DNA of 64,000 bases from Acidobacteriota bacterium (GTDB lineage: Bacteria > Acidobacteriota > Terriglobia > Acidiferrales > UBA7541): assembly GCA_003224145.1 (NCBI GenBank), contig QHYN01000199.1, forward strand, positions 17,654-81,653, read 5' to 3'. Shown piece after piece: positions 1 to 64,000 of the stretch (positions are counted from its first letter, which is position 1; each line of letters begins with the position of its first letter). The notes beneath the pieces were generated by a model, which was not told the DNA's origin, did not search any database, and was given only the letters and a program-made list of their open reading frames with translations. A program made the position numbers and the translations under genes.

Positions 1-1029
1 ATATCCGACCACGATGGCAGCCAGCACCACGATGGTCACGAAGGCCAGCGCCTGCCGGTTCAGCTCCGTGACGCCCGTGTCCCTCTGCGCCGCATCCAGG
101 CTGCGCTGCGCGATGACCGCCCAGTTCAGCTCCGGGAAGGTGCTGTACGTGCCGATCATCTCGACTGGATGCTTCTTGCTGGTATCCGAAAAACGCATCG
201 TTTCCGTATTGCGAAGTTCCTGTGGCAGCCCCTTCACCTGTGCAACCAGCGCATTGTCGCTTGCGTCCGCGCCCGGAACGAAGTTCTTGGTGTCCTGATG
301 CGCCACGATGTGCCCGTTGTGATCCACGATGAAAACCGAGCGGCCGCGGACGCTGGCATCCTGCAGCCGGTGAAGAATCGGATCCAGCGAAACCACCGCG
401 GCCAGCATTCCCGTGAAATTGTCGTTCACATCCTTCAGCGGGACGGCCACCACGAACGCCGGCCGGTTATCCGGCACCAGCGCCAGCGGATCGCTGCGGA
501 ACTTCACCACTTGCAATTGCTGCGATTGCAGGCAGGTGACAAACGCGCGCTGCAACGCTTTAGCCACGAACGGATCCTGCTCCGCGCGGAAATTCCCCTG
601 TGACGCGCTCGTGCCCCTTCCGGACTTGCCCACGGCTGTCAGATAGAGGAACGTGCTGCGGTTACTGTCCACAAAATTTTCCAGCAGGCGCGTAACTTTG
701 GGTTCCGCGGCGGGGTCTTCCACGTTGTCAATGAGACCCATGAGCGTCAGAATCTGCCGTTCGCTCAAGAGCTGCTGTGTCAGGTTGGATTCGAAAAGCT
801 GAATTTCCTGTGCTAGCGAGCGCGACAGGTCAGTCTGCTGCACGCGCTCGGTGTCTACGAGCTTTTCCTGGCTGAGCTGAAGGACCAGCCGGTGGTAAAG
901 GCCGAGGGGTAGCACGCTAACCATGAACAGCGCGCCGAGCACAAGCCAGAGGATGCGCACATGTCCTGCGCGCAAGCGTCCCCAAAGAGCCCAAAGAGAT
1001 TGAGCGGTGGGTGGCATCCCAATATCCAT
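1..1029 (-). CDS. Cache-type membrane sensor protein, N-terminal part (runs off the window)
   Basis: This reading frame is open to the left window edge, so it is absent from the ORF track. From ATG at 1029 (a second in-frame ATG is at 1017) it encodes about 343 residues. A transmembrane helix near residues 28-50 (WLVLGALFMVSVLPLGLY) is followed by about 270 extracytoplasmic residues with the look of a dCache sensor domain (FIVDHNGHIVAHQDTKNF). A second hydrophobic helix (ALAFVTIVVLAAIVVG) begins at the edge. The missing C terminus should hold HAMP and an output domain such as a histidine kinase, cyclase or methyl-accepting domain, but I cannot tell which. Neither start has a convincing ribosome binding site. 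Confidence 0.8.
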   Translation of the reverse strand, partial: MDIGMPPTAQSLWALWGRLRAGHVRILWLVLGALFMVSVLPLGLYHRLVLQLSQEKLVDTERVQQTDLSRSLAQEIQLFESNLTQQLLSERQILTLMGLIDNVEDPAAEPKVTRLLENFVDSNRSTFLYLTAVGKSGRGTSASQGNFRAEQDPFVAKALQRAFVTCLQSQQLQVVKFRSDPLALVPDNRPAFVVAVPLKDVNDNFTGMLAAVVSLDPILHRLQDASVRGRSVFIVDHNGHIVAHQDTKNFVPGADASDNALVAQVKGLPQELRNTETMRFSDTSKKHPVEMIGTYSTFPELNWAVIAQRSLDAAQRDTGVTELNRQALAFVTIVVLAAIVVGY

Positions 1030-1104
1030 TTTAGGGGACCCGCTAAAGGAAAGGCGGCTAACTGCTCCGGAGCGTCTCGCAAGTGCAACTGGGACTTTAG
1101 TACC

Positions 1105-1139
1105 AGTGCCGTTCCAATTGCCTCATTTCGGTGGAACGG
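1105..1139. repeat. Short inverted repeat sharing a 13-mer with the 25.9-kb TIR element
   Basis: AGTGCCGTTCCAA (1105-1117) is followed 14 bases later by TGGAACGG (1132-1139), giving an 8-bp CCGTTCCA/TGGAACGG dyad. The same 13-mer is found inside the terminal inverted repeat of the 110-bp element at 25878-25987. It lies between the gpsA stop and the sensor start, so it could be a decayed copy of that element or a hairpin between the genes. No T-run follows it. Confidence 0.5.
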
Positions 1140-1177
1140 AGTAGCAGCGCCTGAATGGCGAGCACGGAGACAGCCTT

Positions 1178-2230
1178 TTATTCGCGTTTCAGCGGCCGAT
1201 CCATGATCTCGCGAATCGCCTCCTTCGGCGCCCTCCCACGGTGCAAAATGGCGTCCACCTGCTCGGTGATGGGCATCTCAATCTGGTGTTCTCGCGCCAG
1301 CGCCAGCAGCGGTGCGGCCGTCTCCACGCCTTCCGCGACCATGCGCATCTGCGCCAGGATCTCCGGCAGTCGGCGGCCTTTGCCGAGCTCGATTCCCACG
1401 TGTCGGTTGCGACTGAGCGCGCCCGTGCAGGTCAAAACCAAGTCGCCCAATCCAGCCAGACCGCTCAGCGTCTCCGCCCGCGCTCCCAGCGCCACCGCGA
1501 GCCGGGTCATTTCCGCGAGACCGCGCGTGATCAGAGCGGCCAGCGGGTTCGAACCGAGCCCCAGCCCCTGGCACGCGCCCGCCGCGATGGCCATCACGTT
1601 TTTCATCGCGCCGGCCAGCTCGACTCCCAGAACATCGTCGTTCGTATACATCCGGAATGTCGGCCCGGAGAGTTCTTCCTGCAATTCGTCAGCAAGCAGG
1701 GCATAGCGCCGAACTCCCCTAGCCGCAGAAGTATATGGGTGCTCGGAAGCGATAACCACGGCCGTTGGTTCGCCACGCGCCGCTTCCGCTGCAAAAGAAG
1801 GTCCGGAAAGCACCGCGATGCGCTGCGACGGCTCCACCGCGCCCGCTTGTCCCAAAACTTGAGCAAGGACCTTACTCATCCGCAAATGCGTCGCTGGTTC
1901 CAGGCCTTTCGTCGCGCTCACAAAAATCATCTCCGGCGTGAAGCAGGGAAGAGCTTGCGAATAAATCGCTCGCGCGTGTACCGAGGGAAGCGCGCCGATC
2001 ACCACCTTTGCGTTCATCAGCGCTTCCGGCATTTCGTGTGTGACGCGGGTCGCAGCTGGAAGCGAGATACCCGGCAAATACAACTTGTTTTCACGTTGAC
2101 TTCGCAGTGTCTCTGCGAGTGCCGCATTGTGCACCCAAAGTGAAGTGTCGTGCGCTTTGCGCACGCGAGACAGCACTACGGACAGCGCCGTTCCCCAGCT
2201 CCCCGCTCCAAGAATGGCGATTCGCGTCAT
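1178..2230 (-). CDS. gpsA: NAD(P)-dependent glycerol-3-phosphate dehydrogenase
   Basis: This cytoplasmic enzyme reduces dihydroxyacetone phosphate to sn-glycerol 3-phosphate, the backbone of phospholipids. The 350-residue protein begins with the Rossmann loop GAGSWGTALS, carries the conserved KNVMAIAAG segment with the catalytic Lys near residue 210, and has the usual family length of about 330-350. Its start overlaps the end of plsY by four bases (ATGA), so the two are probably co-translated and supply substrate to the first acylation step. Confidence 0.97.
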   Translation of the reverse strand: MTRIAILGAGSWGTALSVVLSRVRKAHDTSLWVHNAALAETLRSQRENKLYLPGISLPAATRVTHEMPEALMNAKVVIGALPSVHARAIYSQALPCFTPEMIFVSATKGLEPATHLRMSKVLAQVLGQAGAVEPSQRIAVLSGPSFAAEAARGEPTAVVIASEHPYTSAARGVRRYALLADELQEELSGPTFRMYTNDDVLGVELAGAMKNVMAIAAGACQGLGLGSNPLAALITRGLAEMTRLAVALGARAETLSGLAGLGDLVLTCTGALSRNRHVGIELGKGRRLPEILAQMRMVAEGVETAAPLLALAREHQIEMPITEQVDAILHRGRAPKEAIREIMDRPLKRE

Positions 2231-2865
2231 TCAGCGTCCTTGTTCTTGCTGAAGGAGAATTTTGGCTCCACACCTTCGAGCAGCCGCTGAAGATTTCCAC
2301 GGTGCTTGTAGATAATCAGCAGCGCCGCTGCCATCGCTCCAAACGTGATTGCTAGCGGAGGAGCATGATGCCGCGCCCACAAAAAATACATCAGGAGCGG
2401 CATGGCAGCGGCCGCGGAAATCGAGCCCAGCGAAACGTAACGCCAAACGATCACCACGAGGAGAAATAGAATGACAGCACCGAGAAAAGCCGGCGGGGAA
2501 AGCACCAGGAACACTCCCGCAGCCGTCGCCACTCCCTTGCCGCCTTTGAACTTCAGCCAAACAGGGAAGCAGTGTCCAACGAGCGCGGCGACTGCCGCAA
2601 TCGTCATCGATGTTGCGCTATCGTTCGAAAGTCGCTCGGCGAGCAGAACCGCGGCGGCGCCCTTCGCCACGTCGAAAATCAGCGTGAGGATACCCGCCAG
2701 CGGACTGACCACGCGCGCCACGTTTGTTGCTCCAATATTCCCGCTGCCTTTTTTGCGCACGTCCGTTCCGCCAAATAGTTTTGCGAGGACGAGCCCGAAA
2801 GGAATCGATCCTAGAAAATAGGCAACCAATGGCACCAGAAGGAACGAGAGAGAAAATTGAAACAT
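2227..2865 (-). CDS. plsY: Acyl-phosphate:glycerol-3-phosphate acyltransferase PlsY
   Basis: PlsY is an integral membrane enzyme that moves an acyl group from acyl-phosphate to glycerol 3-phosphate, giving lysophosphatidate. The 212-residue product is strongly hydrophobic. It has the family motifs GSIPFGLVLAK near residue 19, GSGNIGATNV near residue 40 and KFKGGKGVATAAGV near residue 106. It sits directly upstream of gpsA with a 4-base overlap and six bases downstream of thpR. The C-terminal tail is charged and cytoplasmic-like. Confidence 0.96.
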   Translation of the reverse strand: MFQFSLSFLLVPLVAYFLGSIPFGLVLAKLFGGTDVRKKGSGNIGATNVARVVSPLAGILTLIFDVAKGAAAVLLAERLSNDSATSMTIAAVAALVGHCFPVWLKFKGGKGVATAAGVFLVLSPPAFLGAVILFLLVVIVWRYVSLGSISAAAAMPLLMYFLWARHHAPPLAITFGAMAAALLIIYKHRGNLQRLLEGVEPKFSFSKNKDAE

Positions 2866-2871
2866 AGGATG

Positions 2872-3435
2872 CTACGCCTCAGCCGTCGCGAACGGAAAAC
2901 TCGCAAGCGTAGTGTACTGCGCCCCGGAGGGATTCAGCTTGCTCTGAATGAGGTGGAATTCGTTTGTCCGCAACGAGCCAAAGTCACGCTCCATGTTCGT
3001 CGCGATGGCCTTGCGCAGGGCCTCTGACAGCCCCGGGCGTTCGAATCGCGCTAACGTCAGATGGGCCGAGAAGGGCCGCTGCTCGCGCGGGATTCCCAGC
3101 TTGTCCATGGCGCCGTCGATGTCTGTCGCCAAGATTTTCAGATTTGCCGACGCCTCAATCCCGGCCCAGAAAACACGTGGATGTTTCTCATTGGGGAAAA
3201 ATCCCAGGCAGCGGAAATTCAGCTTGATAGCCTGCTCACAACGCATTTCCTTGAGAGCGTTTCGAATCGCCGCGACTTTTGCCTCCTCGACTTCCCCCAG
3301 GAATTTCAAGGTGACATGGAGATTTCCGGGCCGCACCCAGCGCGGCTCTTTCGAAATTCCTCGCAGCGAATCAAGGAACGCCGCGAGATTTTCCCGGACC
3401 GCGGAGGGGATTTCCAGCGCAACAAAGAGGCGCAC
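2872..3435 (-). CDS. thpR: RNA 2',3'-cyclic phosphodiesterase (LigT/ThpR family)
   Basis: This is a 187-residue 2H phosphoesterase. Its two HxT motifs, HVTLKFLG near residue 45 and HLTLARF near residue 125, form the active site that opens 2',3'-cyclic phosphate RNA ends. The N terminus MRLFVALEIP is typical of the family. It lies between cinA (3 bases away) and plsY (6 bases) on the same strand, so it is probably in one operon. The biological substrate in this group is not settled. Confidence 0.93.
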   Translation of the reverse strand: MRLFVALEIPSAVRENLAAFLDSLRGISKEPRWVRPGNLHVTLKFLGEVEEAKVAAIRNALKEMRCEQAIKLNFRCLGFFPNEKHPRVFWAGIEASANLKILATDIDGAMDKLGIPREQRPFSAHLTLARFERPGLSEALRKAIATNMERDFGSLRTNEFHLIQSKLNPSGAQYTTLASFPFATAEA

Positions 3436-3438
3436 CGT

Positions 3439-4713
3439 TCAGGCCCTTTTCACACCGCGCGGCGGCGAATCTCCGCCATTATAGAGAAAATGCAGCCGCA
3501 CCATATCCAACGCAAGCTGCGAAGCGTGCCAGCGAATCGCCTCCCGGTCCCCGGGAAAACGCACGCCTCGCTCTTTTACGCCTCCCGCATGAGCCAACGC
3601 TACGTGCACGGTGCCCACCGGCTTTTCGTCGCTGCCTCCGCCCGGCCCAGCTATTCCCGTGATGCCCACGCCGAGCGTGCTGCCCACACTGCGCCGGATG
3701 CCTTCGGCCAGCGCCACGGCCACTTCGCTGCTCACTGCGCCTTTCGACTGGATCAACTCTGCCGGCACATTCACCCACGCGCTCTTCAACTCATTGCTGT
3801 AACAAACGACGCTGCCCAGAAAATACGATGAGCTGCCGGCAATACTGGTCAACCGTTGTGCCAGCAAGCCGCCGGTGCAACTTTCCGCGGCGGAGATAGT
3901 CGCCTTGTTCATTGTCAGCAATCGCGCGATCACTTCCTCCATCGAAGAACCATCCTTGGAAAAAATCCGGTCGGTCAGTGCCAACTCAAAACCCTGCACG
4001 ATTTCATCGAGCGTTTTTTGCGCATACGCGATGTCCTCGGTCCAGATCCGCAAATGGATTTGAATTTCCCCGGGAGCCGCAAGAATCGTTGTCTTCACGT
4101 CGGAGTAGCGTGTGTAAATCGGCCTGATGCGCTGTTCCACTGCCGATTCTCCCATGCCCGCAACGCGCAGCTCCCGGTGAAACATGCGAACGCCCGAGCG
4201 CCGCCTCTCCAGCCGCGGCAGCACTTGCTCCTCGTACATGGGCTTCAATTCGCGCGGCGGCCCGGGCAGTAGCGCAATCAATCGCCCTTTGTCCTCCAGC
4301 CACAATCCCGGAGCGGACCCCCGCGGATTCTCCAGCACTTCCGCACCTTCCGGCACCATTGCCTGGCGGACATTCACCGACGGCATCTCCCGTCCCAATT
4401 GCCGGAAGCGCCCTTCGATGTAGCGAAGAATAGCGTCATTCAGGATCAGCTTGCGGCCCAGCAGTTCGGCAAGCGTCTCGCGCGTCAAATCGTCTTCCGT
4501 GGGCCCGAGTCCCCCGCTCGCGATAATCAGCGGCACGCGGTTCAGCGCGTCGCGAAACGCCTCCGCCAGCAATTCCCGATGGTCGCCCACAATCGTCTTG
4601 CGAACGACTTCAATTCCGAGCTTGTTCAATTCTTCGGTGAGAAAGAGCGAGTTCGTATCCATGCGGTCCGGAGTCAGCAGCTCCGAACCCACCGCGATAA
4701 TCTCTGCTTTCAT
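3439..4713 (-). CDS. cinA: CinA-like protein with nicotinamide-nucleotide amidase domain
   Basis: The product is about 424 residues. An N-terminal MoCF/COG1058 domain (GSELLTPDRMDTNS, ASGGLGPTEDDLTRE) is followed by a C-terminal CinA amidase domain (AESCTGGLLAQRL near residue 275, GITGIAGPGGGSDEKPVGTV near residue 353). The family deamidates nicotinamide mononucleotide and hydrolyses ADP-ribose, i.e. pyridine-nucleotide salvage; a link to competence is known only in some bacteria. The ORF opens 14 codons earlier, but alignment of the MKAEIIAVGSELL start points to ATG 4713. It is eight bases downstream of the propeller gene. Confidence 0.94.
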   Translation of the reverse strand: MKAEIIAVGSELLTPDRMDTNSLFLTEELNKLGIEVVRKTIVGDHRELLAEAFRDALNRVPLIIASGGLGPTEDDLTRETLAELLGRKLILNDAILRYIEGRFRQLGREMPSVNVRQAMVPEGAEVLENPRGSAPGLWLEDKGRLIALLPGPPRELKPMYEEQVLPRLERRRSGVRMFHRELRVAGMGESAVEQRIRPIYTRYSDVKTTILAAPGEIQIHLRIWTEDIAYAQKTLDEIVQGFELALTDRIFSKDGSSMEEVIARLLTMNKATISAAESCTGGLLAQRLTSIAGSSSYFLGSVVCYSNELKSAWVNVPAELIQSKGAVSSEVAVALAEGIRRSVGSTLGVGITGIAGPGGGSDEKPVGTVHVALAHAGGVKERGVRFPGDREAIRWHASQLALDMVRLHFLYNGGDSPPRGVKRA

Positions 4714-4721
4714 TAGATTGA

Positions 4722-5771
4722 TTATCCGGCTAGTGGCAGGCCGCGCACGTCCCAATCCAGCGTGAACAGAGCGGTGGTGGTGGCCAGAATCGCGCGCCCC
4801 GAGGGTTGCAGCGCCATGCCGACGAGTCCGGAACCACTCAGCGCGAGATCGGCATGCGCCTGCGGCGTGATGCGCACGATGCCACGCTGGCCGCCGTAGG
4901 ACGCGGCAACGTACAGATTCGCGTCGCGATCGAAGGCCAGGCCCTGAGGTCGGCCCAGCCCGCGGAAGAACACGCTCACCTCGCCGCCTTGCGTGATGCG
5001 GTACACCCGGTCGAAGCTGGAAGTCGTCGGCCCCGTCACGTACAGGTCGCCGTTCGGATGAAACGCCAGGTGATACGCCGCAACCGACGGTTCGAGCGTG
5101 GCAAAAACAAATATCTCTCGCTCCGGGCTGATCTTGAAAATCGTGCCGCTGCGGTCTCCGACGTACAGGTTTCCCGCCCGATCGAACGCAATGCCCGTGG
5201 CGACCCCCATGCCTTCGCTCCAGAGCTCGGCGCGGCCTTCCGGTGAAACGCGATGGATGGCTCCGTCATTCCGGCAGGAGACGAAGAGATTCCCGGAGCG
5301 GTCGAGCGCCAGCCCACTGGGATTGATGAGCGAGGTGAGGAATGGCTTCACGTTGTAGTTTGCCGTGATTTTATAAAGGGAAACGGGAACCCGCTGCCCG
5401 CGCGGCCCGGAAAATGTCACGAATATATTTCCGTCGTGGTCCACCGCGGGATTCGCCACCGGATGCAAATTGTCGGCGATTTGTATCCCAATGTGCACCG
5501 GATGCGGCTGGCTTTCGTGGCCATTCGTGGCCACCCGTACCGTTCCCCCGGCCGCGCCTTCCGGAACCCGCGCAATCAGCCGGTTCTCGCTGGCCAGTGC
5601 CAGGCTGGCCTCCACGTCGCCAAAGTGCACTACCGGCCGCGCTTGTGCGCGCGAAATGAACCCGCGCCCATGAATGGTAATCTCCCCGCCGGGAATCGCG
5701 GCTGCGGGCGCAACTCTCTCAATGTGGGGAATGCCGTTCTTCTCTGGCGAGGACCCGAACCCGAATTTCAT
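4722..5771 (-). CDS. IPT/TIG domain plus NHL-type beta-propeller protein
   Basis: The product has about 349 residues. Residues about 14-95 form an IPT/TIG immunoglobulin-like domain (ERVAPAAAIPGGEITIHGRGF). The rest is a six-bladed NHL/SMP-30-like propeller with repeated blades such as GLALDRSGNLFVS, GIAFDRAGNLYVGD and GLAFDRDANLYVAAS. No signal peptide is visible, so it looks cytoplasmic. The ORF track extends it to 6461, but that part is a shadow of pgpA; ATG 5771 overlaps the pgpA stop (ATGA). Its function is unknown. The coupling to pgpA may mean a role near the membrane, which is only an inference. Confidence 0.85.
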   Translation of the reverse strand: MKFGFGSSPEKNGIPHIERVAPAAAIPGGEITIHGRGFISRAQARPVVHFGDVEASLALASENRLIARVPEGAAGGTVRVATNGHESQPHPVHIGIQIADNLHPVANPAVDHDGNIFVTFSGPRGQRVPVSLYKITANYNVKPFLTSLINPSGLALDRSGNLFVSCRNDGAIHRVSPEGRAELWSEGMGVATGIAFDRAGNLYVGDRSGTIFKISPEREIFVFATLEPSVAAYHLAFHPNGDLYVTGPTTSSFDRVYRITQGGEVSVFFRGLGRPQGLAFDRDANLYVAASYGGQRGIVRITPQAHADLALSGSGLVGMALQPSGRAILATTTALFTLDWDVRGLPLAG

Positions 5772-6484
5772 ACCCAACCAATATGCAGCGTCAAAAGGCC
5801 AAAGTGTAGCGCCACACGCAGCAGGATTGCAGCGTAGAGGCCCGCCATCCAGTCGTCCGCCATGATCCCCCAGCCGCCGGGCAATTTCTCCAGCCGGCGG
5901 ATGGGCCACGGCTTCCAGATGTCGAACACCCGGAAAAGTATAAAACCGAGCAGCAGGTATTTCCAGTTGGCGAAGCTCAAGGCGAAGAAAATGGCGTATT
6001 CGGAGAAGTCCAGATGTGCCGTCAAATGCGGGAGGGCAATGGGAATCAGCGGCAGCAGTAGCGTCAGATGCTGGCCCGCTACCTCGTCGATGACCACGTG
6101 CTGCGGATCCTCGATCCCTCCATAGGAAGCCACCCGCGATGCACTCCATACCCCGAGCGTGACAAGGATGACGAGCAGCGCTCCGGCAATCAGCAGCGGC
6201 AGAGCCATGGTCACGTTGTGAATGTCTGTCCCCGGCGCCCCAAACAGATTCTCTCTTAGCATCGCATCCGCCAACGGATGCATCGAAAACACATCTCCAA
6301 GAGACTTCGGGTGGAGAAAAAAGACCGCAGAGAGAAATGCCGTCACCACGCCGGCCAGCGATCCGAAGGTCCCTGGCGCTCTGGGAATGTAACCGATCCC
6401 CAGTGCCGTCGCGATGGCCAGTGCAAGTCTCGGTTTCTTGCGCGGCGGTTCCACGGCGCACGCGCTGCTACTCTTCGTTGTCAT
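5768..6484 (-). CDS. pgpA: Phosphatidylglycerophosphatase A
   Basis: PgpA removes the phosphate from phosphatidylglycerophosphate to give phosphatidylglycerol in the inner membrane. The 238-residue protein shows the family signatures [14 protein letters not shown] near residue 31 and VVIDEVAGQ near residue 131, plus [14 protein letters not shown] near the C terminus, and several transmembrane segments. It is longer than the usual 160-170 residues because of an extra stretch between the first and second motifs. The ORF opens at 6637, but that extension overlaps yacG; ATG 6484 (MTTKSS) is preferred and overlaps the yacG end by 17 bases. Confidence 0.92.
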
Positions 6485-6686
6485 GCGGTTTGTCGGGATC
6501 GAGGAGCATGGTCTTGCGTTCGCCTTCGACACCTTCTTCTTCGTCGAAAATGGGTTCGGAAACCACGTACTTCTCGCTGGCCCAGTTGCCGAGATCCTGC
6601 ATTCGGCAGCGCTCACTGCAAAACGGAAAATCCGCATGCACCGCCGCGTCGGTTTCAGTTTTGCAAATTGGGCATTTGTGCTTCAT
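6468..6686 (-). CDS. yacG: Zinc-binding DNA gyrase inhibitor YacG
   Basis: This small 72-residue protein has the YacG zinc site CPIC near residue 5 and CSERC near residue 23, followed by the family segment [15 protein letters not shown]. In Escherichia coli YacG binds GyrB and blocks DNA binding by gyrase. The acidic tail ([10 protein letters not shown]) is usual. It is the first gene of a tight minus-strand run with pgpA and the propeller gene. Confidence 0.93.
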
Positions 6687-6799
6687 GCGAACGATTCTTC
6701 TTCTCCGTGCCCTCTGTGTTAAGAAATCCTCAAAACAAGGTTCGACACCCTAAGCCATGCGCGCTCACATGGAATCACTCTTCGATCGGAAAGTATAGC

Positions 6800-8272
6800 C
6801 TACCCTAACACGCGCAGCGGTGCGCCGGTGGCGATGCGATGCAGTTTTTCAGAGAGCGGAACCGGCGGAGCAGCCGGGATGGCATGGTCAATACTTCTCG
6901 CGGGCCGCGGCAGAATTTCCACCACCCGTCCAATTAGGTCGTACGCATGGGACTTTGTTATCTCCACGCGCGCCACGTCCCCTGCCTCGGCAACTTCGCC
7001 GCCCGGCAACTCGATGTCCGTCAGGTACAGCTTCCCGTCAATTTCTGGTGCCATGCCTTCGAGCCGCGCTTCCCACACCAGCGGGTTGTCTTTCGACGGC
7101 CCTTCGATCAGCGCCGTGAAAGTCTCGTTCTTCGCGGCGCGATATTTCGCCCGCAAATTCTCCCGTGAGATTTTCTTCTGAATGGCCATCAATCGGTTGC
7201 GCCTATCTGCGATGGTCCCTGCGTCTACTTTCTCATCCAGCGCATAACTTTCCGCATTGTCCACATCCGAGTATTCGAAGACGCCCATCCAGTCCAGCTT
7301 CGCGGCCTTCACGAAATCGCACAGCTCCTGGAAATCCGCCTCGGTTTCGCCCGGAAATCCCACGATGAACGAGGTCCGCAGCGACACCCCGGGAATGGTC
7401 GTGCGCATGCGTTCCAGCAAACGCAGGAAGGCCTCGCCGTTTGAGCCGCGTTTCATCCGTGCCAGCACGCTGCGGCTCGCGTGCTGCAGCGGCATGTCGA
7501 TGTACTTTGCCAGCCGCGGATGCTCCGCAGTCGTATCCAGCAATTTCTGCGTCACGCGATTGGGGTATGCGTAAAGGAACCGCACCCAAAGCAGCTCTTC
7601 GATTTGCGCCAGTTTTGCCAGCAATTGCGCCAGCCCGTCCCGCAGCCCCAAATCCTCGCCGTACGAAGTTGTGTCCTGCCCGATCAACGTGATTTCCCGC
7701 GCGCCCACTCTAGCTAGATTCTCCGCCTCGCGCACGACCGATTCGAATCGTCGGCTCCGGAATTTCCCTCGCAGCTCCGGAATGATGCAAAATGTACAAG
7801 GGTGATCGCAGCCTTCCGCGATCTTGATGTACGCAGCGTGTTTTGGCGTGGTTACGATGCGCGGCGTCAAATCGTGATACAGAAACGCGGGCGGCTGCGC
7901 GGGCAGCACTCGCAAATCGCCCTCCACCGCCTCTACGATTCGCTCCACTTCGCCGGTGCCAACCACCGCATCCACTTCCGGTACTTGCTCCAGGATTTGC
8001 TCGCGGTAGCATTCCACCAGGCAGCCCGCCACGATCAGTTTTTTTGCCGCGCCGAATTTCTTGTGTTCCGCCATCTCCAGTATGGCGTCCACGGATTCCT
8101 TTTGCGCCGCTTCAATAAAGCTGCACGTGTTCACCACCAGCACTTCCGCTTCGTCCGCGCGCGGCGTCAGCTCGTAGCCTTCGCGCGCAAGAAACCCCAT
8201 CATCACCTCGCTGTCCACGAGGTTCTTCGGGCACCCCAGACTCACAAATCCAACCTTAGTTGTACGCTGCAA
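6800..8272 (-). CDS. rimO: Ribosomal protein S12 (Asp89) methylthiotransferase RimO
   Basis: RimO is a radical-SAM enzyme that adds a methylthio group to an aspartate of ribosomal protein S12. The 490-residue product contains the MTTase N-terminal domain (VGFVSLGCPKNLVDSE), the radical-SAM cluster motif CDHPCTFC near residue 155 and a C-terminal TRAM domain. A TTG start at 8272 is supported by GAGGAG five bases upstream. The protein is about 45 residues longer than the E. coli enzyme, mainly in a Pro-rich C-terminal tail. Confidence 0.95.
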   Translation of the reverse strand: MQRTTKVGFVSLGCPKNLVDSEVMMGFLAREGYELTPRADEAEVLVVNTCSFIEAAQKESVDAILEMAEHKKFGAAKKLIVAGCLVECYREQILEQVPEVDAVVGTGEVERIVEAVEGDLRVLPAQPPAFLYHDLTPRIVTTPKHAAYIKIAEGCDHPCTFCIIPELRGKFRSRRFESVVREAENLARVGAREITLIGQDTTSYGEDLGLRDGLAQLLAKLAQIEELLWVRFLYAYPNRVTQKLLDTTAEHPRLAKYIDMPLQHASRSVLARMKRGSNGEAFLRLLERMRTTIPGVSLRTSFIVGFPGETEADFQELCDFVKAAKLDWMGVFEYSDVDNAESYALDEKVDAGTIADRRNRLMAIQKKISRENLRAKYRAAKNETFTALIEGPSKDNPLVWEARLEGMAPEIDGKLYLTDIELPGGEVAEAGDVARVEITKSHAYDLIGRVVEILPRPARSIDHAIPAAPPVPLSEKLHRIATGAPLRVLG

Positions 8273-8430
8273 ATTTGCTCCTCTGCGTAATCCTTGATTC
8301 TAACATGGGCCTAAAACCGGGTTTCGTGTCATTCGTCAGGCCCGTGAATAGCAGCGATTACAGTCCTGGCAATGTCGGATTAGGGCTGAATTCCGGTGGA
8401 GTTGAGAAGTGGTCTCTCCAACTAGCTGCT

Positions 8431-11115
8431 TCACTTCTGCCCTAGTGGCACGCGGCGCTTCAGCTCTTCAAACCAGTTGAGCACGACGTTGATTTGAGTC
8501 GGCGCCGCTTCGCCTGCCTCGCTGGGCTTGAGCATCAGGAAGCGCTGCCCATCGGGCGTCACGTCGTAGTTGGTGGTCGATACTGGCGTTGGCACGTACT
8601 CCCCCTCAAAGAGCAACCGTGGTTTCCCCGCAGTGAAACTGGGCTGCGTGACAACAGCCACAGCCATCATCTTGCTGCCGCTCCTATAGAACAGTTCCCT
8701 CCCGCTGGGGTTCCACGCAGGTTCCGTGCCCCCCTCCGTCGAGATTTGCAACTTCCCACCGGGGCCCGGATAGGGCTGCACGTAAACCTCGTAGCGGCCG
8801 GACTCATTCGAGATATAAACCAACCAGCGTCCGTCAGGCGAAAACCGCGGCACAGTTTCGTTGTACGCCGTTCGGAGAAAAGGCTCTGCCTTGCGATCGC
8901 TCAACCGTAGCACCCATATGTCGTAACCCGTCGTCGGACTGATTTCCATGAACGCCAGCAGCTGACCGTCCGGGGACCAGGACATCGGCACCTGGGTGGA
9001 CTGGCTGGTTGTCAATCGCTCCAGTCCGCCACTGCCGTCGGCCCGTTGCCAGCAAATGTTCGCCGACCCTTCCTTGTTGGATTGAAACGCTATCCGCTTG
9101 CCATCGGGCGTCCATACCGCATTGATGTTCGCATTGCCCTCAAACGTAAGTCGCGTCAACGTCTCCCGCGAGAGGTCATACAACCAGTCTTGCGACTCTT
9201 GTTCGGTGATCCCCGTGGCTATCTGTCGTCCGTCGGGGGAAATTCGCGGGAACAAATACGCATGCAGAGGGGCGGCCACGGGTTGCTCTTTGCCACCTCG
9301 ATTGACCCACACCAGCCTGCGTTGGTCCACTTGAAAGCTCCCCGGAACATAGACTAGCGATCCCCCGGCAGAAATGCTGAACTGTGCGGCCCCGCTTGTC
9401 GTGGATTGCCGGACGCCTTCGACCACAGGGACCGCTGTGCCCATGACCGCGAGCCTCTGGGCATCGAACGGCACGGCCATCAGGTTTCCACCTTGCGCAA
9501 AAACCAAGTGGCCAGAGGACGCGTAGCGAGCGTGTGCTGCCCCTTTGATCAGGTTCCGCCTTTCGCCTGTCTCGATTGATTGGATCGCGACCTGCGCGTT
9601 GGTCCAATTAAAGCTCGTCGGTGCAAAAGCAAAGAGCATGGCTTTGCCGCCGGGCAGGAAATCCGGCAGGCGGTGGCTGACCTCCCCTTTCTCGAGATGG
9701 GTCAGCGGTTGCGCCGCACCCCCTGCGTCAGTTACTTGCTGCACAGCCGATACTTGCATTGGTCCAAAAGCAATCATTCCCTGGCCGCTCCAACTGGCCC
9801 CACGCGGAATCATTGCATCGGCAAGCGTGACCACTGCTCCTCCGCTCACCGACACTTTCTTCAACTTTTGGCCTGCAAAAAAACCCAGCCATTGACCGTC
9901 GGGCGAGAAGAAGGGATTGACGGCTCCTTCGGTGCCCGGAACGGGCCTGGCCTCCAGGCTATCCATCGCGCGCAGGTAAATCTGCTGGGCCCCGCTTTGG
10001 ACGGCAACATAGGCGAGGAGAGTGCCGTCTGACGAAAGAGCCACGGCAGGTTGATCCAATCCCGCAAGCCTCTGGCCGGGCGGCAGGGCAATCATGGTGC
10101 GGGTAACAGGCCGTGCCGGTATGGGCTTCAGACTCCAGAACGCAAGGCCGGTGATGGCCGCTAGGACCAACGAGACAGTGCCCCACAGCGCGATTCCTCG
10201 CCACCGAGCGCGCATACTTTTTGCTTGAGCGGTCGAAGCCGACGTGGCTTCTGAACCGCCTTCCGCGATCCATTGCAATTCGCCGGCTAAGTCGGCTGCA
10301 CTTTGCCACCGTTTTTCGGGCTCCTTAGCGACGCAGCGGCGTATCGCATGTTCGAGGGCCGGCGGCGTCATCGGCTTGATCGTGCCGATGGGCGCGGGTT
10401 CTTTCTCCAGAATGGCCGAAGCCACGCTGAGCTGGCTTTTGCCTGGAAACGCGCGCTGGCCCGTGAGCATTTCGTACAGCACTGCGCCTAGCGAAAAAAT
10501 GTCGCTGCGGCTGTCCAGTTCTTTGCCTTCAATCTGTTCGGGAGACATGTACTGAAACGTCCCCACAATCGTTCCTTGTGCCGTCACCGGAGAATCCTGC
10601 GTCACGGCCGCTGTCAGCGTGGCCACGCTGGCCAGCAGCGCAGCTGGTTTGGCAAGGCCGAAGTCCAACAATTTCGCGCCGGTCGGCGTCAGCATGATGT
10701 TGCCCGGCTTCAGGTCGCGATGGACAACTCCGCTGCGATGCGCCTTGTCCAGCGCATCCGCGATTTGCATCCCGTACTTGAGCACCTGCTCCAGCGGCAG
10801 CGGTCCTTTCTCCAGCCGCTTCGCTAGCGTCTCCCCTTCCACGCACTCCATCACGAGATAATCGATGCCGTCCTGATTTCCCACATCGTGCAGCACGCAA
10901 ATGTGAGGGTGATTCAAACTGGAAATGGTCTTCGCCTCGCGTTCGAAGCGTTGCTTGCGGACGGAATCATTCGAAAGTTGCGAAGGCAAAATCTTGATGG
11001 CCACGTCACGCTCCAGCCGTGTATCGCGTGCGCGATACACCTCGCCCATCCCGCCCGCCCCCAGCGGCGACTGAATCTCATACGGCCCAAGTTTTGTGCC
11101 TGAAACGAGAGGCAT
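8431..11115 (-). CDS. Membrane Ser/Thr protein kinase with C-terminal TolB/PD40 propeller
   Basis: The product is 894 residues. A Hanks-type kinase domain fills about 1-275: glycine loop LGAGGMGEVYRA, Lys41, catalytic VHRDLKPGN (Asp134), DFGLAK (151-156) and SPEQ. One transmembrane helix lies near residues 310-330 (ALWGTVSLVLAAITGLAFW). A propeller of PD40/WD40-like blades follows (SPDGRQIATG, TPDGKRIAFQS, SPDGRWLVYIS), probably outside the membrane. This layout is common in Acidobacteriota and fits a sensor kinase, ligand unknown. A TATAAT box ends 11 bases before the ATG and no Shine-Dalgarno is seen, so the mRNA may be nearly leaderless. Confidence 0.95.
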   Translation of the reverse strand: MPLVSGTKLGPYEIQSPLGAGGMGEVYRARDTRLERDVAIKILPSQLSNDSVRKQRFEREAKTISSLNHPHICVLHDVGNQDGIDYLVMECVEGETLAKRLEKGPLPLEQVLKYGMQIADALDKAHRSGVVHRDLKPGNIMLTPTGAKLLDFGLAKPAALLASVATLTAAVTQDSPVTAQGTIVGTFQYMSPEQIEGKELDSRSDIFSLGAVLYEMLTGQRAFPGKSQLSVASAILEKEPAPIGTIKPMTPPALEHAIRRCVAKEPEKRWQSAADLAGELQWIAEGGSEATSASTAQAKSMRARWRGIALWGTVSLVLAAITGLAFWSLKPIPARPVTRTMIALPPGQRLAGLDQPAVALSSDGTLLAYVAVQSGAQQIYLRAMDSLEARPVPGTEGAVNPFFSPDGQWLGFFAGQKLKKVSVSGGAVVTLADAMIPRGASWSGQGMIAFGPMQVSAVQQVTDAGGAAQPLTHLEKGEVSHRLPDFLPGGKAMLFAFAPTSFNWTNAQVAIQSIETGERRNLIKGAAHARYASSGHLVFAQGGNLMAVPFDAQRLAVMGTAVPVVEGVRQSTTSGAAQFSISAGGSLVYVPGSFQVDQRRLVWVNRGGKEQPVAAPLHAYLFPRISPDGRQIATGITEQESQDWLYDLSRETLTRLTFEGNANINAVWTPDGKRIAFQSNKEGSANICWQRADGSGGLERLTTSQSTQVPMSWSPDGQLLAFMEISPTTGYDIWVLRLSDRKAEPFLRTAYNETVPRFSPDGRWLVYISNESGRYEVYVQPYPGPGGKLQISTEGGTEPAWNPSGRELFYRSGSKMMAVAVVTQPSFTAGKPRLLFEGEYVPTPVSTTNYDVTPDGQRFLMLKPSEAGEAAPTQINVVLNWFEELKRRVPLGQK

Positions 11116-11126
11116 GATTGGCCGCG

Positions 11127-11132
11127 ATTATA
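11127..11132 (-). promoter_or_regulatory. -10 box (TATAAT) just before the kinase start
   Basis: On the minus strand TATAAT ends 11 bases before the ATG at 11115. A start site about 7 bases downstream of the box would leave a leader of only about 4 bases. No recognisable -35 hexamer is seen at 16-18 bp. Confidence 0.45.
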
Positions 11133-11213
11133 CTCCCGAGGAACCTGCGCACGGTACGTCCAACCCCGACTGTCGGAAGAAAGCCTGTTGGAATGTGCCC
11201 CTCACCTGGGGAC

Positions 11214-13457
11214 TTAGCGTGCGCGGAGAATCATTCGAATCTGGTCCAGCAATTGTCCCAGTTGCGTGGTATTGCAGGGCGCCTCGCCGAAGCGGGCGTG
11301 CGCGTAAAGCTGCGTAAATTCCCAGACTGCCGGAGCAAGCTGCGGCGAATGTACCGCTGCGGCGAATTCGAAAGGCGTTTGCGTCTCCGTCCGCACCAGG
11401 CCGCGCCGTGCCATCATCCGCAGCAGTTCGGCATACAGCCGCGAGGCAAGCTGCGGATCGGCGCGTACCGCTTTCGACGCGCGAATCCGCAGGAAGAGTC
11501 GAAATCGACGAAGCAGTTCCACCGGCACGTTGTACCGCAGCGCGACGAGCAACAGCACCAGCGCAGCCGGCAGCAGATAGCCCAGCGTGCCATGTTGAAA
11601 TTGCCAGGCCTTCAGCCATCTCTTGCCGTTGCGTTGTTTGCGTTCGAACCAGATCCGCGCTGCGTCTCCCCAATTCTTCGAGCTGCGCTGCAGGTTCTGC
11701 GCCAGCGCCACTTGGTGTGCGAAATCGTAGCCGATCACCCATTCATTCCAGGTCATCTCCATCCAGTCGACGTACATTCCGAGCCGCGTCAGAAAGCTGC
11801 TCCCGCTATCCGGGCCTGCGGGCGTGGGATCGAAGACCTGCCAGCCGATTCCGGGGAAGTACGCTTCCACCCAGCTGTGCGCGTCGCTCGCGCGCACGAT
11901 GTAATCTCCGCCCAGGTCGTTGTATTCCCCGGGAAGAAACCCGTTCACTTCGCGCGAGGGAATGCCCAGCGTTCGAAGCATGATGGCCATGGCCGAAGCG
12001 AAGTACTCACAGTGTCCTGCGCGCGTTTCGAACAGGAAATGCGCCAGCGGATCATCACCTGGTTTTCCGGCCAGATTCAGCGTGTATGCGAATCGGCTTC
12101 GCAAGTAGTTCTGGATTCGAATGGCCTGATCGAATGGCGTCTGCGCGTTTTTGGTGATTTCGCGCGCCAGTTCCGGAATGCGCGGATCAAGCTCCGGCAA
12201 TTGCAGATAGGTTGCGGCAATCTCTTCCGGATAATTTTTCGATGCCGCGCGTAATTTTGTCGTGTTGGCCGCCGGTAAACGCGAAACCCCTGCGTACCGC
12301 ACGGCTGCGAAGTTTCGAAAAGGGTTGAAGAGGGAGTCCGTGGAGTCTTTCAGAATGTACGTTTGGCGCATGGCGTTGAAGGAATTCCCGGCTTCGCCCG
12401 TGAGATTTGCTTGGAGCGACAAAACTCTTCCCGGAACAAAAATCGCGTCCGTGGCAATCGGCTCGAGGAAGACGGTGTACCGCATCGTCTGCTCTGCCGC
12501 GCCTGTCTGCTGCGCCGCATCGCCCGTGTAAATCCAGCCGTCTGCGCCTGTCCGCAGCCTCTGCGGGTCGCGCGCGGAGGAACTCCAGCGCCTTCCGTCG
12601 AAAGTGGTCAGCGCGATGCCCCTCCAGCGTAGCAGATCGTACCCAATCGGCTTTCCCGTTTCCACGCGCATGACCACCGCGGAATTTTTCTTAATCTCTC
12701 CGATCTGGCCCAGTTCGACATCCTCCGTGAAACCGGTCATCAGCGACGGGCTGAAGCTGGCGCGCCCCAGGTATCCGGCGCTGAACCGCGGGAAAAAGAA
12801 GAAGAGCATCCCTCCGAGAAGAATGGCTCCCAGGGCCACGCTGAGCGCGGCAAGACTCAGCGCGCGATTGAGCTTGCGGTCTTTTTCCCGGTGCACCTGC
12901 GGAGCGGGCGAAACCGCGCCGGCGGCGCCGCGGCGCAATTCCATTCCGATGAATGTGGAGACCCCGAACAGGAGAAAAATGAAAAAAAGAATCAGAAAAG
13001 TCGTGTCCACAGTAAGAATTGCCGAAGCCAGAATCGCTGCAAACGACAGCATGCTGAGAAAGAGGGCGTCGCGGTCATTCGAGGCACTGTAAAAGCGGAC
13101 CAGCATGGCGAAGATCAAAAAATGCACCACTGCGAGAAGCAGGGCGTAAAGCGGCGGATTCGAAGAACTGCCGACAAAAAATCGCGAGAGAAACACCGCG
13201 TCCAGCGGGAAAAAGGCCAGATACGCAACCAGGCTCCAGGTGGCCCCGCGGTGGGAAAGTTCGGCGGACCGTCCGTGCCACCACCGGTAACCTTTGTACA
13301 GTGCGGCGAAGGGGGCAGCCAGGGAAGTGATCCAATCCAGCTTTCCGGTGCCCGCCAGCGTGACAATCGCAGTCAGAATGAGCAGCGAAAGCGAGGCGCG
13401 AAAGAAACGCTCGGCGGGCAACGCGGGTGCAGGCGGAGCTGCAACAGTCTCGGTCAT
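11214..13457 (-). CDS. DUF3488/transglutaminase-like membrane protein (TgpA type)
   Basis: The 747-residue product has an N-terminal block of about six transmembrane helices (residues about 20-230, DUF3488), a large loop, and a transglutaminase-like core near residues 440-540. The core has Cys in RAGHCEYFASAMAIMLRTLG, His in SDAHSWVEAYFPG and Asp in WQVFDPTPAG, a plausible catalytic triad. A further helix (LGYLLPAALVLLLVAL) and a C-terminal DUF4129-like segment follow. Genes of this type usually sit beside moxR and DUF58; here those genes are about 4 kb away on the same strand, separated by mutY and a kinase gene. Confidence 0.92.
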   Translation of the reverse strand: MTETVAAPPAPALPAERFFRASLSLLILTAIVTLAGTGKLDWITSLAAPFAALYKGYRWWHGRSAELSHRGATWSLVAYLAFFPLDAVFLSRFFVGSSSNPPLYALLLAVVHFLIFAMLVRFYSASNDRDALFLSMLSFAAILASAILTVDTTFLILFFIFLLFGVSTFIGMELRRGAAGAVSPAPQVHREKDRKLNRALSLAALSVALGAILLGGMLFFFFPRFSAGYLGRASFSPSLMTGFTEDVELGQIGEIKKNSAVVMRVETGKPIGYDLLRWRGIALTTFDGRRWSSSARDPQRLRTGADGWIYTGDAAQQTGAAEQTMRYTVFLEPIATDAIFVPGRVLSLQANLTGEAGNSFNAMRQTYILKDSTDSLFNPFRNFAAVRYAGVSRLPAANTTKLRAASKNYPEEIAATYLQLPELDPRIPELAREITKNAQTPFDQAIRIQNYLRSRFAYTLNLAGKPGDDPLAHFLFETRAGHCEYFASAMAIMLRTLGIPSREVNGFLPGEYNDLGGDYIVRASDAHSWVEAYFPGIGWQVFDPTPAGPDSGSSFLTRLGMYVDWMEMTWNEWVIGYDFAHQVALAQNLQRSSKNWGDAARIWFERKQRNGKRWLKAWQFQHGTLGYLLPAALVLLLVALRYNVPVELLRRFRLFLRIRASKAVRADPQLASRLYAELLRMMARRGLVRTETQTPFEFAAAVHSPQLAPAVWEFTQLYAHARFGEAPCNTTQLGQLLDQIRMILRAR

Positions 13458-13515
13458 GGTCGATTTTCTATCCTAGCATCCGCAGGCACTGCCGAAGCGA
13501 CGCCGCGCCAAAGCT

Positions 13516-15066
13516 CTAACGAAAAGATAACTCTCTGCGTTTCTGTGAGACAGAAGAAACCGCTTCCAGTGCGGCGCGGGCGATTTTCCGCGTGAGATTG
13601 GAAACGGGGAGGACGGTGACTTCTTGCAACGGAACACGTTCCGCCCCCTTGATGCGAGGAAGTTTTTTTGTGTTGATGCGATAGGGCTGCACGGTGATGG
13701 CACGGTACGTTACGGTGTGGCGAATCTTACCGGCAGCAAAGAGACGCAGATTTCCATTCTGCTTCTTGGCGACAAGTTCCCCCAGAACGCTGCGCAATTT
13801 CGCGACGGAATCTCCGCTGACAGGAACTGTCGGGAAGTGCCACAGTCTGGAAACTGTTGCCGGAACGTAATCGGCGAGAGATTCGTTGTTTTGGTCTTCG
13901 GGCGGGGGAAGCAACAGGGTCCATCCGTTTTCATCCGCAAAGACAGCCGCGGCGAGATGGATTTCCACGGTGGCATGCTTCTTGCGTTTTTCGGGAAGGG
14001 ATCCGGCGATGCCCAATTTGCAGCCTTCACAAAATTGCGCGACGGGACAGATGAGGCATTGCGGCGATTTGGGAGTGCACCTTGTAGCGCCCAGTTCCAT
14101 CATGGCCTGATTCCAATCGCCGGGTGATTCCGGATCAAGCAAAGAGTTCGCCATTTCCTGCAAACCCTGCCAGCGCTGCGATTCCCGGAGGTAGCCGCCA
14201 ATCGTGCCGATGCGGGCGAGGACACGCGCGACGTTACCATCGAGCACCGCCAGTTTTTCGCCGAACGCGATGCTCAAGACCGCAGGAGCGGTATAGTTTC
14301 CAATTCCTGGCAGTGCAAGAAGTTCTTCCAGGTTGGCTGGAAAGTTTCCGCCGTGACGCACAACAACTTGTTGCGCCGCTTTTTGCAGATTGCGCGCGCG
14401 GCCGTAGTAGCCGAGGCCGGACCACAGGCGCAGCACTTCGTTCTCCGGCGCCGTCGCGAGCGACTGAACATTGGGAAAGCGCTCGACGAAACGCTCGTAA
14501 TACGGAATCACCACAGCAACACGCGTTTGCTGGAGCATGATTTCTGAGAGCCAGATGCGGTAAGGATCTTTTGTGCGGCGCCACGGCAGGTCGCGCCGGA
14601 ATTGGCGAAACCAACCGAGCAGTTGTTCCCGGAATTCAGCGAGTTCGTGGCCTTTCAACATCGTGCGTGGGAATTCTCGCACAACTGTTCCCGTAAGACG
14701 AAAGACGAAAAGAGACTCCTTCTCACGGGAGTCGACAATCCCAAACTTTGCTGGCCGCTCTCGCCCGGGACCTGAAGTTACCCCCCAGCCACCGCTGATC
14801 GCCGGGATGATCCAAATCTCAGATCCGGCGGCGATGGGACTCGCAAGTCCACCGGTATAGCGGACATTCTCGTCCCCGATGAAAAGATTGACGTGTTCCC
14901 GGATTTGTCCTTGTTCCGTGGCCATGCGATCTCGGACGCGGGGATAGAGCTTCCACAACGCAGACAATGCGTCCGCCAAAGTAGCTGGTGACTGTTCGAT
15001 CTCGATGGTATTGCGCCCATCGGTGAACTCACGCAAAGTCCCTGGAATGTGAAACGTCACCGGCAC
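13516..15066 (-). CDS. mutY: A/G-specific adenine glycosylase with an in-frame N-terminal MoaD/ThiS-like domain
   Basis: The open frame has 516 residues. Residues about 136-516 are MutY, which removes adenine opposite 8-oxoguanine: Glu in IMLQQTRV, the HhH-GPD segment LPGIGNYTAPAVLSIAFG, catalytic Asp in VLDGNVARV, a 4Fe-4S site of spacing C-x6-C-x2-C-x5-C (CTPKSPQCLICPVAQFC), and a C-terminal NUDIX-like domain. Residues 1-93 are a separate ubiquitin-like fold ending in Gly-Gly. A 42-residue linker joins them. MutY could start on its own at ATG 14661 (MLKGHELAEF). The GTG at 15066 has AAGGTGAT four bases upstream. The join may be a true fusion, a recent stop loss or a sequence error. Confidence 0.85.
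   Translation of the reverse strand: MPVTFHIPGTLREFTDGRNTIEIEQSPATLADALSALWKLYPRVRDRMATEQGQIREHVNLFIGDENVRYTGGLASPIAAGSEIWIIPAISGGWGVTSGPGRERPAKFGIVDSREKESLFVFRLTGTVVREFPRTMLKGHELAEFREQLLGWFRQFRRDLPWRRTKDPYRIWLSEIMLQQTRVAVVIPYYERFVERFPNVQSLATAPENEVLRLWSGLGYYGRARNLQKAAQQVVVRHGGNFPANLEELLALPGIGNYTAPAVLSIAFGEKLAVLDGNVARVLARIGTIGGYLRESQRWQGLQEMANSLLDPESPGDWNQAMMELGATRCTPKSPQCLICPVAQFCEGCKLGIAGSLPEKRKKHATVEIHLAAAVFADENGWTLLLPPPEDQNNESLADYVPATVSRLWHFPTVPVSGDSVAKLRSVLGELVAKKQNGNLRLFAAGKIRHTVTYRAITVQPYRINTKKLPRIKGAERVPLQEVTVLPVSNLTRKIARAALEAVSSVSQKRRELSFR
14714..14733 (-). terminator. Terminator-like hairpin between the MoaD-like and MutY parts
   Basis: On the minus strand GACTCC, an 8-base loop and GGAGTC form a 6-bp stem, followed by a T-rich run (TCTCTTTTCGTCTTTCG). 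It lies in the linker of the fused ORF, where a gap between two once-separate genes would be expected. The stem is short, so activity is uncertain. Confidence 0.4.
14788..15066 (-). other. MoaD/ThiS-like ubiquitin-fold domain ending in Gly-Gly (part of the mutY ORF)
   Basis: Residues 1-93 have the beta-grasp pattern of MoaD/ThiS/SAMP sulfur carriers: VTFHIPGTLREF, a helix with LADALSALWKLYP, HVNLFIGDENV, and the end SEIWIIPAISGG. Sulfur carriers normally stop right after Gly-Gly so that the C-terminal carboxylate can be adenylated. Here the next codon is TGG (Trp), one transition from TGA, and translation continues into MutY. Its start is 3 bases after the stop of the BNR-kinase gene, and its ribosome binding site overlaps that gene's end, so the two are probably translationally coupled. 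Confidence 0.8.
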
Positions 15067-15069
15067 GGA

Positions 15070-17175
15070 TCACCTTTTGGTTCGGCGAGACTTGTGTGTC
15101 GCGCGAGATTTCGATGGAGGGGAAGTGGGGAGAGCCATTTTGGGCAACCTTGGTCTTGGACCGGCAGATGCGTCCTCGACGACGGCGCTCCGAACGCAGA
15201 CGATCGCCGGCAGGCCATCGAGTATCTTTTCCCATGTCTTCCCTTCATCGCGCGAGCCAAAGAGTTGCCCGCTTCGCGTGCCGAAGTAAACTCCGAGAGG
15301 ATCGAGGCAATCCATTGTCATGGCATCACGCAAGACGGTCTCGTAGGCCCTTTTCTGTGACAACCCCCGCATGAGCGGCTCCCATGAACCGCCCCCGTTG
15401 CGCGTTCGATAGACACGCAATCGTCCATCGCACGTGCAGCGAAACTGGTCGGACTCCACGGGAACGATGTACACCCAGTCCGGGTTTCGAGGGTGTATGA
15501 CCATCGCAAAACCAAAATCCGACGGCACGCCGTTGGCAATGTCCGTCCAGTTTTCGGCACGGTCGTCGGAGCGATACAAGCCAAAATGGTTTTGCAGGAA
15601 GAGGCGCTCGGGATGCGCAGGATGCAGGGCGATCTTGTGCACACATTGCCCGAACTCCGGGTATTTGTCGGGAGTAAACATAACGCGCACACCGCGATTT
15701 CGCGCTTTCCAGGTTTGGCCTCCATCGTCGGTGCGGTAAACGCCGCCGGCGGAGATGGCCACGTACATACGCTGGTTATCGGAGGGATCCGGCAAGATGG
15801 TGTGCAAGGCCAAACCGCCGTTGCTCGGCATCCAGCGCGGGCGGTGCGGATGATCGAACAAGCTGCGCACTAACGACCATGTTTCCCCTCCGTCCCGTGT
15901 CCTGAAAGGCGCGTCCGGTTCCACGCCGCAATACAGCGCGTCCGGTTCCTCTGGCCGGCCCAACCCGATCTGCCAAATGTTCTTTAAGGAAACTCCTGTG
16001 TCGGCGGGAAAGCGAAGGGTCGCTTCCTGCGGATTCGTCCAACTTCTCCCGAAATCGTCGCTGGAGCGCAGCAGCGTGCCCCAATAATTCTGCGTGGACG
16101 CCCAGATACGGTGCTGGCCTCCACGGCTGTCATAAGCCATCGCGTAGACGGCATAACCGTGAAAATACGGCCCGCCAACTTCCCAACGAGTCCGCTGAGT
16201 GTTGGAGCGAAGGATAAACGCTCCTTTTGTCGTTCCCACGAGCAAAAGAAAATCTCCCTTTCTGACTGGAACGTGCCGCACGCTGTGCAAGACCGTAGTG
16301 GTGGGCCCGCCTCGATCGGCTCCGGGTTCAGGGGAAACGTTCACCGCAGACTGAACGGCTTCCAGAGCTGCTTGTACTTCGCCTGCGCGTTGATATCGCT
16401 GGTTGGGCTCCTTGGCCAGGCAGTGCTGGATGATGGCCCAAAGGCCGGGAGGCACCGGAGGGCCGAGCGGCTTAGGCATTTCGCGCAGGATGGCGGAGCT
16501 GATCTCAAAGCCGGTGTGTCCTTCAAAGGGCCGGCGCCCGGAAGCCGCTTCGTAAAGCACAACTCCGAGCCCCCATAAATCGCTGCGGTAGTCGGCTCCC
16601 TCCCCGCGTAAGACTTCGGGCGCCATATACGGCAATGTGCCGCTCATCGTGGACGCGTCCTGCGTCGTTAGAAAGGACTGCGTGGCCGCTTCGGAAATCC
16701 CCTCGGCTGCGCGTTTGGCTAAACCGAAGTCGAGGACTTTGACCAAGCCCTCAGGAGTGACAACAATATTTGCGGTCTTCAGGTCTCGATGGACGATGCC
16801 TTTGTCATGAGCGCGGACGAGTGCACTGGCGATCTGGACGCCATACCGGAGCACCGACTCCGCCGGTAAAGCTGTATCTCCAATCATCGCGCGCAGAGAC
16901 CGGCACTCGACCAGCTCCATCACAATGTAGAGCTCGCCGTCCGTCTCACCCACTTCGTGGATGGTGCAGATGTTGGGATGACCAAGGGAGGAAGAAGCGC
17001 GCGCTTCCCGGAGCAGATTCTGGCCCGCCGATGGACCAAGATCAGCACCCTTTTTGACAATCTTCAGTGCCACATCACGGTGCAACACTTCGTCGCGAGC
17101 GCGATAGACAACACCCATCCCTCCTTCGCCAATCTTCGCCACCACACGGTAATGACCGAGGAACTGGCCGATCAC
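15070..17175 (-). CDS. Ser/Thr protein kinase fused to a BNR/sialidase-like beta-propeller
   Basis: The product is about 701 residues. The kinase domain covers about 5-265: IGEGGMGVVYRARD, Lys38, VHRDLKTAN (Asp131), DFGLAK and MAPEVLRGEG. With no transmembrane helix between, it is joined to a propeller (about 295-680) holding repeated Asp-boxes: SSDDFGRSW, TRDGGETW, TDDGGQTW, TRNGGGSW and SRDEGKTW. The C terminus is basic. The ORF track starts at GTG 17181, but AAAGGAG sits five bases before GTG 17175, which is preferred. The gene is followed after 3 bases by the MoaD-like domain. It should be cytoplasmic, and its substrate is unknown. Confidence 0.92.
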   Translation of the reverse strand: MIGQFLGHYRVVAKIGEGGMGVVYRARDEVLHRDVALKIVKKGADLGPSAGQNLLREARASSSLGHPNICTIHEVGETDGELYIVMELVECRSLRAMIGDTALPAESVLRYGVQIASALVRAHDKGIVHRDLKTANIVVTPEGLVKVLDFGLAKRAAEGISEAATQSFLTTQDASTMSGTLPYMAPEVLRGEGADYRSDLWGLGVVLYEAASGRRPFEGHTGFEISSAILREMPKPLGPPVPPGLWAIIQHCLAKEPNQRYQRAGEVQAALEAVQSAVNVSPEPGADRGGPTTTVLHSVRHVPVRKGDFLLLVGTTKGAFILRSNTQRTRWEVGGPYFHGYAVYAMAYDSRGGQHRIWASTQNYWGTLLRSSDDFGRSWTNPQEATLRFPADTGVSLKNIWQIGLGRPEEPDALYCGVEPDAPFRTRDGGETWSLVRSLFDHPHRPRWMPSNGGLALHTILPDPSDNQRMYVAISAGGVYRTDDGGQTWKARNRGVRVMFTPDKYPEFGQCVHKIALHPAHPERLFLQNHFGLYRSDDRAENWTDIANGVPSDFGFAMVIHPRNPDWVYIVPVESDQFRCTCDGRLRVYRTRNGGGSWEPLMRGLSQKRAYETVLRDAMTMDCLDPLGVYFGTRSGQLFGSRDEGKTWEKILDGLPAIVCVRSAVVEDASAGPRPRLPKMALPTSPPSKSRATHKSRRTKR

Positions 17176-17282
17176 AGGCACTCCTTTCGGACCTCATGCT
17201 AGGCTGTGCGCCGGACGTCCGTCAACCAAGTCTCGGTCCGAGCTCCAAGGATGGTGTCTAAACCAGCCAGAAAATGTATCAA

Positions 17283-18635
17283 TCAGCGCAGGAGTTCGTC
17301 GTCGAGGAAGACGATGTAGGAAGAACTCCATACCGCCTGGGGAAAGAAGCCGCGAGGCTGGCCGGTCACGATGATTTTGAACAGTTCCGGAGACGCGGCC
17401 AGGTCGTTGATGAGCTTTTGATCGGGATCGGGCGGAAGCGGCTGGGCGAGGGCGAGGTGACGAAGGATTTTGAAGATGTTCTCTTCGGCAGGAGCGAGCG
17501 GCACATCGATGCCTACGCTGCGGTATTGCAGCATCGCGTTGGTCTGGTAGAAATGCCAGGCCAGGTTGGCACAGATGGCTACGGCTCGCTCGAAGCGCTC
17601 GTTGATCGCGGAGGACGTCGACTTTGCAGCGGACTTTTCCATTGCGGGAGAATGAGGATCGAGCGCAAGCAAGACGCGGGAATCTTCCTCGCGCGTGAAT
17701 TCGCGGACCATCAATGACCCCGAACGGGCGGTGGCTTTCCAGTGGACCATGCGCGCGCTGTCCGTATGGACGTAGTCGCGTAACCCATACAAATCCTGGC
17801 CGCGGCCTTTGCTGAGACTTTCCAGCGCTCCCTGAATGACGGGCAAGACCTCCATGTACTCTGCCGTTGGTTCTACCGAAGGATAGACGAGCGCTTCCGT
17901 TTTTAAGTCCAATCGCCGCGCCTTCTGCAAGAAGCCGAAAGGAAAACGAGTCACGATGCGGAAGGCATCCTGACGGTAAACGCCGCGCCGCGCGAAGGTG
18001 AGGGGAACGGTTTGCTGGACGCGGTCCTGCTTGGGGAGATAGGGAAAATAAACGGGCTTCTCGAAGATCGCGGCAGCGGATGCCTGTTTTTCTTTCACAG
18101 CTTCGACGCGCAAGGAAAACGAAGGCAACGTGAGCTTTTGATTTTCGAGTTCGATCTGCGCGCGGACCGGCTGCCCAGCGAAAATATGCTCGGGCAAAGC
18201 GAGACGCATTTCGACTCCCGAGAGACTGACCGAAGAGAGAATTCCTGACATGAGCACGAGAGCAATGAGGCTCGCGAGAATCAGGAAGAGAAGATTATTG
18301 CCGGTGTTCAGTGCGGCGAGCGCGACCAGCAGGATTCCGGCGAGATAAATCCAGCCTTCGCGGGAAATTTTGTATTCGATTTTGTAGCCGATCCAGCGGA
18401 GCGGCGTGCGCCGGGCCAGCGTGGGCACCAGCGTGACCGCCACCCATCCGGCAATCGCCAGGGCCACCAGCGCGGAAGTGCTGGCGAGGGCAAGCTGGCC
18501 GAGTTCCGCGGCCGCGCCGGAATACAGTGCCAGAAGCAGCGCGGCGGAGAGCGCGATCATGGAAAGGATGAACGCGCGAACGCCGGGGCGATCGGCCTTG
18601 GCCCAAAGTTGCGCGAGAGTAGTCTGCACGCTCAC
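17283..18635 (-). CDS. DUF58 domain protein (MoxR partner)
   Basis: The product is about 450 residues. Two N-terminal helix pairs (FILSMIALSAALLLALYSGAA; LAGILLVALAALNTG, FLILASLIALVLMSGIL) precede a DUF58 domain. The DUF58 core is near residue 305 (GRGQDLYGLRDYVHTDSARMV, then HWKATARSGSLMVREF), followed by a VWA-like fold (VLLALDPHSP). The ORF extends to 18812, but that part overlaps moxR; GTG 18635, 11 bases after the moxR stop, is the likely start. DUF58 proteins act with MoxR ATPases, probably in assembling or activating envelope complexes. Confidence 0.9.
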   Translation of the reverse strand: MSVQTTLAQLWAKADRPGVRAFILSMIALSAALLLALYSGAAAELGQLALASTSALVALAIAGWVAVTLVPTLARRTPLRWIGYKIEYKISREGWIYLAGILLVALAALNTGNNLLFLILASLIALVLMSGILSSVSLSGVEMRLALPEHIFAGQPVRAQIELENQKLTLPSFSLRVEAVKEKQASAAAIFEKPVYFPYLPKQDRVQQTVPLTFARRGVYRQDAFRIVTRFPFGFLQKARRLDLKTEALVYPSVEPTAEYMEVLPVIQGALESLSKGRGQDLYGLRDYVHTDSARMVHWKATARSGSLMVREFTREEDSRVLLALDPHSPAMEKSAAKSTSSAINERFERAVAICANLAWHFYQTNAMLQYRSVGIDVPLAPAEENIFKILRHLALAQPLPPDPDQKLINDLAASPELFKIIVTGQPRGFFPQAVWSSSYIVFLDDELLR

Positions 18636-18645
18636 AACAACACAA

Positions 18646-19593
18646 TCACAAGGGAACGGGAACGGATTCGACGATATCGTGCAGGACGGATTCCGTGGTC
18701 TCCGATTTTTTCTGCAGCGATGCATGGCGCGCACTGGCGACAACGCGGTGAGAGAAAACCGGGATAGCGAGATGTTTGAAATCGTCGGGGAGGCAATACT
18801 CGCGCCCGTCAAGAAAAGCGCGGGCTTGCGCGGCGCGCTGGAGCATCAAAGTGCCGCGCGGGCTGACGCCGAGAGTGAGCTGGTCGGATTTGCGCGTGCG
18901 GTTGACAATTTCGAGGGCGTAGTCGTGAAGGCTGGAGTCGACCTTCACGTGGGCGACGGCGCTTTGCATGGAGAGCACGTCACCCAGATCCGCGACCGGC
19001 TCGAGCGAGTGGAGCGGATCGTCGCCGATACGCTTGCGCAAGATTTCCCGCTCCGTGTCGTGCGAGGGGTAGCCCATTTTGATGCGCATGAGGAAGCGGT
19101 CGAGCTGGGATTCCGGAAGCGGATAGGTGCCATGATGCTCGACCGGGTTTTGCGTGGCGATGACAAAGAACGGTTGGGGGAGCAGCTGCGTTCTGCCGTC
19201 CATGCTGACCTGGGCTTCGTTCATGGCCTCGAGAAGGGCGGATTGTGTGCGCGGCGTGGTGCGATTGATTTCGTCGGCGAGCACGACATTGGCGAAGATC
19301 GGACCGGGCCGAAATTCAAACTCGCGCGATTCGGGATTGTAAACGCTGACGCCAAGAACGTCGCTAGGAAGCAAATCCGAAGTGAACTGGATGCGCTGGA
19401 AGGTGCAATGAAACGATTTGGCGAGAGCCTGAGCCAGGGTGGTCTTGCCGACGCCAGGAACATCTTCGATGAGCAGATGGCCGCGGGCGAGCAGCGCGAT
19501 GAGCGCGAGCTGGATGGCTTCTTCCTTGCCGTAGATCGCGCGTGCGATGGAGCGCCGAAGCTGCGAGACGACTTGAGCAGTGGCAGCCTGCAT
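18646..19593 (-). CDS. MoxR family AAA+ ATPase
   Basis: The 315-residue AAA+ ATPase has Walker A GVGKTTLAQAL (from residue 47), Walker B NVVLADEINRTTPRTQSALL, and sensor 1 FFVIATQNPVEHHGTYPLPE, which is diagnostic of MoxR. The C-terminal lid domain carries the DUF-type helix bundle. It is the first gene of a pair with DUF58. MoxR proteins work as chaperone-like ATPases for VWA-domain partners. The start codon lies about 70 bases from the divergent tRNA gene. Confidence 0.95.
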   Translation of the reverse strand: MQAATAQVVSQLRRSIARAIYGKEEAIQLALIALLARGHLLIEDVPGVGKTTLAQALAKSFHCTFQRIQFTSDLLPSDVLGVSVYNPESREFEFRPGPIFANVVLADEINRTTPRTQSALLEAMNEAQVSMDGRTQLLPQPFFVIATQNPVEHHGTYPLPESQLDRFLMRIKMGYPSHDTEREILRKRIGDDPLHSLEPVADLGDVLSMQSAVAHVKVDSSLHDYALEIVNRTRKSDQLTLGVSPRGTLMLQRAAQARAFLDGREYCLPDDFKHLAIPVFSHRVVASARHASLQKKSETTESVLHDIVESVPVPL

Positions 19594-19661
19594 GTGTTGA
19601 AAACCCGGGCCCTTCCTGCTACAAATAGGATGACGCCGCGCGGCATCGCGGTTATTTCCCT

Positions 19662-19738
19662 GGGCGACTAGCTCAGTTGGTTAGAGCGCTCCCCTCACAC
19701 GGGAGAGGTCAAAGGTTCAAGTCCTTTGTCGCCCACCA
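19662..19738 (+). tRNA. tRNA-Val (anticodon CAC)
   Basis: A complete cloverleaf is readable: acceptor stem GGGCGAC/GTCGCCC, D-arm GCTCAGTTGGTTAGAGC, anticodon stem CTCCC/GGGAG around the 7-base loop CTCACAC (anticodon CAC, reads GTG), variable loop AGGTC, T-arm AAAGG-TTCAAGT-CCTTT, then A plus an encoded CCA end. It is the only tRNA seen in the window. Confidence 0.97.
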
Positions 19739-19769
19739 TCTTTTCCCTGGCGCCAAAAGCCATTCTAGC

Positions 19770-19775
19770 TAAAAT
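19770..19775 (+). promoter_or_regulatory. -10-like box TAAAAT, six bases before an ATG
   Basis: TAAAAT is followed by six bases (CTCAGC) and ATG 19782, with no Shine-Dalgarno. This spacing would put the transcription start at or next to the ATG, i.e. a leaderless mRNA. Confidence 0.4.
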
Positions 19776-19781
19776 CTCAGC

Positions 19782-20261
19782 ATGTCAACGTTCCTACGTA
19801 CGATTGAGTTTCTATGTTTGAGCCTGTGGCTGGGGAGCGATGTTTTTCTCAGCTTTATGGTGGCGCCGGGAGCATTCCGGATTTTGAGCAGCCGGGACCA
19901 GGCTGGGGCGATCGTTGGATATTCGCTGACGCGGATGCATTTGGTTGGAATCGCGTGCGGCATTGTGTTGCTGCTGGCGCGACTGTTGCGGAGCAGAATG
20001 TTCGCCAGCTTGTTGACCCCGGCCGCGCTTTGCGTGGTGCTGATGATTGCACTGACGGCGATCTCGCAGTTCACCGTGAGCGCGAAGATGGCAATGTTGC
20101 GCGTGCAGATGGGCTCGATTCAGGCAACCGCGGCGGACAGTCCGTTGCTGGCGGAGTTCACCCGGTTGCACCGGATTTCGGTAATGCTCGAAAGCGGAGT
20201 GCTGCTGGCTGGATTCGCAGCTATGTATCTGATAGTGCGTGAGTTAGCGGCCAGATCGTGA
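19782..20261 (+). CDS. DUF4149-like four-helix membrane protein
   Basis: The 159-residue product has four hydrophobic helices: IEFLCLSLWLGSDVFLSFMVAP, LVGIACGIVLLLARLL, LLTPAALCVVLMIALTAIS, and the C-terminal LESGVLLAGFAAMYLIV. It also has the motif LAEFTRLHRIS found in DUF4149/TMEM205-like proteins. The function is unknown. It follows tRNA-Val by 43 bases and appears to have its own promoter. Its last 18 bases overlap the convergent alkA-like gene. Confidence 0.8.
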   Translation: MSTFLRTIEFLCLSLWLGSDVFLSFMVAPGAFRILSSRDQAGAIVGYSLTRMHLVGIACGIVLLLARLLRSRMFASLLTPAALCVVLMIALTAISQFTVSAKMAMLRVQMGSIQATAADSPLLAEFTRLHRISVMLESGVLLAGFAAMYLIVRELAARS

Positions 20262-20960
20262 ATTAGGGGCCTTGGCAGAAGCACGTTTCGCTTTTCGTGG
20301 CTTCGCGGGGCGGATTTTGCGCATGGCGGCGTTGCCGCCGCGCTGACAGGCGCGCCACATGTACCAAGAGGCGACGGTGCGGTAGGGACGCCAGCGTTCG
20401 CCGAAGGCCAGGAGTTCCTTGGGCGTGGGCATCTGCTTTTTGCCGTAAGTGATGGACCAGCCCTTTCTGACGCCGAGGTCGTGGACGGGGAGAACGTCGG
20501 GTCGGCCCAGGCGGAAGATCAGAAACATTTCGACGGTCCAGGCGCCGATGCCGCGGACAGAGACGAGGCGCTTGACGAGTTCTTCGTCGGAGTGCTTTTC
20601 GGCTTGTTCGAGGGTGGGGACGATCCCTTCGATGGTTTTCCTGGCGAGATCTTTCATGGCGAGGATTTTTGCGCCGGAGAGGCCGGCTTTGCGGAGGACG
20701 GATTTGCGGAGCTTGAGCATTTGTTCCGGGGAAGGGGCGCGGCCGTTGTTGCTGAGGGCTTTGACGCGGCCGAAAATGGTAGCCGCGGCTTTCCCGGAAA
20801 TGAATTGGTAGGCGATGGCCTTGAGGAGGACTTCGTAGGGAGAATCGAGTTGGTCGGAATGCAACTGAAATGGAACCGTGTTGGCGATGAGCTCGGCCAG
20901 TTTGGGGTCGATGGAGGCAAGGTGGCGAGTGGCTTCCGCGAGATCGAAAGGGAGAGACAT
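20244..20960 (-). CDS. DNA-3-methyladenine glycosylase (AlkA family)
   Basis: The 238-residue HhH-GPD base-excision enzyme should remove alkylated purines. The conserved core is KRLVSVRGIGAWTVEMFL (helix-hairpin-helix) followed by PVHDLGVRKG, whose Asp is catalytic, and WRPYRTVASWYMWR near the end. It lacks the 4Fe-4S cluster. The ORF opens at 21191, but the homologous start is MSLPFDLAEATRHL at ATG 20960. The C-terminal tail is very Lys/Arg/Ala-rich, which may aid DNA binding. Confidence 0.93.
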   Translation of the reverse strand: MSLPFDLAEATRHLASIDPKLAELIANTVPFQLHSDQLDSPYEVLLKAIAYQFISGKAAATIFGRVKALSNNGRAPSPEQMLKLRKSVLRKAGLSGAKILAMKDLARKTIEGIVPTLEQAEKHSDEELVKRLVSVRGIGAWTVEMFLIFRLGRPDVLPVHDLGVRKGWSITYGKKQMPTPKELLAFGERWRPYRTVASWYMWRACQRGGNAAMRKIRPAKPRKAKRASAKAPNSRSGR

Positions 20961-21090
20961 GACGGAAGAAGATACCAGGCAGGGAAGGGGCGAAGCAATG
21001 AAGTCGAGTTGTGGCGAAAAGCGCAGAAAGACAACGCAGATATGCAGAGAACGCAAAGGGGTGCAGAGAAATCGTGAATAGGCGAGTGGG

Positions 21091-21456
21091 TCACACCTTG
21101 GCGTAATTCTTGAGCTGTTTGGCGAGCTTTTCGATCTCTTGGGTTTCCTTGAAAATGGCAATCGAAAAAATATCGGAGGTGTGGAGCGCATCGACCTGAA
21201 GTCTGAGATCGCTAACTTTGGCGAAGAGCCGCGCCATCGTCTCGCGGAATTCTTTTTCTTGCGCTTGCAATCTCGCGCGCTGAGCGATCTTCGATCCGTA
21301 CACGGGAGTTTCCGTATCCTGCTTCTCGGCAGGCGACGGTGGATCGACCGGAGTCCTGCGCCTGGGAGTGGGGATGGGCGGCGAACATTGAAAAAGGAGA
21401 AGGGAGCTCGAGGCTCCGGCCAGGCTTTTGAGGAAGCAGCGGCGCGTATCGGGCAT
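21091..21456 (-). CDS. Small predicted lipoprotein with a twin-arginine-like signal, unknown function
   Basis: The product has 121 residues. The start is decided by GGAGGTGA five bases before ATG 21456 (MPDTRRCFLK). RRCFLKSLAGASSSLLLFQC looks like a signal peptide with a twin-Arg-like start and a lipobox-type Cys. A Pro-rich spacer (PPIPTPRRRTPVDPP) leads to a helical, coiled-coil-like C terminus (residues about 60-118). I do not recognise a family. It is transcribed away from ychF and lies downstream of a possible small ORF. Confidence 0.65.
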   Translation of the reverse strand: MPDTRRCFLKSLAGASSSLLLFQCSPPIPTPRRRTPVDPPSPAEKQDTETPVYGSKIAQRARLQAQEKEFRETMARLFAKVSDLRLQVDALHTSDIFSIAIFKETQEIEKLAKQLKNYAKV

Positions 21457-21458
21457 AG

Positions 21459-21635
21459 TCACCTCCAAGGCAGGACTTCCGGGGCGAGTCGGCGGAATTG
21501 CTGGTTCGATGGTATCACTTCAGGCGCGTATGCCGCCCAGTCGCGGGCAAACGCGCCCAACAAGTCTCCCTGCTGGATTGCGGCACTCATGGCAGCCTCC
21601 AAGCGGAGACAAGCTATCACACGTTTTGTGGCCAT
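21459..21635 (-). CDS. Possible small ORF (58 aa), unknown
   Basis: A 58-residue frame (MATKRVIACLRLEAAMSAAIQ) ends within the ribosome binding region of the lipoprotein gene, as in a compact operon. The longer track ORF (from 21710) overlaps the ychF start and is less likely. No clear Shine-Dalgarno or family is seen, so this is a weak call. Confidence 0.3.
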   Translation of the reverse strand: MATKRVIACLRLEAAMSAAIQQGDLLGAFARDWAAYAPEVIPSNQQFRRLAPEVLPWR

Positions 21636-21704
21636 TTCGTTGGGCGTGACGAGTGGCGGACGGCCGATGGTGGCCACAGACGTGTGTGCTAAACTCTCGC
21701 GTTT

Positions 21705-22775
21705 ATGCAAGCGGGAATTATTGGACTACCACAGGTGGGGAAGACCACGCTGTTCCGGATTCTGACGAAGGCGCACGTCGAGGGAAAAGGCGGGGCGTCG
21801 GCGACACACGTGGGCGTAGCCAAAGTTCCGGAGCCGCGGCTAGTGGAGCTGGCGAAGCTCTACAATCCGAAGAAAATCACATACGCCACGGTGAATTATG
21901 TGGATTTAGGCGGCATGCAGAAAGAGCGCACGCGAGATGCGCTTGCGCAGTTGCGCGAAGTGGACGTGATTGCGCACGTGATTCGCGTGTTCGAGGACCC
22001 GAGCGTGCCGCATTCGGAGGGGAGCATTGATCCGCTGCGGGACGCAACGAATCTAGATTTGGAGCTGATGCTTTCGGACCACGATCAGATAACGCGGCGG
22101 CTGGAGCGCGTAGAAAAGGATCTGAAGAAAAAGCGCGATCCGGTGCTGGAAATCGAGCAGACGGCATTGGGAAAATGCAAAGCGCAACTGGAAGCGGAGA
22201 AGCCGCTGCGCGAATTGGAGTTGACGCAGGAAGAACGGAAGTCGATTGGGGGATTTTTGTTTTTGTCGGTGCGGCCGGTGCTGTATGTGCTGAACCTGAG
22301 GGACGAAGAAGCGGACAAGCTGGATACGGCGGTAGAGCGGCACAAGTTGAGCGCATTGCAGGGAAGGCCGAACGCGGCGGTGGTGGCGGTGTGCGGACGG
22401 CTGGAAGCGGAACTGGCGGAGATGGACGAGAAAGAAGCGGCGGAATTGCTTGCGTCCTATGGATTGAAAGAGCCAGGACTGAACCGCTTGATTCGCGCAA
22501 CGTATGATTTGCTGGGACTGATCCAGTTTTTCACGGCAGGGGAGCCGGAAGTGCGGGCGTGGACGATTCGAAAGGGTGCTCCGGCCGTGAAAGCGGCGGG
22601 AGTGATTCACAGCGACATCGAGAAAGGATTCATTCGAGCGGAAGTGGTGAGGTGGGATGATTTGGTGGCGGCGGGAAGCTTGGCGGCGGCACGGGAAAAG
22701 GCGCAGGTGCGGCTGGAGGGGAAAGAGTATGTGGTGCAAGAAGGGGATGTGATTTTGTTTAGGCATTCAGGATGA
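21705..22775 (+). CDS. ychF: Redox-regulated ATPase YchF/OLA1
   Basis: This 356-residue Obg-family P-loop protein prefers ATP over GTP. Walker A is GLPQVGKTTLF at residue 7 (the family reads GLPNVGKS). NVRDEE-type specificity is replaced by LNLRDEEAD, and there is a C-terminal TGS-like domain (FFTAGEPEVRAWTIRKGAPAVKAAG, then HSDIEKGFIRAEVV, YVVQEGDVILFRHSG). The family binds ribosomes and takes part in stress responses. It appears monocistronic; a TAAACT box lies 9 bases before the ATG. Confidence 0.96.
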   Translation: MQAGIIGLPQVGKTTLFRILTKAHVEGKGGASATHVGVAKVPEPRLVELAKLYNPKKITYATVNYVDLGGMQKERTRDALAQLREVDVIAHVIRVFEDPSVPHSEGSIDPLRDATNLDLELMLSDHDQITRRLERVEKDLKKKRDPVLEIEQTALGKCKAQLEAEKPLRELELTQEERKSIGGFLFLSVRPVLYVLNLRDEEADKLDTAVERHKLSALQGRPNAAVVAVCGRLEAELAEMDEKEAAELLASYGLKEPGLNRLIRATYDLLGLIQFFTAGEPEVRAWTIRKGAPAVKAAGVIHSDIEKGFIRAEVVRWDDLVAAGSLAAAREKAQVRLEGKEYVVQEGDVILFRHSG

Positions 22776-22893
22776 AGTAAGGACGCAGGGAAGTAAGGAG
22801 GTAGGGAAAAAAGAATTAACACAGAGAACGCGGAGGGCTCAGAGTCCACAGAGAAGACAGAGGAAAAAAGCGAAAAAGAGTTAAAGGCAATTC
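22776..22893. other. Purine-rich intergenic spacer
   Basis: This 118-bp stretch is low in complexity and rich in short CAGAG/ACAGAG repeats (for example CACAGAGAAGACAGAGG). A similar purine-rich patch lies at about 21025-21070. I see no gene in it; the ZIP gene start follows it. Confidence 0.5.
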
Positions 22894-23637
22894 ATGGGAC
22901 ATGATGTGACATTTCGCACGGCGCTGGCGGCGGGGCTGGGGCTCGTAGCCGCAGCGGGGAATTTGCTCGGCGGATATTTTGTCGTTCGAAAGGACTGGCC
23001 GCGGCAATCCCTGCAATATTTTTTGGCGCTGGGCGCCGGGTACATGCTGGCGGTGGCGTTTCTGGAGGTGATTCCCGAGTCGGTGCGGCTATCAGGGGAG
23101 GGCGCGCTCCTCTTCGTGCTGATTGGATTTTTTCTGGTGCATTTGTTCGAGCATACCATCGCGCCGCATTTTCATTTTGGAGAGGAGACGCATCACGAGG
23201 AGTTCAGCTCCGTTCATGCGGGGGACACGGTGCTTCTCGGATTGGTCATTCACACGTTTTTTGATGGCGTGGCGATCGCGGCAGGGTTTCTGGTTTCGAC
23301 GTGGCTGGGTGTAGTGTTGTTTGTGGCGGTGTTTCTGCACAAACTGCCGGAGGGGTTTACGATCGCGTCGGTGGCGCTGGCGAGCGGACGGGGAAAGCGC
23401 AACGCCATTCTGGGAGCAGGGTTATTAGGAGCGGCGACGCTGTTTGGAGTGCTGTTGACGAGCGCGCTGCAAGGACAATTGAAATACGCGCTGCCACTGT
23501 CCGGAGGAGTGACGGTGTACGTGGCGGCGACGGACCTGTTGCCCGAAGTGAACCGCGAGCCGAATTGGCGGATGGCGTTGCTGGTGTTCCTGGGTGTCGC
23601 TAGTTTGTTGATAATGCAACGCTTGTTTCATGTTTGA
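22894..23637 (+). CDS. ZIP-family divalent metal transporter
   Basis: The 247-residue protein has about eight transmembrane segments. The ZIP signature helices carry conserved His/Glu residues: LVIHTFFDGVAIAAGF and VFLHKLPEGFTIASVAL, likely the metal pathway in TM4 and TM5. Between TM3 and TM4 lies a His/Glu-rich cytoplasmic loop (HFHFGEETHHEEFSSVH) that may bind zinc. The family imports zinc, iron or manganese; the substrate cannot be fixed from sequence. Confidence 0.93.
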   Translation: MGHDVTFRTALAAGLGLVAAAGNLLGGYFVVRKDWPRQSLQYFLALGAGYMLAVAFLEVIPESVRLSGEGALLFVLIGFFLVHLFEHTIAPHFHFGEETHHEEFSSVHAGDTVLLGLVIHTFFDGVAIAAGFLVSTWLGVVLFVAVFLHKLPEGFTIASVALASGRGKRNAILGAGLLGAATLFGVLLTSALQGQLKYALPLSGGVTVYVAATDLLPEVNREPNWRMALLVFLGVASLLIMQRLFHV

Positions 23638-23765
23638 AAAGGTAGCCGGTATTTCTCGGCTTTGACCCTAACATCATCCTAAAGCCTTTTGATACAATAG
23701 CTTACCAGGGATTTAAGGGCCTCTCGAACAAGCAACTTTCTGAGACAAGTTGGGTTTGATACGGT

Positions 23766-24374
23766 GTGGCGGCTATGGCCAGGTCGGACGTCCAACTGAT
23801 GCTGGACGTAAAGGCGGGCGACGAACAGTCGTTCGGGCTTCTGCTGCATCGCTACAGGAGTCCTTTGGTTAATTTCCTGTACCGCATGGTTCGGAACCGG
23901 GAACAGGCAGAAGATTTGGCGCAGGAAGTTTTTTTGCGGGTGTATCGCGCGAGAGAAGAGTACGTGCCAAGCGCGAAGTTCACCACCTGGCTCTTCCGGA
24001 TCGCGACCAATCTGGCGTTGAATTCGTTGCGCGACAATCGGTATCAACGCATGGAGATTTCGCTGGATGCGCCGGTGACCGTGGATGCGGAAGACGGCGA
24101 AGAGAAGGCGCTGGACGTTGCGGAAAAGCATCCGAACATCGAGCAGCACTTGATCGAGGAGACGCGGCGCAAGATGATCCGGCACGCGATTGAGAAGTTG
24201 CCGGAGAAACAGAGAGCGGCGGTGCTGCTGCACAAGTATCAGGAGCTGGATTACGGAGAGATCGCCAAGATTCTGCAATGCTCGGAGAGCGCGCTGAAAT
24301 CACTGCTATTCCGGGCGTACGAAACGTTGCGAGTGGAACTCGCCCCCCTCGTGGCGCAGCAGGGCAAGCTGTAG
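23766..24374 (+). CDS. ECF-type RNA polymerase sigma factor
   Basis: The 202-residue sigma factor has region 2 (LLLHRYRSPLVNFLYRMVRN, AEDLAQEVFLRVYRA, TWLFRIATNLALNSLRD) and region 4 (LPEKQRAAVLLHKYQELDYGEIAKILQCSESALKSLLFRAYETLR). There is no region 3, so it is an ECF factor of the RpoE type. The ORF starts at GTG 23766; ATG 23775 is an alternative. A TACAAT box lies about 75 bases upstream. It is followed after 27 bases by a zinc anti-sigma gene, its likely regulator. Confidence 0.95.
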   Translation: MAAMARSDVQLMLDVKAGDEQSFGLLLHRYRSPLVNFLYRMVRNREQAEDLAQEVFLRVYRAREEYVPSAKFTTWLFRIATNLALNSLRDNRYQRMEISLDAPVTVDAEDGEEKALDVAEKHPNIEQHLIEETRRKMIRHAIEKLPEKQRAAVLLHKYQELDYGEIAKILQCSESALKSLLFRAYETLRVELAPLVAQQGKL

Positions 24375-24401
24375 AAGTTGGGCCGGGAAGGGAAGGAAGT
24401 T

Positions 24402-24863
24402 ATGAGCTGCAGTCGGATGGAAAACAAGATTTTGGGATACGTGGACGGGCGCCTGAAAGAAGGCGAACGGCTAGAGGTGGAGAAGCACCTGGCGACGTGC
24501 GCGGCTTGCCGCGTGCGCGTGAACGAGTTTCGCGCGGTGCGCGGCTTGCTGGACGAACTGCCGGTGATCGAGCCGTCCTCGGCGTTTGATTTGCGCGTTC
24601 ATGCACGGGTGGCGGCGGAGCCGGTGAAGCAGAGCTGGTGGGCCTGGTTCACGCCGTCGCCGCGTGTGGCGTTCGCGGCGTCGTTGTTGCTGCTGGCGAC
24701 AGTTTGGATTGGAACGCATTCGAGCAACAATCCGCCGCAGATCGCGCAAGACGATATTCCGGTTCTGGAGAATTACGATGTGCTGTCTAGCTTTGATCCA
24801 CTGACGGAATTGCCGCCGCCGGTGCAGGCGGACGAGGCGACGCAACAGAATCAGCAGATGTAA
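24402..24863 (+). CDS. Zinc-finger (ZAS type) membrane anti-sigma factor
   Basis: The product has 153 residues. The N terminus holds the zf-HC2/ZAS motif, with the H-x3-C-x2-C pattern in HLATCAACRV near residue 30. One transmembrane helix lies near residues 91-110 (VAFAASLLLLATVWIG), and a short acidic C-terminal part should be periplasmic. The start ATG 24402 has GAAGGAAG upstream and is preferred over the track start at 24378. It should hold the neighbouring ECF sigma factor at the membrane until a signal releases it. Confidence 0.9.
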   Translation: MSCSRMENKILGYVDGRLKEGERLEVEKHLATCAACRVRVNEFRAVRGLLDELPVIEPSSAFDLRVHARVAAEPVKQSWWAWFTPSPRVAFAASLLLLATVWIGTHSSNNPPQIAQDDIPVLENYDVLSSFDPLTELPPPVQADEATQQNQQM

Positions 24864-24869
24864 GGTGAG

Positions 24870-25595
24870 ATGAAACTGCGAATCCAAATCGGTTGCTTAC
24901 TGATTGCGCTGGGGATCGACGCAGGGATGGCTTTGCCGTGTGCAGCGCAAAAGCACGACACGAACAAGCCGCCCCAGCAACAAAAGCAAGAGCAGAGACA
25001 ACAACAGAGGCAGGCGCCGAGACAAGAGCGGCGGCAAGAGCGGCAAGATGCGCGGAGGGCCCCCAATGGCCGTCCGAATGCTGACCGGCCGCGCAACATT
25101 GCTCCGCCGAATCGGCCAACAGAGTCGATGGGCACGCTCGGTGGGGGGAATCGTCCTCCAAACGCTGGCAATCAGCCGGGACAGCGGCCAAACTTCAATC
25201 CGAACCGGCCACCGAATGCCAGCAATCCCCAGGCAAATCCCAGAAGGTTCCAGGATTTGACGCCGGAGCAGAAACGAAGTTGGGAGAAGTTCAATCGGCT
25301 GCCGCCCCAAAAGCAACAAGAGATGAGAGAGGCAGCTAGGAACTGGCAGAAGCTGACGCCGGATCAGCAGGGGCATATCAAGAATGAGGTGTTTCCAAAG
25401 TGGCAGCAGATGCCGTCCGACAGACAGAGGGCAATTCGACAACGATTGGGCGTGCTGCAAAACATGCCGGAGTCAGCGCGGAACCAGCACTTGAATGATC
25501 CGAACTTCACACGCGGCATGAGCGAAGAAGATAAGGCCATGCTGCGCGATCTGAGCCACATGCATGTGGGCGCGCCGGATCCGCCGAGCGAGTAG
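24870..25595 (+). CDS. Secreted DUF3106 protein
   Basis: The product is 241 residues. A signal peptide (GCLLIALGIDAGMALPCAA) precedes a low-complexity Gln/Arg/Lys-rich segment (residues about 35-60) and a Pro/Asn-rich segment. The C terminus is a DUF3106 domain, with tandem PEQKRSWEKFNRLPPQKQQEM-type helical units (FNRLPPQKQQEMREAARNW, KWQQMPSDRQRAIRQRLG). It follows the anti-sigma gene by six bases, so it is probably the third gene of that operon and may be part of the envelope-stress output or sensing. Function unknown. Confidence 0.85.
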   Translation: MKLRIQIGCLLIALGIDAGMALPCAAQKHDTNKPPQQQKQEQRQQQRQAPRQERRQERQDARRAPNGRPNADRPRNIAPPNRPTESMGTLGGGNRPPNAGNQPGQRPNFNPNRPPNASNPQANPRRFQDLTPEQKRSWEKFNRLPPQKQQEMREAARNWQKLTPDQQGHIKNEVFPKWQQMPSDRQRAIRQRLGVLQNMPESARNQHLNDPNFTRGMSEEDKAMLRDLSHMHVGAPDPPSE

Positions 25596-25697
25596 AACAG
25601 TCTTCCGTTGTAAGTTCTAAGTTTTAAGTCCGGACAAAACAGCTCCACTTGGAAGTTTCGTCTCAACCGATGCTCGTTGCGCAGGGTGAGAGTTGAG

Positions 25698-25731
25698 ATC
25701 CTTCGGGCCGCAAAATGCACGGCCTCAGGAT
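25698..25731. repeat. Inverted repeat of the ATCCTTCG...CTCAGGAT type
   Basis: ATCCT-TCG-GGCC and GGCC-TC-AGGAT flank a 12-base loop, giving a GGCC stem and an ATCCT/AGGAT stem with a small internal loop. From memory, sequences of the form GATCCTTCG...CCTCAGGATGACA are spread through acidobacterial intergenic regions; only one copy is visible here. Confidence 0.5.
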
Positions 25732-25877
25732 GACACACCGTAGCTTGCGTTTGTCAGGGCAGAGAACTGCAGGTTGTCAAAAAAGCTTGGCTAGTTTCAG
25801 GGTCCATGGATCTGCCAAATCGTCTCTCCGTTGTTTTGCCCCAACGTTGACAAGAGCCGCTGGTTCACGGCAAGGTG

Positions 25878-25987
25878 ACTAGTGCCGTTCCAACTCCTTT
25901 GAGCGATCGCTATTGGTTTCGGTCACGACGATTTTTCCGGAAACGATGGATCGCGCGTTTGGTCCGTCTAGTTGGAACGGCACTAGT
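25878..25987. mobile_element. 110-bp MITE-like element with 18-bp perfect terminal inverted repeats
   Basis: ACTAGTGCCGTTCCAACT (25878-25895) is repeated exactly in inverted form at 25970-25987, enclosing 74 bp with no coding capacity. The ends contain the palindrome ACTAGT. No transposase is nearby, so if mobile it would depend on an enzyme elsewhere. A degenerate relative lies at 1105-1139. A long regulatory hairpin upstream of the MFS gene is the alternative. Confidence 0.6.
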
Positions 25988-26031
25988 TCGGGATTGCCGC
26001 ATCGAACGAGTGGAGGAAGAACATTCCCGCA

Positions 26032-27258
26032 TTGTCCACGCGCTTTCGCGCCTTGCAGCACCGCAATTTTCAGCTCTTCATCGCAGGGCAACTCATATCG
26101 CTGATCGGAACGTGGATGCAGACCACCGCGCAACTGTGGCTGGTCTATAAGCTCACCGGATCGGCAGCGCTGCTCGGAGTTTTTGGGTTCGCAAGCCAGG
26201 TGCCGATGTTGTTTCTCTCCTCGCTGGGCGGATATGTGGGTGACCGCTACGAGCGCCATCGTGGCGTGATTGCCACGCAGACAGCCTCCATGATTCTGGC
26301 GTTCGTGCTGGCAGCACTGACGCTGGCGCATCTAATTAATGAATGGGAATTGATCGCCATCGCGTTTTTGGTAGGCGTTGTCAACGCGTTTGATGTACCA
26401 ATCCGGCAGGCATTTTTGGTGCAGATGGTGGGGAAAGAAGATTTGCCAAATGCCATCGCGCTGAATTCCTCGATTTTTAACGGAGCGCGTGTGGTGGGCC
26501 CGGCAATTGCGGGATTCGCGATCGCCTGGTTCGGGGAAGGCTGGTGTTTCTTCCTGAACGGGTTGAGTTTTGTGGCGGTGATCGTGGCACTTTTCATGAT
26601 GAGGATCGCAAAGACGGAAATAAAGCCGAGTGAGGAATCTCCGCTGAAAAGCCTGGTGCAGGGATTCCACTTTGCGATGAGCGATCCGCCAGTACGGTCG
26701 ACGCTGTTGTTGCTGAGCGTGCTGAGCCTTTTTGGATTGCAGTACTCGGTATTCATGCCGATTTACGCGCAGGACATTTTGAGGGGAAACGCGCGGACAC
26801 TGGGATTGCTGATGAGCTCAGCGGGGGTGGGCGCGGTGCTGGGCGCGCTGCATTTTGCTGCGCGCACGCACTACAAAGGGCTGGCACGGTGGATTGGGGC
26901 GACTTCGACGACGTGCGCGGTCTGCCTGATCATTTTTTCGCAGGCGAAGGTTTTCTGGCTTTGCGTCGTGGTGCTCTTCGTCGTGGGGTTCGCGGCCACG
27001 TCACAGATGGCCGCGACGAATACGCTGATTCAGAATCGCGTGCCCGATGAGCTGCGCAGCCGAGTGATGGCAGTGTATGCGACGATGTTCATGGGCGTGC
27101 AGCCAATTGGAGCGCTGATCGCGGGAGGCGTCGCAAAGCGCATCGGCGCTCCCTACACGTTGACGGTTTCTGGATCGCTTGTACTGCTGGGTAGTTTGGT
27201 CTTTTTGTCTCGCGTCGTCATGAGATTGGGGAAACTGCAGACATCCGCGGGAACTTAG
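26032..27258 (+). CDS. MFS transporter, EntS-like exporter
   Basis: The 408-residue protein has about 12 transmembrane helices and the MFS loop GGYVGDRYERHRGV between TM2 and TM3. The N terminus FRALQHRNFQLFIAGQLISLIGTWMQ and the segment NAFDVPIRQAFLVQMVG are typical of the EntS/TM_EntS (MFS_3) group, which exports siderophores or drugs. The start appears to be TTG 26032, with GGAGGAAGA 12 bases upstream and no in-frame ATG nearby. It converges on pqqE and the two stop regions overlap by four bases. The substrate is unknown. Confidence 0.88.
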   Translation: MSTRFRALQHRNFQLFIAGQLISLIGTWMQTTAQLWLVYKLTGSAALLGVFGFASQVPMLFLSSLGGYVGDRYERHRGVIATQTASMILAFVLAALTLAHLINEWELIAIAFLVGVVNAFDVPIRQAFLVQMVGKEDLPNAIALNSSIFNGARVVGPAIAGFAIAWFGEGWCFFLNGLSFVAVIVALFMMRIAKTEIKPSEESPLKSLVQGFHFAMSDPPVRSTLLLLSVLSLFGLQYSVFMPIYAQDILRGNARTLGLLMSSAGVGAVLGALHFAARTHYKGLARWIGATSTTCAVCLIIFSQAKVFWLCVVVLFVVGFAATSQMAATNTLIQNRVPDELRSRVMAVYATMFMGVQPIGALIAGGVAKRIGAPYTLTVSGSLVLLGSLVFLSRVVMRLGKLQTSAGT

Positions 27259-28361
27259 GAAGGATTAGGGCGATAGAGCCACGCGGGTGTCGAAATTGCC
27301 TGCTGAGCGGATGAGTTGTTGATCTCCGCGAGGATGGCGTCCACCTTGGGCCGCTGTGGGGCAAGGGAGCAAACGGGATCCGTCGCGCAAGCGTCGCCCG
27401 TGAGGAGGAGCGCCTGGCAACGGCAGCCACCGAAGTCCAGATCGCGGCGGTCGCAGGATTTGCAAGGTTCCTGCATCCAATCCTGGCCGCGAAATTTCTG
27501 AAACGCCTCGGAATGATCCCAGATTTCGCGCAGGCTGCGATTCTTCACGTTTTCGAACGATAGGCCGGGAATGACTGTCGCGGCGTGACAGGGAAGGGCG
27601 TCACCGCTCGGAGTGATGAGCATAAGCTTGCGGCCCCAGCCACCGACGCAGGGTTTGGGGAATTTGGCGTAATAGTCGGGCACGACGAAGAGGACGCGTG
27701 TCTTGCCGCGCAATTGTTCTTCGGCGCGATTGAGAAGCTCCACGCAGCGGTCCACCTGCTGCCTGGTGGGCAAGAGCCGCTCGCGATTGGGAAAGGCCCA
27801 GCCGTAATACTGGACGCTCGCGAATTCCACGCAACCCGCACCAGAGTTTTCCACGATGGCGAGCATTTCCTCGAGTTCGTCGATGTTGCGGCGATGGATA
27901 ACGAAATTCAGGGTGACGCCAATGCGGTAGCGTTTCAGCCACTGGAGGACGCGGAGCTTGTGCGAGTGGGACTTCGTTCCCGAAATATCGCTGGCAGTCT
28001 CTTCGTGCCCGCCCTGGAAGCTGAGCTGAAAATGATCTAGTCCAGATTGGACTAGAGAATCGAGCTTGGCTTCGTCGAGGGGAAGACCGGAAGTGATGAG
28101 GCTGACATAGAGGCCGGCAGCTCGCGCGTTGCGGACGAGATCGACGATATCAGGACGCGCGAGAGGCTCGCCACCCGTGAAATCGGCCTGGAGTACGCCA
28201 GCTTCGGCGGCTTCTTTGAAGACACGCGACCAGGCTTCCGTGGAGAGCTCGTTGGCGCGAGATTGCAACTCGAGGGGATTCGAACAATAGACACAGTGGA
28301 GCGGGCAGCGATGCGTGAGCTCGACGACAAGGGCGAGCGGGTTGTGTGAATTAAGCGTCAT
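27255..28361 (-). CDS. pqqE: PQQ precursor peptide cyclase PqqE (radical SAM)
   Basis: PqqE links Glu and Tyr side chains of the PqqA peptide, the first step in PQQ synthesis. The 368-residue product has the radical-SAM motif CPLHCVYC near residue 19 and a C-terminal SPASM region rich in Cys (PCHAATVIPGLSF, PCKSCDRRDLDFGGCRCQALLL) that binds extra Fe-S clusters. The ORF opens at 28619, but MTLNSHNPLALVVELTHRC at ATG 28361 is the homologous start. It is the last gene of a pqqABCDE run and needs PqqD as peptide chaperone. Confidence 0.97.
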   Translation of the reverse strand: MTLNSHNPLALVVELTHRCPLHCVYCSNPLELQSRANELSTEAWSRVFKEAAEAGVLQADFTGGEPLARPDIVDLVRNARAAGLYVSLITSGLPLDEAKLDSLVQSGLDHFQLSFQGGHEETASDISGTKSHSHKLRVLQWLKRYRIGVTLNFVIHRRNIDELEEMLAIVENSGAGCVEFASVQYYGWAFPNRERLLPTRQQVDRCVELLNRAEEQLRGKTRVLFVVPDYYAKFPKPCVGGWGRKLMLITPSGDALPCHAATVIPGLSFENVKNRSLREIWDHSEAFQKFRGQDWMQEPCKSCDRRDLDFGGCRCQALLLTGDACATDPVCSLAPQRPKVDAILAEINNSSAQQAISTPAWLYRPNPS

Positions 28362-28381
28362 GACCGGAAGAAAGGCGTGAG

Positions 28382-28660
28382 CTACAACTCGAAGTCGAGA
28401 GCGCGTTCTTTCTGCAAGAGCGCGAGATAGCCGATAATGTCCTGCTCGACTTTGTGCGGCTCCGCTTTCGAATAAATTTGTTGCAACTCGGCGATGATCT
28501 GCACCACGGTGTGCTGGCCGTCGCAGCGCGAAACGATTTCCAAGCTCGGGCCATTCAGGCGCAGAGCACGTTCGGGCATCAGGAGCATACGCTGATTGTT
28601 GTTCTCTCCCATGCGACACCCCGGAGCGAGCCGCGGCCGGCTGTTCCCCTCCATTGTCAT
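28382..28660 (-). CDS. pqqD: PQQ biosynthesis peptide chaperone PqqD
   Basis: PqqD is a winged-helix RiPP recognition element that binds the PqqA leader and delivers it to PqqE. The 92-residue product has the family pattern RPRLAPGCRMGENNNQRMLLMPERALRLNG, then CDGQHTVVQIIAELQQIY and GYLALLQKERAL. ATG 28660 overlaps the pqqC stop (ATGA). The track ORF from 29110 is a shadow of pqqC in its first part. Confidence 0.95.
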   Translation of the reverse strand: MTMEGNSRPRLAPGCRMGENNNQRMLLMPERALRLNGPSLEIVSRCDGQHTVVQIIAELQQIYSKAEPHKVEQDIIGYLALLQKERALDFEL

Positions 28661-29421
28661 GTGCTTTCCGTGGCAGGCTGGAAAGCGCCCGGGGGAGACC
28701 AGCCGGGATTCACATAGGCGAAATAGAGGGCGTCGAGCTGGGCCCAGAGAATGTCGCATTTGGCGCGCAGAGCAGCATGAGCATTGTCTTGTTCTTCGCG
28801 CGTGCGCGCGTGTTTCACAACCCATGCGAGAGCGAATTCGGCGTCTTCGGGAGCCTGGGTGAGGCGGCCGGTGAAATAGTCCAGACCCCCGGAAAGCCAA
28901 GGATAGTGCCGGCGCATGCGATCCAAGCGTAGGGCAATGAGTTTGTGGGAAAAAAGTTCCGTGAGCGAAGATGCGACGGCCTCCAGATGCGAATGTGTGG
29001 AGACGAAATCGACGTAGGCCTGTACCGCGAAACGCGTGGCCGGCAGAATGCCATCGCCGCGGAGAGCGTGATCGCGCGAAAGGCCGGTGGCTTCGACAAG
29101 TTTCAGCCATTTCTCAATGCCGCCCGGTTTTGTTCCGTCGCCGTCGTGGTCGAGGATGCGCTTGCGCCAGGCGAGGCGAAAGGCGGGATCTTCGCTGCGG
29201 GCAAGAATAGCCGCGTCTTTGATGGGGATGCGGCTTTGATAGTAGTAGCGATTCAGTGCCCAGGCCTGAAGCTGGCCGCGGGTCAGCTTGCCTTCGTGCA
29301 TGAGCAAGTGAAAGGGATGCTTGTGGTGATAGCGCTCTTCGCCGATGGCGTGAAAACCAGCGATGAGCTGGGCTTCGGAGAGCAGAGGTTTTTCAAAGGA
29401 ACTGGTCATGGATGGGGTCAT
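28657..29421 (-). CDS. pqqC: Pyrroloquinoline-quinone synthase PqqC
   Basis: PqqC is a cofactorless oxidase with a haem-oxygenase-like all-helical fold that carries out the last eight-electron oxidation and ring closure to PQQ. The 254-residue product shows YHHKHPFHLLMHEGKL near residue 31, QAWALNRYYYQSRIPIKDAAILAR, HDGDG near residue 92 and FVSTHSHLEAVASSLTELF, all characteristic. The start overlaps the pqqB stop (ATGA). A second in-frame Met is four codons later. Confidence 0.97.
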   Translation of the reverse strand: MTPSMTSSFEKPLLSEAQLIAGFHAIGEERYHHKHPFHLLMHEGKLTRGQLQAWALNRYYYQSRIPIKDAAILARSEDPAFRLAWRKRILDHDGDGTKPGGIEKWLKLVEATGLSRDHALRGDGILPATRFAVQAYVDFVSTHSHLEAVASSLTELFSHKLIALRLDRMRRHYPWLSGGLDYFTGRLTQAPEDAEFALAWVVKHARTREEQDNAHAALRAKCDILWAQLDALYFAYVNPGWSPPGAFQPATEST

Positions 29422-30353
29422 AGCTCGAACTCCATCCCATCATAGGCGATTTCGAAGCCCGCTTCACGTACAGTGCGGTGTTCGGCGCTGTCTTCGTCAA
29501 GGATTGGATTGGTATTGTTGATGTGGATCAAGATTCTGCGGCCCTTGTCATTCGCAGGAAATTGCTCGAGCAGGCCCCCCGGGCCGGAGAGCGGCAAGTG
29601 CCCGATTTCGCGGGCGGATTTGCTGCTGCGGCCTGTTTTCGACAACTCATCGTCGCTCCAGAACGTGCCGTCGATGAGGGTGACATCAGAGGTCTCGGCA
29701 GCGGACCTCCACGCGCTCGAAGAGCCGGAAAGTGAGGGGGCAAAAAAGAAACGCCTCTGGCCTTGCTCCATGACGAAGCCGACCGTTGCTTCCTCGGGCG
29801 AGAGCGTCCGGAGAGTCTCCTCGCCCACGTAATCTGGATAAGAGCTTCCGAGCGACACTGTGGTGCAGATGAATTCTGGTGGCGCAGAGGAGTCTTCGGA
29901 GAGATGACAGCCCAAGCGTCCCTTGCTAGACAGAGTCTGCCATTTCACCGGCGGATCGGAACGCTCCAAAACGCGGAATATCTTGTTTTCTTTCTGGAGA
30001 ACGCGCTGCACGCCAGCAGTCGCGAACAAAAAGAAGCTCTGAAATTCGCGCAGATGGAGGAGGCCCATTACGGAATCAACGTCAGCACTCGGCAGGAACA
30101 CGCCTCCAATCGGCGATGGAGAAGAATCGTCCCGGGGTGGAGAGAGCTCACGGGTAGCGAGCACTTGATGCCTTAGATCTGGAGAAGCGCCGAGAAGAAA
30201 CCAAGTCTTGGAGTCAGGCGAGAAGATGACTTGCGTTTGCGTACGCGGACGAGCTTTTAGAGTTCCGCGGCGCAACGCGCTACAGTTTGGACAGTTGCAA
30301 TTCCATTGGGGAAAGCCGCCCCCGGCTGCGGAGCCGAGGATCTTTACGCGCAT
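29418..30353 (-). CDS. pqqB: PQQ biosynthesis protein PqqB
   Basis: PqqB has the metallo-beta-lactamase fold and is thought to hydroxylate the tyrosine part of the PQQ precursor. The 311-residue product begins MRVKILGSAAGGGFPQWNCNCPNC, where the paired Cys residues are typical of the family, and ends with HINNTNPILDEDSAEHRTV, also conserved. The start lies 42 bases after pqqA. It is slightly divergent in the middle, but the length is normal. Confidence 0.97.
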   Translation of the reverse strand: MRVKILGSAAGGGFPQWNCNCPNCSALRRGTLKARPRTQTQVIFSPDSKTWFLLGASPDLRHQVLATRELSPPRDDSSPSPIGGVFLPSADVDSVMGLLHLREFQSFFLFATAGVQRVLQKENKIFRVLERSDPPVKWQTLSSKGRLGCHLSEDSSAPPEFICTTVSLGSSYPDYVGEETLRTLSPEEATVGFVMEQGQRRFFFAPSLSGSSSAWRSAAETSDVTLIDGTFWSDDELSKTGRSSKSAREIGHLPLSGPGGLLEQFPANDKGRRILIHINNTNPILDEDSAEHRTVREAGFEIAYDGMEFEL

Positions 30354-30395
30354 TCCGGCACGGCTGCCAGTGACTGATTCTGGCGGAGAGGAAGA

Positions 30396-30473
30396 TTAAA
30401 GCTCGGCGTTGGCGTAAGAGGTAACTTCGCAATTGAGGTCGATCTCTTCGTGCTGAGGGGTGGTCCATTCCAT
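30396..30473 (-). CDS. pqqA: PQQ precursor peptide PqqA
   Basis: This 25-residue peptide (MEWTTPQHEEIDLNCEVTSY, then ANAEL) carries the conserved Glu-x-x-x-Tyr pair (EVTSY) from which PQQ is built. It is too short for most gene callers, and the ORF track only shows it at the end of an 84-codon frame. AAAGGAG lies 8 bases before the ATG. That site sits in a small CTCC-TAAA-GGAG hairpin, which might limit translation. It is the first gene of pqqABCDE. Confidence 0.95.
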   Translation of the reverse strand: MEWTTPQHEEIDLNCEVTSYANAEL

Positions 30474-30760
30474 GAAAAGGGCTCCTTTAGGAGTCTGAGA
30501 TATCACGACCAGTAAAGCATAACACGAGAGCCGGAAGAATGGAATAGGGAAGTGGAAGAGGCGGGTGCCCGCTCGACACCGGCCCAGGGCTGCGGGCCTG
30601 ACCAAATTAGTACCAATTTCTAGACTAGCATCGGCTGACAATCCCACCACTAAGGCTTGAAGCTGTGACGCGAGAGAGCCACAAGCAGTTGCGGCGAAAA
30701 CGGCACGCTTGGTCCCGTCTAATTTTCACAACTTTTTTTAAACAAAATGCATGTTTCCTC

Positions 30761-30788
30761 TTGACAAGCGCCAAACAGAGCCTATCAT
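30761..30788 (+). promoter_or_regulatory. Sigma-70-like promoter of the dcw cluster
   Basis: A perfect -35 TTGACA (30761-30766) is separated by 16 bp from TATCAT (30783-30788). The transcription start should fall near 30795, giving a leader of about 160 bases before mraZ. The first MraZ-type repeat begins one base after the -10 box. Confidence 0.75.
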
Positions 30789-30882
30789 GTGGGCCAAAGT
30801 GGTGAGAAGTGGGCTACAGTAGAACAAAGTAGCGGGCGGTAGGGCAAAGTAGACAGCTTGAGTAACTTGTGGTGAAAGTGGG
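30789..30882 (+). promoter_or_regulatory. MraZ operator array: seven GTRG repeats at an exact 10-bp period
   Basis: GTGG or GTAG begins at 30789, 30799, 30809, 30819, 30829, 30839 and 30849, i.e. every 10 bases without a break. Two more GTGG units are at 30869 and 30878. Several are preceded by AAA, giving AAAGTGG/AAAGTAG. MraZ is known to bind TGGGN repeats with 5-base spacers (a 10-bp period) in E. coli and AAAGTG-type repeats in mycoplasmas. The array overlaps the transcription start, so it should mediate autoregulation of the whole cluster. Confidence 0.75.
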
Positions 30883-30953
30883 CATTTTGGCCTTTCCAGA
30901 CCACATTTTTGTCTCGAATCCCGGGAAAACCGGGGTCGAATTGAACGGAACAA

Positions 30954-31394
30954 ATGAAGCTGCGGGGCAACTGTCCGGCGAAGGTGGACGAGAAGGGGCG
31001 ATTGAAGATACCCGCCGTGTTTTTGGAGGAGCTCAAGGAGTACGGAAACCAGTTTTACATTACCAGCCCAACGGGTGAGACGGCACGGATTTATCCGATG
31101 AAGGTTTGGTCGGAGATCGAGGACAAGTTGGCGCGGTTGCCCACGACGAATAAAGCGAAAAGGAAGTTCTTGATGAGGACAAGCTACTACGGGCAAACCG
31201 TGGAGATGGACGGTCAGGGAAGAGTGCTGGTGCCTGCGGTGCTGCGTGAGGCCGCGCAAACCAAGGGCGAAGTAGATGTTTTCGGCGCCCTCAATTATCT
31301 GGAGGTGATGAATCACACCAGGGCGTTGGATCAATTGAAGAATGATCCGTACACCGATGAGGACGACAAGGTGTTGGGAGACCTGGGGATTTGA
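30954..31394 (+). CDS. mraZ: Division/cell wall cluster transcriptional regulator MraZ
   Basis: The 146-residue protein carries two AbrB-like SpoVT halves: LRGNCPAKVDEKGRLKIPAVF near residue 3 and GQTVEMDGQGRVLVPAVLRE near residue 82. MraZ forms a ring-shaped oligomer that binds repeats in its own promoter and tunes expression of the downstream cell wall and division genes. It is the first gene of the cluster and sits 71 bases downstream of the repeat array. The start is ATG 30954, with only a weak GGAAC as ribosome binding site. Confidence 0.96.
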   Translation: MKLRGNCPAKVDEKGRLKIPAVFLEELKEYGNQFYITSPTGETARIYPMKVWSEIEDKLARLPTTNKAKRKFLMRTSYYGQTVEMDGQGRVLVPAVLREAAQTKGEVDVFGALNYLEVMNHTRALDQLKNDPYTDEDDKVLGDLGI

Positions 31395-31441
31395 TGCCGC
31401 AAGAGAAGTAGAGGATCGGGCTGGGCGAAGGGTTCAAAGGA

Positions 31442-32320
31442 TTGAGCGCGGCGCATACGCCGGTACTGTTGGAAGAGGTGCTGGAATGGCTGCACATAAA
31501 GCCGGACAGAACGTACATCGACGCCACGCTAGGAGCGGGCGGGCACTCAGCAGCCATCGCGGAGAGATTGACCTCTGGGAGATTGATCAGCCTGGACCGG
31601 GACGCACAGGCGTTAGAACTTGGGCGGGCAAGGCTCAAAATCTTTGGGGCGAAAGTGAAGCTGATCCAAGCACCGTTCTCGAGGATCGCGGAGGTCGCAC
31701 AAGAGTTGGGGATTCCGCCGGCGGACGGGGTCTTGGCCGACTTGGGGGTTTCGAGCATGCAGCTTGACCAGGCCGCGCGGGGGTTTTCGTTTCGCGAGGC
31801 GGGGCCGCTGGACATGCGAATGGATGCCGGAACCGATGAGTTGACGGCAGAAGAGATTGTGAATCGATGGCCGGAGAGAGAGCTGGCCGATTTGCTCTAC
31901 CGCGAGGCGGATGAGCACGATTCCCGAAGGATCGCCAGGGCGATCATGAGAGCGCGACCCATAAGAGATACCGCGCACCTGGCAACGACTGTGGCAGGGG
32001 CCCGAAAGCAATGGGGAAGGCAGAGACTGCATCCCGCAACAAAAACGTTTCTGGCGCTGCGGATAGCGGTGAATCGAGAGATGGAGGAACTCGGGCAGTT
32101 TCTTTCTCGGACCCCCGCCACAATGAATTCAGGCGGCCGCTGGGTGGTTCTGAGTTACCACTCGCGGGAAGACCGTCTGGTGAAGCGCGCGTTTCAGGAG
32201 GGTGAGCGAGCAGGAACGCTCCGCGTGCTGACCAAACATGTAATCCAGCCCACCAAGGAAGAGAAGGCGGGCAACCCACGTTCGCGAAGTGCGAAACTGC
32301 GGTGTGCGGAAAGAGTATAG
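31442..32320 (+). CDS. rsmH: 16S rRNA m4C1402 methyltransferase RsmH (MraW)
   Basis: RsmH is an SAM-dependent enzyme that methylates N4 of C1402 in the 16S rRNA P site. The 292-residue product shows HTPVLLEEVLEWL, the SAM loop DATLGAGGHSAAIAE near residue 27, ADLGVSSMQLDQAARGFSFR and a C-terminal SYHSREDRLVKRAF. The start is TTG 31442, 47 bases after mraZ, with GAAGGG nine bases upstream. Its end lies two bases before the ftsL start. Confidence 0.96.
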   Translation: MSAAHTPVLLEEVLEWLHIKPDRTYIDATLGAGGHSAAIAERLTSGRLISLDRDAQALELGRARLKIFGAKVKLIQAPFSRIAEVAQELGIPPADGVLADLGVSSMQLDQAARGFSFREAGPLDMRMDAGTDELTAEEIVNRWPERELADLLYREADEHDSRRIARAIMRARPIRDTAHLATTVAGARKQWGRQRLHPATKTFLALRIAVNREMEELGQFLSRTPATMNSGGRWVVLSYHSREDRLVKRAFQEGERAGTLRVLTKHVIQPTKEEKAGNPRSRSAKLRCAERV

Positions 32321-32322
32321 CC

Positions 32323-32739
32323 ATGGCGAGAAGGAACAAAGCAGCAGCAAAGCTGGAATTTCAAACGGTCAAGCGAATCGACAACTCGAGGCTGGTGCGC
32401 CGCGTCGAGCCGGTAAAGATGCGGAATTATTGCCGAACCCTGGCACTGGGCGGCATCGTGGCGGCTTTTTTCATGCTTTATATCTACCAGCATTTTCGCT
32501 GTATTGATCTAAGCTTCCAATTGGAAGAAGTAAAAGCAAAACAAGTGGAAGCCGCGACGCTGAACTCTTCCCTGAAGCTGGAGATTGCCAGCCTGCGAAA
32601 TCCGATGCGCATCGATGTCATTGCCCGGCGCCAATTGGGACTGACCGAGCCGCTGCCGACGCAAGTGCAGGAATACGACGCCCCGCCGGGCGCCGAGGTG
32701 GCTGCCGCGAGATACGTCCGCCAGAACCGCGCGCGGTAG
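32323..32739 (+). CDS. ftsL: Cell division protein FtsL
   Basis: The 138-residue bitopic protein is basic at the N terminus, with one transmembrane helix near residues 42-62 (TLALGGIVAAFFMLYIYQHF) and a periplasmic coiled coil (LSFQLEEVKAKQVEAATLNSSLKLEIASL). The end of the coil, RIDVIARRQLGLTEP, is the typical FtsL motif. FtsL works with FtsB and FtsQ to activate FtsW/FtsI. Identification rests on topology, this motif and position between rsmH and ftsI. The track start at 32302 is an upstream extension; ATG 32323 (MARRNKAA) is preferred. Confidence 0.88.
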   Translation: MARRNKAAAKLEFQTVKRIDNSRLVRRVEPVKMRNYCRTLALGGIVAAFFMLYIYQHFRCIDLSFQLEEVKAKQVEAATLNSSLKLEIASLRNPMRIDVIARRQLGLTEPLPTQVQEYDAPPGAEVAAARYVRQNRAR

Positions 32740-32821
32740 CGCTCTCAGCGTGCGGGCTGTCAGAGAATCTGCACACGTAGAATGAACATTGAGGCGGAGT
32801 GCTGGCCGAACTGATCTCACC

Positions 32822-34963
32822 ATGCCCCAAAATCGCGCGCACGCCCTGATGAGAGATCGCCGAACGGTGAATCGTGGGCGAGAGCGCACGGCAGCGGATC
32901 GTTTGCTCATTGTTGCCGGCTTGACTCTTCTCTGGATCACCGCGGTCTTTGGCCGTTTAGCGTACCTTCAACTTTTCTGTCACAGCGAATACTTGGCGCG
33001 GGCGGCCCGACAGCAACAGCGCACCATTGAAATCACGCCAAAGCGCGGCTCGATCTACGACCGCAACATGCATCCGCTGGCGATGAGCATTCCTGTGGAT
33101 TCCGTGTTCGCCGTGCCCACCGAGGTTGGAGATGCACAGCTCGCGGCGCAATTGCTCTCGCGAGTGCTGGGGATCCCGGGCGATGTGCTGGAAGCACGAT
33201 TGGAATCGGGGCAGAGTTTTGTTTGGATCGCGCGCAAGGTACCGCCAGACAAAAAGGAGGCGGTCGAGGCCTTGAACCTGATGGGCATCTATTTCCAGAA
33301 AGAGAATCAGCGCATCTATCCGAAAAGGGATCTTGCCGCCCACGTGTTGGGCTTCGTCGACCTGGATGAAAAGGGGCTCGGTGGGATCGAGCACGAACTG
33401 GACAGCAAAATCCGCGGCAAGAGCGAAAAGATCGTGGTGATGGCAGACGCGCGCCAGCGCTGGTTCGACGGAGGGGAAGCACAGCGCGAACCCGGCGCAA
33501 GCGTGATCCTGACGCTGGATGAGAGAGTGCAGTACATCGCCGAGCGCGAACTCGCCGCAGCCATCGCCAAGACGCACGCCATGGCCGGGACCGTCATGGT
33601 GATGAACCCTAACACGGGGGAGATCCTCGCGTTGGCCAGCTGGCCGAAGTTCAATCCGAATGCTGCAAACGAGGCGCCTGCCGAATCGCGGATGAACCGC
33701 GCCGTCACGGCACTGTACGAGCCGGGTTCGACCTTTAAGTTGATTACCTTGGCGGCGGCCTTCGATCAAGGCATCACCCGGCCGGAGGAGGTGTTCGATT
33801 GCGAGAATGGCGCGGTGTATGTAGCAGGCCACCGGATTCACGACCATAAGCCGTTCGGCCTGTTGAGCGTTGCTGACATTCTGGCCCAATCGAGTGACGT
33901 GGGAGCGATCAAGATCGCATTGCGGTTGGGAGCGCCAAAATTTTACGATTACATTCGCGCGTTCGGATTTGGCCAGCCTACCGGTGTAGATCTGCCCGGA
34001 GAGAGCAAAGGCCTCGTGCGGAGGCTGGAGAGCTGGTCGGCGATCTCCATTGGATCGATTTCGATGGGACAAGAGGTGGGCGTCACGCCGATTCAGCTCA
34101 TCAGCGCCGTTTCCGCAATCGCGAATGGCGGTTTACTTTACAAGCCGCACGTAGTAGCGGAATTACGACGCGGGGATCGAGTCGTGCCATCGGAAGGGGT
34201 TCTGGCACTAGCGGACCCCCGACGGGTGATCCGGCCGGAAACGGCGGCGACGCTTCGCCGGCTGATGGAAAGAGTGGTGCTCAACGGCACCGGAAAGCTG
34301 GCTCGCCTCGATGGTTGGACCGCGGCGGGGAAAACAGGCTCCGCTCAGAAAATTGATCCCGCTACAGGCCGCTATTCCAGGACGCAACTGATTGCTTCAT
34401 TTACCGGGTTTGCCCCGATTAGCAACCCGGCGGTCACGATCCTGGTGTCGCTGGATTCGCCGGTCGGGCAACGCGAAGGCGGACAGGTGGCGGCGCCGGT
34501 TTTCAAGCGCATCGCGGAGCAGATCCTTCCTTACTTGGATGTACCTCGCGATGTGCCCATCGGACCACGGCTTCTTCAAGCTGCTTACCGGAGCGACCGA
34601 GCATCAAACTCAGCAGCGCTCGCGGATTTCACGCCGACGGATTTTACCGGCCAGCCGGACCAGCCCCCGGCTGAATTTGCCGGGACCACTGCAAAGGCGG
34701 GCATGGGCCAGCTTCCTCCGGTAACGGTGGCCGTGGATGAAGGCGGCGATATTCCGGTCCCGGACATGAGTGGAAAAACGGTGCGAGAGGTGACCGAGAT
34801 GTGCCTTCGTTTGGGGCTGGATCCCGTATTGGTTGGCAGCGGTCTTGCAACAAATCAGAAGCCGGCGGCGGAATCGAAGCTGAGGCGCGGGGCGAAGGTC
34901 ACCGTACAATTCGGAACACCGGCGCCGAAGAACAGCAAGTCTCGGAAGGGAACCCGGCGTTAG
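32822..34963 (+). CDS. ftsI: Division-specific transpeptidase FtsI/PBP3 with PASTA domain
   Basis: This class B penicillin-binding protein cross-links septal peptidoglycan. From ATG 32822 it has about 713 residues: a transmembrane helix near 30-50 (LLIVAGLTLLWITAVFGRLAYL), a PBP dimer domain (RGSIYDRNMHPLAMS), then the transpeptidase with SxxK (Ser303 in PGSTFKLI), a second motif reading SSD (357-359) rather than the usual SxN, and KTG (504-506). A PASTA domain fills about 640-700 (IPVPDMSGKTVREV), and the tail is basic. The track start TTG 32789 is less likely. Confidence 0.95.
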   Translation: MPQNRAHALMRDRRTVNRGRERTAADRLLIVAGLTLLWITAVFGRLAYLQLFCHSEYLARAARQQQRTIEITPKRGSIYDRNMHPLAMSIPVDSVFAVPTEVGDAQLAAQLLSRVLGIPGDVLEARLESGQSFVWIARKVPPDKKEAVEALNLMGIYFQKENQRIYPKRDLAAHVLGFVDLDEKGLGGIEHELDSKIRGKSEKIVVMADARQRWFDGGEAQREPGASVILTLDERVQYIAERELAAAIAKTHAMAGTVMVMNPNTGEILALASWPKFNPNAANEAPAESRMNRAVTALYEPGSTFKLITLAAAFDQGITRPEEVFDCENGAVYVAGHRIHDHKPFGLLSVADILAQSSDVGAIKIALRLGAPKFYDYIRAFGFGQPTGVDLPGESKGLVRRLESWSAISIGSISMGQEVGVTPIQLISAVSAIANGGLLYKPHVVAELRRGDRVVPSEGVLALADPRRVIRPETAATLRRLMERVVLNGTGKLARLDGWTAAGKTGSAQKIDPATGRYSRTQLIASFTGFAPISNPAVTILVSLDSPVGQREGGQVAAPVFKRIAEQILPYLDVPRDVPIGPRLLQAAYRSDRASNSAALADFTPTDFTGQPDQPPAEFAGTTAKAGMGQLPPVTVAVDEGGDIPVPDMSGKTVREVTEMCLRLGLDPVLVGSGLATNQKPAAESKLRRGAKVTVQFGTPAPKNSKSRKGTRR

Positions 34964-34964
34964 G

Positions 34965-36578
34965 ATGAGGACTGGACTCAGCCATGAAGAAGATCGAGTG
35001 CAGGAATCTGCTACAACCCGCGCCGATGGCCCTGTGAGTCATTCTGTCCGCACAGGCACGGATACCATTCGGAAAAAGCTCAGGGAAGTCCTTCTAGGAA
35101 TCGAAACCGCCCCGCTCTTCGCGGCAGGAGAGTATGAAATTCAGCAAGTTGCCTGCGATTCGCGGAAAGTGCGGCCTGGGGCGATGTTTTTCGCTTTACA
35201 CGGGGCCAAGGCGAACGGGAACGCGTTTATTCAAGACGCCATCCAGCGCGGCGCGATGGTCATCGCAAGCGAAGAGCCAGCGCCTGCCGACGCACAAACA
35301 GGAGTGGTGTGGATTCAGGTTGGAGAAGCACGCAAGGCGCTGGCAATCGCGGCCGCGAATTTCTACGGGCACCCCGCAAGCGCGCTCCAACTGGTGGCGG
35401 TGACGGGGACGAACGGGAAAACCACCACAACTTCGCTGGTTGATGCGATGGTGAAGGCTTCGGGGGCGAAGACGGGCTTGTTTGGTACGATTTCCTATCA
35501 CACGCCGCTCGGCGATTACCCCGCACCCAATACCACGCCGGAATCGGTGGACCTGCAAGGATTTTTGGCGGAGACCCGTGATGCCGGCGGGAAATACGCA
35601 GTGCTCGAAGCCAGCTCGCATTCCCTGTCGATGGATCGGCTGTGGGGCTGCCATTTTCAAGCTGCGGTTTTCACCAACTTGACGCGCGAGCACATGGATT
35701 TTCACCAGACCTTTGAGGATTATTTCGCCGCAAAAAAGAGGCTCTTCGAGGGCACGGGAGCAGGCGCTCCGGAAGTGGCCGTTCTGAATATCGACGATGA
35801 GTTTGGCAAGCGGCTCGTGGGCTTGGCGAAGAAAACCGTGAGCTACGGGCTGGAATCCGGCGCCGACATCACGACCAAGAAATTTCAACTGAATTTCGAG
35901 GGATTGAGTTTCACGGCGCAAACGCCGCATGGAAAGGTGCACATTGTTTCGCGGCTCGTCGGGCGGATCAACGTGTACAACCTGCTTGCAGCGATTGGTG
36001 CGGCGCAGGCCCTGGGTCTTTCGAATGAAATCATTGAAAAGGGCATCCAAAATCTGGAGAGCGTTTCCGGACGCTTTCAGCAGATTGTTCAAGGCCAGCC
36101 TTTCGTCGTGATCGTGGATTACGCGCACACCGACGATGCGCTGGAGAATCTAATTCGAACGGCGCGGGAGCTAAATCCAAACGGACGCATCATCACGCTT
36201 TTCGGATGCGGCGGATTGAAGGATCGAACCAAGCGGCCCGTCATGGGGGAAGTCACAGGCCGGTTGAGCGACCTGACGATTCTTTCGAACGATAATCCGC
36301 GCACGGAAGATCCGCTGAAAATCATCAGCGACATCATTGTGGGACTGCAAAAGACGGCAGGAAAATATCTGATCGAGCCTGACCGGGAAAAAGCCATCGG
36401 CATGGCGATGGATGAAGCGCGGGCGGGCGACATTGTGTTGCTGGCCGGAAAGGGTCACGAGAATTACCAGATTCTTGCCGACCGCACGCTGGAATTTGAC
36501 GATCGGGAAATGGCGCGGCGCGCGCTTCGTGAACGGGGATTTGAAGGGCCGCAGAATGGCTCCGGGTTTGGCACGTAG
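34965..36578 (+). CDS. murE: UDP-MurNAc-L-Ala-D-Glu:meso-diaminopimelate ligase MurE
   Basis: MurE adds the third residue to the peptidoglycan stem peptide. The 537-residue product has the ATP loop GTNGKTTTTSLV near residue 145 and the substrate loop DNPRTEDP near residue 443. The DNPR sequence is the known signature for meso-diaminopimelate, rather than lysine. KGHENYQI near the end is also typical. The N terminus carries about 35 extra residues (MRTGLSHEEDRVQESATTRA) ahead of the conserved domain. A shorter start is possible. It begins one base after the ftsI stop. Confidence 0.97.
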   Translation: MRTGLSHEEDRVQESATTRADGPVSHSVRTGTDTIRKKLREVLLGIETAPLFAAGEYEIQQVACDSRKVRPGAMFFALHGAKANGNAFIQDAIQRGAMVIASEEPAPADAQTGVVWIQVGEARKALAIAAANFYGHPASALQLVAVTGTNGKTTTTSLVDAMVKASGAKTGLFGTISYHTPLGDYPAPNTTPESVDLQGFLAETRDAGGKYAVLEASSHSLSMDRLWGCHFQAAVFTNLTREHMDFHQTFEDYFAAKKRLFEGTGAGAPEVAVLNIDDEFGKRLVGLAKKTVSYGLESGADITTKKFQLNFEGLSFTAQTPHGKVHIVSRLVGRINVYNLLAAIGAAQALGLSNEIIEKGIQNLESVSGRFQQIVQGQPFVVIVDYAHTDDALENLIRTARELNPNGRIITLFGCGGLKDRTKRPVMGEVTGRLSDLTILSNDNPRTEDPLKIISDIIVGLQKTAGKYLIEPDREKAIGMAMDEARAGDIVLLAGKGHENYQILADRTLEFDDREMARRALRERGFEGPQNGSGFGT

Positions 36579-36622
36579 CGCGCTTGTTTCTTGGCAGGGA
36601 CGAGGGCGCTCGGGTTGCGGGG

Positions 36623-36718
36623 CGGCCGATACGGGCCGGTCGCTAACCTCTCGAAAGGAGGAGCCCTCAATACGTTGAGCACCGAGCGAACCGTGGCGTA
36701 CTGGGTTAAGACGAACCC
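36623..36718 (+). ncRNA. Candidate structured leader RNA in the murE-murF gap
   Basis: The 152-bp gap holds four hairpins in a row: CGGCC-gatacg-GGCCG (36623-36638), CCTC(U)C-GAAA-GGAGG with a GNRA loop (36647-36661), CTCAA-TACG-TTGAG (36666-36679) and GGGTT-aagacg-AACCC (36703-36718). The last ends four bases before the GAGGAG ribosome binding site of murF. I could not match it to a known riboswitch class from memory. It may be a cis-regulatory element for murF or an RNA-processing site. Confidence 0.45.
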
Positions 36719-36730
36719 TCTGAGGAGCTT

Positions 36731-38170
36731 ATGCGGTGGACGATTGCACAAGTGGCTGGCGCTTTGGGTACTCGGGCGGGGCCGGGACTCGACCCCGTGG
36801 CCCGGCTGGCCGGTGTGTCGATTGATTCTCGCACGGTATGTCCCGGAGAACTGTTCGTGGCCATCCACGGACCGCGTCACGATGGACACGATCATGTTGC
36901 CAGTGCGCTGGAGCATGGAGCGCTCGCGGCATTGGTGGCAGAAGCACAGCTTCCTCGGTACGCGGGGTGGGTCGGCGACCGGTGCATCGCCGTGGCCGAC
37001 ACTTTCGAGGCGCTCAAGCAACTGGCGCGCGCGGTGCGGGAAACGTGGGGCGGGAAAATTGTCGGCGTTACTGGCTCCGTCGGCAAGACCACCACGAAGG
37101 AAATCCTGGCGGCACTGCTGGGCACGAAATTACGGGTCTTGAAATCGGAAGGAAATCTGAACAACGAGTACGGTCTGCCGCTAACGCTGTTTCGGCTGGA
37201 GGAAACGCGTCAGGCCGCGGTGCTGGAGATGGGGATGTCGCGCCGCGGCGAACTGGCGCGGCTGGCGGCGATTGCTCGGCCCGACGTCGGAGTAGTGACG
37301 CGCGTTTCGCCGGCGCACCTGGAATTTTTTGAGTCGGTTGATGAGATTGCACTCGCGAAACGCGAGTTGATTGAAGGATTGAACGGCCACGATTCGACGG
37401 CCGTGCTGAACGCCGATGATCCACGCGTTGCGGCATTTGGAGCTTTCGCGCCGGGGCGTGTGTTGACGTATGGCATAGAAAAGTCGGCATTCTTTATGGC
37501 CCAGGAGATTGAAGACCGCGGAGCGCTGGGAACGGCATTTGATTACATCAGTCCAGAAGGGCGCGTACGACTGGAGCTGACCGTTCCTGGACGCCACGCG
37601 ATAGCGAACGCGCTGGCGGCACTCGCAGCGGCAAGTGTTTGGGGAATCGGCGCGGCGGAAGCGCAGAGCATCTTCCGCGCGTTGCGCGCGCCGGCAATGC
37701 GCGGAGAACTCTTGCGATTTTCGAATGGAGCGGCGCTGATCAACGACAGTTACAACTCGAGCCCGGCAGCTTTGCAGGCCATGACGGAATTGCTTGCGGC
37801 CACGCCGAATTTTCAGCGGCGAATTCTGGCTGCGGGCGAGATGCGCGAACTTGGCAGCGCCTCGCAGGAATTGCACCGGGCCGCCGGGCAATTGGCCGTG
37901 AAGACCGGAAAGATCGATTGGATCATTGGCGTGGCCGGTGATTCTGCGCAGATCGTGGAAGGGGCCGTGGCCGCGGGTATGCCGCGCGCGCGGACAAGAT
38001 TTTTTGCAACGCCGCAAGAGGCCGCTGAATTTTTGGGAAGCCTGGTGGCCTCTGGAGATTTGGTGCTGGTGAAGGGCTCGCGCGGAGTGAAAATGGAACA
38101 GATTGTCGATGCGCTGATCGCTCGGTACGCCGCGCCGGGGGAGTTCTCCGGTCAGGAGGTATGGCACTGA
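36731..38170 (+). CDS. murF: UDP-MurNAc-tripeptide:D-Ala-D-Ala ligase MurF
   Basis: MurF adds D-Ala-D-Ala to complete the UDP-MurNAc-pentapeptide. The 479-residue product has VSIDSRTVCPGELFVAIHG near residue 29, the ATP loop GVTGSVGKTTTKEIL near residue 113, KSEGNLNNEYGLPLTL, LEMGMSRRGEL and NDSYNSSPAAL. GAGGAG lies three bases before ATG 36731. It is separated from murE by a hairpin-rich 152-bp spacer, the longest gap within the mur block, and is followed by mraY after one base. Confidence 0.97.
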   Translation: MRWTIAQVAGALGTRAGPGLDPVARLAGVSIDSRTVCPGELFVAIHGPRHDGHDHVASALEHGALAALVAEAQLPRYAGWVGDRCIAVADTFEALKQLARAVRETWGGKIVGVTGSVGKTTTKEILAALLGTKLRVLKSEGNLNNEYGLPLTLFRLEETRQAAVLEMGMSRRGELARLAAIARPDVGVVTRVSPAHLEFFESVDEIALAKRELIEGLNGHDSTAVLNADDPRVAAFGAFAPGRVLTYGIEKSAFFMAQEIEDRGALGTAFDYISPEGRVRLELTVPGRHAIANALAALAAASVWGIGAAEAQSIFRALRAPAMRGELLRFSNGAALINDSYNSSPAALQAMTELLAATPNFQRRILAAGEMRELGSASQELHRAAGQLAVKTGKIDWIIGVAGDSAQIVEGAVAAGMPRARTRFFATPQEAAEFLGSLVASGDLVLVKGSRGVKMEQIVDALIARYAAPGEFSGQEVWH

Positions 38171-38171
38171 G

Positions 38172-39317
38172 ATGCTTTACTACCTCCTCTTCCACATGTT
38201 GCAGCGCTACTTCAGCCCCCTGAATGTGTTCCGTTACATCACCGTACGAACGGTCTATGCGAGCCTCACGGCGATGTTTCTTGCACTGGTTTTTGGGCCG
38301 GGGCTGATTCGGCGGCTTCAAGAACTCCAGATTGGCCAATACATTCGTGAAGAAGGACCGGAAGCGCATAAGAAAAAGGCCGGAACACCGACGATGGGCG
38401 GAGTGCTGATTGTCCTATCGACGGCGGTGCCGGTGCTTCTTTGGGCGGATCTGACCAATCCATTCATTCTTCTCTCGCTCTTCGCGCTGATCGCGTTTGC
38501 GATTATCGGGTTCATCGATGACTACGCAAAGGTCTCCAAGCAGCACAACCTGGGTCTCACGGCAAAGAAAAAAATCTATTTCCAGGTTTTTGTCAGCTTG
38601 GTCGTCGGCGTCGTGCTGTTGGTCCTGGCGACTTACAGCGCTTACTCGACGCAATTTGTCTTTCCTTTCTTTAAACGATTCCACCCCGACCTAGTTATCC
38701 ACTCTCTGCTGAATCGCTCCCATTTTTGGGGACACCTCTGGCCGCTGGCCTTTGTGCCGTTTCTCGTGGCAACAGCAATTGTCATTGTGGGCTCCTCCAA
38801 TGCCGTGAACTTGACGGACGGTCTGGATGGCTTGGCCATCGGGTGTACGGTGATCGCCGCGGGGGCGCTGACAGTGTTGACGTACGTGAGCAGCAACTTT
38901 CGTTGGGCCACTTATCTCGAGATTCAGTACATCCCGCGCGTCGGTGAATTGACCGTTTTTTGCGGAGCGCTGGTGGGCGCGTCGCTGGGATTTCTCTGGT
39001 ACAACGCGCATCCCGCGGAGATTTTCATGGGCGATGTGGGCTCGCTGTCGCTCGGAGGGACTCTCGGAACGATCGCCGTGATCATCAAGCAGGAAATTTT
39101 GTTGTTCTTTGTGGGTGGGGTTTTTGTCGTGGAAGCGGTCTCGGTCATCTTGCAGGTGGGATCGTTCAAGCTGCGCGGAAAGCGCATTTTCCGCATGGCG
39201 CCGATTCATCACCATTTCGAATTGCTGGGCTGGAGCGAGTCGAAAGTGATCGTGCGCTTCTGGATTGCCGCGCTGGTTTTTGCCCTGTTCGCGCTGACGA
39301 CCTTGAAGTTGAGGTAG
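38172..39317 (+). CDS. mraY: Phospho-MurNAc-pentapeptide transferase MraY
   Basis: MraY transfers phospho-MurNAc-pentapeptide to undecaprenyl phosphate, making lipid I at the inner membrane. The 381-residue protein has about ten transmembrane helices and the catalytic motifs KKAGTPTMGG, IGFIDDYAKV near residue 115, NLTDGLDGLAIG near residue 214 and the HHH motif APIHHHFELLGW near residue 345. It starts one base after murF. Confidence 0.97.
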   Translation: MLYYLLFHMLQRYFSPLNVFRYITVRTVYASLTAMFLALVFGPGLIRRLQELQIGQYIREEGPEAHKKKAGTPTMGGVLIVLSTAVPVLLWADLTNPFILLSLFALIAFAIIGFIDDYAKVSKQHNLGLTAKKKIYFQVFVSLVVGVVLLVLATYSAYSTQFVFPFFKRFHPDLVIHSLLNRSHFWGHLWPLAFVPFLVATAIVIVGSSNAVNLTDGLDGLAIGCTVIAAGALTVLTYVSSNFRWATYLEIQYIPRVGELTVFCGALVGASLGFLWYNAHPAEIFMGDVGSLSLGGTLGTIAVIIKQEILLFFVGGVFVVEAVSVILQVGSFKLRGKRIFRMAPIHHHFELLGWSESKVIVRFWIAALVFALFALTTLKLR

Positions 39318-39333
39318 GAGATTCGGTAACGAA

Positions 39334-40725
39334 ATGCCTTCGCCCATTGAACTTCGGAACAAGCGCGTGCTGGTCATCGGACTGGCGAGGACCGGTGTGG
39401 CCACGTCGCTCTTCTGTGCGGCGCGCGGCGCGCGCGTGACCGCGACGGATACCCGGAGCGAAGAAGAACTGGGCGATTCCATCGCCCCGCTGCGCGCGAC
39501 AGGGCTACGCCTGGAACTGGGCGGGCACCGCGAAGAGACGCTCGTGAATCAAGATTTGATCGTTCCGAGCCCTGGCGTGCCCGCCGATGCGCCACTGCTG
39601 CGAACTGCGCGCTCGCAAGGCCTCAGCATCTGGAGCGAAATTGAGCTGGCGGACCGTTTTCTGAAAGGACGTCTGATCGGGGTTACCGGCTCGAACGGGA
39701 AAACCACGACTACCACGCTGATCGAACACATTTTGAAGACCGCCGAGTTCTCCACCATCCTTGCGGGAAATATCGGCACTCCACTGATCTCCGTCGTGGA
39801 ACGCACGAAAGACGCAACCATCACCGTCGTAGAGCTCAGCAGTTTTCAATTGGAATGGATCGAGACGTTCCGGCCGAACATCAGCGTGTTTTTGAATCTC
39901 ACGCCCGATCATCTGGACCGCCATCACACGTTGGAAGCCTACAGCGCTGCGAAAGCGCGCATCTTCGCGAATCAAGCGGAAACCGACAGCGCCGTATTGA
40001 ACGCAGATGACCCAGCGACCGCGTCGCTGGCCCCGGCGAAACCGCAGGTGTACTGGTTCAGCCGGAAGCAGCGGGCCGCCCAGGGCGCTTTCGTCAGAGA
40101 AAAGGAAATCCTCTTCCGCCGTGACGGAGCAGAGGAATCCATTTTGAAGCTCGCGGATATTCCGCTGGCTGGGGCGCACAACGAGGAAAACGTTCTCGCT
40201 GCGGTGGTGGCGGCGCGTCTCGCAGGTGCAGCGCCGGCGGCGATTGCTAAGGGCGTGCGATCGTTCGCAGGCGTCGAGCATCGCCTGGAGTTCGTTGCGG
40301 AGATTGGCGGTGTGCGCTATTACAACGATTCGAAAGCGACCAACGTGGACGCCACTCTGAAGGCGCTGGATGCCTTCCCCGGGCGAATTCTGATCATTCT
40401 TGGCGGGAAAGACAAAGGGAGCGATTACACATTGCTGCGAGCGCCGCTGCGGGAGAAGGCCATTCTTGCACTCCTCATTGGCGCTGCAGCGGAAAAAATT
40501 GAAAGGCAAATCGCGGGCAGCGTGGCAATCGAGCGCGCCGGCACGCTGGAACGCGCCGTGGAAATTGCCTCGCACGCGGCACGGCAGGGCGACATCGTGG
40601 TTCTTGCCCCGGCGTGCGCGAGTTTCGACCAGTTTCAGAGCTACGAGCACCGCGGCCGCGTTTTCAAGGATCTTGTGCACCAACTCGAGCGGCAAGCCGC
40701 GAGCACAACTTCCGGAAGAGGGTGA
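39334..40725 (+). CDS. murD: UDP-MurNAc-L-Ala:D-glutamate ligase MurD
   Basis: MurD adds D-glutamate to UDP-MurNAc-L-alanine in the cytoplasm. The 463-residue product shows RVLVIGLARTGVATS at the N terminus, SPGVPADAPLL, the ATP loop GVTGSNGKTTTTTLI near residue 113, ELSSFQLEWIE, NLTPDHLDRHHTLEAY and YNDSKATNVDATLKAL, all classic Mur ligase motifs. It is 16 bases downstream of mraY and six bases before ftsW. Confidence 0.97.
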   Translation: MPSPIELRNKRVLVIGLARTGVATSLFCAARGARVTATDTRSEEELGDSIAPLRATGLRLELGGHREETLVNQDLIVPSPGVPADAPLLRTARSQGLSIWSEIELADRFLKGRLIGVTGSNGKTTTTTLIEHILKTAEFSTILAGNIGTPLISVVERTKDATITVVELSSFQLEWIETFRPNISVFLNLTPDHLDRHHTLEAYSAAKARIFANQAETDSAVLNADDPATASLAPAKPQVYWFSRKQRAAQGAFVREKEILFRRDGAEESILKLADIPLAGAHNEENVLAAVVAARLAGAAPAAIAKGVRSFAGVEHRLEFVAEIGGVRYYNDSKATNVDATLKALDAFPGRILIILGGKDKGSDYTLLRAPLREKAILALLIGAAAEKIERQIAGSVAIERAGTLERAVEIASHAARQGDIVVLAPACASFDQFQSYEHRGRVFKDLVHQLERQAASTTSGRG

Positions 40726-40731
40726 GCGAAC

Positions 40732-41850
40732 ATGCCGAGACGATTGGAAGGTGACCGCTGGCTCTTTGGTGTGACCCTCGCACTCTGCCTCTTTGGCGCG
40801 GTGATGATTTTGAGTGCATCTGCCGTTACTGCGGAGCAGCTGTACGGCCACTCGTACCTCTTTCTTGTGCGGCAAGCGGCTTGGCTGTTGATCGGACTTT
40901 TCGGAATGTTCGTGCTGATGCGTACGGACTATCACAAACTTCGCGAGCCTGCCGTGGTCTACCCGGTCCTCTGTGGAGTCTTGTTGATGCTGGTCGGCGC
41001 GTTTTTTGTGGATAAGTCGCACGCGACGCACCGGTGGATTCGCTTTGGTCCGGTGGGGATTCAACCTTCGGAACTTGCGAAACTTGCCGTCATCCTGTAC
41101 CTGGCTTGGTTTCTCGACCAAAAGAGACGGGGTAAGACCAGAATGGAATTCTGCCGAGAAGATTTCTTGCACACCATTCTGCCCGCGATTGCGCCGGTAT
41201 TGGTGTGCATTGGGTTGATTCTTGCGCAACCGGATCTGGGAACGTCGGTGGATATCCTCTTGTTCGCGACCGCGATTCTGTTCGTGGCCGGCCTTTCCTG
41301 GAAGTGGATTGCCGCCGGAGCCGCGGCAGCGGTACCACTGTTTTACCTGCTGATCTCGCTGGCCTCCTATCGCATGGCACGCTTGCTTGCCTTCTGGGAC
41401 CCCAGCTCCGACCCACAAGGCGCAGGATTCCAGTTGAGACAGTCGCTGATTGCCGTGGGTTCCGGGGGCCTGACAGGCGTGGGATTAATGGAAAGCAAGC
41501 AGAAGCTTTTCTACTTGCCCGAGGCGCATACCGATTTCATCTACGCGGTGATTTGCGAGGAGCTCGGTTTCATCGGCGCGGCGATCGTCATCGCGCTATT
41601 TGTGATCTATGGAAAACGCGGGATGCGGGCGGCCTTTGGGGCGCCGGATGCCTTTGGACGCCTGCTCGCGCTGGGAATCACGGCGATGGTTTTGTGCCAG
41701 GCGTTGATCAATTTCGCCGTGGTTCTGGGAATGGTGCCGACAAAAGGGATCCCGCTGCCGTTCGTCAGCTATGGCGGGTCGAGTTTGCTGGTGATGTTGC
41801 TAGGCACCGGTGTGCTGCTCAACATCTCGCAGCAGGCAAGGGAAGCTTGA
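40732..41850 (+). CDS. ftsW: Lipid II polymerase FtsW (SEDS family)
   Basis: The 372-residue SEDS protein has about ten transmembrane helices and polymerises lipid II at the septum with FtsI. Characteristic segments are MILSASAVTAEQLYGHSYLFLVRQAAW, the GIQPSELAKLAVILYLAW loop, ILAQPDLGTSVDI, LPEAHTDFIYAVICEELGF and the C-terminal PFVSYGGSSLLVML. The position between murD and murG supports FtsW rather than RodA. Confidence 0.96.
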   Translation: MPRRLEGDRWLFGVTLALCLFGAVMILSASAVTAEQLYGHSYLFLVRQAAWLLIGLFGMFVLMRTDYHKLREPAVVYPVLCGVLLMLVGAFFVDKSHATHRWIRFGPVGIQPSELAKLAVILYLAWFLDQKRRGKTRMEFCREDFLHTILPAIAPVLVCIGLILAQPDLGTSVDILLFATAILFVAGLSWKWIAAGAAAAVPLFYLLISLASYRMARLLAFWDPSSDPQGAGFQLRQSLIAVGSGGLTGVGLMESKQKLFYLPEAHTDFIYAVICEELGFIGAAIVIALFVIYGKRGMRAAFGAPDAFGRLLALGITAMVLCQALINFAVVLGMVPTKGIPLPFVSYGGSSLLVMLLGTGVLLNISQQAREA

Positions 41851-41866
41851 GGAGCGGGCGCGCCAG

Positions 41867-42964
41867 GTGAAATTGCTGATTGCAGGCGGTGGCACAGGCG
41901 GACACGTTTTCCCGGCGCTGGCCATCGCCCGGGAATGGCTGGCCAGAGGAACAGAGAGAGAAGTGGTGCTCGTGGGAACCGAACGCGGAATTGAGATGAA
42001 GCTGGTGCCTCAGGCAGGACTGCCCCTGGAATTGCTGCGTGTCGCAGGATTGAAAGGCAAAGGTGGCGCCACGCTGATCAAAAACTTGTCCATGCTGGCT
42101 CCAGCGATGCTGGACGCTCGCCGCGTCTTGAGAAAACACAAACCGGTAGCCGCGTTTGGAGTTGGAGGCTACGCCGCAGGGCCCATGTTATTGACGACGT
42201 GGCTCGGCCGCGTCCCCAATGTCATTTTCGAGCCGAATGCCGAACCGGGCTTTACCAATAAGGCGCTGGCGCGCATTGCGACACGAATTGCCACGGGCTA
42301 TGAAATTTCTGCACAGGCGTGGGGGAAAAAAGCAATCGTTACCGGCTGTCCGGTGCGCCCGGAATTCTTTTCCATATCGCCTCGAACGCCGCAGAAGCCT
42401 TTTCGTCTGCTCATCACCGGAGGGAGTCAGGGTGCTCTGCCGATCAATCGGGCATTCGTGGATGCCATGGACCGCCTGGCCGCGCGAAAAAGGGAACTGA
42501 GCATCGTCCATCAAACCGGAGAACGGGACTATAACGCAGTACGCACCGCGTACGCGCGGCGCGAGTTCAACGCGGAGGTCGTACCCTTCCTTTCGAACAT
42601 GGCGGAGCGCTTTGCCTGGGCCGACGTGATTGTTTGCCGGGCAGGAGCCATCACCGCAGCGGAAGTCGCAGCCGCCGGCCGAGCCGCCATCTTCATCCCC
42701 TTCGGGAGGGCCACTGACAGCCATCAATTGCGCAACGCGCAGGAAATGGTCCGCGCGGGCGCGGGCCGCCTGATTACCGAGTGGGAGCTGACGGCGGAAA
42801 AACTGAGCGCCGAAATCTTTGCTCTCATCGACCAGCCCCAGGAAATCGAAAAGCTCTCCAAAGCCGCGCGCGCATTGGCACGCCCTGAGGCCGCGCGCGA
42901 CATCGTCAATCTGATTGAAGAGGCCGCAAACGTGCAAAGAAATCTTGCGAGGGCAAAACCATGA
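41867..42964 (+). CDS. murG: UDP-GlcNAc:lipid I GlcNAc transferase MurG
   Basis: MurG converts lipid I to lipid II on the inner face of the membrane. The product, about 365 residues, begins with the glycine-rich loop LLIAGGGTGGHVFPALAIA, has GVGGYAAGPMLLTTWL, ITGGSQGALPINRAF, and the donor-binding CRAGAITAAEVAAAGRAAIFIP region. The ORF track opens at 41810 inside ftsW; GTG 41867, where homology begins and which has GAGGAG upstream, is the likely start. Its stop overlaps the murC start by four bases. Confidence 0.96.
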   Translation: MKLLIAGGGTGGHVFPALAIAREWLARGTEREVVLVGTERGIEMKLVPQAGLPLELLRVAGLKGKGGATLIKNLSMLAPAMLDARRVLRKHKPVAAFGVGGYAAGPMLLTTWLGRVPNVIFEPNAEPGFTNKALARIATRIATGYEISAQAWGKKAIVTGCPVRPEFFSISPRTPQKPFRLLITGGSQGALPINRAFVDAMDRLAARKRELSIVHQTGERDYNAVRTAYARREFNAEVVPFLSNMAERFAWADVIVCRAGAITAAEVAAAGRAAIFIPFGRATDSHQLRNAQEMVRAGAGRLITEWELTAEKLSAEIFALIDQPQEIEKLSKAARALARPEAARDIVNLIEEAANVQRNLARAKP

Positions 42965-44367
42965 TGGTCTCCTTTCGAAATTTTCAACGCATTCACCTGG
43001 TGGGCATCGGCGGCATCGGTATGAGCGGCATTGCCGAAGTTCTCTTAACGCTGGGCTATTCGGTCTCGGGGTCGGACGTAAAACTTTCGAACATCACGGA
43101 ACGGCTTCAAAACCTGGGCGCAACGATATACGAAGGCCACAAGCCAACGAACGCTGATGGCGCGCATGTTGTTGTGACTTCTTCTGCGGTGAAGCCGGAC
43201 AACGCGGAAGTCGTCGAAGCGCATAAAATGAAGATTCCGGTAATTCCGCGTGCAGAAATGCTCACAGAACTGATGCGGCTGAAGTACGGGATCGCCGTAG
43301 CCGGGGCCCATGGCAAGACCACCACGACTTCGATGGTCGCCTCGGTACTGGCTGCTGCACATCTGGATCCGACGTTTGTGGTCGGGGGCCGGGTCAATCA
43401 AGCGGGGACCACTGCAAGGCTGGGCAAGGGCGAATACTTTGTGGTGGAAGCCGATGAAAGCGACCGCAGCTTCCTGATGCTTGCGCCGGTCGTTGCGGTG
43501 GTTACGACCATCGATCGCGAACACCTGGATCAATACAGTTCGCTCGAGGACATTCAGGACGCTTTCCTTCAATTTGTGAATCGCGTGCCTTTTTATGGTG
43601 CGGCGATTCTGTGTATCGACGAACCCCATGTACAGGCCATCATTCCCCGCATCAAGCGCCCCATCATTACTTACGGCACTTCCAGCCAGGCCGACCTCGT
43701 GATTAGTGATGTGAAGCTGGATGGTCTGGAGAGCGAATTCCGCCTAACCTATAAGAGTGATGACCTGGGTCTCTTCCGTTTGTCGCATCCGCCGGGGATG
43801 CACAACGTGCGCAACGCGGCGGCTGCTGCTGCTGTGGCCCTGTATCTGAACGTCGGTTCGGACCTGATCCGCGACGGCGTGGCAAAATTCGCCGGCGTGG
43901 GCCGCCGCTTCGATATCAAGGGCGTGGTCAACGGCATTACCGTGGTTGACGATTACGGTCATCATCCCGCGGAAATTCGCGCCACTCTGGAAGCGGCCCG
44001 CGGCTGCAAGTTCAATCGCCTCCTGGTGCTCTTTCAGCCGCATCGTTTTACGCGCACGCAGCATCTTTGGGGCGAGTTCTGCCGCGCGTTCAATCAGGCC
44101 GACGTTCTCGTCTTGACGGATATCTATGCCGCCAGCGAGGCGCCCATCCCGGGCGTGACCAGCGAAGCGCTCGCCAATGCCATTCGCAATGCCGGGCACA
44201 AGAACGTGCACTATTTCCGCTCCATGCAGGAGGGCATCGAATTTTTGCTGCGGCAGGCCATTCCCGGCGACGCCATCTTGACCATCGGCGCAGGCAACGT
44301 CAGCCGGGCCAGCAACGAATTCATCGTTCTTCTAGGAACGGAGCATTCGGCGCAACATGCACATTAA
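42961..44367 (+). CDS. murC: UDP-MurNAc:L-alanine ligase MurC
   Basis: MurC adds L-alanine to UDP-MurNAc, the first peptide step. The 468-residue protein has HLVGIGGIGMSGIAEVLLTLG, VTSSAVKPDNAEVV, the ATP loop GAHGKTTTTSMVASVL near residue 115, EADESDRSFLMLAP, and DDYGHHPAEIRATLEAAR near the C-terminal domain. It overlaps murG (ATGA) and runs 11 bases into murB, so the three are translationally coupled. Confidence 0.97.
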   Translation: MMVSFRNFQRIHLVGIGGIGMSGIAEVLLTLGYSVSGSDVKLSNITERLQNLGATIYEGHKPTNADGAHVVVTSSAVKPDNAEVVEAHKMKIPVIPRAEMLTELMRLKYGIAVAGAHGKTTTTSMVASVLAAAHLDPTFVVGGRVNQAGTTARLGKGEYFVVEADESDRSFLMLAPVVAVVTTIDREHLDQYSSLEDIQDAFLQFVNRVPFYGAAILCIDEPHVQAIIPRIKRPIITYGTSSQADLVISDVKLDGLESEFRLTYKSDDLGLFRLSHPPGMHNVRNAAAAAAVALYLNVGSDLIRDGVAKFAGVGRRFDIKGVVNGITVVDDYGHHPAEIRATLEAARGCKFNRLLVLFQPHRFTRTQHLWGEFCRAFNQADVLVLTDIYAASEAPIPGVTSEALANAIRNAGHKNVHYFRSMQEGIEFLLRQAIPGDAILTIGAGNVSRASNEFIVLLGTEHSAQHAH

Positions 44368-45265
44368 CGATCCCAGGATCGTCGCAAGTCTTGCAGAACT
44401 CGGCGTCGAGTTGCGGGCGGGAACAAAGCTTTCCCAATGGACGTCTCTCGGTATCGGCGGCACCACCGACCTGCTGCGAATCACGAAGCACGAAAGCATC
44501 CCGGATTTGCTGAATCTTCTGGATGCAAACCACATTCCTCATAAGTTCCTGGGAGGCGGTTCGAACTTACTGGTCCGCGACGGCGAACTACCCTGGATTG
44601 TCCAGCAACTCGTCCCGCCGGAACCCGATGTCGTTCTTGAAGGCAATTTTGCTCATGTGGATGCCGCCGCCGACCTCGGTCGCACGGTCACCTTCTGCGC
44701 CAAACGTGACCTGGGCGGCATGGAAGGCCTGATCGGAGTTCCAGGCACGGTGGGCGGGGCTTTGCGGATGAACGCTGGCGCCTACGGGATGCAGATTGGC
44801 AGCTACGTCCGCGAGGTCAAGCTCTACCGCGCCGCCGCCCGGAAAATCGAAACCCTGCGAGGCCATCAAATTTCTTTCGAATACCGGCACACTTCCTTTG
44901 CGCCTGATGATATGATGCTCGCGGTGACATTGGAACTTCCCTCCAAGCCGTACAAACAAATCCTCGAAGGTATTCGTATCTGCAACGAAAAACGGCGTTC
45001 GAGCCAGCCGCTTGGCCAGAAAAGCGCCGGCTGCATCTTCAAGAACCCTCCGGGTGCCTCGGCGGGCCGCATGATCGATGAATTGGGGCTCAAAGGATTC
45101 TCTGTGAGCGACGCGCGGGTCAGCAACCGGCATGCCAATTTTTTTGTGAATGAAGGTCATGCCTCCGCCAAAGACATGCTGGCGCTGATTGCCGACGTGC
45201 GTGAGCGCGTGGAAAGAGCGTACGGGATGACTCTGGAGAACGAGGTAGTCGTTTGGAACGGCTGA
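44357..45265 (+). CDS. murB: UDP-N-acetylenolpyruvoylglucosamine reductase MurB
   Basis: MurB is an FAD enzyme that reduces UDP-GlcNAc-enolpyruvate to UDP-MurNAc. The 302-residue product has TSLGIGGTTDLLRI, FLGGGSNLLVRDGELP, EGLIGVPGTVGGALRMNAGAYG (FAD and substrate contacts), the proton-donor region KSAGCIFKNPPGASAGRMID, and VSNRHANFFVNEG. The length and motifs fit the shorter type II group. It overlaps murC by 11 bases and ftsQ by 13. Confidence 0.96.
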   Translation: MHINDPRIVASLAELGVELRAGTKLSQWTSLGIGGTTDLLRITKHESIPDLLNLLDANHIPHKFLGGGSNLLVRDGELPWIVQQLVPPEPDVVLEGNFAHVDAAADLGRTVTFCAKRDLGGMEGLIGVPGTVGGALRMNAGAYGMQIGSYVREVKLYRAAARKIETLRGHQISFEYRHTSFAPDDMMLAVTLELPSKPYKQILEGIRICNEKRRSSQPLGQKSAGCIFKNPPGASAGRMIDELGLKGFSVSDARVSNRHANFFVNEGHASAKDMLALIADVRERVERAYGMTLENEVVVWNG

Positions 45266-46188
45266 AACCCATTCAGCGAAATGCCATCGGTGCTGCCGAT
45301 GCCGGGCCCTACCGGCCGGAGCTGATTGCCGAGGATGAGCCGCGCTATCTGCGCCGCCAGAAGCCGGTCGAGATTCGCCGCAAGAAGCTTGGTGGGCGGG
45401 GCTGGCTCTTCTACCGCCGAATCCTTATTTTTGCTGTCGTGGGCGCAGCGGTTGCGACCGTCGCGTTCTACGGGATGAAGTTCCTTCTCTATTCGCCAAC
45501 CATGCTGCTGCTGAAGCCGGATCAGATCGAAGTGACCGGCAATCACGTGGTCAGCCGCGAAGCCGTGCTCCAGCAATTTCTCCATGATCGAAATCGCAGT
45601 GTTTTGCGGATTTCGTTGAATAACCGGCGTACCCAGCTCGAGCAATTGCCCTGGGTTGAATCCGCCACCGTGCAGCGGATTTTGCCCAATCGCATTCGTG
45701 TCGAACTGACGGAACGCACTCCCATCGCCTTTGCGCGCAATGGAAACGAACTGGCGCTCATTGATGCTCACGGCGTGCTCCTCGACCGTCCACGGGAAGA
45801 GGAACTGCACTTTCCCGTCGTGAGCGGTGCATCGGAAGATTTGGCCCGCGAGCAGCGGGAAAAGCGCATGCAGCTCTTTCAGGAGTTCATGAAGGATATC
45901 GATCTGGTGCGCGGCGGATCGTCTCAAAACGTCAGTGAAGTGGACCTTTCCAATCCCAAGGATTTGCGCGCGGTCATGACTGGGCTGCCCAGCGCGAACG
46001 ATCCCCAGGCGGTCACCATTCATTTTGGTTGGAGCGACTTTTCAGGCAAGTACAAAATGCTGGTGGACAACTTTTCGCAATGGCAGGCGAATGCGGGACG
46101 GGTGCAGTCCATCGATTTGCAGTATGCGCGGCAAGTGGTCGTCAATCCCGACTCCAGCGCGGGCACGATGGCTGCGAAAACAAAATAG
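45253..46188 (+). CDS. ftsQ: Cell division protein FtsQ
   Basis: The 311-residue bitopic protein has a basic cytoplasmic N terminus, one transmembrane helix near residues 57-77 (ILIFAVVGAAVATVAFYGM), a POTRA domain (IEVTGNHVVSREAVLQQFL) and a FtsQ beta domain (LEQLPWVESATVQRILPNRIRVELTERTP). It scaffolds the FtsQLB complex in the periplasm. The start is TTG 45253, inside the end of murB. No ddl gene lies between murB and ftsQ, unlike in E. coli. Confidence 0.93.
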   Translation: MERLKPIQRNAIGAADAGPYRPELIAEDEPRYLRRQKPVEIRRKKLGGRGWLFYRRILIFAVVGAAVATVAFYGMKFLLYSPTMLLLKPDQIEVTGNHVVSREAVLQQFLHDRNRSVLRISLNNRRTQLEQLPWVESATVQRILPNRIRVELTERTPIAFARNGNELALIDAHGVLLDRPREEELHFPVVSGASEDLAREQREKRMQLFQEFMKDIDLVRGGSSQNVSEVDLSNPKDLRAVMTGLPSANDPQAVTIHFGWSDFSGKYKMLVDNFSQWQANAGRVQSIDLQYARQVVVNPDSSAGTMAAKTK

Positions 46189-46209
46189 GTTCATTGGGGG
46201 AGCGGCGGC

Positions 46210-47424
46210 TTGGCGAAGAAAAACAAATACCTGGTTGGGCTGGACATCGGAAGCACAAAAACCTCTGTTTTGATCGCCGAAGTGGATGGGGAACTCGTAA
46301 AATTTCTGGCCCTCGGCGCTGCCGAATCCAAAGGCTTGCGTAAAGGTCTAATCGTCAACCTCGATTCCACGGTGAGTTCCATCCGGCGCGCCGTGGAAGA
46401 AGCGGAAAGCGTGGCCAACGTGCCCGTGGAAGAGGCGCTGATCGGTGTGGCCGGAAGCCACGTGCGTGGGGTGAACAGTCGCGGCGGCATCACCCTGGGA
46501 CCCCGTCCACGCGACATCGAGCGGGAAGACGTGCGCCGCGCCGTGGATGCCGCCCGCAACATTTCTCTCCCCCAGGACCGCGAAGTCCTGCACGTCCTCC
46601 CGCACGAATTCATCGTGGATGCACAGGACGGCATTCGCGACGCCATTGGCATGGTCGGCCAGCGGCTGGAGGCCAACGTCCATGTCGTGACTTCGTCCGT
46701 GGCTGCCACGCAGAATCTAGTCAGCGCCGCGAATAAAGCGGGAATCCTCATCGGCGATACCGTTCTCGAGCCGCTCGCTTCGGCCGAATCCTGCCTCACG
46801 CAGGACGAGCGCGACCTCGGTTGCTGCCTGTTGGACATCGGCGGCGGCACTACCGAATTGATCGTCTACGGCGGCGGAGTCGTGCGTCACACCGGCGCCA
46901 TTCCCGTTGGCGGCGACCACTTCACCAATGATCTTGCGGTTGGTTTGCGCACGCCCATCCCGGAAGCAGAGCGCATCAAGCGGCGGCACGGCTGTGCTGC
47001 ATCGGCATTCATGAAGGAAAATGGCGCGATTGAAATTGCCAGCGTCGGCGATCGCCCGCCGCGCACCGTCTTCGCGCACATGCTTACGGACATCATCGAG
47101 CCACGCGCGATGGAATTGCTGTCGCTAATCCGCGACGACCTGCAGCGCACCGGGCTCGACGGCCAGATTCCCGCCGGGTTTGTTCTGGCCGGGGGTGGCG
47201 CGCGCCTGCGCGGGCTGGATGAACTGGCAGAGCGATCCTTCCATTTGCCGGTGCGCATTGCGGAACCCAAAGGTTTGGCTGATCTGCCGGAACAGGTGGC
47301 CCAGCCGGAATATGCAACGGTTGTCGGACTTGTACTTCATGGCGCGAAGGCGCGGCGTTCCGCGCCCCAACGCTCGGGGAATCTGGTATCTAAATTGAAA
47401 GCCATGTTCGCGGGCGCCTCGTAA
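46210..47424 (+). CDS. ftsA: Cell division protein FtsA
   Basis: FtsA is an actin-like ATPase that tethers FtsZ to the membrane. The 404-residue product has the phosphate-1 loop GLDIGSTKTSVLIAEV, the SHS2 1C region GVAGSHVRGVNSRG, the phosphate-2 loop CLLDIGGGTTELIVYGGG and the adenosine motif FVLAGGGARLRGLDELAE. The C-terminal VSKLKAMFAGA is the expected amphipathic membrane-targeting helix. The start is TTG 46210, 21 bases after ftsQ. Confidence 0.96.
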   Translation: MAKKNKYLVGLDIGSTKTSVLIAEVDGELVKFLALGAAESKGLRKGLIVNLDSTVSSIRRAVEEAESVANVPVEEALIGVAGSHVRGVNSRGGITLGPRPRDIEREDVRRAVDAARNISLPQDREVLHVLPHEFIVDAQDGIRDAIGMVGQRLEANVHVVTSSVAATQNLVSAANKAGILIGDTVLEPLASAESCLTQDERDLGCCLLDIGGGTTELIVYGGGVVRHTGAIPVGGDHFTNDLAVGLRTPIPEAERIKRRHGCAASAFMKENGAIEIASVGDRPPRTVFAHMLTDIIEPRAMELLSLIRDDLQRTGLDGQIPAGFVLAGGGARLRGLDELAERSFHLPVRIAEPKGLADLPEQVAQPEYATVVGLVLHGAKARRSAPQRSGNLVSKLKAMFAGAS

Positions 47425-47466
47425 CCCTGCCCGGGCGCTGCGGATTTGGAGGAGATTGAGGAACGT

Positions 47467-48648
47467 ATGACAGCAAAAGACACAGGAATCCGCATGAGCT
47501 TCAGCGAGGAGCTGCAGCCCGCGAAAATCAAAGTCCTCGGCGTGGGCGGAGGCGGCTGCAACGCGGTCAATCGCATGATTCGCGCCAAGGTCGAAGGCGT
47601 CGAATTCATCGCAGCGAATACCGACTTGCAGGCGTTGAAGCTCTCGCAAGCGCCGGTGAAGCTTCAGCTTGGCGCGAAGCTCACCAAAGGGCTGGGCGCG
47701 GGCGCCAATCCCGAGGTCGGCCGCAAGGCGGCGCTTGAGGACACGGAAAAAATTATCGAAGCGATGGAAGGCGCGGACATGATTTTCATCACTGCCGGCC
47801 TTGGTGGAGGAACCGGCAGCGGCGCGGCACCCGTAGTTGCTTCGCTCGCCAGCGAGTTGGGCGCGCTCAGCGTTGCCGTGGTGACGAAACCCTTTGCCTT
47901 TGAAGGCAAGCGCCGCATGATGCAGGCGGAACAGTCTCTTCAGGAACTGATCGGTGCAGTCGACACCGTCATCGTCATCCCTAACGAGCGTTTGATGGAT
48001 ACCGTTGAGCGCGGCACCAGCTTTTTCGACGCCTTCCGCATCGCGGATGACATTCTACGGCAAGCCGTTCAGGGGATCTCAGACATCATCACCGTGCCCG
48101 GCATCATCAATCGCGATTTCGCCGACGTGAAGGCCATCATGCATGGCCAGGGCTATGCGGTGATGGGCACCGCCGTCGCCACGGGAACGAACCGCGCTGT
48201 GGACGCCGCCAACCGCGCCATTTCCAGCCCCTTGCTCGAAGACAACTCCATCCAGGGGGCGCAGGGCATTCTCATCAATATCTCCGGCAGCTCCAGCCTC
48301 TCCCTGCATGAAGTCCACGAAGCATCGAGCGTCATCCAGAAGGCCGCGCACGAAAACGCCAACATTATTTTCGGTGCCGTGCAGGACGACAACATGAAAG
48401 ACTCTGTCAAAATCACGGTGATTGCGGCGGGCTTCCGGGATGCCAACAAGAAAAACATTCACCAGAAGCAATCCTTCCTGCCGAAAACCTGGAAGGCCGG
48501 GCGCGATACCGTTGAACCGCCCATACAGGAGCCTCTCCCCAATGTGGTTCATCAGGTTCAGCAAAATGTGCGCGAAGTCAGCCTGGACGTTCCCGCCGAC
48601 GATTTGGATGTCCCGACATTCTTACGGCGCCAGGCGCAAAAAGCCTAG
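47467..48648 (+). CDS. ftsZ: Cell division GTPase FtsZ
   Basis: FtsZ is the tubulin-like protein that forms the Z ring. The product, about 393 residues, has [26 protein letters not shown], the GTP signature [12 protein letters not shown] near residue 105, and the synergy loop [15 protein letters not shown] linker of about 60 residues leads to the C-terminal peptide [10 protein letters not shown] that binds FtsA. The track start at 47446 is TTG; ATG 47467 with GAGGA upstream is preferred. It is the last gene of the dcw cluster. Confidence 0.97.
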
Positions 48649-48667
48649 CCCCTGCCAAGTTGGGGCT
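48647..48667. terminator. Weak dyad between convergent ftsZ and ubiA-like gene
   Basis: AGCCCC and GGGGCT form a 6-bp stem with a 9-base loop, directly after the ftsZ stop codon. No T-run follows on either strand, so if it terminates transcription it is not a classic intrinsic terminator. Confidence 0.3.
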
Positions 48668-48681
48668 CCGCCGCGACATCA

Positions 48682-49611
48682 TCAGAAAAGTGCGTTGGGT
48701 ACGGGCCGCGTTAGCGTCGCGTGCTGCCAATTCCAAAAGATGCCAAGTACCGCAGCGATGTTCCAGCCCCACATGAACAGACGCATTTCCGTGGGACTGT
48801 ACGCCCGCTCTTTCCAAACAAATGTGGCGTCCAATACAAACCAAATTGCGCCGAGGGCAAGAAATCCCGCAATCGTCCAATCTCGAAAGCAAATCGAGAC
48901 GATCGCTGTCTCGGCACACAGCAGCCCCGCCATCAAAAACTTGGATGGTATTCTCCCGATCCGCGTGGCTGTCGTTCCCCGCCCAGTCAGCCGGTCCGGT
49001 TCGATGTCCATCACCTCGCCGAAGATATGCGAATGCATCGCAAACAGCGCGCCGAAGACGAAGGTTTGCCAAGGCAATGGATTCGCATGATTCAGCCAAC
49101 TGCTGAGCACAAAGATCAGTAGATAACTCGCCTGAACCAGGACGTCGAACGGCGGGTGGCTCTTCCACCCGAAGCGTGGAGCGTTGTAAATTGCCACGGC
49201 CAGGAGCATCGCCGCGAACCACAGCAGTATTCGCGGCCCGATCAGAAAATAAAGTAGGGCCAGAAACGGAATCTGCGCTGCCGCAATCTGCCATCGCAAG
49301 AGCTTGAGCTGTTCGGCGGCCCCGCGCGAACCGAAGAGGAACGTTCCCTTGCGCGGATTCAGCAAGTCCGCCTTATCGTCCACGATGTCGTTTACTCCAT
49401 AGAGCAAAAGACCAAGCGGAAACAGCACGTAAAGCAGCCCCAGCCAAAGTTTCCAGGAATGCAAAAAGTCTGCGTGTCCGAGCGGCATCAGGTAAAACAT
49501 CGCGGTCGTTGTCCACAGCCCCGGTCGAGACACCTGCAGGAGAAAAGAAAAATCGGAAGTGCGCTGGGTTGGCTTCTCGGAAATCTCTGTCGTCGCCGTT
49601 GAGGTGGCCAT
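48682..49611 (-). CDS. UbiA-family prenyltransferase
   Basis: The membrane protein has about 309 residues and roughly eight helices. The first Asp-rich motif is NDIVDDKAD near residue 76, and the second is DIEPDRLTGRGTTA near residue 205; both bind the prenyl diphosphate through magnesium. Family members prenylate aromatic or sugar acceptors (quinones, haem O, chlorophyll, decaprenylphosphoryl arabinose). The acceptor here cannot be told. The start at ATG 49611 (MATSTATTEI) is preferred over 49632. It converges on ftsZ. Confidence 0.87.
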   Translation of the reverse strand: MATSTATTEISEKPTQRTSDFSFLLQVSRPGLWTTTAMFYLMPLGHADFLHSWKLWLGLLYVLFPLGLLLYGVNDIVDDKADLLNPRKGTFLFGSRGAAEQLKLLRWQIAAAQIPFLALLYFLIGPRILLWFAAMLLAVAIYNAPRFGWKSHPPFDVLVQASYLLIFVLSSWLNHANPLPWQTFVFGALFAMHSHIFGEVMDIEPDRLTGRGTTATRIGRIPSKFLMAGLLCAETAIVSICFRDWTIAGFLALGAIWFVLDATFVWKERAYSPTEMRLFMWGWNIAAVLGIFWNWQHATLTRPVPNALF

Positions 49612-49785
49612 GCGATTCTCCCAGCATATCAACCTTCGTCGGCTTCAGCTTCTACTGGAATCTACACACGTTTTAGCTCTTTTCTGTCCCGGTTGTGGTA
49701 GGGTTGCCCCCGGAGTAGGCATACCCTGCTTGGATTTTCTTCCCCGAGAATTCCGCTTCCTTAGAGTCCCCAAAGGAGGTCTTCG

Positions 49786-50724
49786 ATGAGAGTCCGGCAA
49801 ATTCACATTCTTCTCCTTGTGCTTCTATTCACAGGCTCGCTCGTATCCTGCCAGCAACCGTGCCATCAGCCGGAAGAACGCTATGTTTTCGTGGCCTCGC
49901 ACACCAGCGTACCGTTCTGGAGGGAGGCCGAAGCTGGCTTGACGGATGCCGCCAAGCAAATGGGTGTCAAGGCAGAACTCATTGGTCCCGCCAACTTTTC
50001 TCCTGACGAAGAACTGAAAGCGTTTCAGCAAGCCGCTGCCCAAAAACCGTCTGGAATTTTGCTCTCGGCGTCGAATTCGGAAGTTTTCAGAGCTTCGATT
50101 AATGCCGCGATCCAACAGGGCATACCGGTGATCTGTGCGGATGCAGACGTTCCCGACTCTCACCGCTTTCTGTTCGTCGGTACGGATAATTTCCGTGCCG
50201 GACAGGAAAGCGGCCGCCGCATGGGGGAACTCCTCGGCGGTAAAGGCAACATCGTCGTCATCACCATCCCAGGCCAGTTCAATCTTGACGAGCGTTTGCG
50301 TGGGGTCACTGAAGCGCTGAAAAAATTTCCGCGCTTGAAAATCACCAAGATTATCGATGACAAGGGTGATCCACGTGACGCCTATGAGGCGATTTCAGCC
50401 CTCTTGCAAGGCAAAGACAAACCTGACGGAATCATTGGCCTAGAAGCCTCAGGGGGAGCCGGCGCCGCCGATGCGCTGCACCGTTTGGACCTTACCGGCA
50501 AGATTCCCATCGTGGCGTTCGACAAGGACCCGGAGACGTTGGACTGGATCCAGCGTGGCGCCATCACCGCGACGGTTGTGCAGAAGCCCTACGTGATGAG
50601 CTACTATGGGCTCAAATTTCTGGACGATCTTCACCACAATGCGAGAGGCTCTCGCTGCTCACCCGAGGGCGATGTGAAGGTCATGATGAGGCACGGTGGG
50701 GACCGCAGCGGGCTCTGGAACTAA
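49786..50724 (+). CDS. Sugar-binding-type lipoprotein, copy 1, with aberrant C terminus
   Basis: The 312-residue product has a lipoprotein signal (LLLVLLFTGSLVSC, Cys22) and a Peripla_BP_4/RbsB-like fold (VASHTSVPFWREAEAGL, LFVGTDNFRAGQESGRRMG, GLEASGGAGAADAL). AAAGGAGG precedes the ATG. It is a paralogue of the gene at 51046. From 50453 to 50642 the DNA is identical to that copy, then the reading changes to RGSRCSPEGDVKVMMRHGG and ends early, losing the last strand of the binding fold. It may therefore be non-functional. No transporter ATPase or permease adjoins it. Confidence 0.85.
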   Translation: MRVRQIHILLLVLLFTGSLVSCQQPCHQPEERYVFVASHTSVPFWREAEAGLTDAAKQMGVKAELIGPANFSPDEELKAFQQAAAQKPSGILLSASNSEVFRASINAAIQQGIPVICADADVPDSHRFLFVGTDNFRAGQESGRRMGELLGGKGNIVVITIPGQFNLDERLRGVTEALKKFPRLKITKIIDDKGDPRDAYEAISALLQGKDKPDGIIGLEASGGAGAADALHRLDLTGKIPIVAFDKDPETLDWIQRGAITATVVQKPYVMSYYGLKFLDDLHHNARGSRCSPEGDVKVMMRHGGDRSGLWN

Positions 50725-51045
50725 GCCAATCCCATGGAAGCGCGGTCGCACTGTAGAGTCCCGTCCGCGAATCTTGAATGAGAAAGTCAACTTCGGCCGC
50801 CAAGCTTCGAGGTGCCGGGGAAGCGGTCAATGTGCAATTTCTATTCCACATACCTTTCCTGCCGCACACGCGGCTGACACTTGAACAAACCAGTCAGGGT
50901 AAGACCAGTCCTTGTTCGGGAGCCGGTTCGTAGCTCGATTGTGCCGCGACTATGATAGGCTAAGCGCTCGAAAAGAGAGCCAATTGTATCTGGAATTGCT
51001 CTTCGATTTTTTCCTCGCTTGAAAACTGCTGAAAGGAGACCTGCT
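50725..51045. other. Intergenic region between the two lipoprotein genes
   Basis: No gene is supported in these 321 bp. A TATGAT box lies at 50951-50956 and a terminator-like hairpin at 50976-51010 just before the ribosome binding site of copy 2 (AAAGGAG). The rest has no clear structure. Confidence 0.6.
50976..51010 (+). terminator. Intrinsic terminator or attenuator ahead of lipoprotein copy 2
   Basis: AGAGC-C-AATT (50976-50985) and AATTGCTCT (50994-51002) form a 9-bp stem with one bulged C and an 8-base loop, followed by TCGATTTTTT. It ends about 35 bases before ATG 51046. It either ends transcripts from copy 1 or sits in the leader of copy 2 as an attenuator. A competing hairpin (GGCT...CTC-gaaaa-GAG-AGCC, 50958-50981) would use its 5' arm. 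Confidence 0.6.
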
Positions 51046-52038
51046 ATGAAACTTCCTGCGATCGAAACTCTTCTTCCCGTGATTCTCCTGACAGGTGTGC
51101 TGGTGTCATGCCAGCAGCCTTACCACGAGAAGGATGAGCACTATGTTTTCGTGGCGGTTAGCACCACCATACCGTACTGGCAGGAGGCCGAAGCCGGTTT
51201 GACCGATTCAGCAAAGCAGTTGGGCGTCAAAGCGGACTTCACGGGCCCGGCCGCTTTCTCTCCGAACGAGGAACTGACTGCGTTTCAGCAAGCCGTTTCT
51301 CAAAAACCCTCCGGCATCCTGCTCGCCGCAGCAACTCCAGAAATTTTCAGGGAACCCATCAACGCCGCCGTCCAACAAGGTATTCCTGTGATTTGCGTGG
51401 ATGCTGATTCACCAGAGTCCAACCGCATTCTCTTTGTCGGCACGGACAACTTCCGTGCTGGCCAGGAAAGTGGCAGGCGCATGGGGGAATTGCTGAAAGG
51501 CAAGGGGAATATCGTCGTGGTGACCGTCCTCGGTCAATTCAATCTCGGCGAGCGTCTTCGCGGCGTTGAGGAAGCGCTGAGGAAATTTCCGGGAATCAAA
51601 ATTACCAAGACCGTCGATGACAAGGGTGATCCGCGGGATGCCTACGACGCCATATCCGCCCTCGTGCAAGGCAAAGACAAACCTGACGGAATCATTGGCT
51701 TGGAAGCCTCAGGGGGAGCCGGCGCCGCCGATGCGCTGCACCGTTTGGACCTTACCGGCAAGATTCCCATCGTGGCGTTCGACAAGGACCCGGAGACGTT
51801 GGACTGGATCCAGCGTGGCGCCATCACCGCGACGGTTGTGCAGAAGCCCTACGTGATGAGCTACTATGGGCTCAAATTTCTGGACGATCTTCACCACAAT
51901 GCCGTTCACGAGTTTAAAGATTGGAGAACCTCACCCACTTCTCCCATGCCGGCATGGGTAGACACGGGGACCGCGATCGTCGATAAGAATAATCTTACGC
52001 CGTTCCGGGAAGCGCTTGCGGCTCGCCCGAAGCCGTGA
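51046..52038 (+). CDS. Sugar-binding-type lipoprotein, copy 2 (RbsB-like)
   Basis: The 330-residue product has a type II signal peptide (LLPVILLTGVLVSC) and a full-length periplasmic binding fold: FVAVSTTIPYWQEAEAGLT, GILLAAATPEIFREPINAA, VDADSPESNRILFVGTDNF, and the complete end PAWVDTGTAIVDKNNLTPF. Such proteins deliver sugars or autoinducers to ABC importers or act as sensor partners. AAAGGAG precedes ATG 51046, so the track start at 51019 is too early. No ABC transporter genes are beside it. Confidence 0.9.
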   Translation: MKLPAIETLLPVILLTGVLVSCQQPYHEKDEHYVFVAVSTTIPYWQEAEAGLTDSAKQLGVKADFTGPAAFSPNEELTAFQQAVSQKPSGILLAAATPEIFREPINAAVQQGIPVICVDADSPESNRILFVGTDNFRAGQESGRRMGELLKGKGNIVVVTVLGQFNLGERLRGVEEALRKFPGIKITKTVDDKGDPRDAYDAISALVQGKDKPDGIIGLEASGGAGAADALHRLDLTGKIPIVAFDKDPETLDWIQRGAITATVVQKPYVMSYYGLKFLDDLHHNAVHEFKDWRTSPTSPMPAWVDTGTAIVDKNNLTPFREALAARPKP

Positions 52039-52280
52039 GATTAGGCTGGCAACGAAACCGGCGCCTGGCAGAAGGTAATGCACAGGGTTATACCAGTCCC
52101 AACACAGCGAAAGCCGTAATCGAAGCGCAATCCGACGCAATACCAAAACGAGTCGCCACACAAAAAAAGCCGAGCCATCTTCGAAATTCCTGAGATATTC
52201 GCCCTACTTCTGGGCGAAAAACCCGGCAGCGTCAAGGCGCAGCGCAGAATTCATTTGCGTTGCACAAGCAGGAGAATAAA
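52039..52280. other. Intergenic region, nothing recognised
   Basis: This stretch lies between the stop of lipoprotein copy 2 and the end of the small Cys-rich gene. I see no gene, RNA or strong terminator in it. Confidence 0.5.
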
Positions 52281-52625
52281 TCAGAGAGCAGCAGGCGGAT
52301 GGAGCCGGGCGTGTTCGGCGCGGCCCGGATGCGGGAATCTCGGGCCTGCGTTCGAATTGCGGGGCGCTGTGTTCAAGTGAGGCTTGGCGCAGCTTCTCGA
52401 CCACGAGCGGGAAGCATGTTTTTTCGAGTCACACATTTTGACGCAGCCACCACGCAGGTTCGATTCCGCGCAATGGCAGTAGCATCCTCCCGCCGGAACT
52501 TGACGCAGCAGCGCCGGAGTGTCGCCAAAGACCGAGAACGAGCAGGCCAGGATAGTCATCGCAATGCCCGCCACCCGCAGAAGCGAAGGATGGCTCGGAA
52601 GCATGGCTTTGAGCAAGGGAAGCAT
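52281..52625 (-). CDS. Small secreted Cys-rich protein, unknown function
   Basis: The 114-residue product has a hydrophobic signal segment (LLRVAGIAMTILACSFSVFG), then a compact region with seven Cys/His-type positions: CYCHCAESNLRGGCVKMCD and, further on, SCAKPH, ending in PRFPHPGRAEHARL. The Cys pattern is far from random, and similar short secreted proteins occur, as I recall, in acidobacterial genomes. A metal-binding or disulfide-stabilised role is possible. The overlapping plus-strand ORF 52260..52760 has no such features. Confidence 0.55.
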   Translation of the reverse strand: MLPLLKAMLPSHPSLLRVAGIAMTILACSFSVFGDTPALLRQVPAGGCYCHCAESNLRGGCVKMCDSKKHASRSWSRSCAKPHLNTAPRNSNAGPRFPHPGRAEHARLHPPAAL

Positions 52626-52886
52626 GAAGCCATTCTGAGGAAGATGCGGAAGAAAACCGATAGCTCGGGCAGATTGGTAGTTCTGGAACCAGCCGGATCT
52701 GTCAGGGTCATGGAAAAGGCCAAGCTCCCGATTCTGGAGCGACGCGGAGTTCCGAACTGAATCAGGAGTGCAGTTTTGGAGTTTCCCGACGGCAACAAGC
52801 CAGAAGTAACTCCCACATAATAAAACACTTAATAGAGTTATCTGCGGGCCTCGAGTTGGCCGAAATCTTGCACTGACGCGATCCGT
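52626..52886. other. Intergenic region upstream of the RNA candidate
   Basis: No gene is supported. An AT-rich patch around 52815-52840 (CATAATAAAACACTTAATAG) might contain the promoter of the RNA candidate that follows, but no clear -35/-10 pair is seen. Confidence 0.4.
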
Positions 52887-53047
52887 GGGCGCGTTTCAGA
52901 TGACGAGATGCGAAGAGAGACAAGCGAGGGGGAAGGGGCTTGCTTGTCACTTTTTGCGGACCGTACCCACCTGCCTCTGAGAGGGAAGCTAGGATGGATG
53001 ACCCCACGCGCTGACGTGAAAACGACGCCAGCAATTGAAACGCGCCC
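52887..53047 (+). ncRNA. Candidate structured ncRNA, four helices, closed by a 12-bp stem
   Basis: GGGCGCGTTTCA (52887-52898) pairs perfectly with TGAAACGCGCCC (53036-53047). Inside are three hairpins: GACAAGCGAG/CTTGCTTGTC (52919-52948), a CCACCT...AGG-A-TGG stem with an inner CCTC-TGA-GAGG (52967-52997), and GCTG-A-CGT-GAAA-ACG...CAGC with a GNRA loop (53010-53032). A strong intrinsic terminator follows four bases later. No plus-strand gene lies downstream, so a free-standing RNA is more likely than a riboswitch. I see no 6S, SRP, tmRNA or RNase P signature. Confidence 0.6.
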
Positions 53048-53050
53048 TCC

Positions 53051-53087
53051 GGGGCCCCCGATCCCAAGCGGGGGCCCCATTTTTTTG
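53051..53087 (+). terminator. Strong intrinsic terminator, plus strand
   Basis: GGGGCCCCC (53051-53059) and GGGGGCCCC (53070-53078) form a perfect 9-bp GC stem with a 10-base loop, followed by ATTTTTTT. The T-run is on the plus strand only, so it serves a plus-strand transcript, most likely the RNA candidate just upstream. It lies 13 bases beyond the end of the convergent hydrolase gene. Confidence 0.85.
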
Positions 53088-53099
53088 CCCATTCTTTTT

Positions 53100-55106
53100 T
53101 CACCGTGCGGAAACCACCGGCAATTCAATAAAGCTTGCCTCACTCGGCGCGTGATAGACACGCTGCACGGCCTTACGGTAATCCCCTGGCTTGGCCCAGA
53201 AAATACTGGGGACGAACGTCTGCGGATTACGGTCATACAAAGGAAACCAACTCGACTGGATTTGCACCATGATGCGGTGGCCCGGCAAGAACACGTGGTT
53301 TGCGGTGGGTAGTGCAAAACGATAGAGCAGCGGCTTGTCCGGTGCGATCGGTTTGGGAATTTCCATGCTCTCCCGATAGCGGCCGCGGAAAATATCAGCC
53401 GAAACCATCAACTGGTAGCCACCCATTTCCTTCTGGCCAGCCACTTCATCCGGATAAACGTCAATCAATTTCACCACCCAATCGGAGTCCGTGCCGCTGG
53501 TGGAAGCCACAAGGTTCGCAACTGGCTGCCCGCTGATTTTCACCGGCGCGCTCAATTCGTCGGAAACGAATACCAAGACGTCGGGGCGGCCGGAAGCTTC
53601 GCGCTGATCGTCCACCAGCCATTGCGACCAGGTCAGGCCGTTGCTGTAGCCAATGGGTTGACTGGGGCGCGCGCGGAAAGGCACAGGCTTCGCCGGGTCG
53701 GAGACGTATTCTTCGTACGGAGGCGGCGCACCAGACCCACCCTCGCCGGGACCTAGCCCCGCGGTCAGAATCAGTTTCCGCCGCGGGCCAAGATAAAGTG
53801 GCGTAGCTTTCGGCGCGCAGCCGCTGGCGCATCCTGATGGCCATGCATTCAGCCGCCGCCACGTGTTTGTCCCCGTTTCGAACGCAGAAACCGCCGCGAC
53901 GTCCGCCTTTGGTGCTCCATCCTTTAGATATTGCGCGAGAAATGGCGCAAGAATTTCCTTGCGAAAATACAACCCGGTGTCGCTGCTGAATTTCAACGCA
54001 CCGAGCGAGCTGGCATCTTCGATTTCCTGCCCGTGATGCCAAGGCCCCATCACTAAGAAGACTTTGTCATTATTCGTGTCTTTTGGCTTGAGGGCCTTGT
54101 ACACCGCAATGGCGCCGTAGATGTCTTCCTGATCCCAGAGGCTGTGCACCAGCATCGTCGGAACTTTCAGCGGTTGCGTGGCAAGAATTTTGTCCATCGC
54201 TTGCTCCTGCCAGAAAGCGTCGTAGCTCGGATGCTCCAGAATCTTGCGCCAGAATCCGATCTGTTCCAGGCCGTGTTGGCGGCCGAGTTCGCCCGCCGAG
54301 CCCGCCTGCATGAATTCGTCATAGTCGTCAAAGTGGCTGCTCCACCATTTGGCTTTGTTATCGCGCGTTGCTTCTTGTTCGTAAATGTAGGGCAGATTCT
54401 GCTGGCGGAAAGCGCCGTTATGGAACCAGTCGTCACCCATCCAGCCGTCCACCATGGGATTCATGGGCACGGACACTTTCAGCGCGGGATGCGGATTGAC
54501 CAGCGCCATCAATGGTGTAAAGCCGTCATAAGAAATGCCGAGAATGCCGACTCTCCCGTTGCATTCCGGAACGTTCTTCACCAGCCAGTCGATGGTGTCG
54601 TACGTGTCGGTAGAATGGTCGACGGTCGTGGGATTGAGCGGGCCACGCAGGGGCCGGTTCATCACGTAATCGCCTTGGGAGCCGTACTTGCCGCGCACAT
54701 CCTGGACCACGCGGATGTAGCCGCCTTCGACGATGACATCCGTCGCGTTGTCATAACCGTAGAGCGCGGGGCCCAGGTGCGGACTGGGAATGTGGCTCGT
54801 CAACTCTGAGGCGTCGTAGGGTGTGCGGGTCAGGAGGATCGGCGCGTTTTTTGTGCTTTTAGGAACGAGGATTACGGTTTGCAGCTTTACGCCGTCGCGC
54901 ATGGGAATCATCACGTCACGCCGCGTGTAATCGAAGGTGGCGGTGGCGGCTTCGAAGTGGGCCGGCGTTTCACTCGACAGTGTGGCCTGGCCGGACTGCG
55001 GCGAAGGAGTCTGAGCGTGTGAACTCTGGGTGTGGAAAGGCGCTCCAAACAGCGCTGCAAGCAGGATTACAAGGGTGCGGCGAATGCAGCGAATGATTGG
55101 TTTCAT
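53100..55106 (-). CDS. Secreted CocE/NonD-family hydrolase (S15 type)
   Basis: The 668-residue product has a signal peptide (TLVILLAALFGAPFHTQSSHAQ) and an alpha/beta-hydrolase of the X-Pro dipeptidyl-peptidase/CocE group. VMIPMRDGVKLQTVILVPK opens the domain. VQDVRGKYGSQG is the oxyanion tyrosine-type region, and the nucleophile is Ser in GILGISYDGF near residue 200. Asp (SLWDQEDIYG) and His (MGPWHHGQE) complete the triad. A C-terminal jelly-roll domain follows. Members cleave acylated amino acid esters, beta-lactam side chains or Xaa-Pro peptides. AAGGAG precedes the ATG. Confidence 0.93.
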   Translation of the reverse strand: MKPIIRCIRRTLVILLAALFGAPFHTQSSHAQTPSPQSGQATLSSETPAHFEAATATFDYTRRDVMIPMRDGVKLQTVILVPKSTKNAPILLTRTPYDASELTSHIPSPHLGPALYGYDNATDVIVEGGYIRVVQDVRGKYGSQGDYVMNRPLRGPLNPTTVDHSTDTYDTIDWLVKNVPECNGRVGILGISYDGFTPLMALVNPHPALKVSVPMNPMVDGWMGDDWFHNGAFRQQNLPYIYEQEATRDNKAKWWSSHFDDYDEFMQAGSAGELGRQHGLEQIGFWRKILEHPSYDAFWQEQAMDKILATQPLKVPTMLVHSLWDQEDIYGAIAVYKALKPKDTNNDKVFLVMGPWHHGQEIEDASSLGALKFSSDTGLYFRKEILAPFLAQYLKDGAPKADVAAVSAFETGTNTWRRLNAWPSGCASGCAPKATPLYLGPRRKLILTAGLGPGEGGSGAPPPYEEYVSDPAKPVPFRARPSQPIGYSNGLTWSQWLVDDQREASGRPDVLVFVSDELSAPVKISGQPVANLVASTSGTDSDWVVKLIDVYPDEVAGQKEMGGYQLMVSADIFRGRYRESMEIPKPIAPDKPLLYRFALPTANHVFLPGHRIMVQIQSSWFPLYDRNPQTFVPSIFWAKPGDYRKAVQRVYHAPSEASFIELPVVSAR

Positions 55107-55218
55107 CGGACTCCTTCGTGAACGCAGATGATGGAGCGCAATTGCTCCGTGGAAATGGGTGTGCTTGAGACGCGCGGGAATTGTAGTGGGAAGCTGCTAC
55201 TTGGGCAAGCGTGCGGCG

Positions 55219-55440
55219 TCAGTTGACTTTGCGCGTCACGACAATCTTGGCTCGACCCAGCGCGTGGGCTACCTCCGTTTCGCGCAGGCGCGACGCGTCG
55301 TATTCAAACGACAACTGTTTCTTCGAATCGTCCAGACGAAACCGCCGCAGGCCGTAAATGTTCGCGAACTCGCCGAGATGGCGCAGTTGCTCTTCGCTCA
55401 GGGGAGATTGCAGTTCATAAGTAACTTCCACGAGTGTCAT
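55219..55440 (-). CDS. Small ferredoxin-like-fold protein, unknown, divergent from the copper ATPase
   Basis: The 73-residue product (MTLVEVTYELQSPLSEEQL) shows alternating strands and helices compatible with the HMA-like fold but lacks the CxxC metal site of copper chaperones. TATAAT lies exactly six bases before the ATG with no Shine-Dalgarno, so the mRNA may be leaderless. The cop-box dyad sits between this promoter and that of the ATPase, suggesting shared control. I do not recognise a family. Confidence 0.65.
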   Translation of the reverse strand: MTLVEVTYELQSPLSEEQLRHLGEFANIYGLRRFRLDDSKKQLSFEYDASRLRETEVAHALGRAKIVVTRKVN

Positions 55441-55475
55441 GCGCGAATTATACCAGCCACGACAAATTCCCGGCG

Positions 55476-55489
55476 GTTACAGATGTAAC
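55476..55489. promoter_or_regulatory. Cop-box-like operator GTTACA-GA-TGTAAC
   Basis: A 14-bp dyad contains TACAGATGTA, an exact match to the TACANNTGTA box bound by CopY/BlaI-type repressors in copper operons. It lies between two divergent -10 boxes (TATAAT 55447-55452 minus; TAATAT 55501-55506 plus), in the -35 zone of the ATPase promoter. Confidence 0.6.
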
Positions 55490-55500
55490 TTAGAATCATC

Positions 55501-55506
55501 TAATAT
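55501..55506 (+). promoter_or_regulatory. -10 box (TAATAT) six bases before the copper ATPase start
   Basis: TAATAT, AGCGAC, ATG: the spacing predicts transcription from the A of the start codon. No Shine-Dalgarno is present. The same TANNNT-N6-ATG layout is seen for the divergent small gene. Confidence 0.45.
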
Positions 55507-55512
55507 AGCGAC

Positions 55513-57951
55513 ATGTCCAATCTGCCCACGAATCCGAAGCTGCCGAACGCAAGCCTGCCGATTTTATCGGGCTCGCCAAAGGTCAAAGACCCCGTCTGTG
55601 GAATGTCGGTGGACCCCGCGAAAGCAGGAGGCAAAGTGGAGCACGATGGCAAGGCCTATTATTTCTGCTCCAAGCGTTGCGCGGAGCGCTTCGCGCAGGG
55701 TCCGGAGAAGTTTCTTGCCGCTCCCGGGACCGCGGGAATGGAGGATGCTCACGCTCCTGCCAAGCACACAGAGATGCATCACATCCCAGCTGCTGCCGCG
55801 CCTCCCGCTGCGAGCGCAAAGGGCGCCCGTTACACCTGCCCAATGCATCCGCAGATTGTCCAGATTGGCCCGGGCACTTGCCCCATCTGCGGCATGGCGC
55901 TCGAGCCGATGGATGTCTTCGCCGAAGTGGAGGCCGATCCCGAATACGACTCGATGCGGAGGCGGTTCTGGGTCAGCGTGGCATTGTCGCTGCCCGTGCT
56001 GGTCCTCTCCATGTTTGGTGAAATGCTCGGCCTGCGTCTTGCTCCATCCGTCCGAAATGCAATCGAATTTTTTCTCGCCACTCCCGTTGTCCTGTGGGGT
56101 GGCTGGCCATTTTTCGAGCGTTTTTGGGCCTCGCTCGTCAATCGCAGCCCGAATATGTTTACGCTGATCGGGCTCGGCACTGGCGCGGCCTATCTCGACA
56201 GCGTTTTGGCTACTTTCTTCCCGCAAATCTTTCCGGCTTCCTTCCGAAGCATGGATGGGGCCGCTCCCGTTTATTTTGAAGCGGCGGCAGTCATCACCAC
56301 GCTGGTTCTTCTCGGCCAGGTTCTTGAGCTGCGGGCTCGGCAGCAAACTAGCGGTGCGATTCGCTCCCTCCTGAACCTCGCGCCGCAGCAGGCGCATCTC
56401 CTTTCGGAAGATGGTTCGGAAAAAGATGTTCAGCTGGACCAAATTCAGCGCGGCGACCATCTGCGCGTTCGTCCCGGCAAGCGCGTGCCCGTCGATGGGG
56501 TCATCCAGGAAGGCGCGAGCGCCATTGATGAATCGATGGTGACCGGCGAACCGATGCCCGTCGAAAAGAAAGCCGGCGACAGCGTCACCGGCGGAACGCT
56601 GAATGCCAGCGGCAGCTTCATCATGGAAGCACAGCGCGTGGGCAGCGAGACCATGCTGGCACAAATTGTGAAACTTGTCAGCGAAGCTCAGCGCAGCCGC
56701 GCGCCAATGCAGCGCCTTGCGGATCGCGTCGCCGCGTACTTCGTCCCCGCCGTAGTCTTCGCGGCGATTCTCGCCTTTTTGGGTTGGATGTTCCTCGGCC
56801 CGGAGCCGCGCTTTGCCCATGCACTCGTTGCCGCTGTATCCGTCTTGATCATTGCTTGTCCGTGTGCGCTCGGCCTGGCAACGCCGATGTCCATCATGGT
56901 GGCCGTTGGCCGCGGGGCGCACGCCGGCGTCCTCGTTCGAAACGCCGAAGCTTTGGAGACTCTGGCCAAAGTGGACACCCTCGTGGTCGACAAGACCGGC
57001 ACGCTCACATTCGGCAAGCCGCTCGTGATGGACGTGAGTGTTTTTGAAGGCGGCGGTTTTTCGAAAGATGACCTGTTAAGGCTCACCGCGAGCGTGGAAC
57101 GCCCGAGTGAACATCCGCTCGCACGTGCCATTGTCATGGCAGCCGAAGAAAAGGGAGTGCCGGTCGCAGAGGTTAGCGGTTTTCAAGCGACCGCTGGAGG
57201 TGGTGTCGAAGGGCAAGTCCTCGGTGATCGTGTTCTCGTCGGCAGCCCAAAGTTTTTGCAAGAACGTGGAGTCGTTTCCGCAACGGTTTCAGGCCAACAG
57301 AATCTGTACGGGGGCGGGGTGGTAGACGGGGCCGCTTCGATAAGCCTCGTGGGCGTGGCGGTCAATGAGAAACTAGCAGGTGTGCTCGTTTTGGCGGACA
57401 TGATGAAGGAGTCGACCCCGGAGGCCGTCGATGCGCTGCGTAAGGAAGGATTGCGAATCGTGATGCTTACAGGCGACCGGAAGGAATCCGCCTCGATGAT
57501 CGCTGCGCAATTGAAAATAACCGAGGTAGAGTCCGAAGTATCTCCGGGGCAAAAGGGCGATATCGTCAAGAAGCTGCGAGCGGAGGGGCGCGTAGTGGCG
57601 ATGGCGGGGGACGGAATCAATGACGCTCCCGCCCTTGCGGCGGCTGCCGTGGGCATAGCCATGGGCACAGGGACCGACGTAGCCATGGAAAACGCTGGCA
57701 TCACCCTTCTCAAAGGCGACTTGCGCGGAATTGTCCGCGCACGCAAGCTGAGCCGCGCCACGATTCGCAACATCAAGCAGAATCTCGCCTGGGCTTTTCT
57801 TTACAACGTAATTGGGGTTCCCATCGCCGCTGGCGTCTTCTATCCTCTTTTTGGTTGGCTGCTCAGTCCGATGCTGGCCAGCGCCGCCATGAGCTTCAGC
57901 TCGGCCTCCGTCATCGCCAACGCCTTGCGCCTCCGCAAAGCGTCCTTGTAA
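55513..57951 (+). CDS. Copper-translocating P1B-type ATPase with YHS and heavy-metal-binding N terminus
   Basis: The 812-residue pump exports Cu(I) at the cost of ATP. In order: a YHS domain (about 25-75, [11 protein letters not shown]), a heavy-metal-binding segment ([20 protein letters not shown] near 107), eight transmembrane helices, TGEP (344-347), the metal site CPC (449-451), the phosphorylated Asp493 in DKTGTLT, and GDGIND (699-704). YN in helix 7 and MSFSS in helix 8 fit Cu(I) rather than zinc. The usual HMA domains with CxxC are replaced by YHS plus the CPMHP module. It is probably controlled by the cop-box upstream. Confidence 0.95.
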
Positions 57952-58004
57952 GTGGCTCGTCCTCCTCATCCATGTTTGGCTGATAGAGACACCCCTTCAA
58001 TTTG

Positions 58005-58027
58005 GTTTGCGGCGCAAACTAGTTTGC
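58005..58027. promoter_or_regulatory. Palindromic operator candidate upstream of the efflux operon
   Basis: GCAAACTAGTTTGC (58014-58027) is a perfect 14-bp palindrome, preceded by another GTTTGC half-site (58005-58010), so three half-sites alternate in orientation. It lies about 155 bases before the adaptor gene start. Such sites are typical of TetR/MarR-type regulators of efflux pumps. No regulator gene is adjacent. Confidence 0.5.
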
Positions 58028-58180
58028 AACTGCCGCATGCCCGGTAGGCCTTTCTGAACATGACCATTGCCTCTCCCCATCGTCTAAATGACCGGAGCGA
58101 GGGAACTTTTCCCGAAGACCTTCGTACTTCCCTATAGCACAGCCCTAAGGAAGCATTCCAGCGAGAGCGGGGAGTCCTGT

Positions 58181-59413
58181 ATGTCCAGTAATGGCAATGG
58201 TTTAGGGAATGGCAAGAACGGCAAGAAGCGCCGCCGGCGCATCATTTGGGCGGCGATCGTAATTGTGGTTTTAGGTGCTGGTGGCTACGGGGTGAAGGCG
58301 GCACTCAGCCCCAGCCGTACGATTGACCCCTCCAAGCTCGCCTCCGTGGAGCGCGGCGACCTGGCCAGAGTCGTCGTGGCCACCGGCAAGATTCAGCCCC
58401 TCTCCAAAGTCGAAGTGAAATCCAAAGCCAGCGGCATCGTGAAGAAGCTTTATGTGGACTACGGCGATCGCGTCAAGCCGGGCCAAATCTTGGCCGAACT
58501 CGACAAGGTTCAGCTCGAAGCTGCCGTGCGCGCGTACAGCGCGAATCTGCAAGCGGCGGTAGCCTCATTGGAATCCGCCAAGGCGACGCTGGAACGCAAC
58601 AAGGTGGACGCCGAAGGTCCCGACGTGCCGTTTTTGAAACTCAACATGGAGCGCGCGCAACAGATGTATAAAGACGGCGTCATGTCCAAGAGCCTGGTAG
58701 AAGATGCGGAGAAAAACTACCAGCTCGCGCTGAACAAGCAAGTCAGCGCGCAGCGAACTCTTGTCGTTTCCCAGGCGGAAATTGCCAAGAGCGATGCGCA
58801 AGTCTCGCAAGCCAGAGCCTCTCTGGAAAATGCGCAGGAAGACCTTCGCAACTCCACGATTATCAGTCCGATTGACGGGCTGGTTCTTTCGCGTGACGTG
58901 AATGTCGGGGACGCTGTGAGCTCGATCCTCGTTCTCGGTTCGCAGGCTACTTTGATTATGACCCTTGGTGATGTCAGCGAAGTTTATGTCCAGGGGAAAG
59001 TCGACGAAGCGGATATCGGCAAGGTTTACTTGGACCAGCCTGCCCGCATCGTCGTCGAGTCGTTTAAAGACAATAAATTTACCGGCAAAGTCACGAAGAT
59101 CTCTCCCCTCGGCAAGGAAAAAGACAATGTCACGACGTTTGAAGTACGCGTCTCGATCTCCAATCCCGGCGGCGAACTCAAGGCCAACATGAGCGCCAAC
59201 GCCGAAATCCTTCTCGAGGAAAAGAAAAACGTTTTGATGATTCCGGAAGCGGCACTGATTTACGACAAGGACCGCAAAGCTTCTGTCGAGATTCCCGATC
59301 ACAAAGCCGACAACGGCAAGAAAAAACTGAGTGTGAAGCTGGGCATCTCGAACGGGGTAAAGACGGAAATTCTCGAAGGCCTCAACGAAAAACAGCAAGT
59401 CATCCTGCAATAG
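58181..59413 (+). CDS. HlyD/MacA-like periplasmic adaptor of an efflux system
   Basis: The product has about 410 residues. A basic N terminus (GKKRRRR) and one membrane helix (IIWAAIVIVVLGAGGYGV) precede a barrel-sandwich hybrid domain (VEVKSKASGIVKKLYVDYGD, VKPGQILAELD), a long alpha-hairpin (about 120-230), the second lipoyl half (NSTIISPIDGLVLSRDVNVGDAV) and a beta-barrel. It should connect the following permeases to an outer membrane channel. ATG 58181 with GGGAG upstream is preferred over the track start 58088. It is followed by two MacB-like permeases. Confidence 0.92.
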   Translation: MSSNGNGLGNGKNGKKRRRRIIWAAIVIVVLGAGGYGVKAALSPSRTIDPSKLASVERGDLARVVVATGKIQPLSKVEVKSKASGIVKKLYVDYGDRVKPGQILAELDKVQLEAAVRAYSANLQAAVASLESAKATLERNKVDAEGPDVPFLKLNMERAQQMYKDGVMSKSLVEDAEKNYQLALNKQVSAQRTLVVSQAEIAKSDAQVSQARASLENAQEDLRNSTIISPIDGLVLSRDVNVGDAVSSILVLGSQATLIMTLGDVSEVYVQGKVDEADIGKVYLDQPARIVVESFKDNKFTGKVTKISPLGKEKDNVTTFEVRVSISNPGGELKANMSANAEILLEEKKNVLMIPEAALIYDKDRKASVEIPDHKADNGKKKLSVKLGISNGVKTEILEGLNEKQQVILQ

Positions 59414-59430
59414 CTGCTCGGCGGGGCGTT

Positions 59431-60687
59431 ATGAACTTCAACGACTTATTGCGGGACACGGTGGCAACCCTGTGGGCGCACAAGCGCCGCACGTTGCTGA
59501 CCATGTTCGGCATCGCCTGGGGGATCATTTCCATCACCATCATGGTAGCGGCTGGCGAGGGACTGGGCGACGGCATCCAGAAAAATCAGGAAACTTTTGG
59601 AAAAGACGTGATGATCGTTTTCGCCGGCCGCACCAGCATGCAGGCGGGCGGCACGCGTTCCGGGCGCCGCGTCCGCTGGCTGGAAGAGGATTACATCCAG
59701 GTCGCCAGGGAATCTCCGGCGTGCAAATACGTGATGCCCGAACTCGGCAATGACGTCCAGGTGCACAGCCTGTTCAATAGCGGCACCATTCAAACCGTTG
59801 GCGCTCTCCCTCCTTTCACGGAAATTCGCAGTATCACGATTGCTCAGGGCCGCTTTTACAACGAGGAAGACAACGCACAAGCGCGCAACGTGGCCTTCCT
59901 CGGAAGCGACGCCAAAAAACAGCTCTTCGCCGAACGCGACGCTCTGGGCCAAACGATCTGGATGAACGGCATTCCGTACACCGTTATCGGTGTGATGAAG
60001 CCCAAAGACCAGAATTCCAGCTACGACGGTTTCGACACACGCAAAGTCTTCATTCCGTTCAACGCGATGCGCCGTGATTTTCCCAACAAGCCTCCCGCCG
60101 TTGAGCACAGCGTCGACCGCCTACTCGTCGCTCCCTGGTCGCTTGAAACGCACCTCGACTGTGTGCACCAAATCCGCCGCACGCTGGGACGCCTCCACCA
60201 TTTCGACCCGCGCGACAAGGAGGCCGCCGGCATCTGGGATACTGTCAAAGACGCGGAAGCCAACCGCATGATTATCGTCGGCATGGAAATCTTCATGGGC
60301 GCAGTTGGCGTCGCCACGCTTTTTCTCGGCGGCCTCAGCGTCATGAACGTTATGCTCGTGAGTGTACGCGAGCGCACCCGCGAAATCGGCGTTCGCATGG
60401 CACTGGGCGCCACTCGTCGCTCCATTCTTCGGCAGTTCTTCCTTGAAACCATTTTCGTGGTCGCCGTCAGCGGCGGCGTTGGCCTCATCCTGTCCTATGG
60501 CTTCTGTGGGCTCGTCAACCTTGCCCCTATGCCTCCTTTTTTCAGCGGCATGCTCACGAGTTGGAAAGTTGCAGCCATGTCCATCTTTTTGCTCGGCCTG
60601 ATTTCAGTTCTGTCGGCCCTCTATCCCGCGAATCGCGCGGCCTCGGTTGACCCCATCGAGGCCCTTCGCTTCGAGGCAGGTGGCTAA
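59431..60687 (+). CDS. MacB-like ABC transporter permease, first copy
   Basis: The 418-residue protein has one N-terminal helix (TLLTMFGIAWGIISITIMVAAGEG), a periplasmic MacB_PCD domain of about 210 residues, then three C-terminal helices forming the FtsX domain (GVATLFLGGLSVMNVMLVSVRERTREIGVRMALGA). The motif RERTREIGVRMALGATR is typical of MacB. It lacks the ATP-binding domain that E. coli MacB carries at its N terminus. It starts 17 bases after the adaptor gene. Confidence 0.93.
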   Translation: MNFNDLLRDTVATLWAHKRRTLLTMFGIAWGIISITIMVAAGEGLGDGIQKNQETFGKDVMIVFAGRTSMQAGGTRSGRRVRWLEEDYIQVARESPACKYVMPELGNDVQVHSLFNSGTIQTVGALPPFTEIRSITIAQGRFYNEEDNAQARNVAFLGSDAKKQLFAERDALGQTIWMNGIPYTVIGVMKPKDQNSSYDGFDTRKVFIPFNAMRRDFPNKPPAVEHSVDRLLVAPWSLETHLDCVHQIRRTLGRLHHFDPRDKEAAGIWDTVKDAEANRMIIVGMEIFMGAVGVATLFLGGLSVMNVMLVSVRERTREIGVRMALGATRRSILRQFFLETIFVVAVSGGVGLILSYGFCGLVNLAPMPPFFSGMLTSWKVAAMSIFLLGLISVLSALYPANRAASVDPIEALRFEAGG

Positions 60688-61941
60688 ATGTTCACCGAGA
60701 TCTTCAAACAAGCCTGGACCGCCCTCGGCCGGAACCCCGTTCGCAGTTTTCTGACCATGTCCGGTATCTCCTGGGGCATCGTCGCCGTCACGCTGTTGCT
60801 GAGCTACGGCTCCGGCTTCCGCACCGTCCTTATGTACACGTTCGAAGTTTTTGGCAAGGGCGCGGTAGTTTGCTGGCCGGGCACCACCAGCGAACAAGCG
60901 GGTGGTGAACGCGCCGGCAAACCCGTTCGATTTGAAGCGGAAGACTCGGAATGGGTGAAAGCGCAATCGCCGCTGATCAAGCGCGTGACCCGCGAGACGG
61001 TGCGCTTCAAGGGCATCAGTCATGAAGAGCGGCTCTCGGACACCGCCATCCGCGGCGTTTATCCCGAATACGGCGACATGCGTAACGAAATTCCCATGGA
61101 CGGCCGGTGGATTTACCCCGAGGACATCGCTGAACGCCGGCGCGTGGTCTTTCTCGGCGCTCGGCTGCGCAAAAAACTTTTCAGCGGCACGCCCGCCGTC
61201 GGCGAACCCGTACGGATTGATGGAGTGAAATTCACGGTTATCGGGTCGATGGACACGAAATTTTCGGACAGCAACTATTTCACCAGCGACGACGAATCCG
61301 CTTTCATCCCCTACACCGCGGCCGGCGACATGTGGGACACCAAATACTCCAGCGTGATGATCTTCGAGCCTATTGCTCCCAGTTTTGAAGCCGCAGCCAT
61401 GCAGCAATTTCGTGCCGCCATTGCCAGCCGCCAGCGTTTTTCAGCGAATGACAAGCGCGCCATCACCATGTTCGGCAGGGAAGAATTCAAGCCCATCATG
61501 GAAGGCATCACCATCGGCATCGAAGCGCTTCTTTTCTTCATTGGCGCCATGACGCTGGGCATCGGTGGCGTCGGGGTCATGAACATCATGCTGGTTTCGG
61601 TCGAAGAACGCGTCCGCGAAATTGGCCTGCGCCGCGCGCTGGGCGCAAGGAAGGCGCACATCCGCTCGCAGTTCTTGCTCGAAGCTCTGGTCATGACTCT
61701 GGCGGCGGGTGCCATTGGCATGCTGCTTTCCTGGGGACTCACGTTCGCCATTGGCACTCTGCCGTTCCTCGGGCCTGCTTACGAAGATGAATCCGGAAAA
61801 GTGGACATTCACCTTACGCTATCTCTCTTCACCATGATGCTCTCCACCATGGTGCTCGTCCTCGTCGGCGTGATCAGCGGCTGGCTCCCCGCCATGCAGG
61901 CCGCCAAGCTCGACCCCGTCGAAGCCCTGCGCTACGAATGA
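60688..61941 (+). CDS. MacB-like ABC transporter permease, second copy
   Basis: The 417-residue product has the same topology as its neighbour: an N-terminal helix (NPVRSFLTMSGISWGIVAVTLLLSYGSG), a MacB_PCD domain, and an FtsX domain with EERVREIGLRRALGARK. Its start codon directly abuts the stop of the first permease. The two probably form a heterodimer. No ATPase subunit is found in the window, so one must come from elsewhere. The gene converges on the TlpA-type gene. Confidence 0.93.
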   Translation: MFTEIFKQAWTALGRNPVRSFLTMSGISWGIVAVTLLLSYGSGFRTVLMYTFEVFGKGAVVCWPGTTSEQAGGERAGKPVRFEAEDSEWVKAQSPLIKRVTRETVRFKGISHEERLSDTAIRGVYPEYGDMRNEIPMDGRWIYPEDIAERRRVVFLGARLRKKLFSGTPAVGEPVRIDGVKFTVIGSMDTKFSDSNYFTSDDESAFIPYTAAGDMWDTKYSSVMIFEPIAPSFEAAAMQQFRAAIASRQRFSANDKRAITMFGREEFKPIMEGITIGIEALLFFIGAMTLGIGGVGVMNIMLVSVEERVREIGLRRALGARKAHIRSQFLLEALVMTLAAGAIGMLLSWGLTFAIGTLPFLGPAYEDESGKVDIHLTLSLFTMMLSTMVLVLVGVISGWLPAMQAAKLDPVEALRYE

Positions 61942-61987
61942 GCAATTCGCGGTGCGCAGCCTTCAGCTCTGATGAGAACTGAGTGTT

Positions 61988-62515
61988 TCAGCTTTGTCCG
62001 AGAATGGCGTCGAAGTAGGCGAGCATCTCTGGCGAATCCCACTGTTGAGGGCCGTAGAACTTTCGCGCGATTTTTCCGTGCCGGTCGATGATGTAGGTGT
62101 CCGGGTAAACCGGTGTGCCGTAGTCCAAGGCGAGTTTTCGTGTTGGCTCGCGGAAGGTCGGGAAAATCACTCCCTGATCCTTCAGAAATTTTTCGTACGC
62201 GGCGGGATCTTCATCGACACTCACGCCTAACACCAGCCCGTTGCGCGATTCGATATACTTCTGCAGCTTGTTGAGCGAAGGCGTTTCCTCCACGCACGGC
62301 GGGCACCAGGTGGCCCAGAAATTGAGCACGACCACCTTGCCCCTTAAATCGCTCAGGCGCCCGGGCTTGCCCCCGATTTCCGTGGGGAAATCCTGTGCTG
62401 TCCTGCCCGCGACCGTGGGCTCCCCTTGCCGGTACATGGGGCGCGCAAAAAACACCACCACGAGCGCGGCAAACGCCGCCACGCCCCATGCCGCTGCTTT
62501 TCGGAGCATCACCAT
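61988..62515 (-). CDS. TlpA/ResA-type membrane-anchored thioredoxin
   Basis: The product has about 175 residues: an N-terminal membrane anchor (AAAWGVAAFAALVVVFFA) and a thioredoxin fold of the AhpC/TSA-Redoxin group. The active site is WATWCPPCVEE near residue 70 (Cys-Pro-Pro-Cys), and the cis-Pro loop is VYPDTYIIDRHGKI. It should reduce disulfides in the periplasm, for example for cytochrome c maturation. The track start is TTG 62518; ATG 62515 is the next codon. TATAGC lies within ten bases upstream, suggesting a very short leader. Confidence 0.93.
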   Translation of the reverse strand: MVMLRKAAAWGVAAFAALVVVFFARPMYRQGEPTVAGRTAQDFPTEIGGKPGRLSDLRGKVVVLNFWATWCPPCVEETPSLNKLQKYIESRNGLVLGVSVDEDPAAYEKFLKDQGVIFPTFREPTRKLALDYGTPVYPDTYIIDRHGKIARKFYGPQQWDSPEMLAYFDAILGQS

Positions 62516-62586
62516 CAAATGCTATACTAACGTATTCTCTCCGGAATCGAAAAACGGGCCTCTTGCATCTAACAGTTTATTAGGCT

Positions 62587-63660
62587 ATGCCCAGCAAGAA
62601 ACTGTATCCATCCCCAAAGGAAACGACCATCCTCGCGTCGAACCCGAACTCGGTCACGGCCATCATTCCCGCGCGAAATGAGGAAGAAGTCATCGCCGCG
62701 TGCGTCGAGTCTTTGGCGCGTCAAGCGGAGATTGCGGAAATCCTGGTCGTTGACGATCAGTCTTCGGACGGCACTGCCAACATCGTGCGCGGCCTGATGG
62801 AAAAGATTCCCAACTTGCGCCTGTTGGAAACGGGCGGCTTGCCCGACGGCTGGGTGGGCAAAAACTATGCGCTTTGGACTGGCGTGCAGCAAGCGAAATG
62901 CCCTTGGCTTCTCTTTACTGATGCCGATGCGGAGCACGGGCCCGATTCCGTCGCGCGTGCCCTTCAAATTGCTCAGGTACAAAATGCTGTCCTGGTTTCC
63001 TTTTCTCCGGAGCAGGTCACGGTGAACTGGTATGAAAAAGCTCTCATCCCCTTTGTCTACCTGCGTCTCGCGAAGAAATTTTCCTACGACCGGATCAATG
63101 ATCCGGCCTCGCCCGCCGCTGCTGCCAACGGGCAATTTCTGATGATTCGCCGCGATGTCTACGATTCCATAGACGGCCATAGGGGAGTCGCAGGCGACGT
63201 TCTGGAAGATGTCGCCATCGCCACACGCGTGAAGCGGGCCGGTCATCGCATTTGGTTTGGTTCCGGCAAGGGCCTTGTTCGCACGCGGATGTATCGCTCG
63301 TTCCGTGCGATGTGGGAGGGTTGGAAGAAAAACCTCTACCGATTGATGGGCGGAACGCCATGGGCGGTGGTCCGGGAGATCGAGTCCAGCCTGCCGTGGA
63401 TTCCTGTTCTGCTTATTCTGATGGGTTTGAAATTCCCTTTCGTCCTTTTCCTGGGCGTCTTGCTCCTGCTGGGCCGCCAGACCATTTATGGCCTCGATCT
63501 TGCTCGTAACCAATTCCCGTTCTCTTTCATCTTCTATTACATGCCCGGCGCACTGCTCTATGTAAGTGTGCTCTGGGCATCCTATCGGAGCCATGTGAAC
63601 GGAAGAATCTCCTGGAAAGACCGGGAATACTCCATCGGAGCTCCGGAATCGGTAAAATAA
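62587..63660 (+). CDS. Membrane-associated family-2 glycosyltransferase (HpnB/CrtQ-like)
   Basis: The 357-residue product has a GT2 catalytic domain: VTAIIPARNEEEVIAACVES, VVDDQSSDGTA (nucleotide binding), LLFTDADAEHGPDS (DxD) and DVLEDVAIATRVKRAG (the ED motif). Two to three hydrophobic helices lie at the C terminus (IPVLLILMGLKFPFVLFLGVLLLL, FSFIFYYMPGALLYVSVLWA). NDPASPAAAANGQFLMIRR resembles hopanoid- or carotenoid-associated transferases. The acceptor is unknown. It diverges from the TlpA-type gene. Confidence 0.88.
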   Translation: MPSKKLYPSPKETTILASNPNSVTAIIPARNEEEVIAACVESLARQAEIAEILVVDDQSSDGTANIVRGLMEKIPNLRLLETGGLPDGWVGKNYALWTGVQQAKCPWLLFTDADAEHGPDSVARALQIAQVQNAVLVSFSPEQVTVNWYEKALIPFVYLRLAKKFSYDRINDPASPAAAANGQFLMIRRDVYDSIDGHRGVAGDVLEDVAIATRVKRAGHRIWFGSGKGLVRTRMYRSFRAMWEGWKKNLYRLMGGTPWAVVREIESSLPWIPVLLILMGLKFPFVLFLGVLLLLGRQTIYGLDLARNQFPFSFIFYYMPGALLYVSVLWASYRSHVNGRISWKDREYSIGAPESVK

Positions 63661-63664
63661 GCTC

Positions 63665-64000
63665 ATGGCCATGGTTCTTCTCACGCGAAAAATCGAGTTT
63701 TCGGCTTCGCACCTCTACCACAACCCGAATCTTTCGGCCGAGGAGAACCGTCGAATCTTTGGAAAGTGCAACAACCCTCATGGCCACGGGCACAATTACA
63801 CCCTGGAGGTCACGGTCGCGGGTGAGCCGAACCCCGTGACGGGCATGGTCTTGGACCTGAAAGAGTTAAAGGAGATTCTCGAACGCGAAGTGATGCAGCG
63901 CATGGATCACCGGCATCTAAACTATGAGGTGCCCGAACTGGCTGGGCAGATTCCCACCTGTGAAAACGTCGCGCGGGTCATCTGGACCTTGCTGGAGCCC
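63665..64000 (+). CDS. queD: 6-carboxy-5,6,7,8-tetrahydropterin synthase/PTPS family, partial
   Basis: The first 112 codons of a QueD/PTPS-type enzyme are present; the gene runs off the window. The zinc site is visible: FSASHLYHN near residue 12 and GKCNNPHGHGHNY near residue 34, with the catalytic Cys36. DHRHLNYEVPEL and PTCENVARVIW follow; most family members have PTAEN or PTVEN, so the Cys is slightly unusual. QueD makes a 7-deazaguanine precursor from dihydroneopterin triphosphate; a pyruvoyl-tetrahydropterin synthase role is the alternative. It begins four bases after the glycosyltransferase stop. Confidence 0.88.
   Translation, partial: MAMVLLTRKIEFSASHLYHNPNLSAEENRRIFGKCNNPHGHGHNYTLEVTVAGEPNPVTGMVLDLKELKEILEREVMQRMDHRHLNYEVPELAGQIPTCENVARVIWTLLEP

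Follow-up and report, generated by a model that had tools for sequence, protein, structure and literature searches.

The window analysed here, a 64,000-nt stretch of DNA from an Acidobacteriota bacterium (contig QHYN01000199.1, positions 17,654 to 81,653), harbors what we interpret, with a probability of about 0.6, as a stand-alone gene for a sigma-54-controlled, trans-acting regulatory small RNA that belongs to a new RNA family. The gene spans ~204 nt of the plus strand (window 52883-53086), its 5' end placed from the -12 element of the predicted promoter and its 3' end from a T run, and it is present in one copy in the window genome. Judged from sequence comparison, it would be a new family filed under an already known kind, the small RNAs of sigma-54/two-component systems, and it has the features of that class: a promoter at the right distance, its own terminator, and no conserved reading frame. 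The hosts are mostly uncultured soil bacteria, known chiefly from metagenomes. A 2022 survey counted four distinct annotated small RNAs in the phylum Acidobacteria (PMC9029176); the present gene would add one that is spread across a whole family and has a covariation-backed structure, a control element that can be named, and a regulator that may activate it. Metatranscriptomes offer a direct test of its transcription, regulon, and target by means of the covariance model and the enhancer/promoter signature, and the nearly invariant core, which is reused in short paralogues, gives a clear handle on mechanism.

Structure and conservation of the small RNA

Comparison of homologues yielded an architecture in which a closing stem, P1, surrounds three hairpins (P2/P3, P4, and P5) and is followed by an intrinsic terminator:

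52887-52898, plus strand: 5' arm of the P1 closing stem (GGGCGCGTTTCA; 12 bp, perfect)
53036-53047, plus strand: 3' arm of the P1 closing stem (TGAAACGCGCCC), pairing with 52887-52898
52919..52948, plus strand: P3 hairpin, with a G-rich, nearly invariant loop GGGGGAAGGGGC and a covarying stem
52967..53004, plus strand: P4 core hairpin with its GATGACCCCA tail, nearly invariant in the 47-homologue alignment and present in core-only paralogues
53010..53032, plus strand: P5 hairpin, 7 of 7 pairs changed on both sides, loop not conserved outside the genus
53051..53086, plus strand: intrinsic terminator, with a 10-bp stem (53051-53060/53069-53078), a conserved loop AUCCCAAG, an A, and then T7 (53080-53086)

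The region is GC-rich, and the minimum free energy of 52883-53086 is -97.3 kcal/mol, against -74.0 ± 4.3 kcal/mol for dinucleotide shuffles (z = -5.49; none of 200 shuffles equalled it). A preliminary description of this DNA, made from the letters alone, had proposed an independent small RNA, some 165-200 nt in length, containing a perfect 12-bp closing stem, internal hairpins, one of them with a GNRA loop, and a terminator with a 9-bp stem and T7. The closing stem was recovered at 52887-52898/53036-53047 and the internal hairpins are present in the fold. The GNRA loop was not borne out, as the minimum-energy structure gives P5 a 7-nt loop and the loops at this place differ widely in other genera. 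The T7 run of the terminator stands, and its stem measures 10 bp instead of 9. An independent RNA of the proposed size matches the comparative evidence, which points to a conserved sigma-54 promoter and a covarying terminator. The description had also seen no plus-strand gene after the RNA, and there is indeed none close by; the next gene is that of a minus-strand S15/PepX-type hydrolase (53100-55106).

Covariation was assessed in a structure-blind MAFFT alignment (47 homologues) and in a model-fitted alignment of 72 distinct sequences, which leans towards the structure. In the former, 89.3% of the cells pair and 40 of the 62 pairs have changed on both sides; there are 333 both-side cells, compared with 103.8 ± 10.6 after shuffling and no more than 94 in slid controls. 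The corresponding count in the model-fitted alignment is 659 (194.5 ± 13.6 shuffled, at most 154 slid). Compensation in the closing stem, which had been named earlier as a check, was seen in all 11 modelled pairs of P1, with 96.3% of the cells paired (model-fitted alignment), and in 8 of the 11 when the alignment is structure-blind. Likewise, 18 of the 22 pairs of P2/P3 covary in the MAFFT alignment, and 9 of the 10 terminator pairs are changed on both sides in the model-fitted one (98.2% paired). Because this covariation extends across 47-72 distinct homologues, the structure is beyond chance, and the compensating mutations show that it is under selection. P4, a core hairpin of ~40 nt, is almost invariant in both arms, whereas all other helices covary. 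Conservation outside the stems among the 47 homologues is found in the P3 loop GGAAGGGG, in GACCCCA after P4, and in the terminator loop. A pseudoknot between the P3 loop and CCCC was considered and rejected; it shows no covariation in the alignment, and the short paralogues lack P3.

The absence of a known RNA signature, noted in the preliminary description, agrees with Rfam 15, which at gathering thresholds matched nothing at the small RNA in a scan of the whole window (a single tRNA was found elsewhere) and at a permissive threshold (E ≤ 10) gave matches at chance level only in 52700-53300. The covariance model built here scores the window copy, itself a training member, at 212 bits (E 3.8e-54). 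Our literature searches, in which coverage of subscription journals was thin, returned no report of the RNA. Acido-1 (RF01686) and Acido-Lenti-1 (RF01687) are likewise structured noncoding RNA candidates from Acidobacteria, obtained by comparative genomics (PMC2864571), but their models have no match here, at gathering or at E ≤ 10. The size of ~200 nt and the long closing stem are shared with 6S RNA, from which the present RNA differs in the lack of an Rfam 6S match, in having three hairpins branch from the closing loop where 6S forms a rod with a central bubble, and in its predicted sigma-54 promoter. A riboswitch or leader was also rejected, given the RNA's own terminator and a flanking downstream gene that is usually convergent, not co-oriented.

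Predicted sigma-54 promoter, enhancer-like dyads, and candidate activator

The upstream region contains three candidate control elements:

52856..52872, plus strand: sigma-54 promoter TTGGCCGAAATCTTGCA, with the -24 GG at 52858-59 and the -12 GC at 52870-71
52749..52763, plus strand: proximal enhancer-like dyad GTTCCGAACTGAATC (family consensus TTCCGAATCGGAA)
52725..52739, plus strand: distal, second enhancer-like dyad CTCCCGATTCTGGAG, from the dyad scan

The promoter consensus, TTGGC-N6-C[T/G]TGCA, is situated ~11 nt upstream of the modelled RNA, and the element at 52856-52872 therefore leads us to expect the RNA start near 52883. The strict pattern TGG-N9-TGC occupies the expected position in 51 of 66 copies, compared to a shuffle mean of 0.36 (maximum 3). 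The decayed copy of one relative (G018, L053) has lost the sigma-54 element too. The proximal dyad occupies a near-fixed position ~130 bp upstream of the RNA, with a Gibbs motif score of 641 versus 322-345 for shuffled upstream regions. A second dyad scoring at least 8 is found 13-60 bp above the first at 44% of 39 loci, versus 1.8% of shuffles, the distance often being 19-24 bp. Another upstream block, TAA...TTA, was set aside because its enrichment is slight (19 versus 10 of 61). The divergent gene was checked for a sigma-54 promoter of its own, and none was found. Of 21 genomes, 19 encode RpoN and 17 an Hfq-like domain.

The same enhancer/promoter layout is found upstream of a response regulator gene with receiver, Sigma54_activat, and HTH_8 domains in three genomes (G051, G119, and G045):

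L243:1147-2541, plus strand: NtrC-type response regulator gene with the dyad and sigma-54 layout
L244:1114-2508, plus strand: NtrC-type response regulator gene with the dyad and sigma-54 layout
L245:1830-3380, minus strand: NtrC-type response regulator gene with the dyad and sigma-54 layout

Its own upstream layout suggests that this regulator is probably self-regulated, and we infer that it is a candidate activator of the small RNA, binding the dyads of the latter. The composite pattern also has matches at L246, with a TonB receptor, and at L253, with a sugar-nucleotide operon, and many further matches in coding DNA are likely due to chance; since so many coding sites are matched, the specificity of the pattern is modest. 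The control of the GlmY/GlmZ and Qrr small RNAs by GlrR and LuxO, respectively, has been tabulated, and the sigma-54 promoter of GlmY cited (PMC7602753). Those systems resemble the present one in that the RNA gene stands alone, has a -24/-12 promoter, and ends in an intrinsic terminator, and their activator sites have a putative counterpart in the upstream dyads; they are unrelated to it in sequence and structure; the RNA described here is confined to Acidobacteriota, and its core is far more invariant.

Distribution among relatives and core-only paralogues

Of 101 relatives searched at the DNA level, 53 gave a match; these fall into 13 genera, all in the window's own family, and more distant relatives gave none. 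The covariance model detected the small RNA in 66 of the 71 family genomes of at least 80% completeness, covering all 13 sampled genera. Named records with the core include Candidatus Acidiferrales, Candidatus Acidiferrum typicum, and 'gp2' Acidobacteria; these homologues suggest that the window derives from subdivision-2 Acidobacteriota. A class-wide sample added one diverged copy, that of G061 in a sister family (E 2.2e-8), which keeps the core and a promoter-like CTGGC...GTTGCA with a spacing that fails the strict sigma-54 test, and in a phylum-wide sample of 297 genomes the covariance model had no match beyond the window's own. Matches of the core model outside the family at the phylum level (E 0.001-0.01) look like chance, several of them being plainly coding DNA, and the DNA-pattern matches in other phyla (e.g., Mesorhizobium, Euryarchaeota, and Clostridia) are attributed to chance because the full model fails to match them. 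Within the family, no match was obtained in three large genomes (G016, G017, and G030) and the copy in G018 is decayed; the small RNA is therefore not essential everywhere, and some of the absences may be assembly gaps. Two records labelled Bacillota and Betaproteobacteria (L058 and L114) carry the small RNA core, have Acidobacteriota counterparts (G055 and G006), and are probably mislabelled assemblies.

Four genomes (G013, G028, G033, and G034) contain a shorter element, detected first by BLAST, with the same core inside a different closing stem:

L052:3244-3300, minus strand: short core-only paralogue
L054:2955-3014, plus strand: short core-only paralogue
L055:3433-3489, minus strand: short core-only paralogue
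L057:3218-3276, plus strand: short core-only paralogue

These elements have no shared gene context, and two of them are preceded, by eye, by TTGACA...TATAAT-like, sigma-70-like promoters. Their core-model scores are not independent, because these copies are in the training set of the model. The recurrence of the core on its own suggests that it is the working part of the RNA. A further, diverged paralogue on contig 25 of G037 (L169:819-964, minus strand) keeps the core and the terminator loop UCCCAAGC.

Mode of action and genomic neighborhood

We propose that the RNA would be turned on by a two-component activator of the NtrC type, probably the self-regulated protein whose gene has the same layout, and that the trigger may be an envelope or metal-related stress. 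The RNA would then work in trans. Its most likely mode is base-pairing by way of invariant segments that are unpaired or can open, for which the candidates are the P3 loop, the P4 core with GACCCCA, and the terminator loop, while P1 and the terminator would protect it. Against pairing, the near-invariance of both P4 arms exceeds that of a usual pairing seed. It is possible, if somewhat unlikely, that the same gene produces an RNA that pairs with no mRNA and instead binds a protein via P4, sequestering or activating it as CsrB, 6S, and CrcZ do. That P4 is fixed in both arms among covarying helices is in keeping with this, as are its GGA motifs and its occurrence alone, within another closing stem, in the shorter paralogues, which suggests a portable recognition module. 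However, no candidate partner was found, and CsrA, the best known GGA-binding partner, is encoded in none of the 71 family genomes. A CsrA sponge is thus excluded, the PF02599 search having matched the positive-control genomes; GGA motifs in a structured RNA are a feature shared with CsrB/RsmZ, unlike which the present RNA lacks repeated GGA hairpin loops and occurs in a family without CsrA. A more speculative proposal, which we regard as doubtful, is that the P4 core acts as a transferable module, carried by the long, sigma-54-driven RNA and the short, apparently sigma-70-driven paralogues, that binds a protein or ligand by a mechanism new among small RNAs; if true, it would be the family's own global post-transcriptional switch, replacing the missing CsrA system.

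The genes near the small RNA bear on the process that it may serve:

52281..52625, minus strand: predicted small Cys-rich protein with a CYCHC motif, divergent (NCBIfam CYCXC matched weakly, at E 0.005, short of the cut-off)
55219..55440, minus strand: copper-chaperone-fold protein of 73 aa without CxxC, 2.1 kb from the RNA here and adjoining it in most relatives
55513..57951, plus strand: YHS/HMBD copper-type P1B ATPase (TIGR01511 Cu ATPase, 589 bits, cut-off 397)

The CYCHC protein, which weakly resembles the CYCXC (seleno)protein family, is a conserved divergent neighbor within the genus; a homologue was matched at 24 of 56 loci, at most of these in the same place, and at 14 loci the upstream divergent position is taken by a thioredoxin-fold protein with a Cys-rich tail. 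The 73-aa protein, conserved in 12 of the 13 family genera, has no match in Pfam or NCBIfam; its AlphaFold model (pLDDT 85) best matches copper chaperones and HMA domains in the PDB (TM 0.72-0.77, best E 1.3e-3). A copper-type ATPase is inside the flank examined at 30 of 56 loci, and a CsoR-type repressor is nearby at some loci. In the window, the hydrolase gene stands between the small RNA and the copper genes, and in three genomes (G016, G017, and G115) the 73-aa protein is present and the small RNA unmatched. From this neighborhood, copper or thiol homeostasis is our best guess at the process served; as the association with copper genes is not obligatory, we treat it as a lead only. Complementarity of the small RNA to the start regions of three neighboring genes gave no signal. 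Further upstream, two tandem plus-strand genes (49786-50724 and 51019-52038) encode related periplasmic sugar-binding-type proteins whose second halves have long identical stretches in common, which points to a duplication or to gene conversion.

We consider it improbable that the RNA is a cis-acting element regulating the convergent downstream gene, that of the 73-aa HMA-fold protein or the hydrolase, whether by overlapping it in antisense or by interfering with its transcription. At 36 of 56 loci the 73-aa gene converges on the small RNA from no more than 700 nt downstream, and it sometimes ends less than 50 nt away, but the RNA is kept where that gene is absent (genus g12), on another contig (g4), or replaced by an unrelated convergent gene, as in the window; moreover, the terminator stops the RNA ahead of the gene, and antisense overlap does not need the selection seen on RNA structure. 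That the locus encodes a small peptide is very improbable: AGAGGGAAGCUAGGAUGGAUGACC inside P4 resembles a ribosome-binding site and start codon, with a nearly invariant Shine-Dalgarno-like AGAGGG ~9 bases ahead of the AUG, but of the frame only MDDP is conserved, after which it diverges and runs for anything from 6 to 171 codons; the other frame has neither a start nor a stop in common, and the core is invariant at third codon positions too. Finally, a fortuitous fold of this GC-rich DNA or a degenerate repeat can practically be dismissed, being refuted by covariation far above the shuffled and slid controls and disfavored by the single genomic copy and the conserved promoter.
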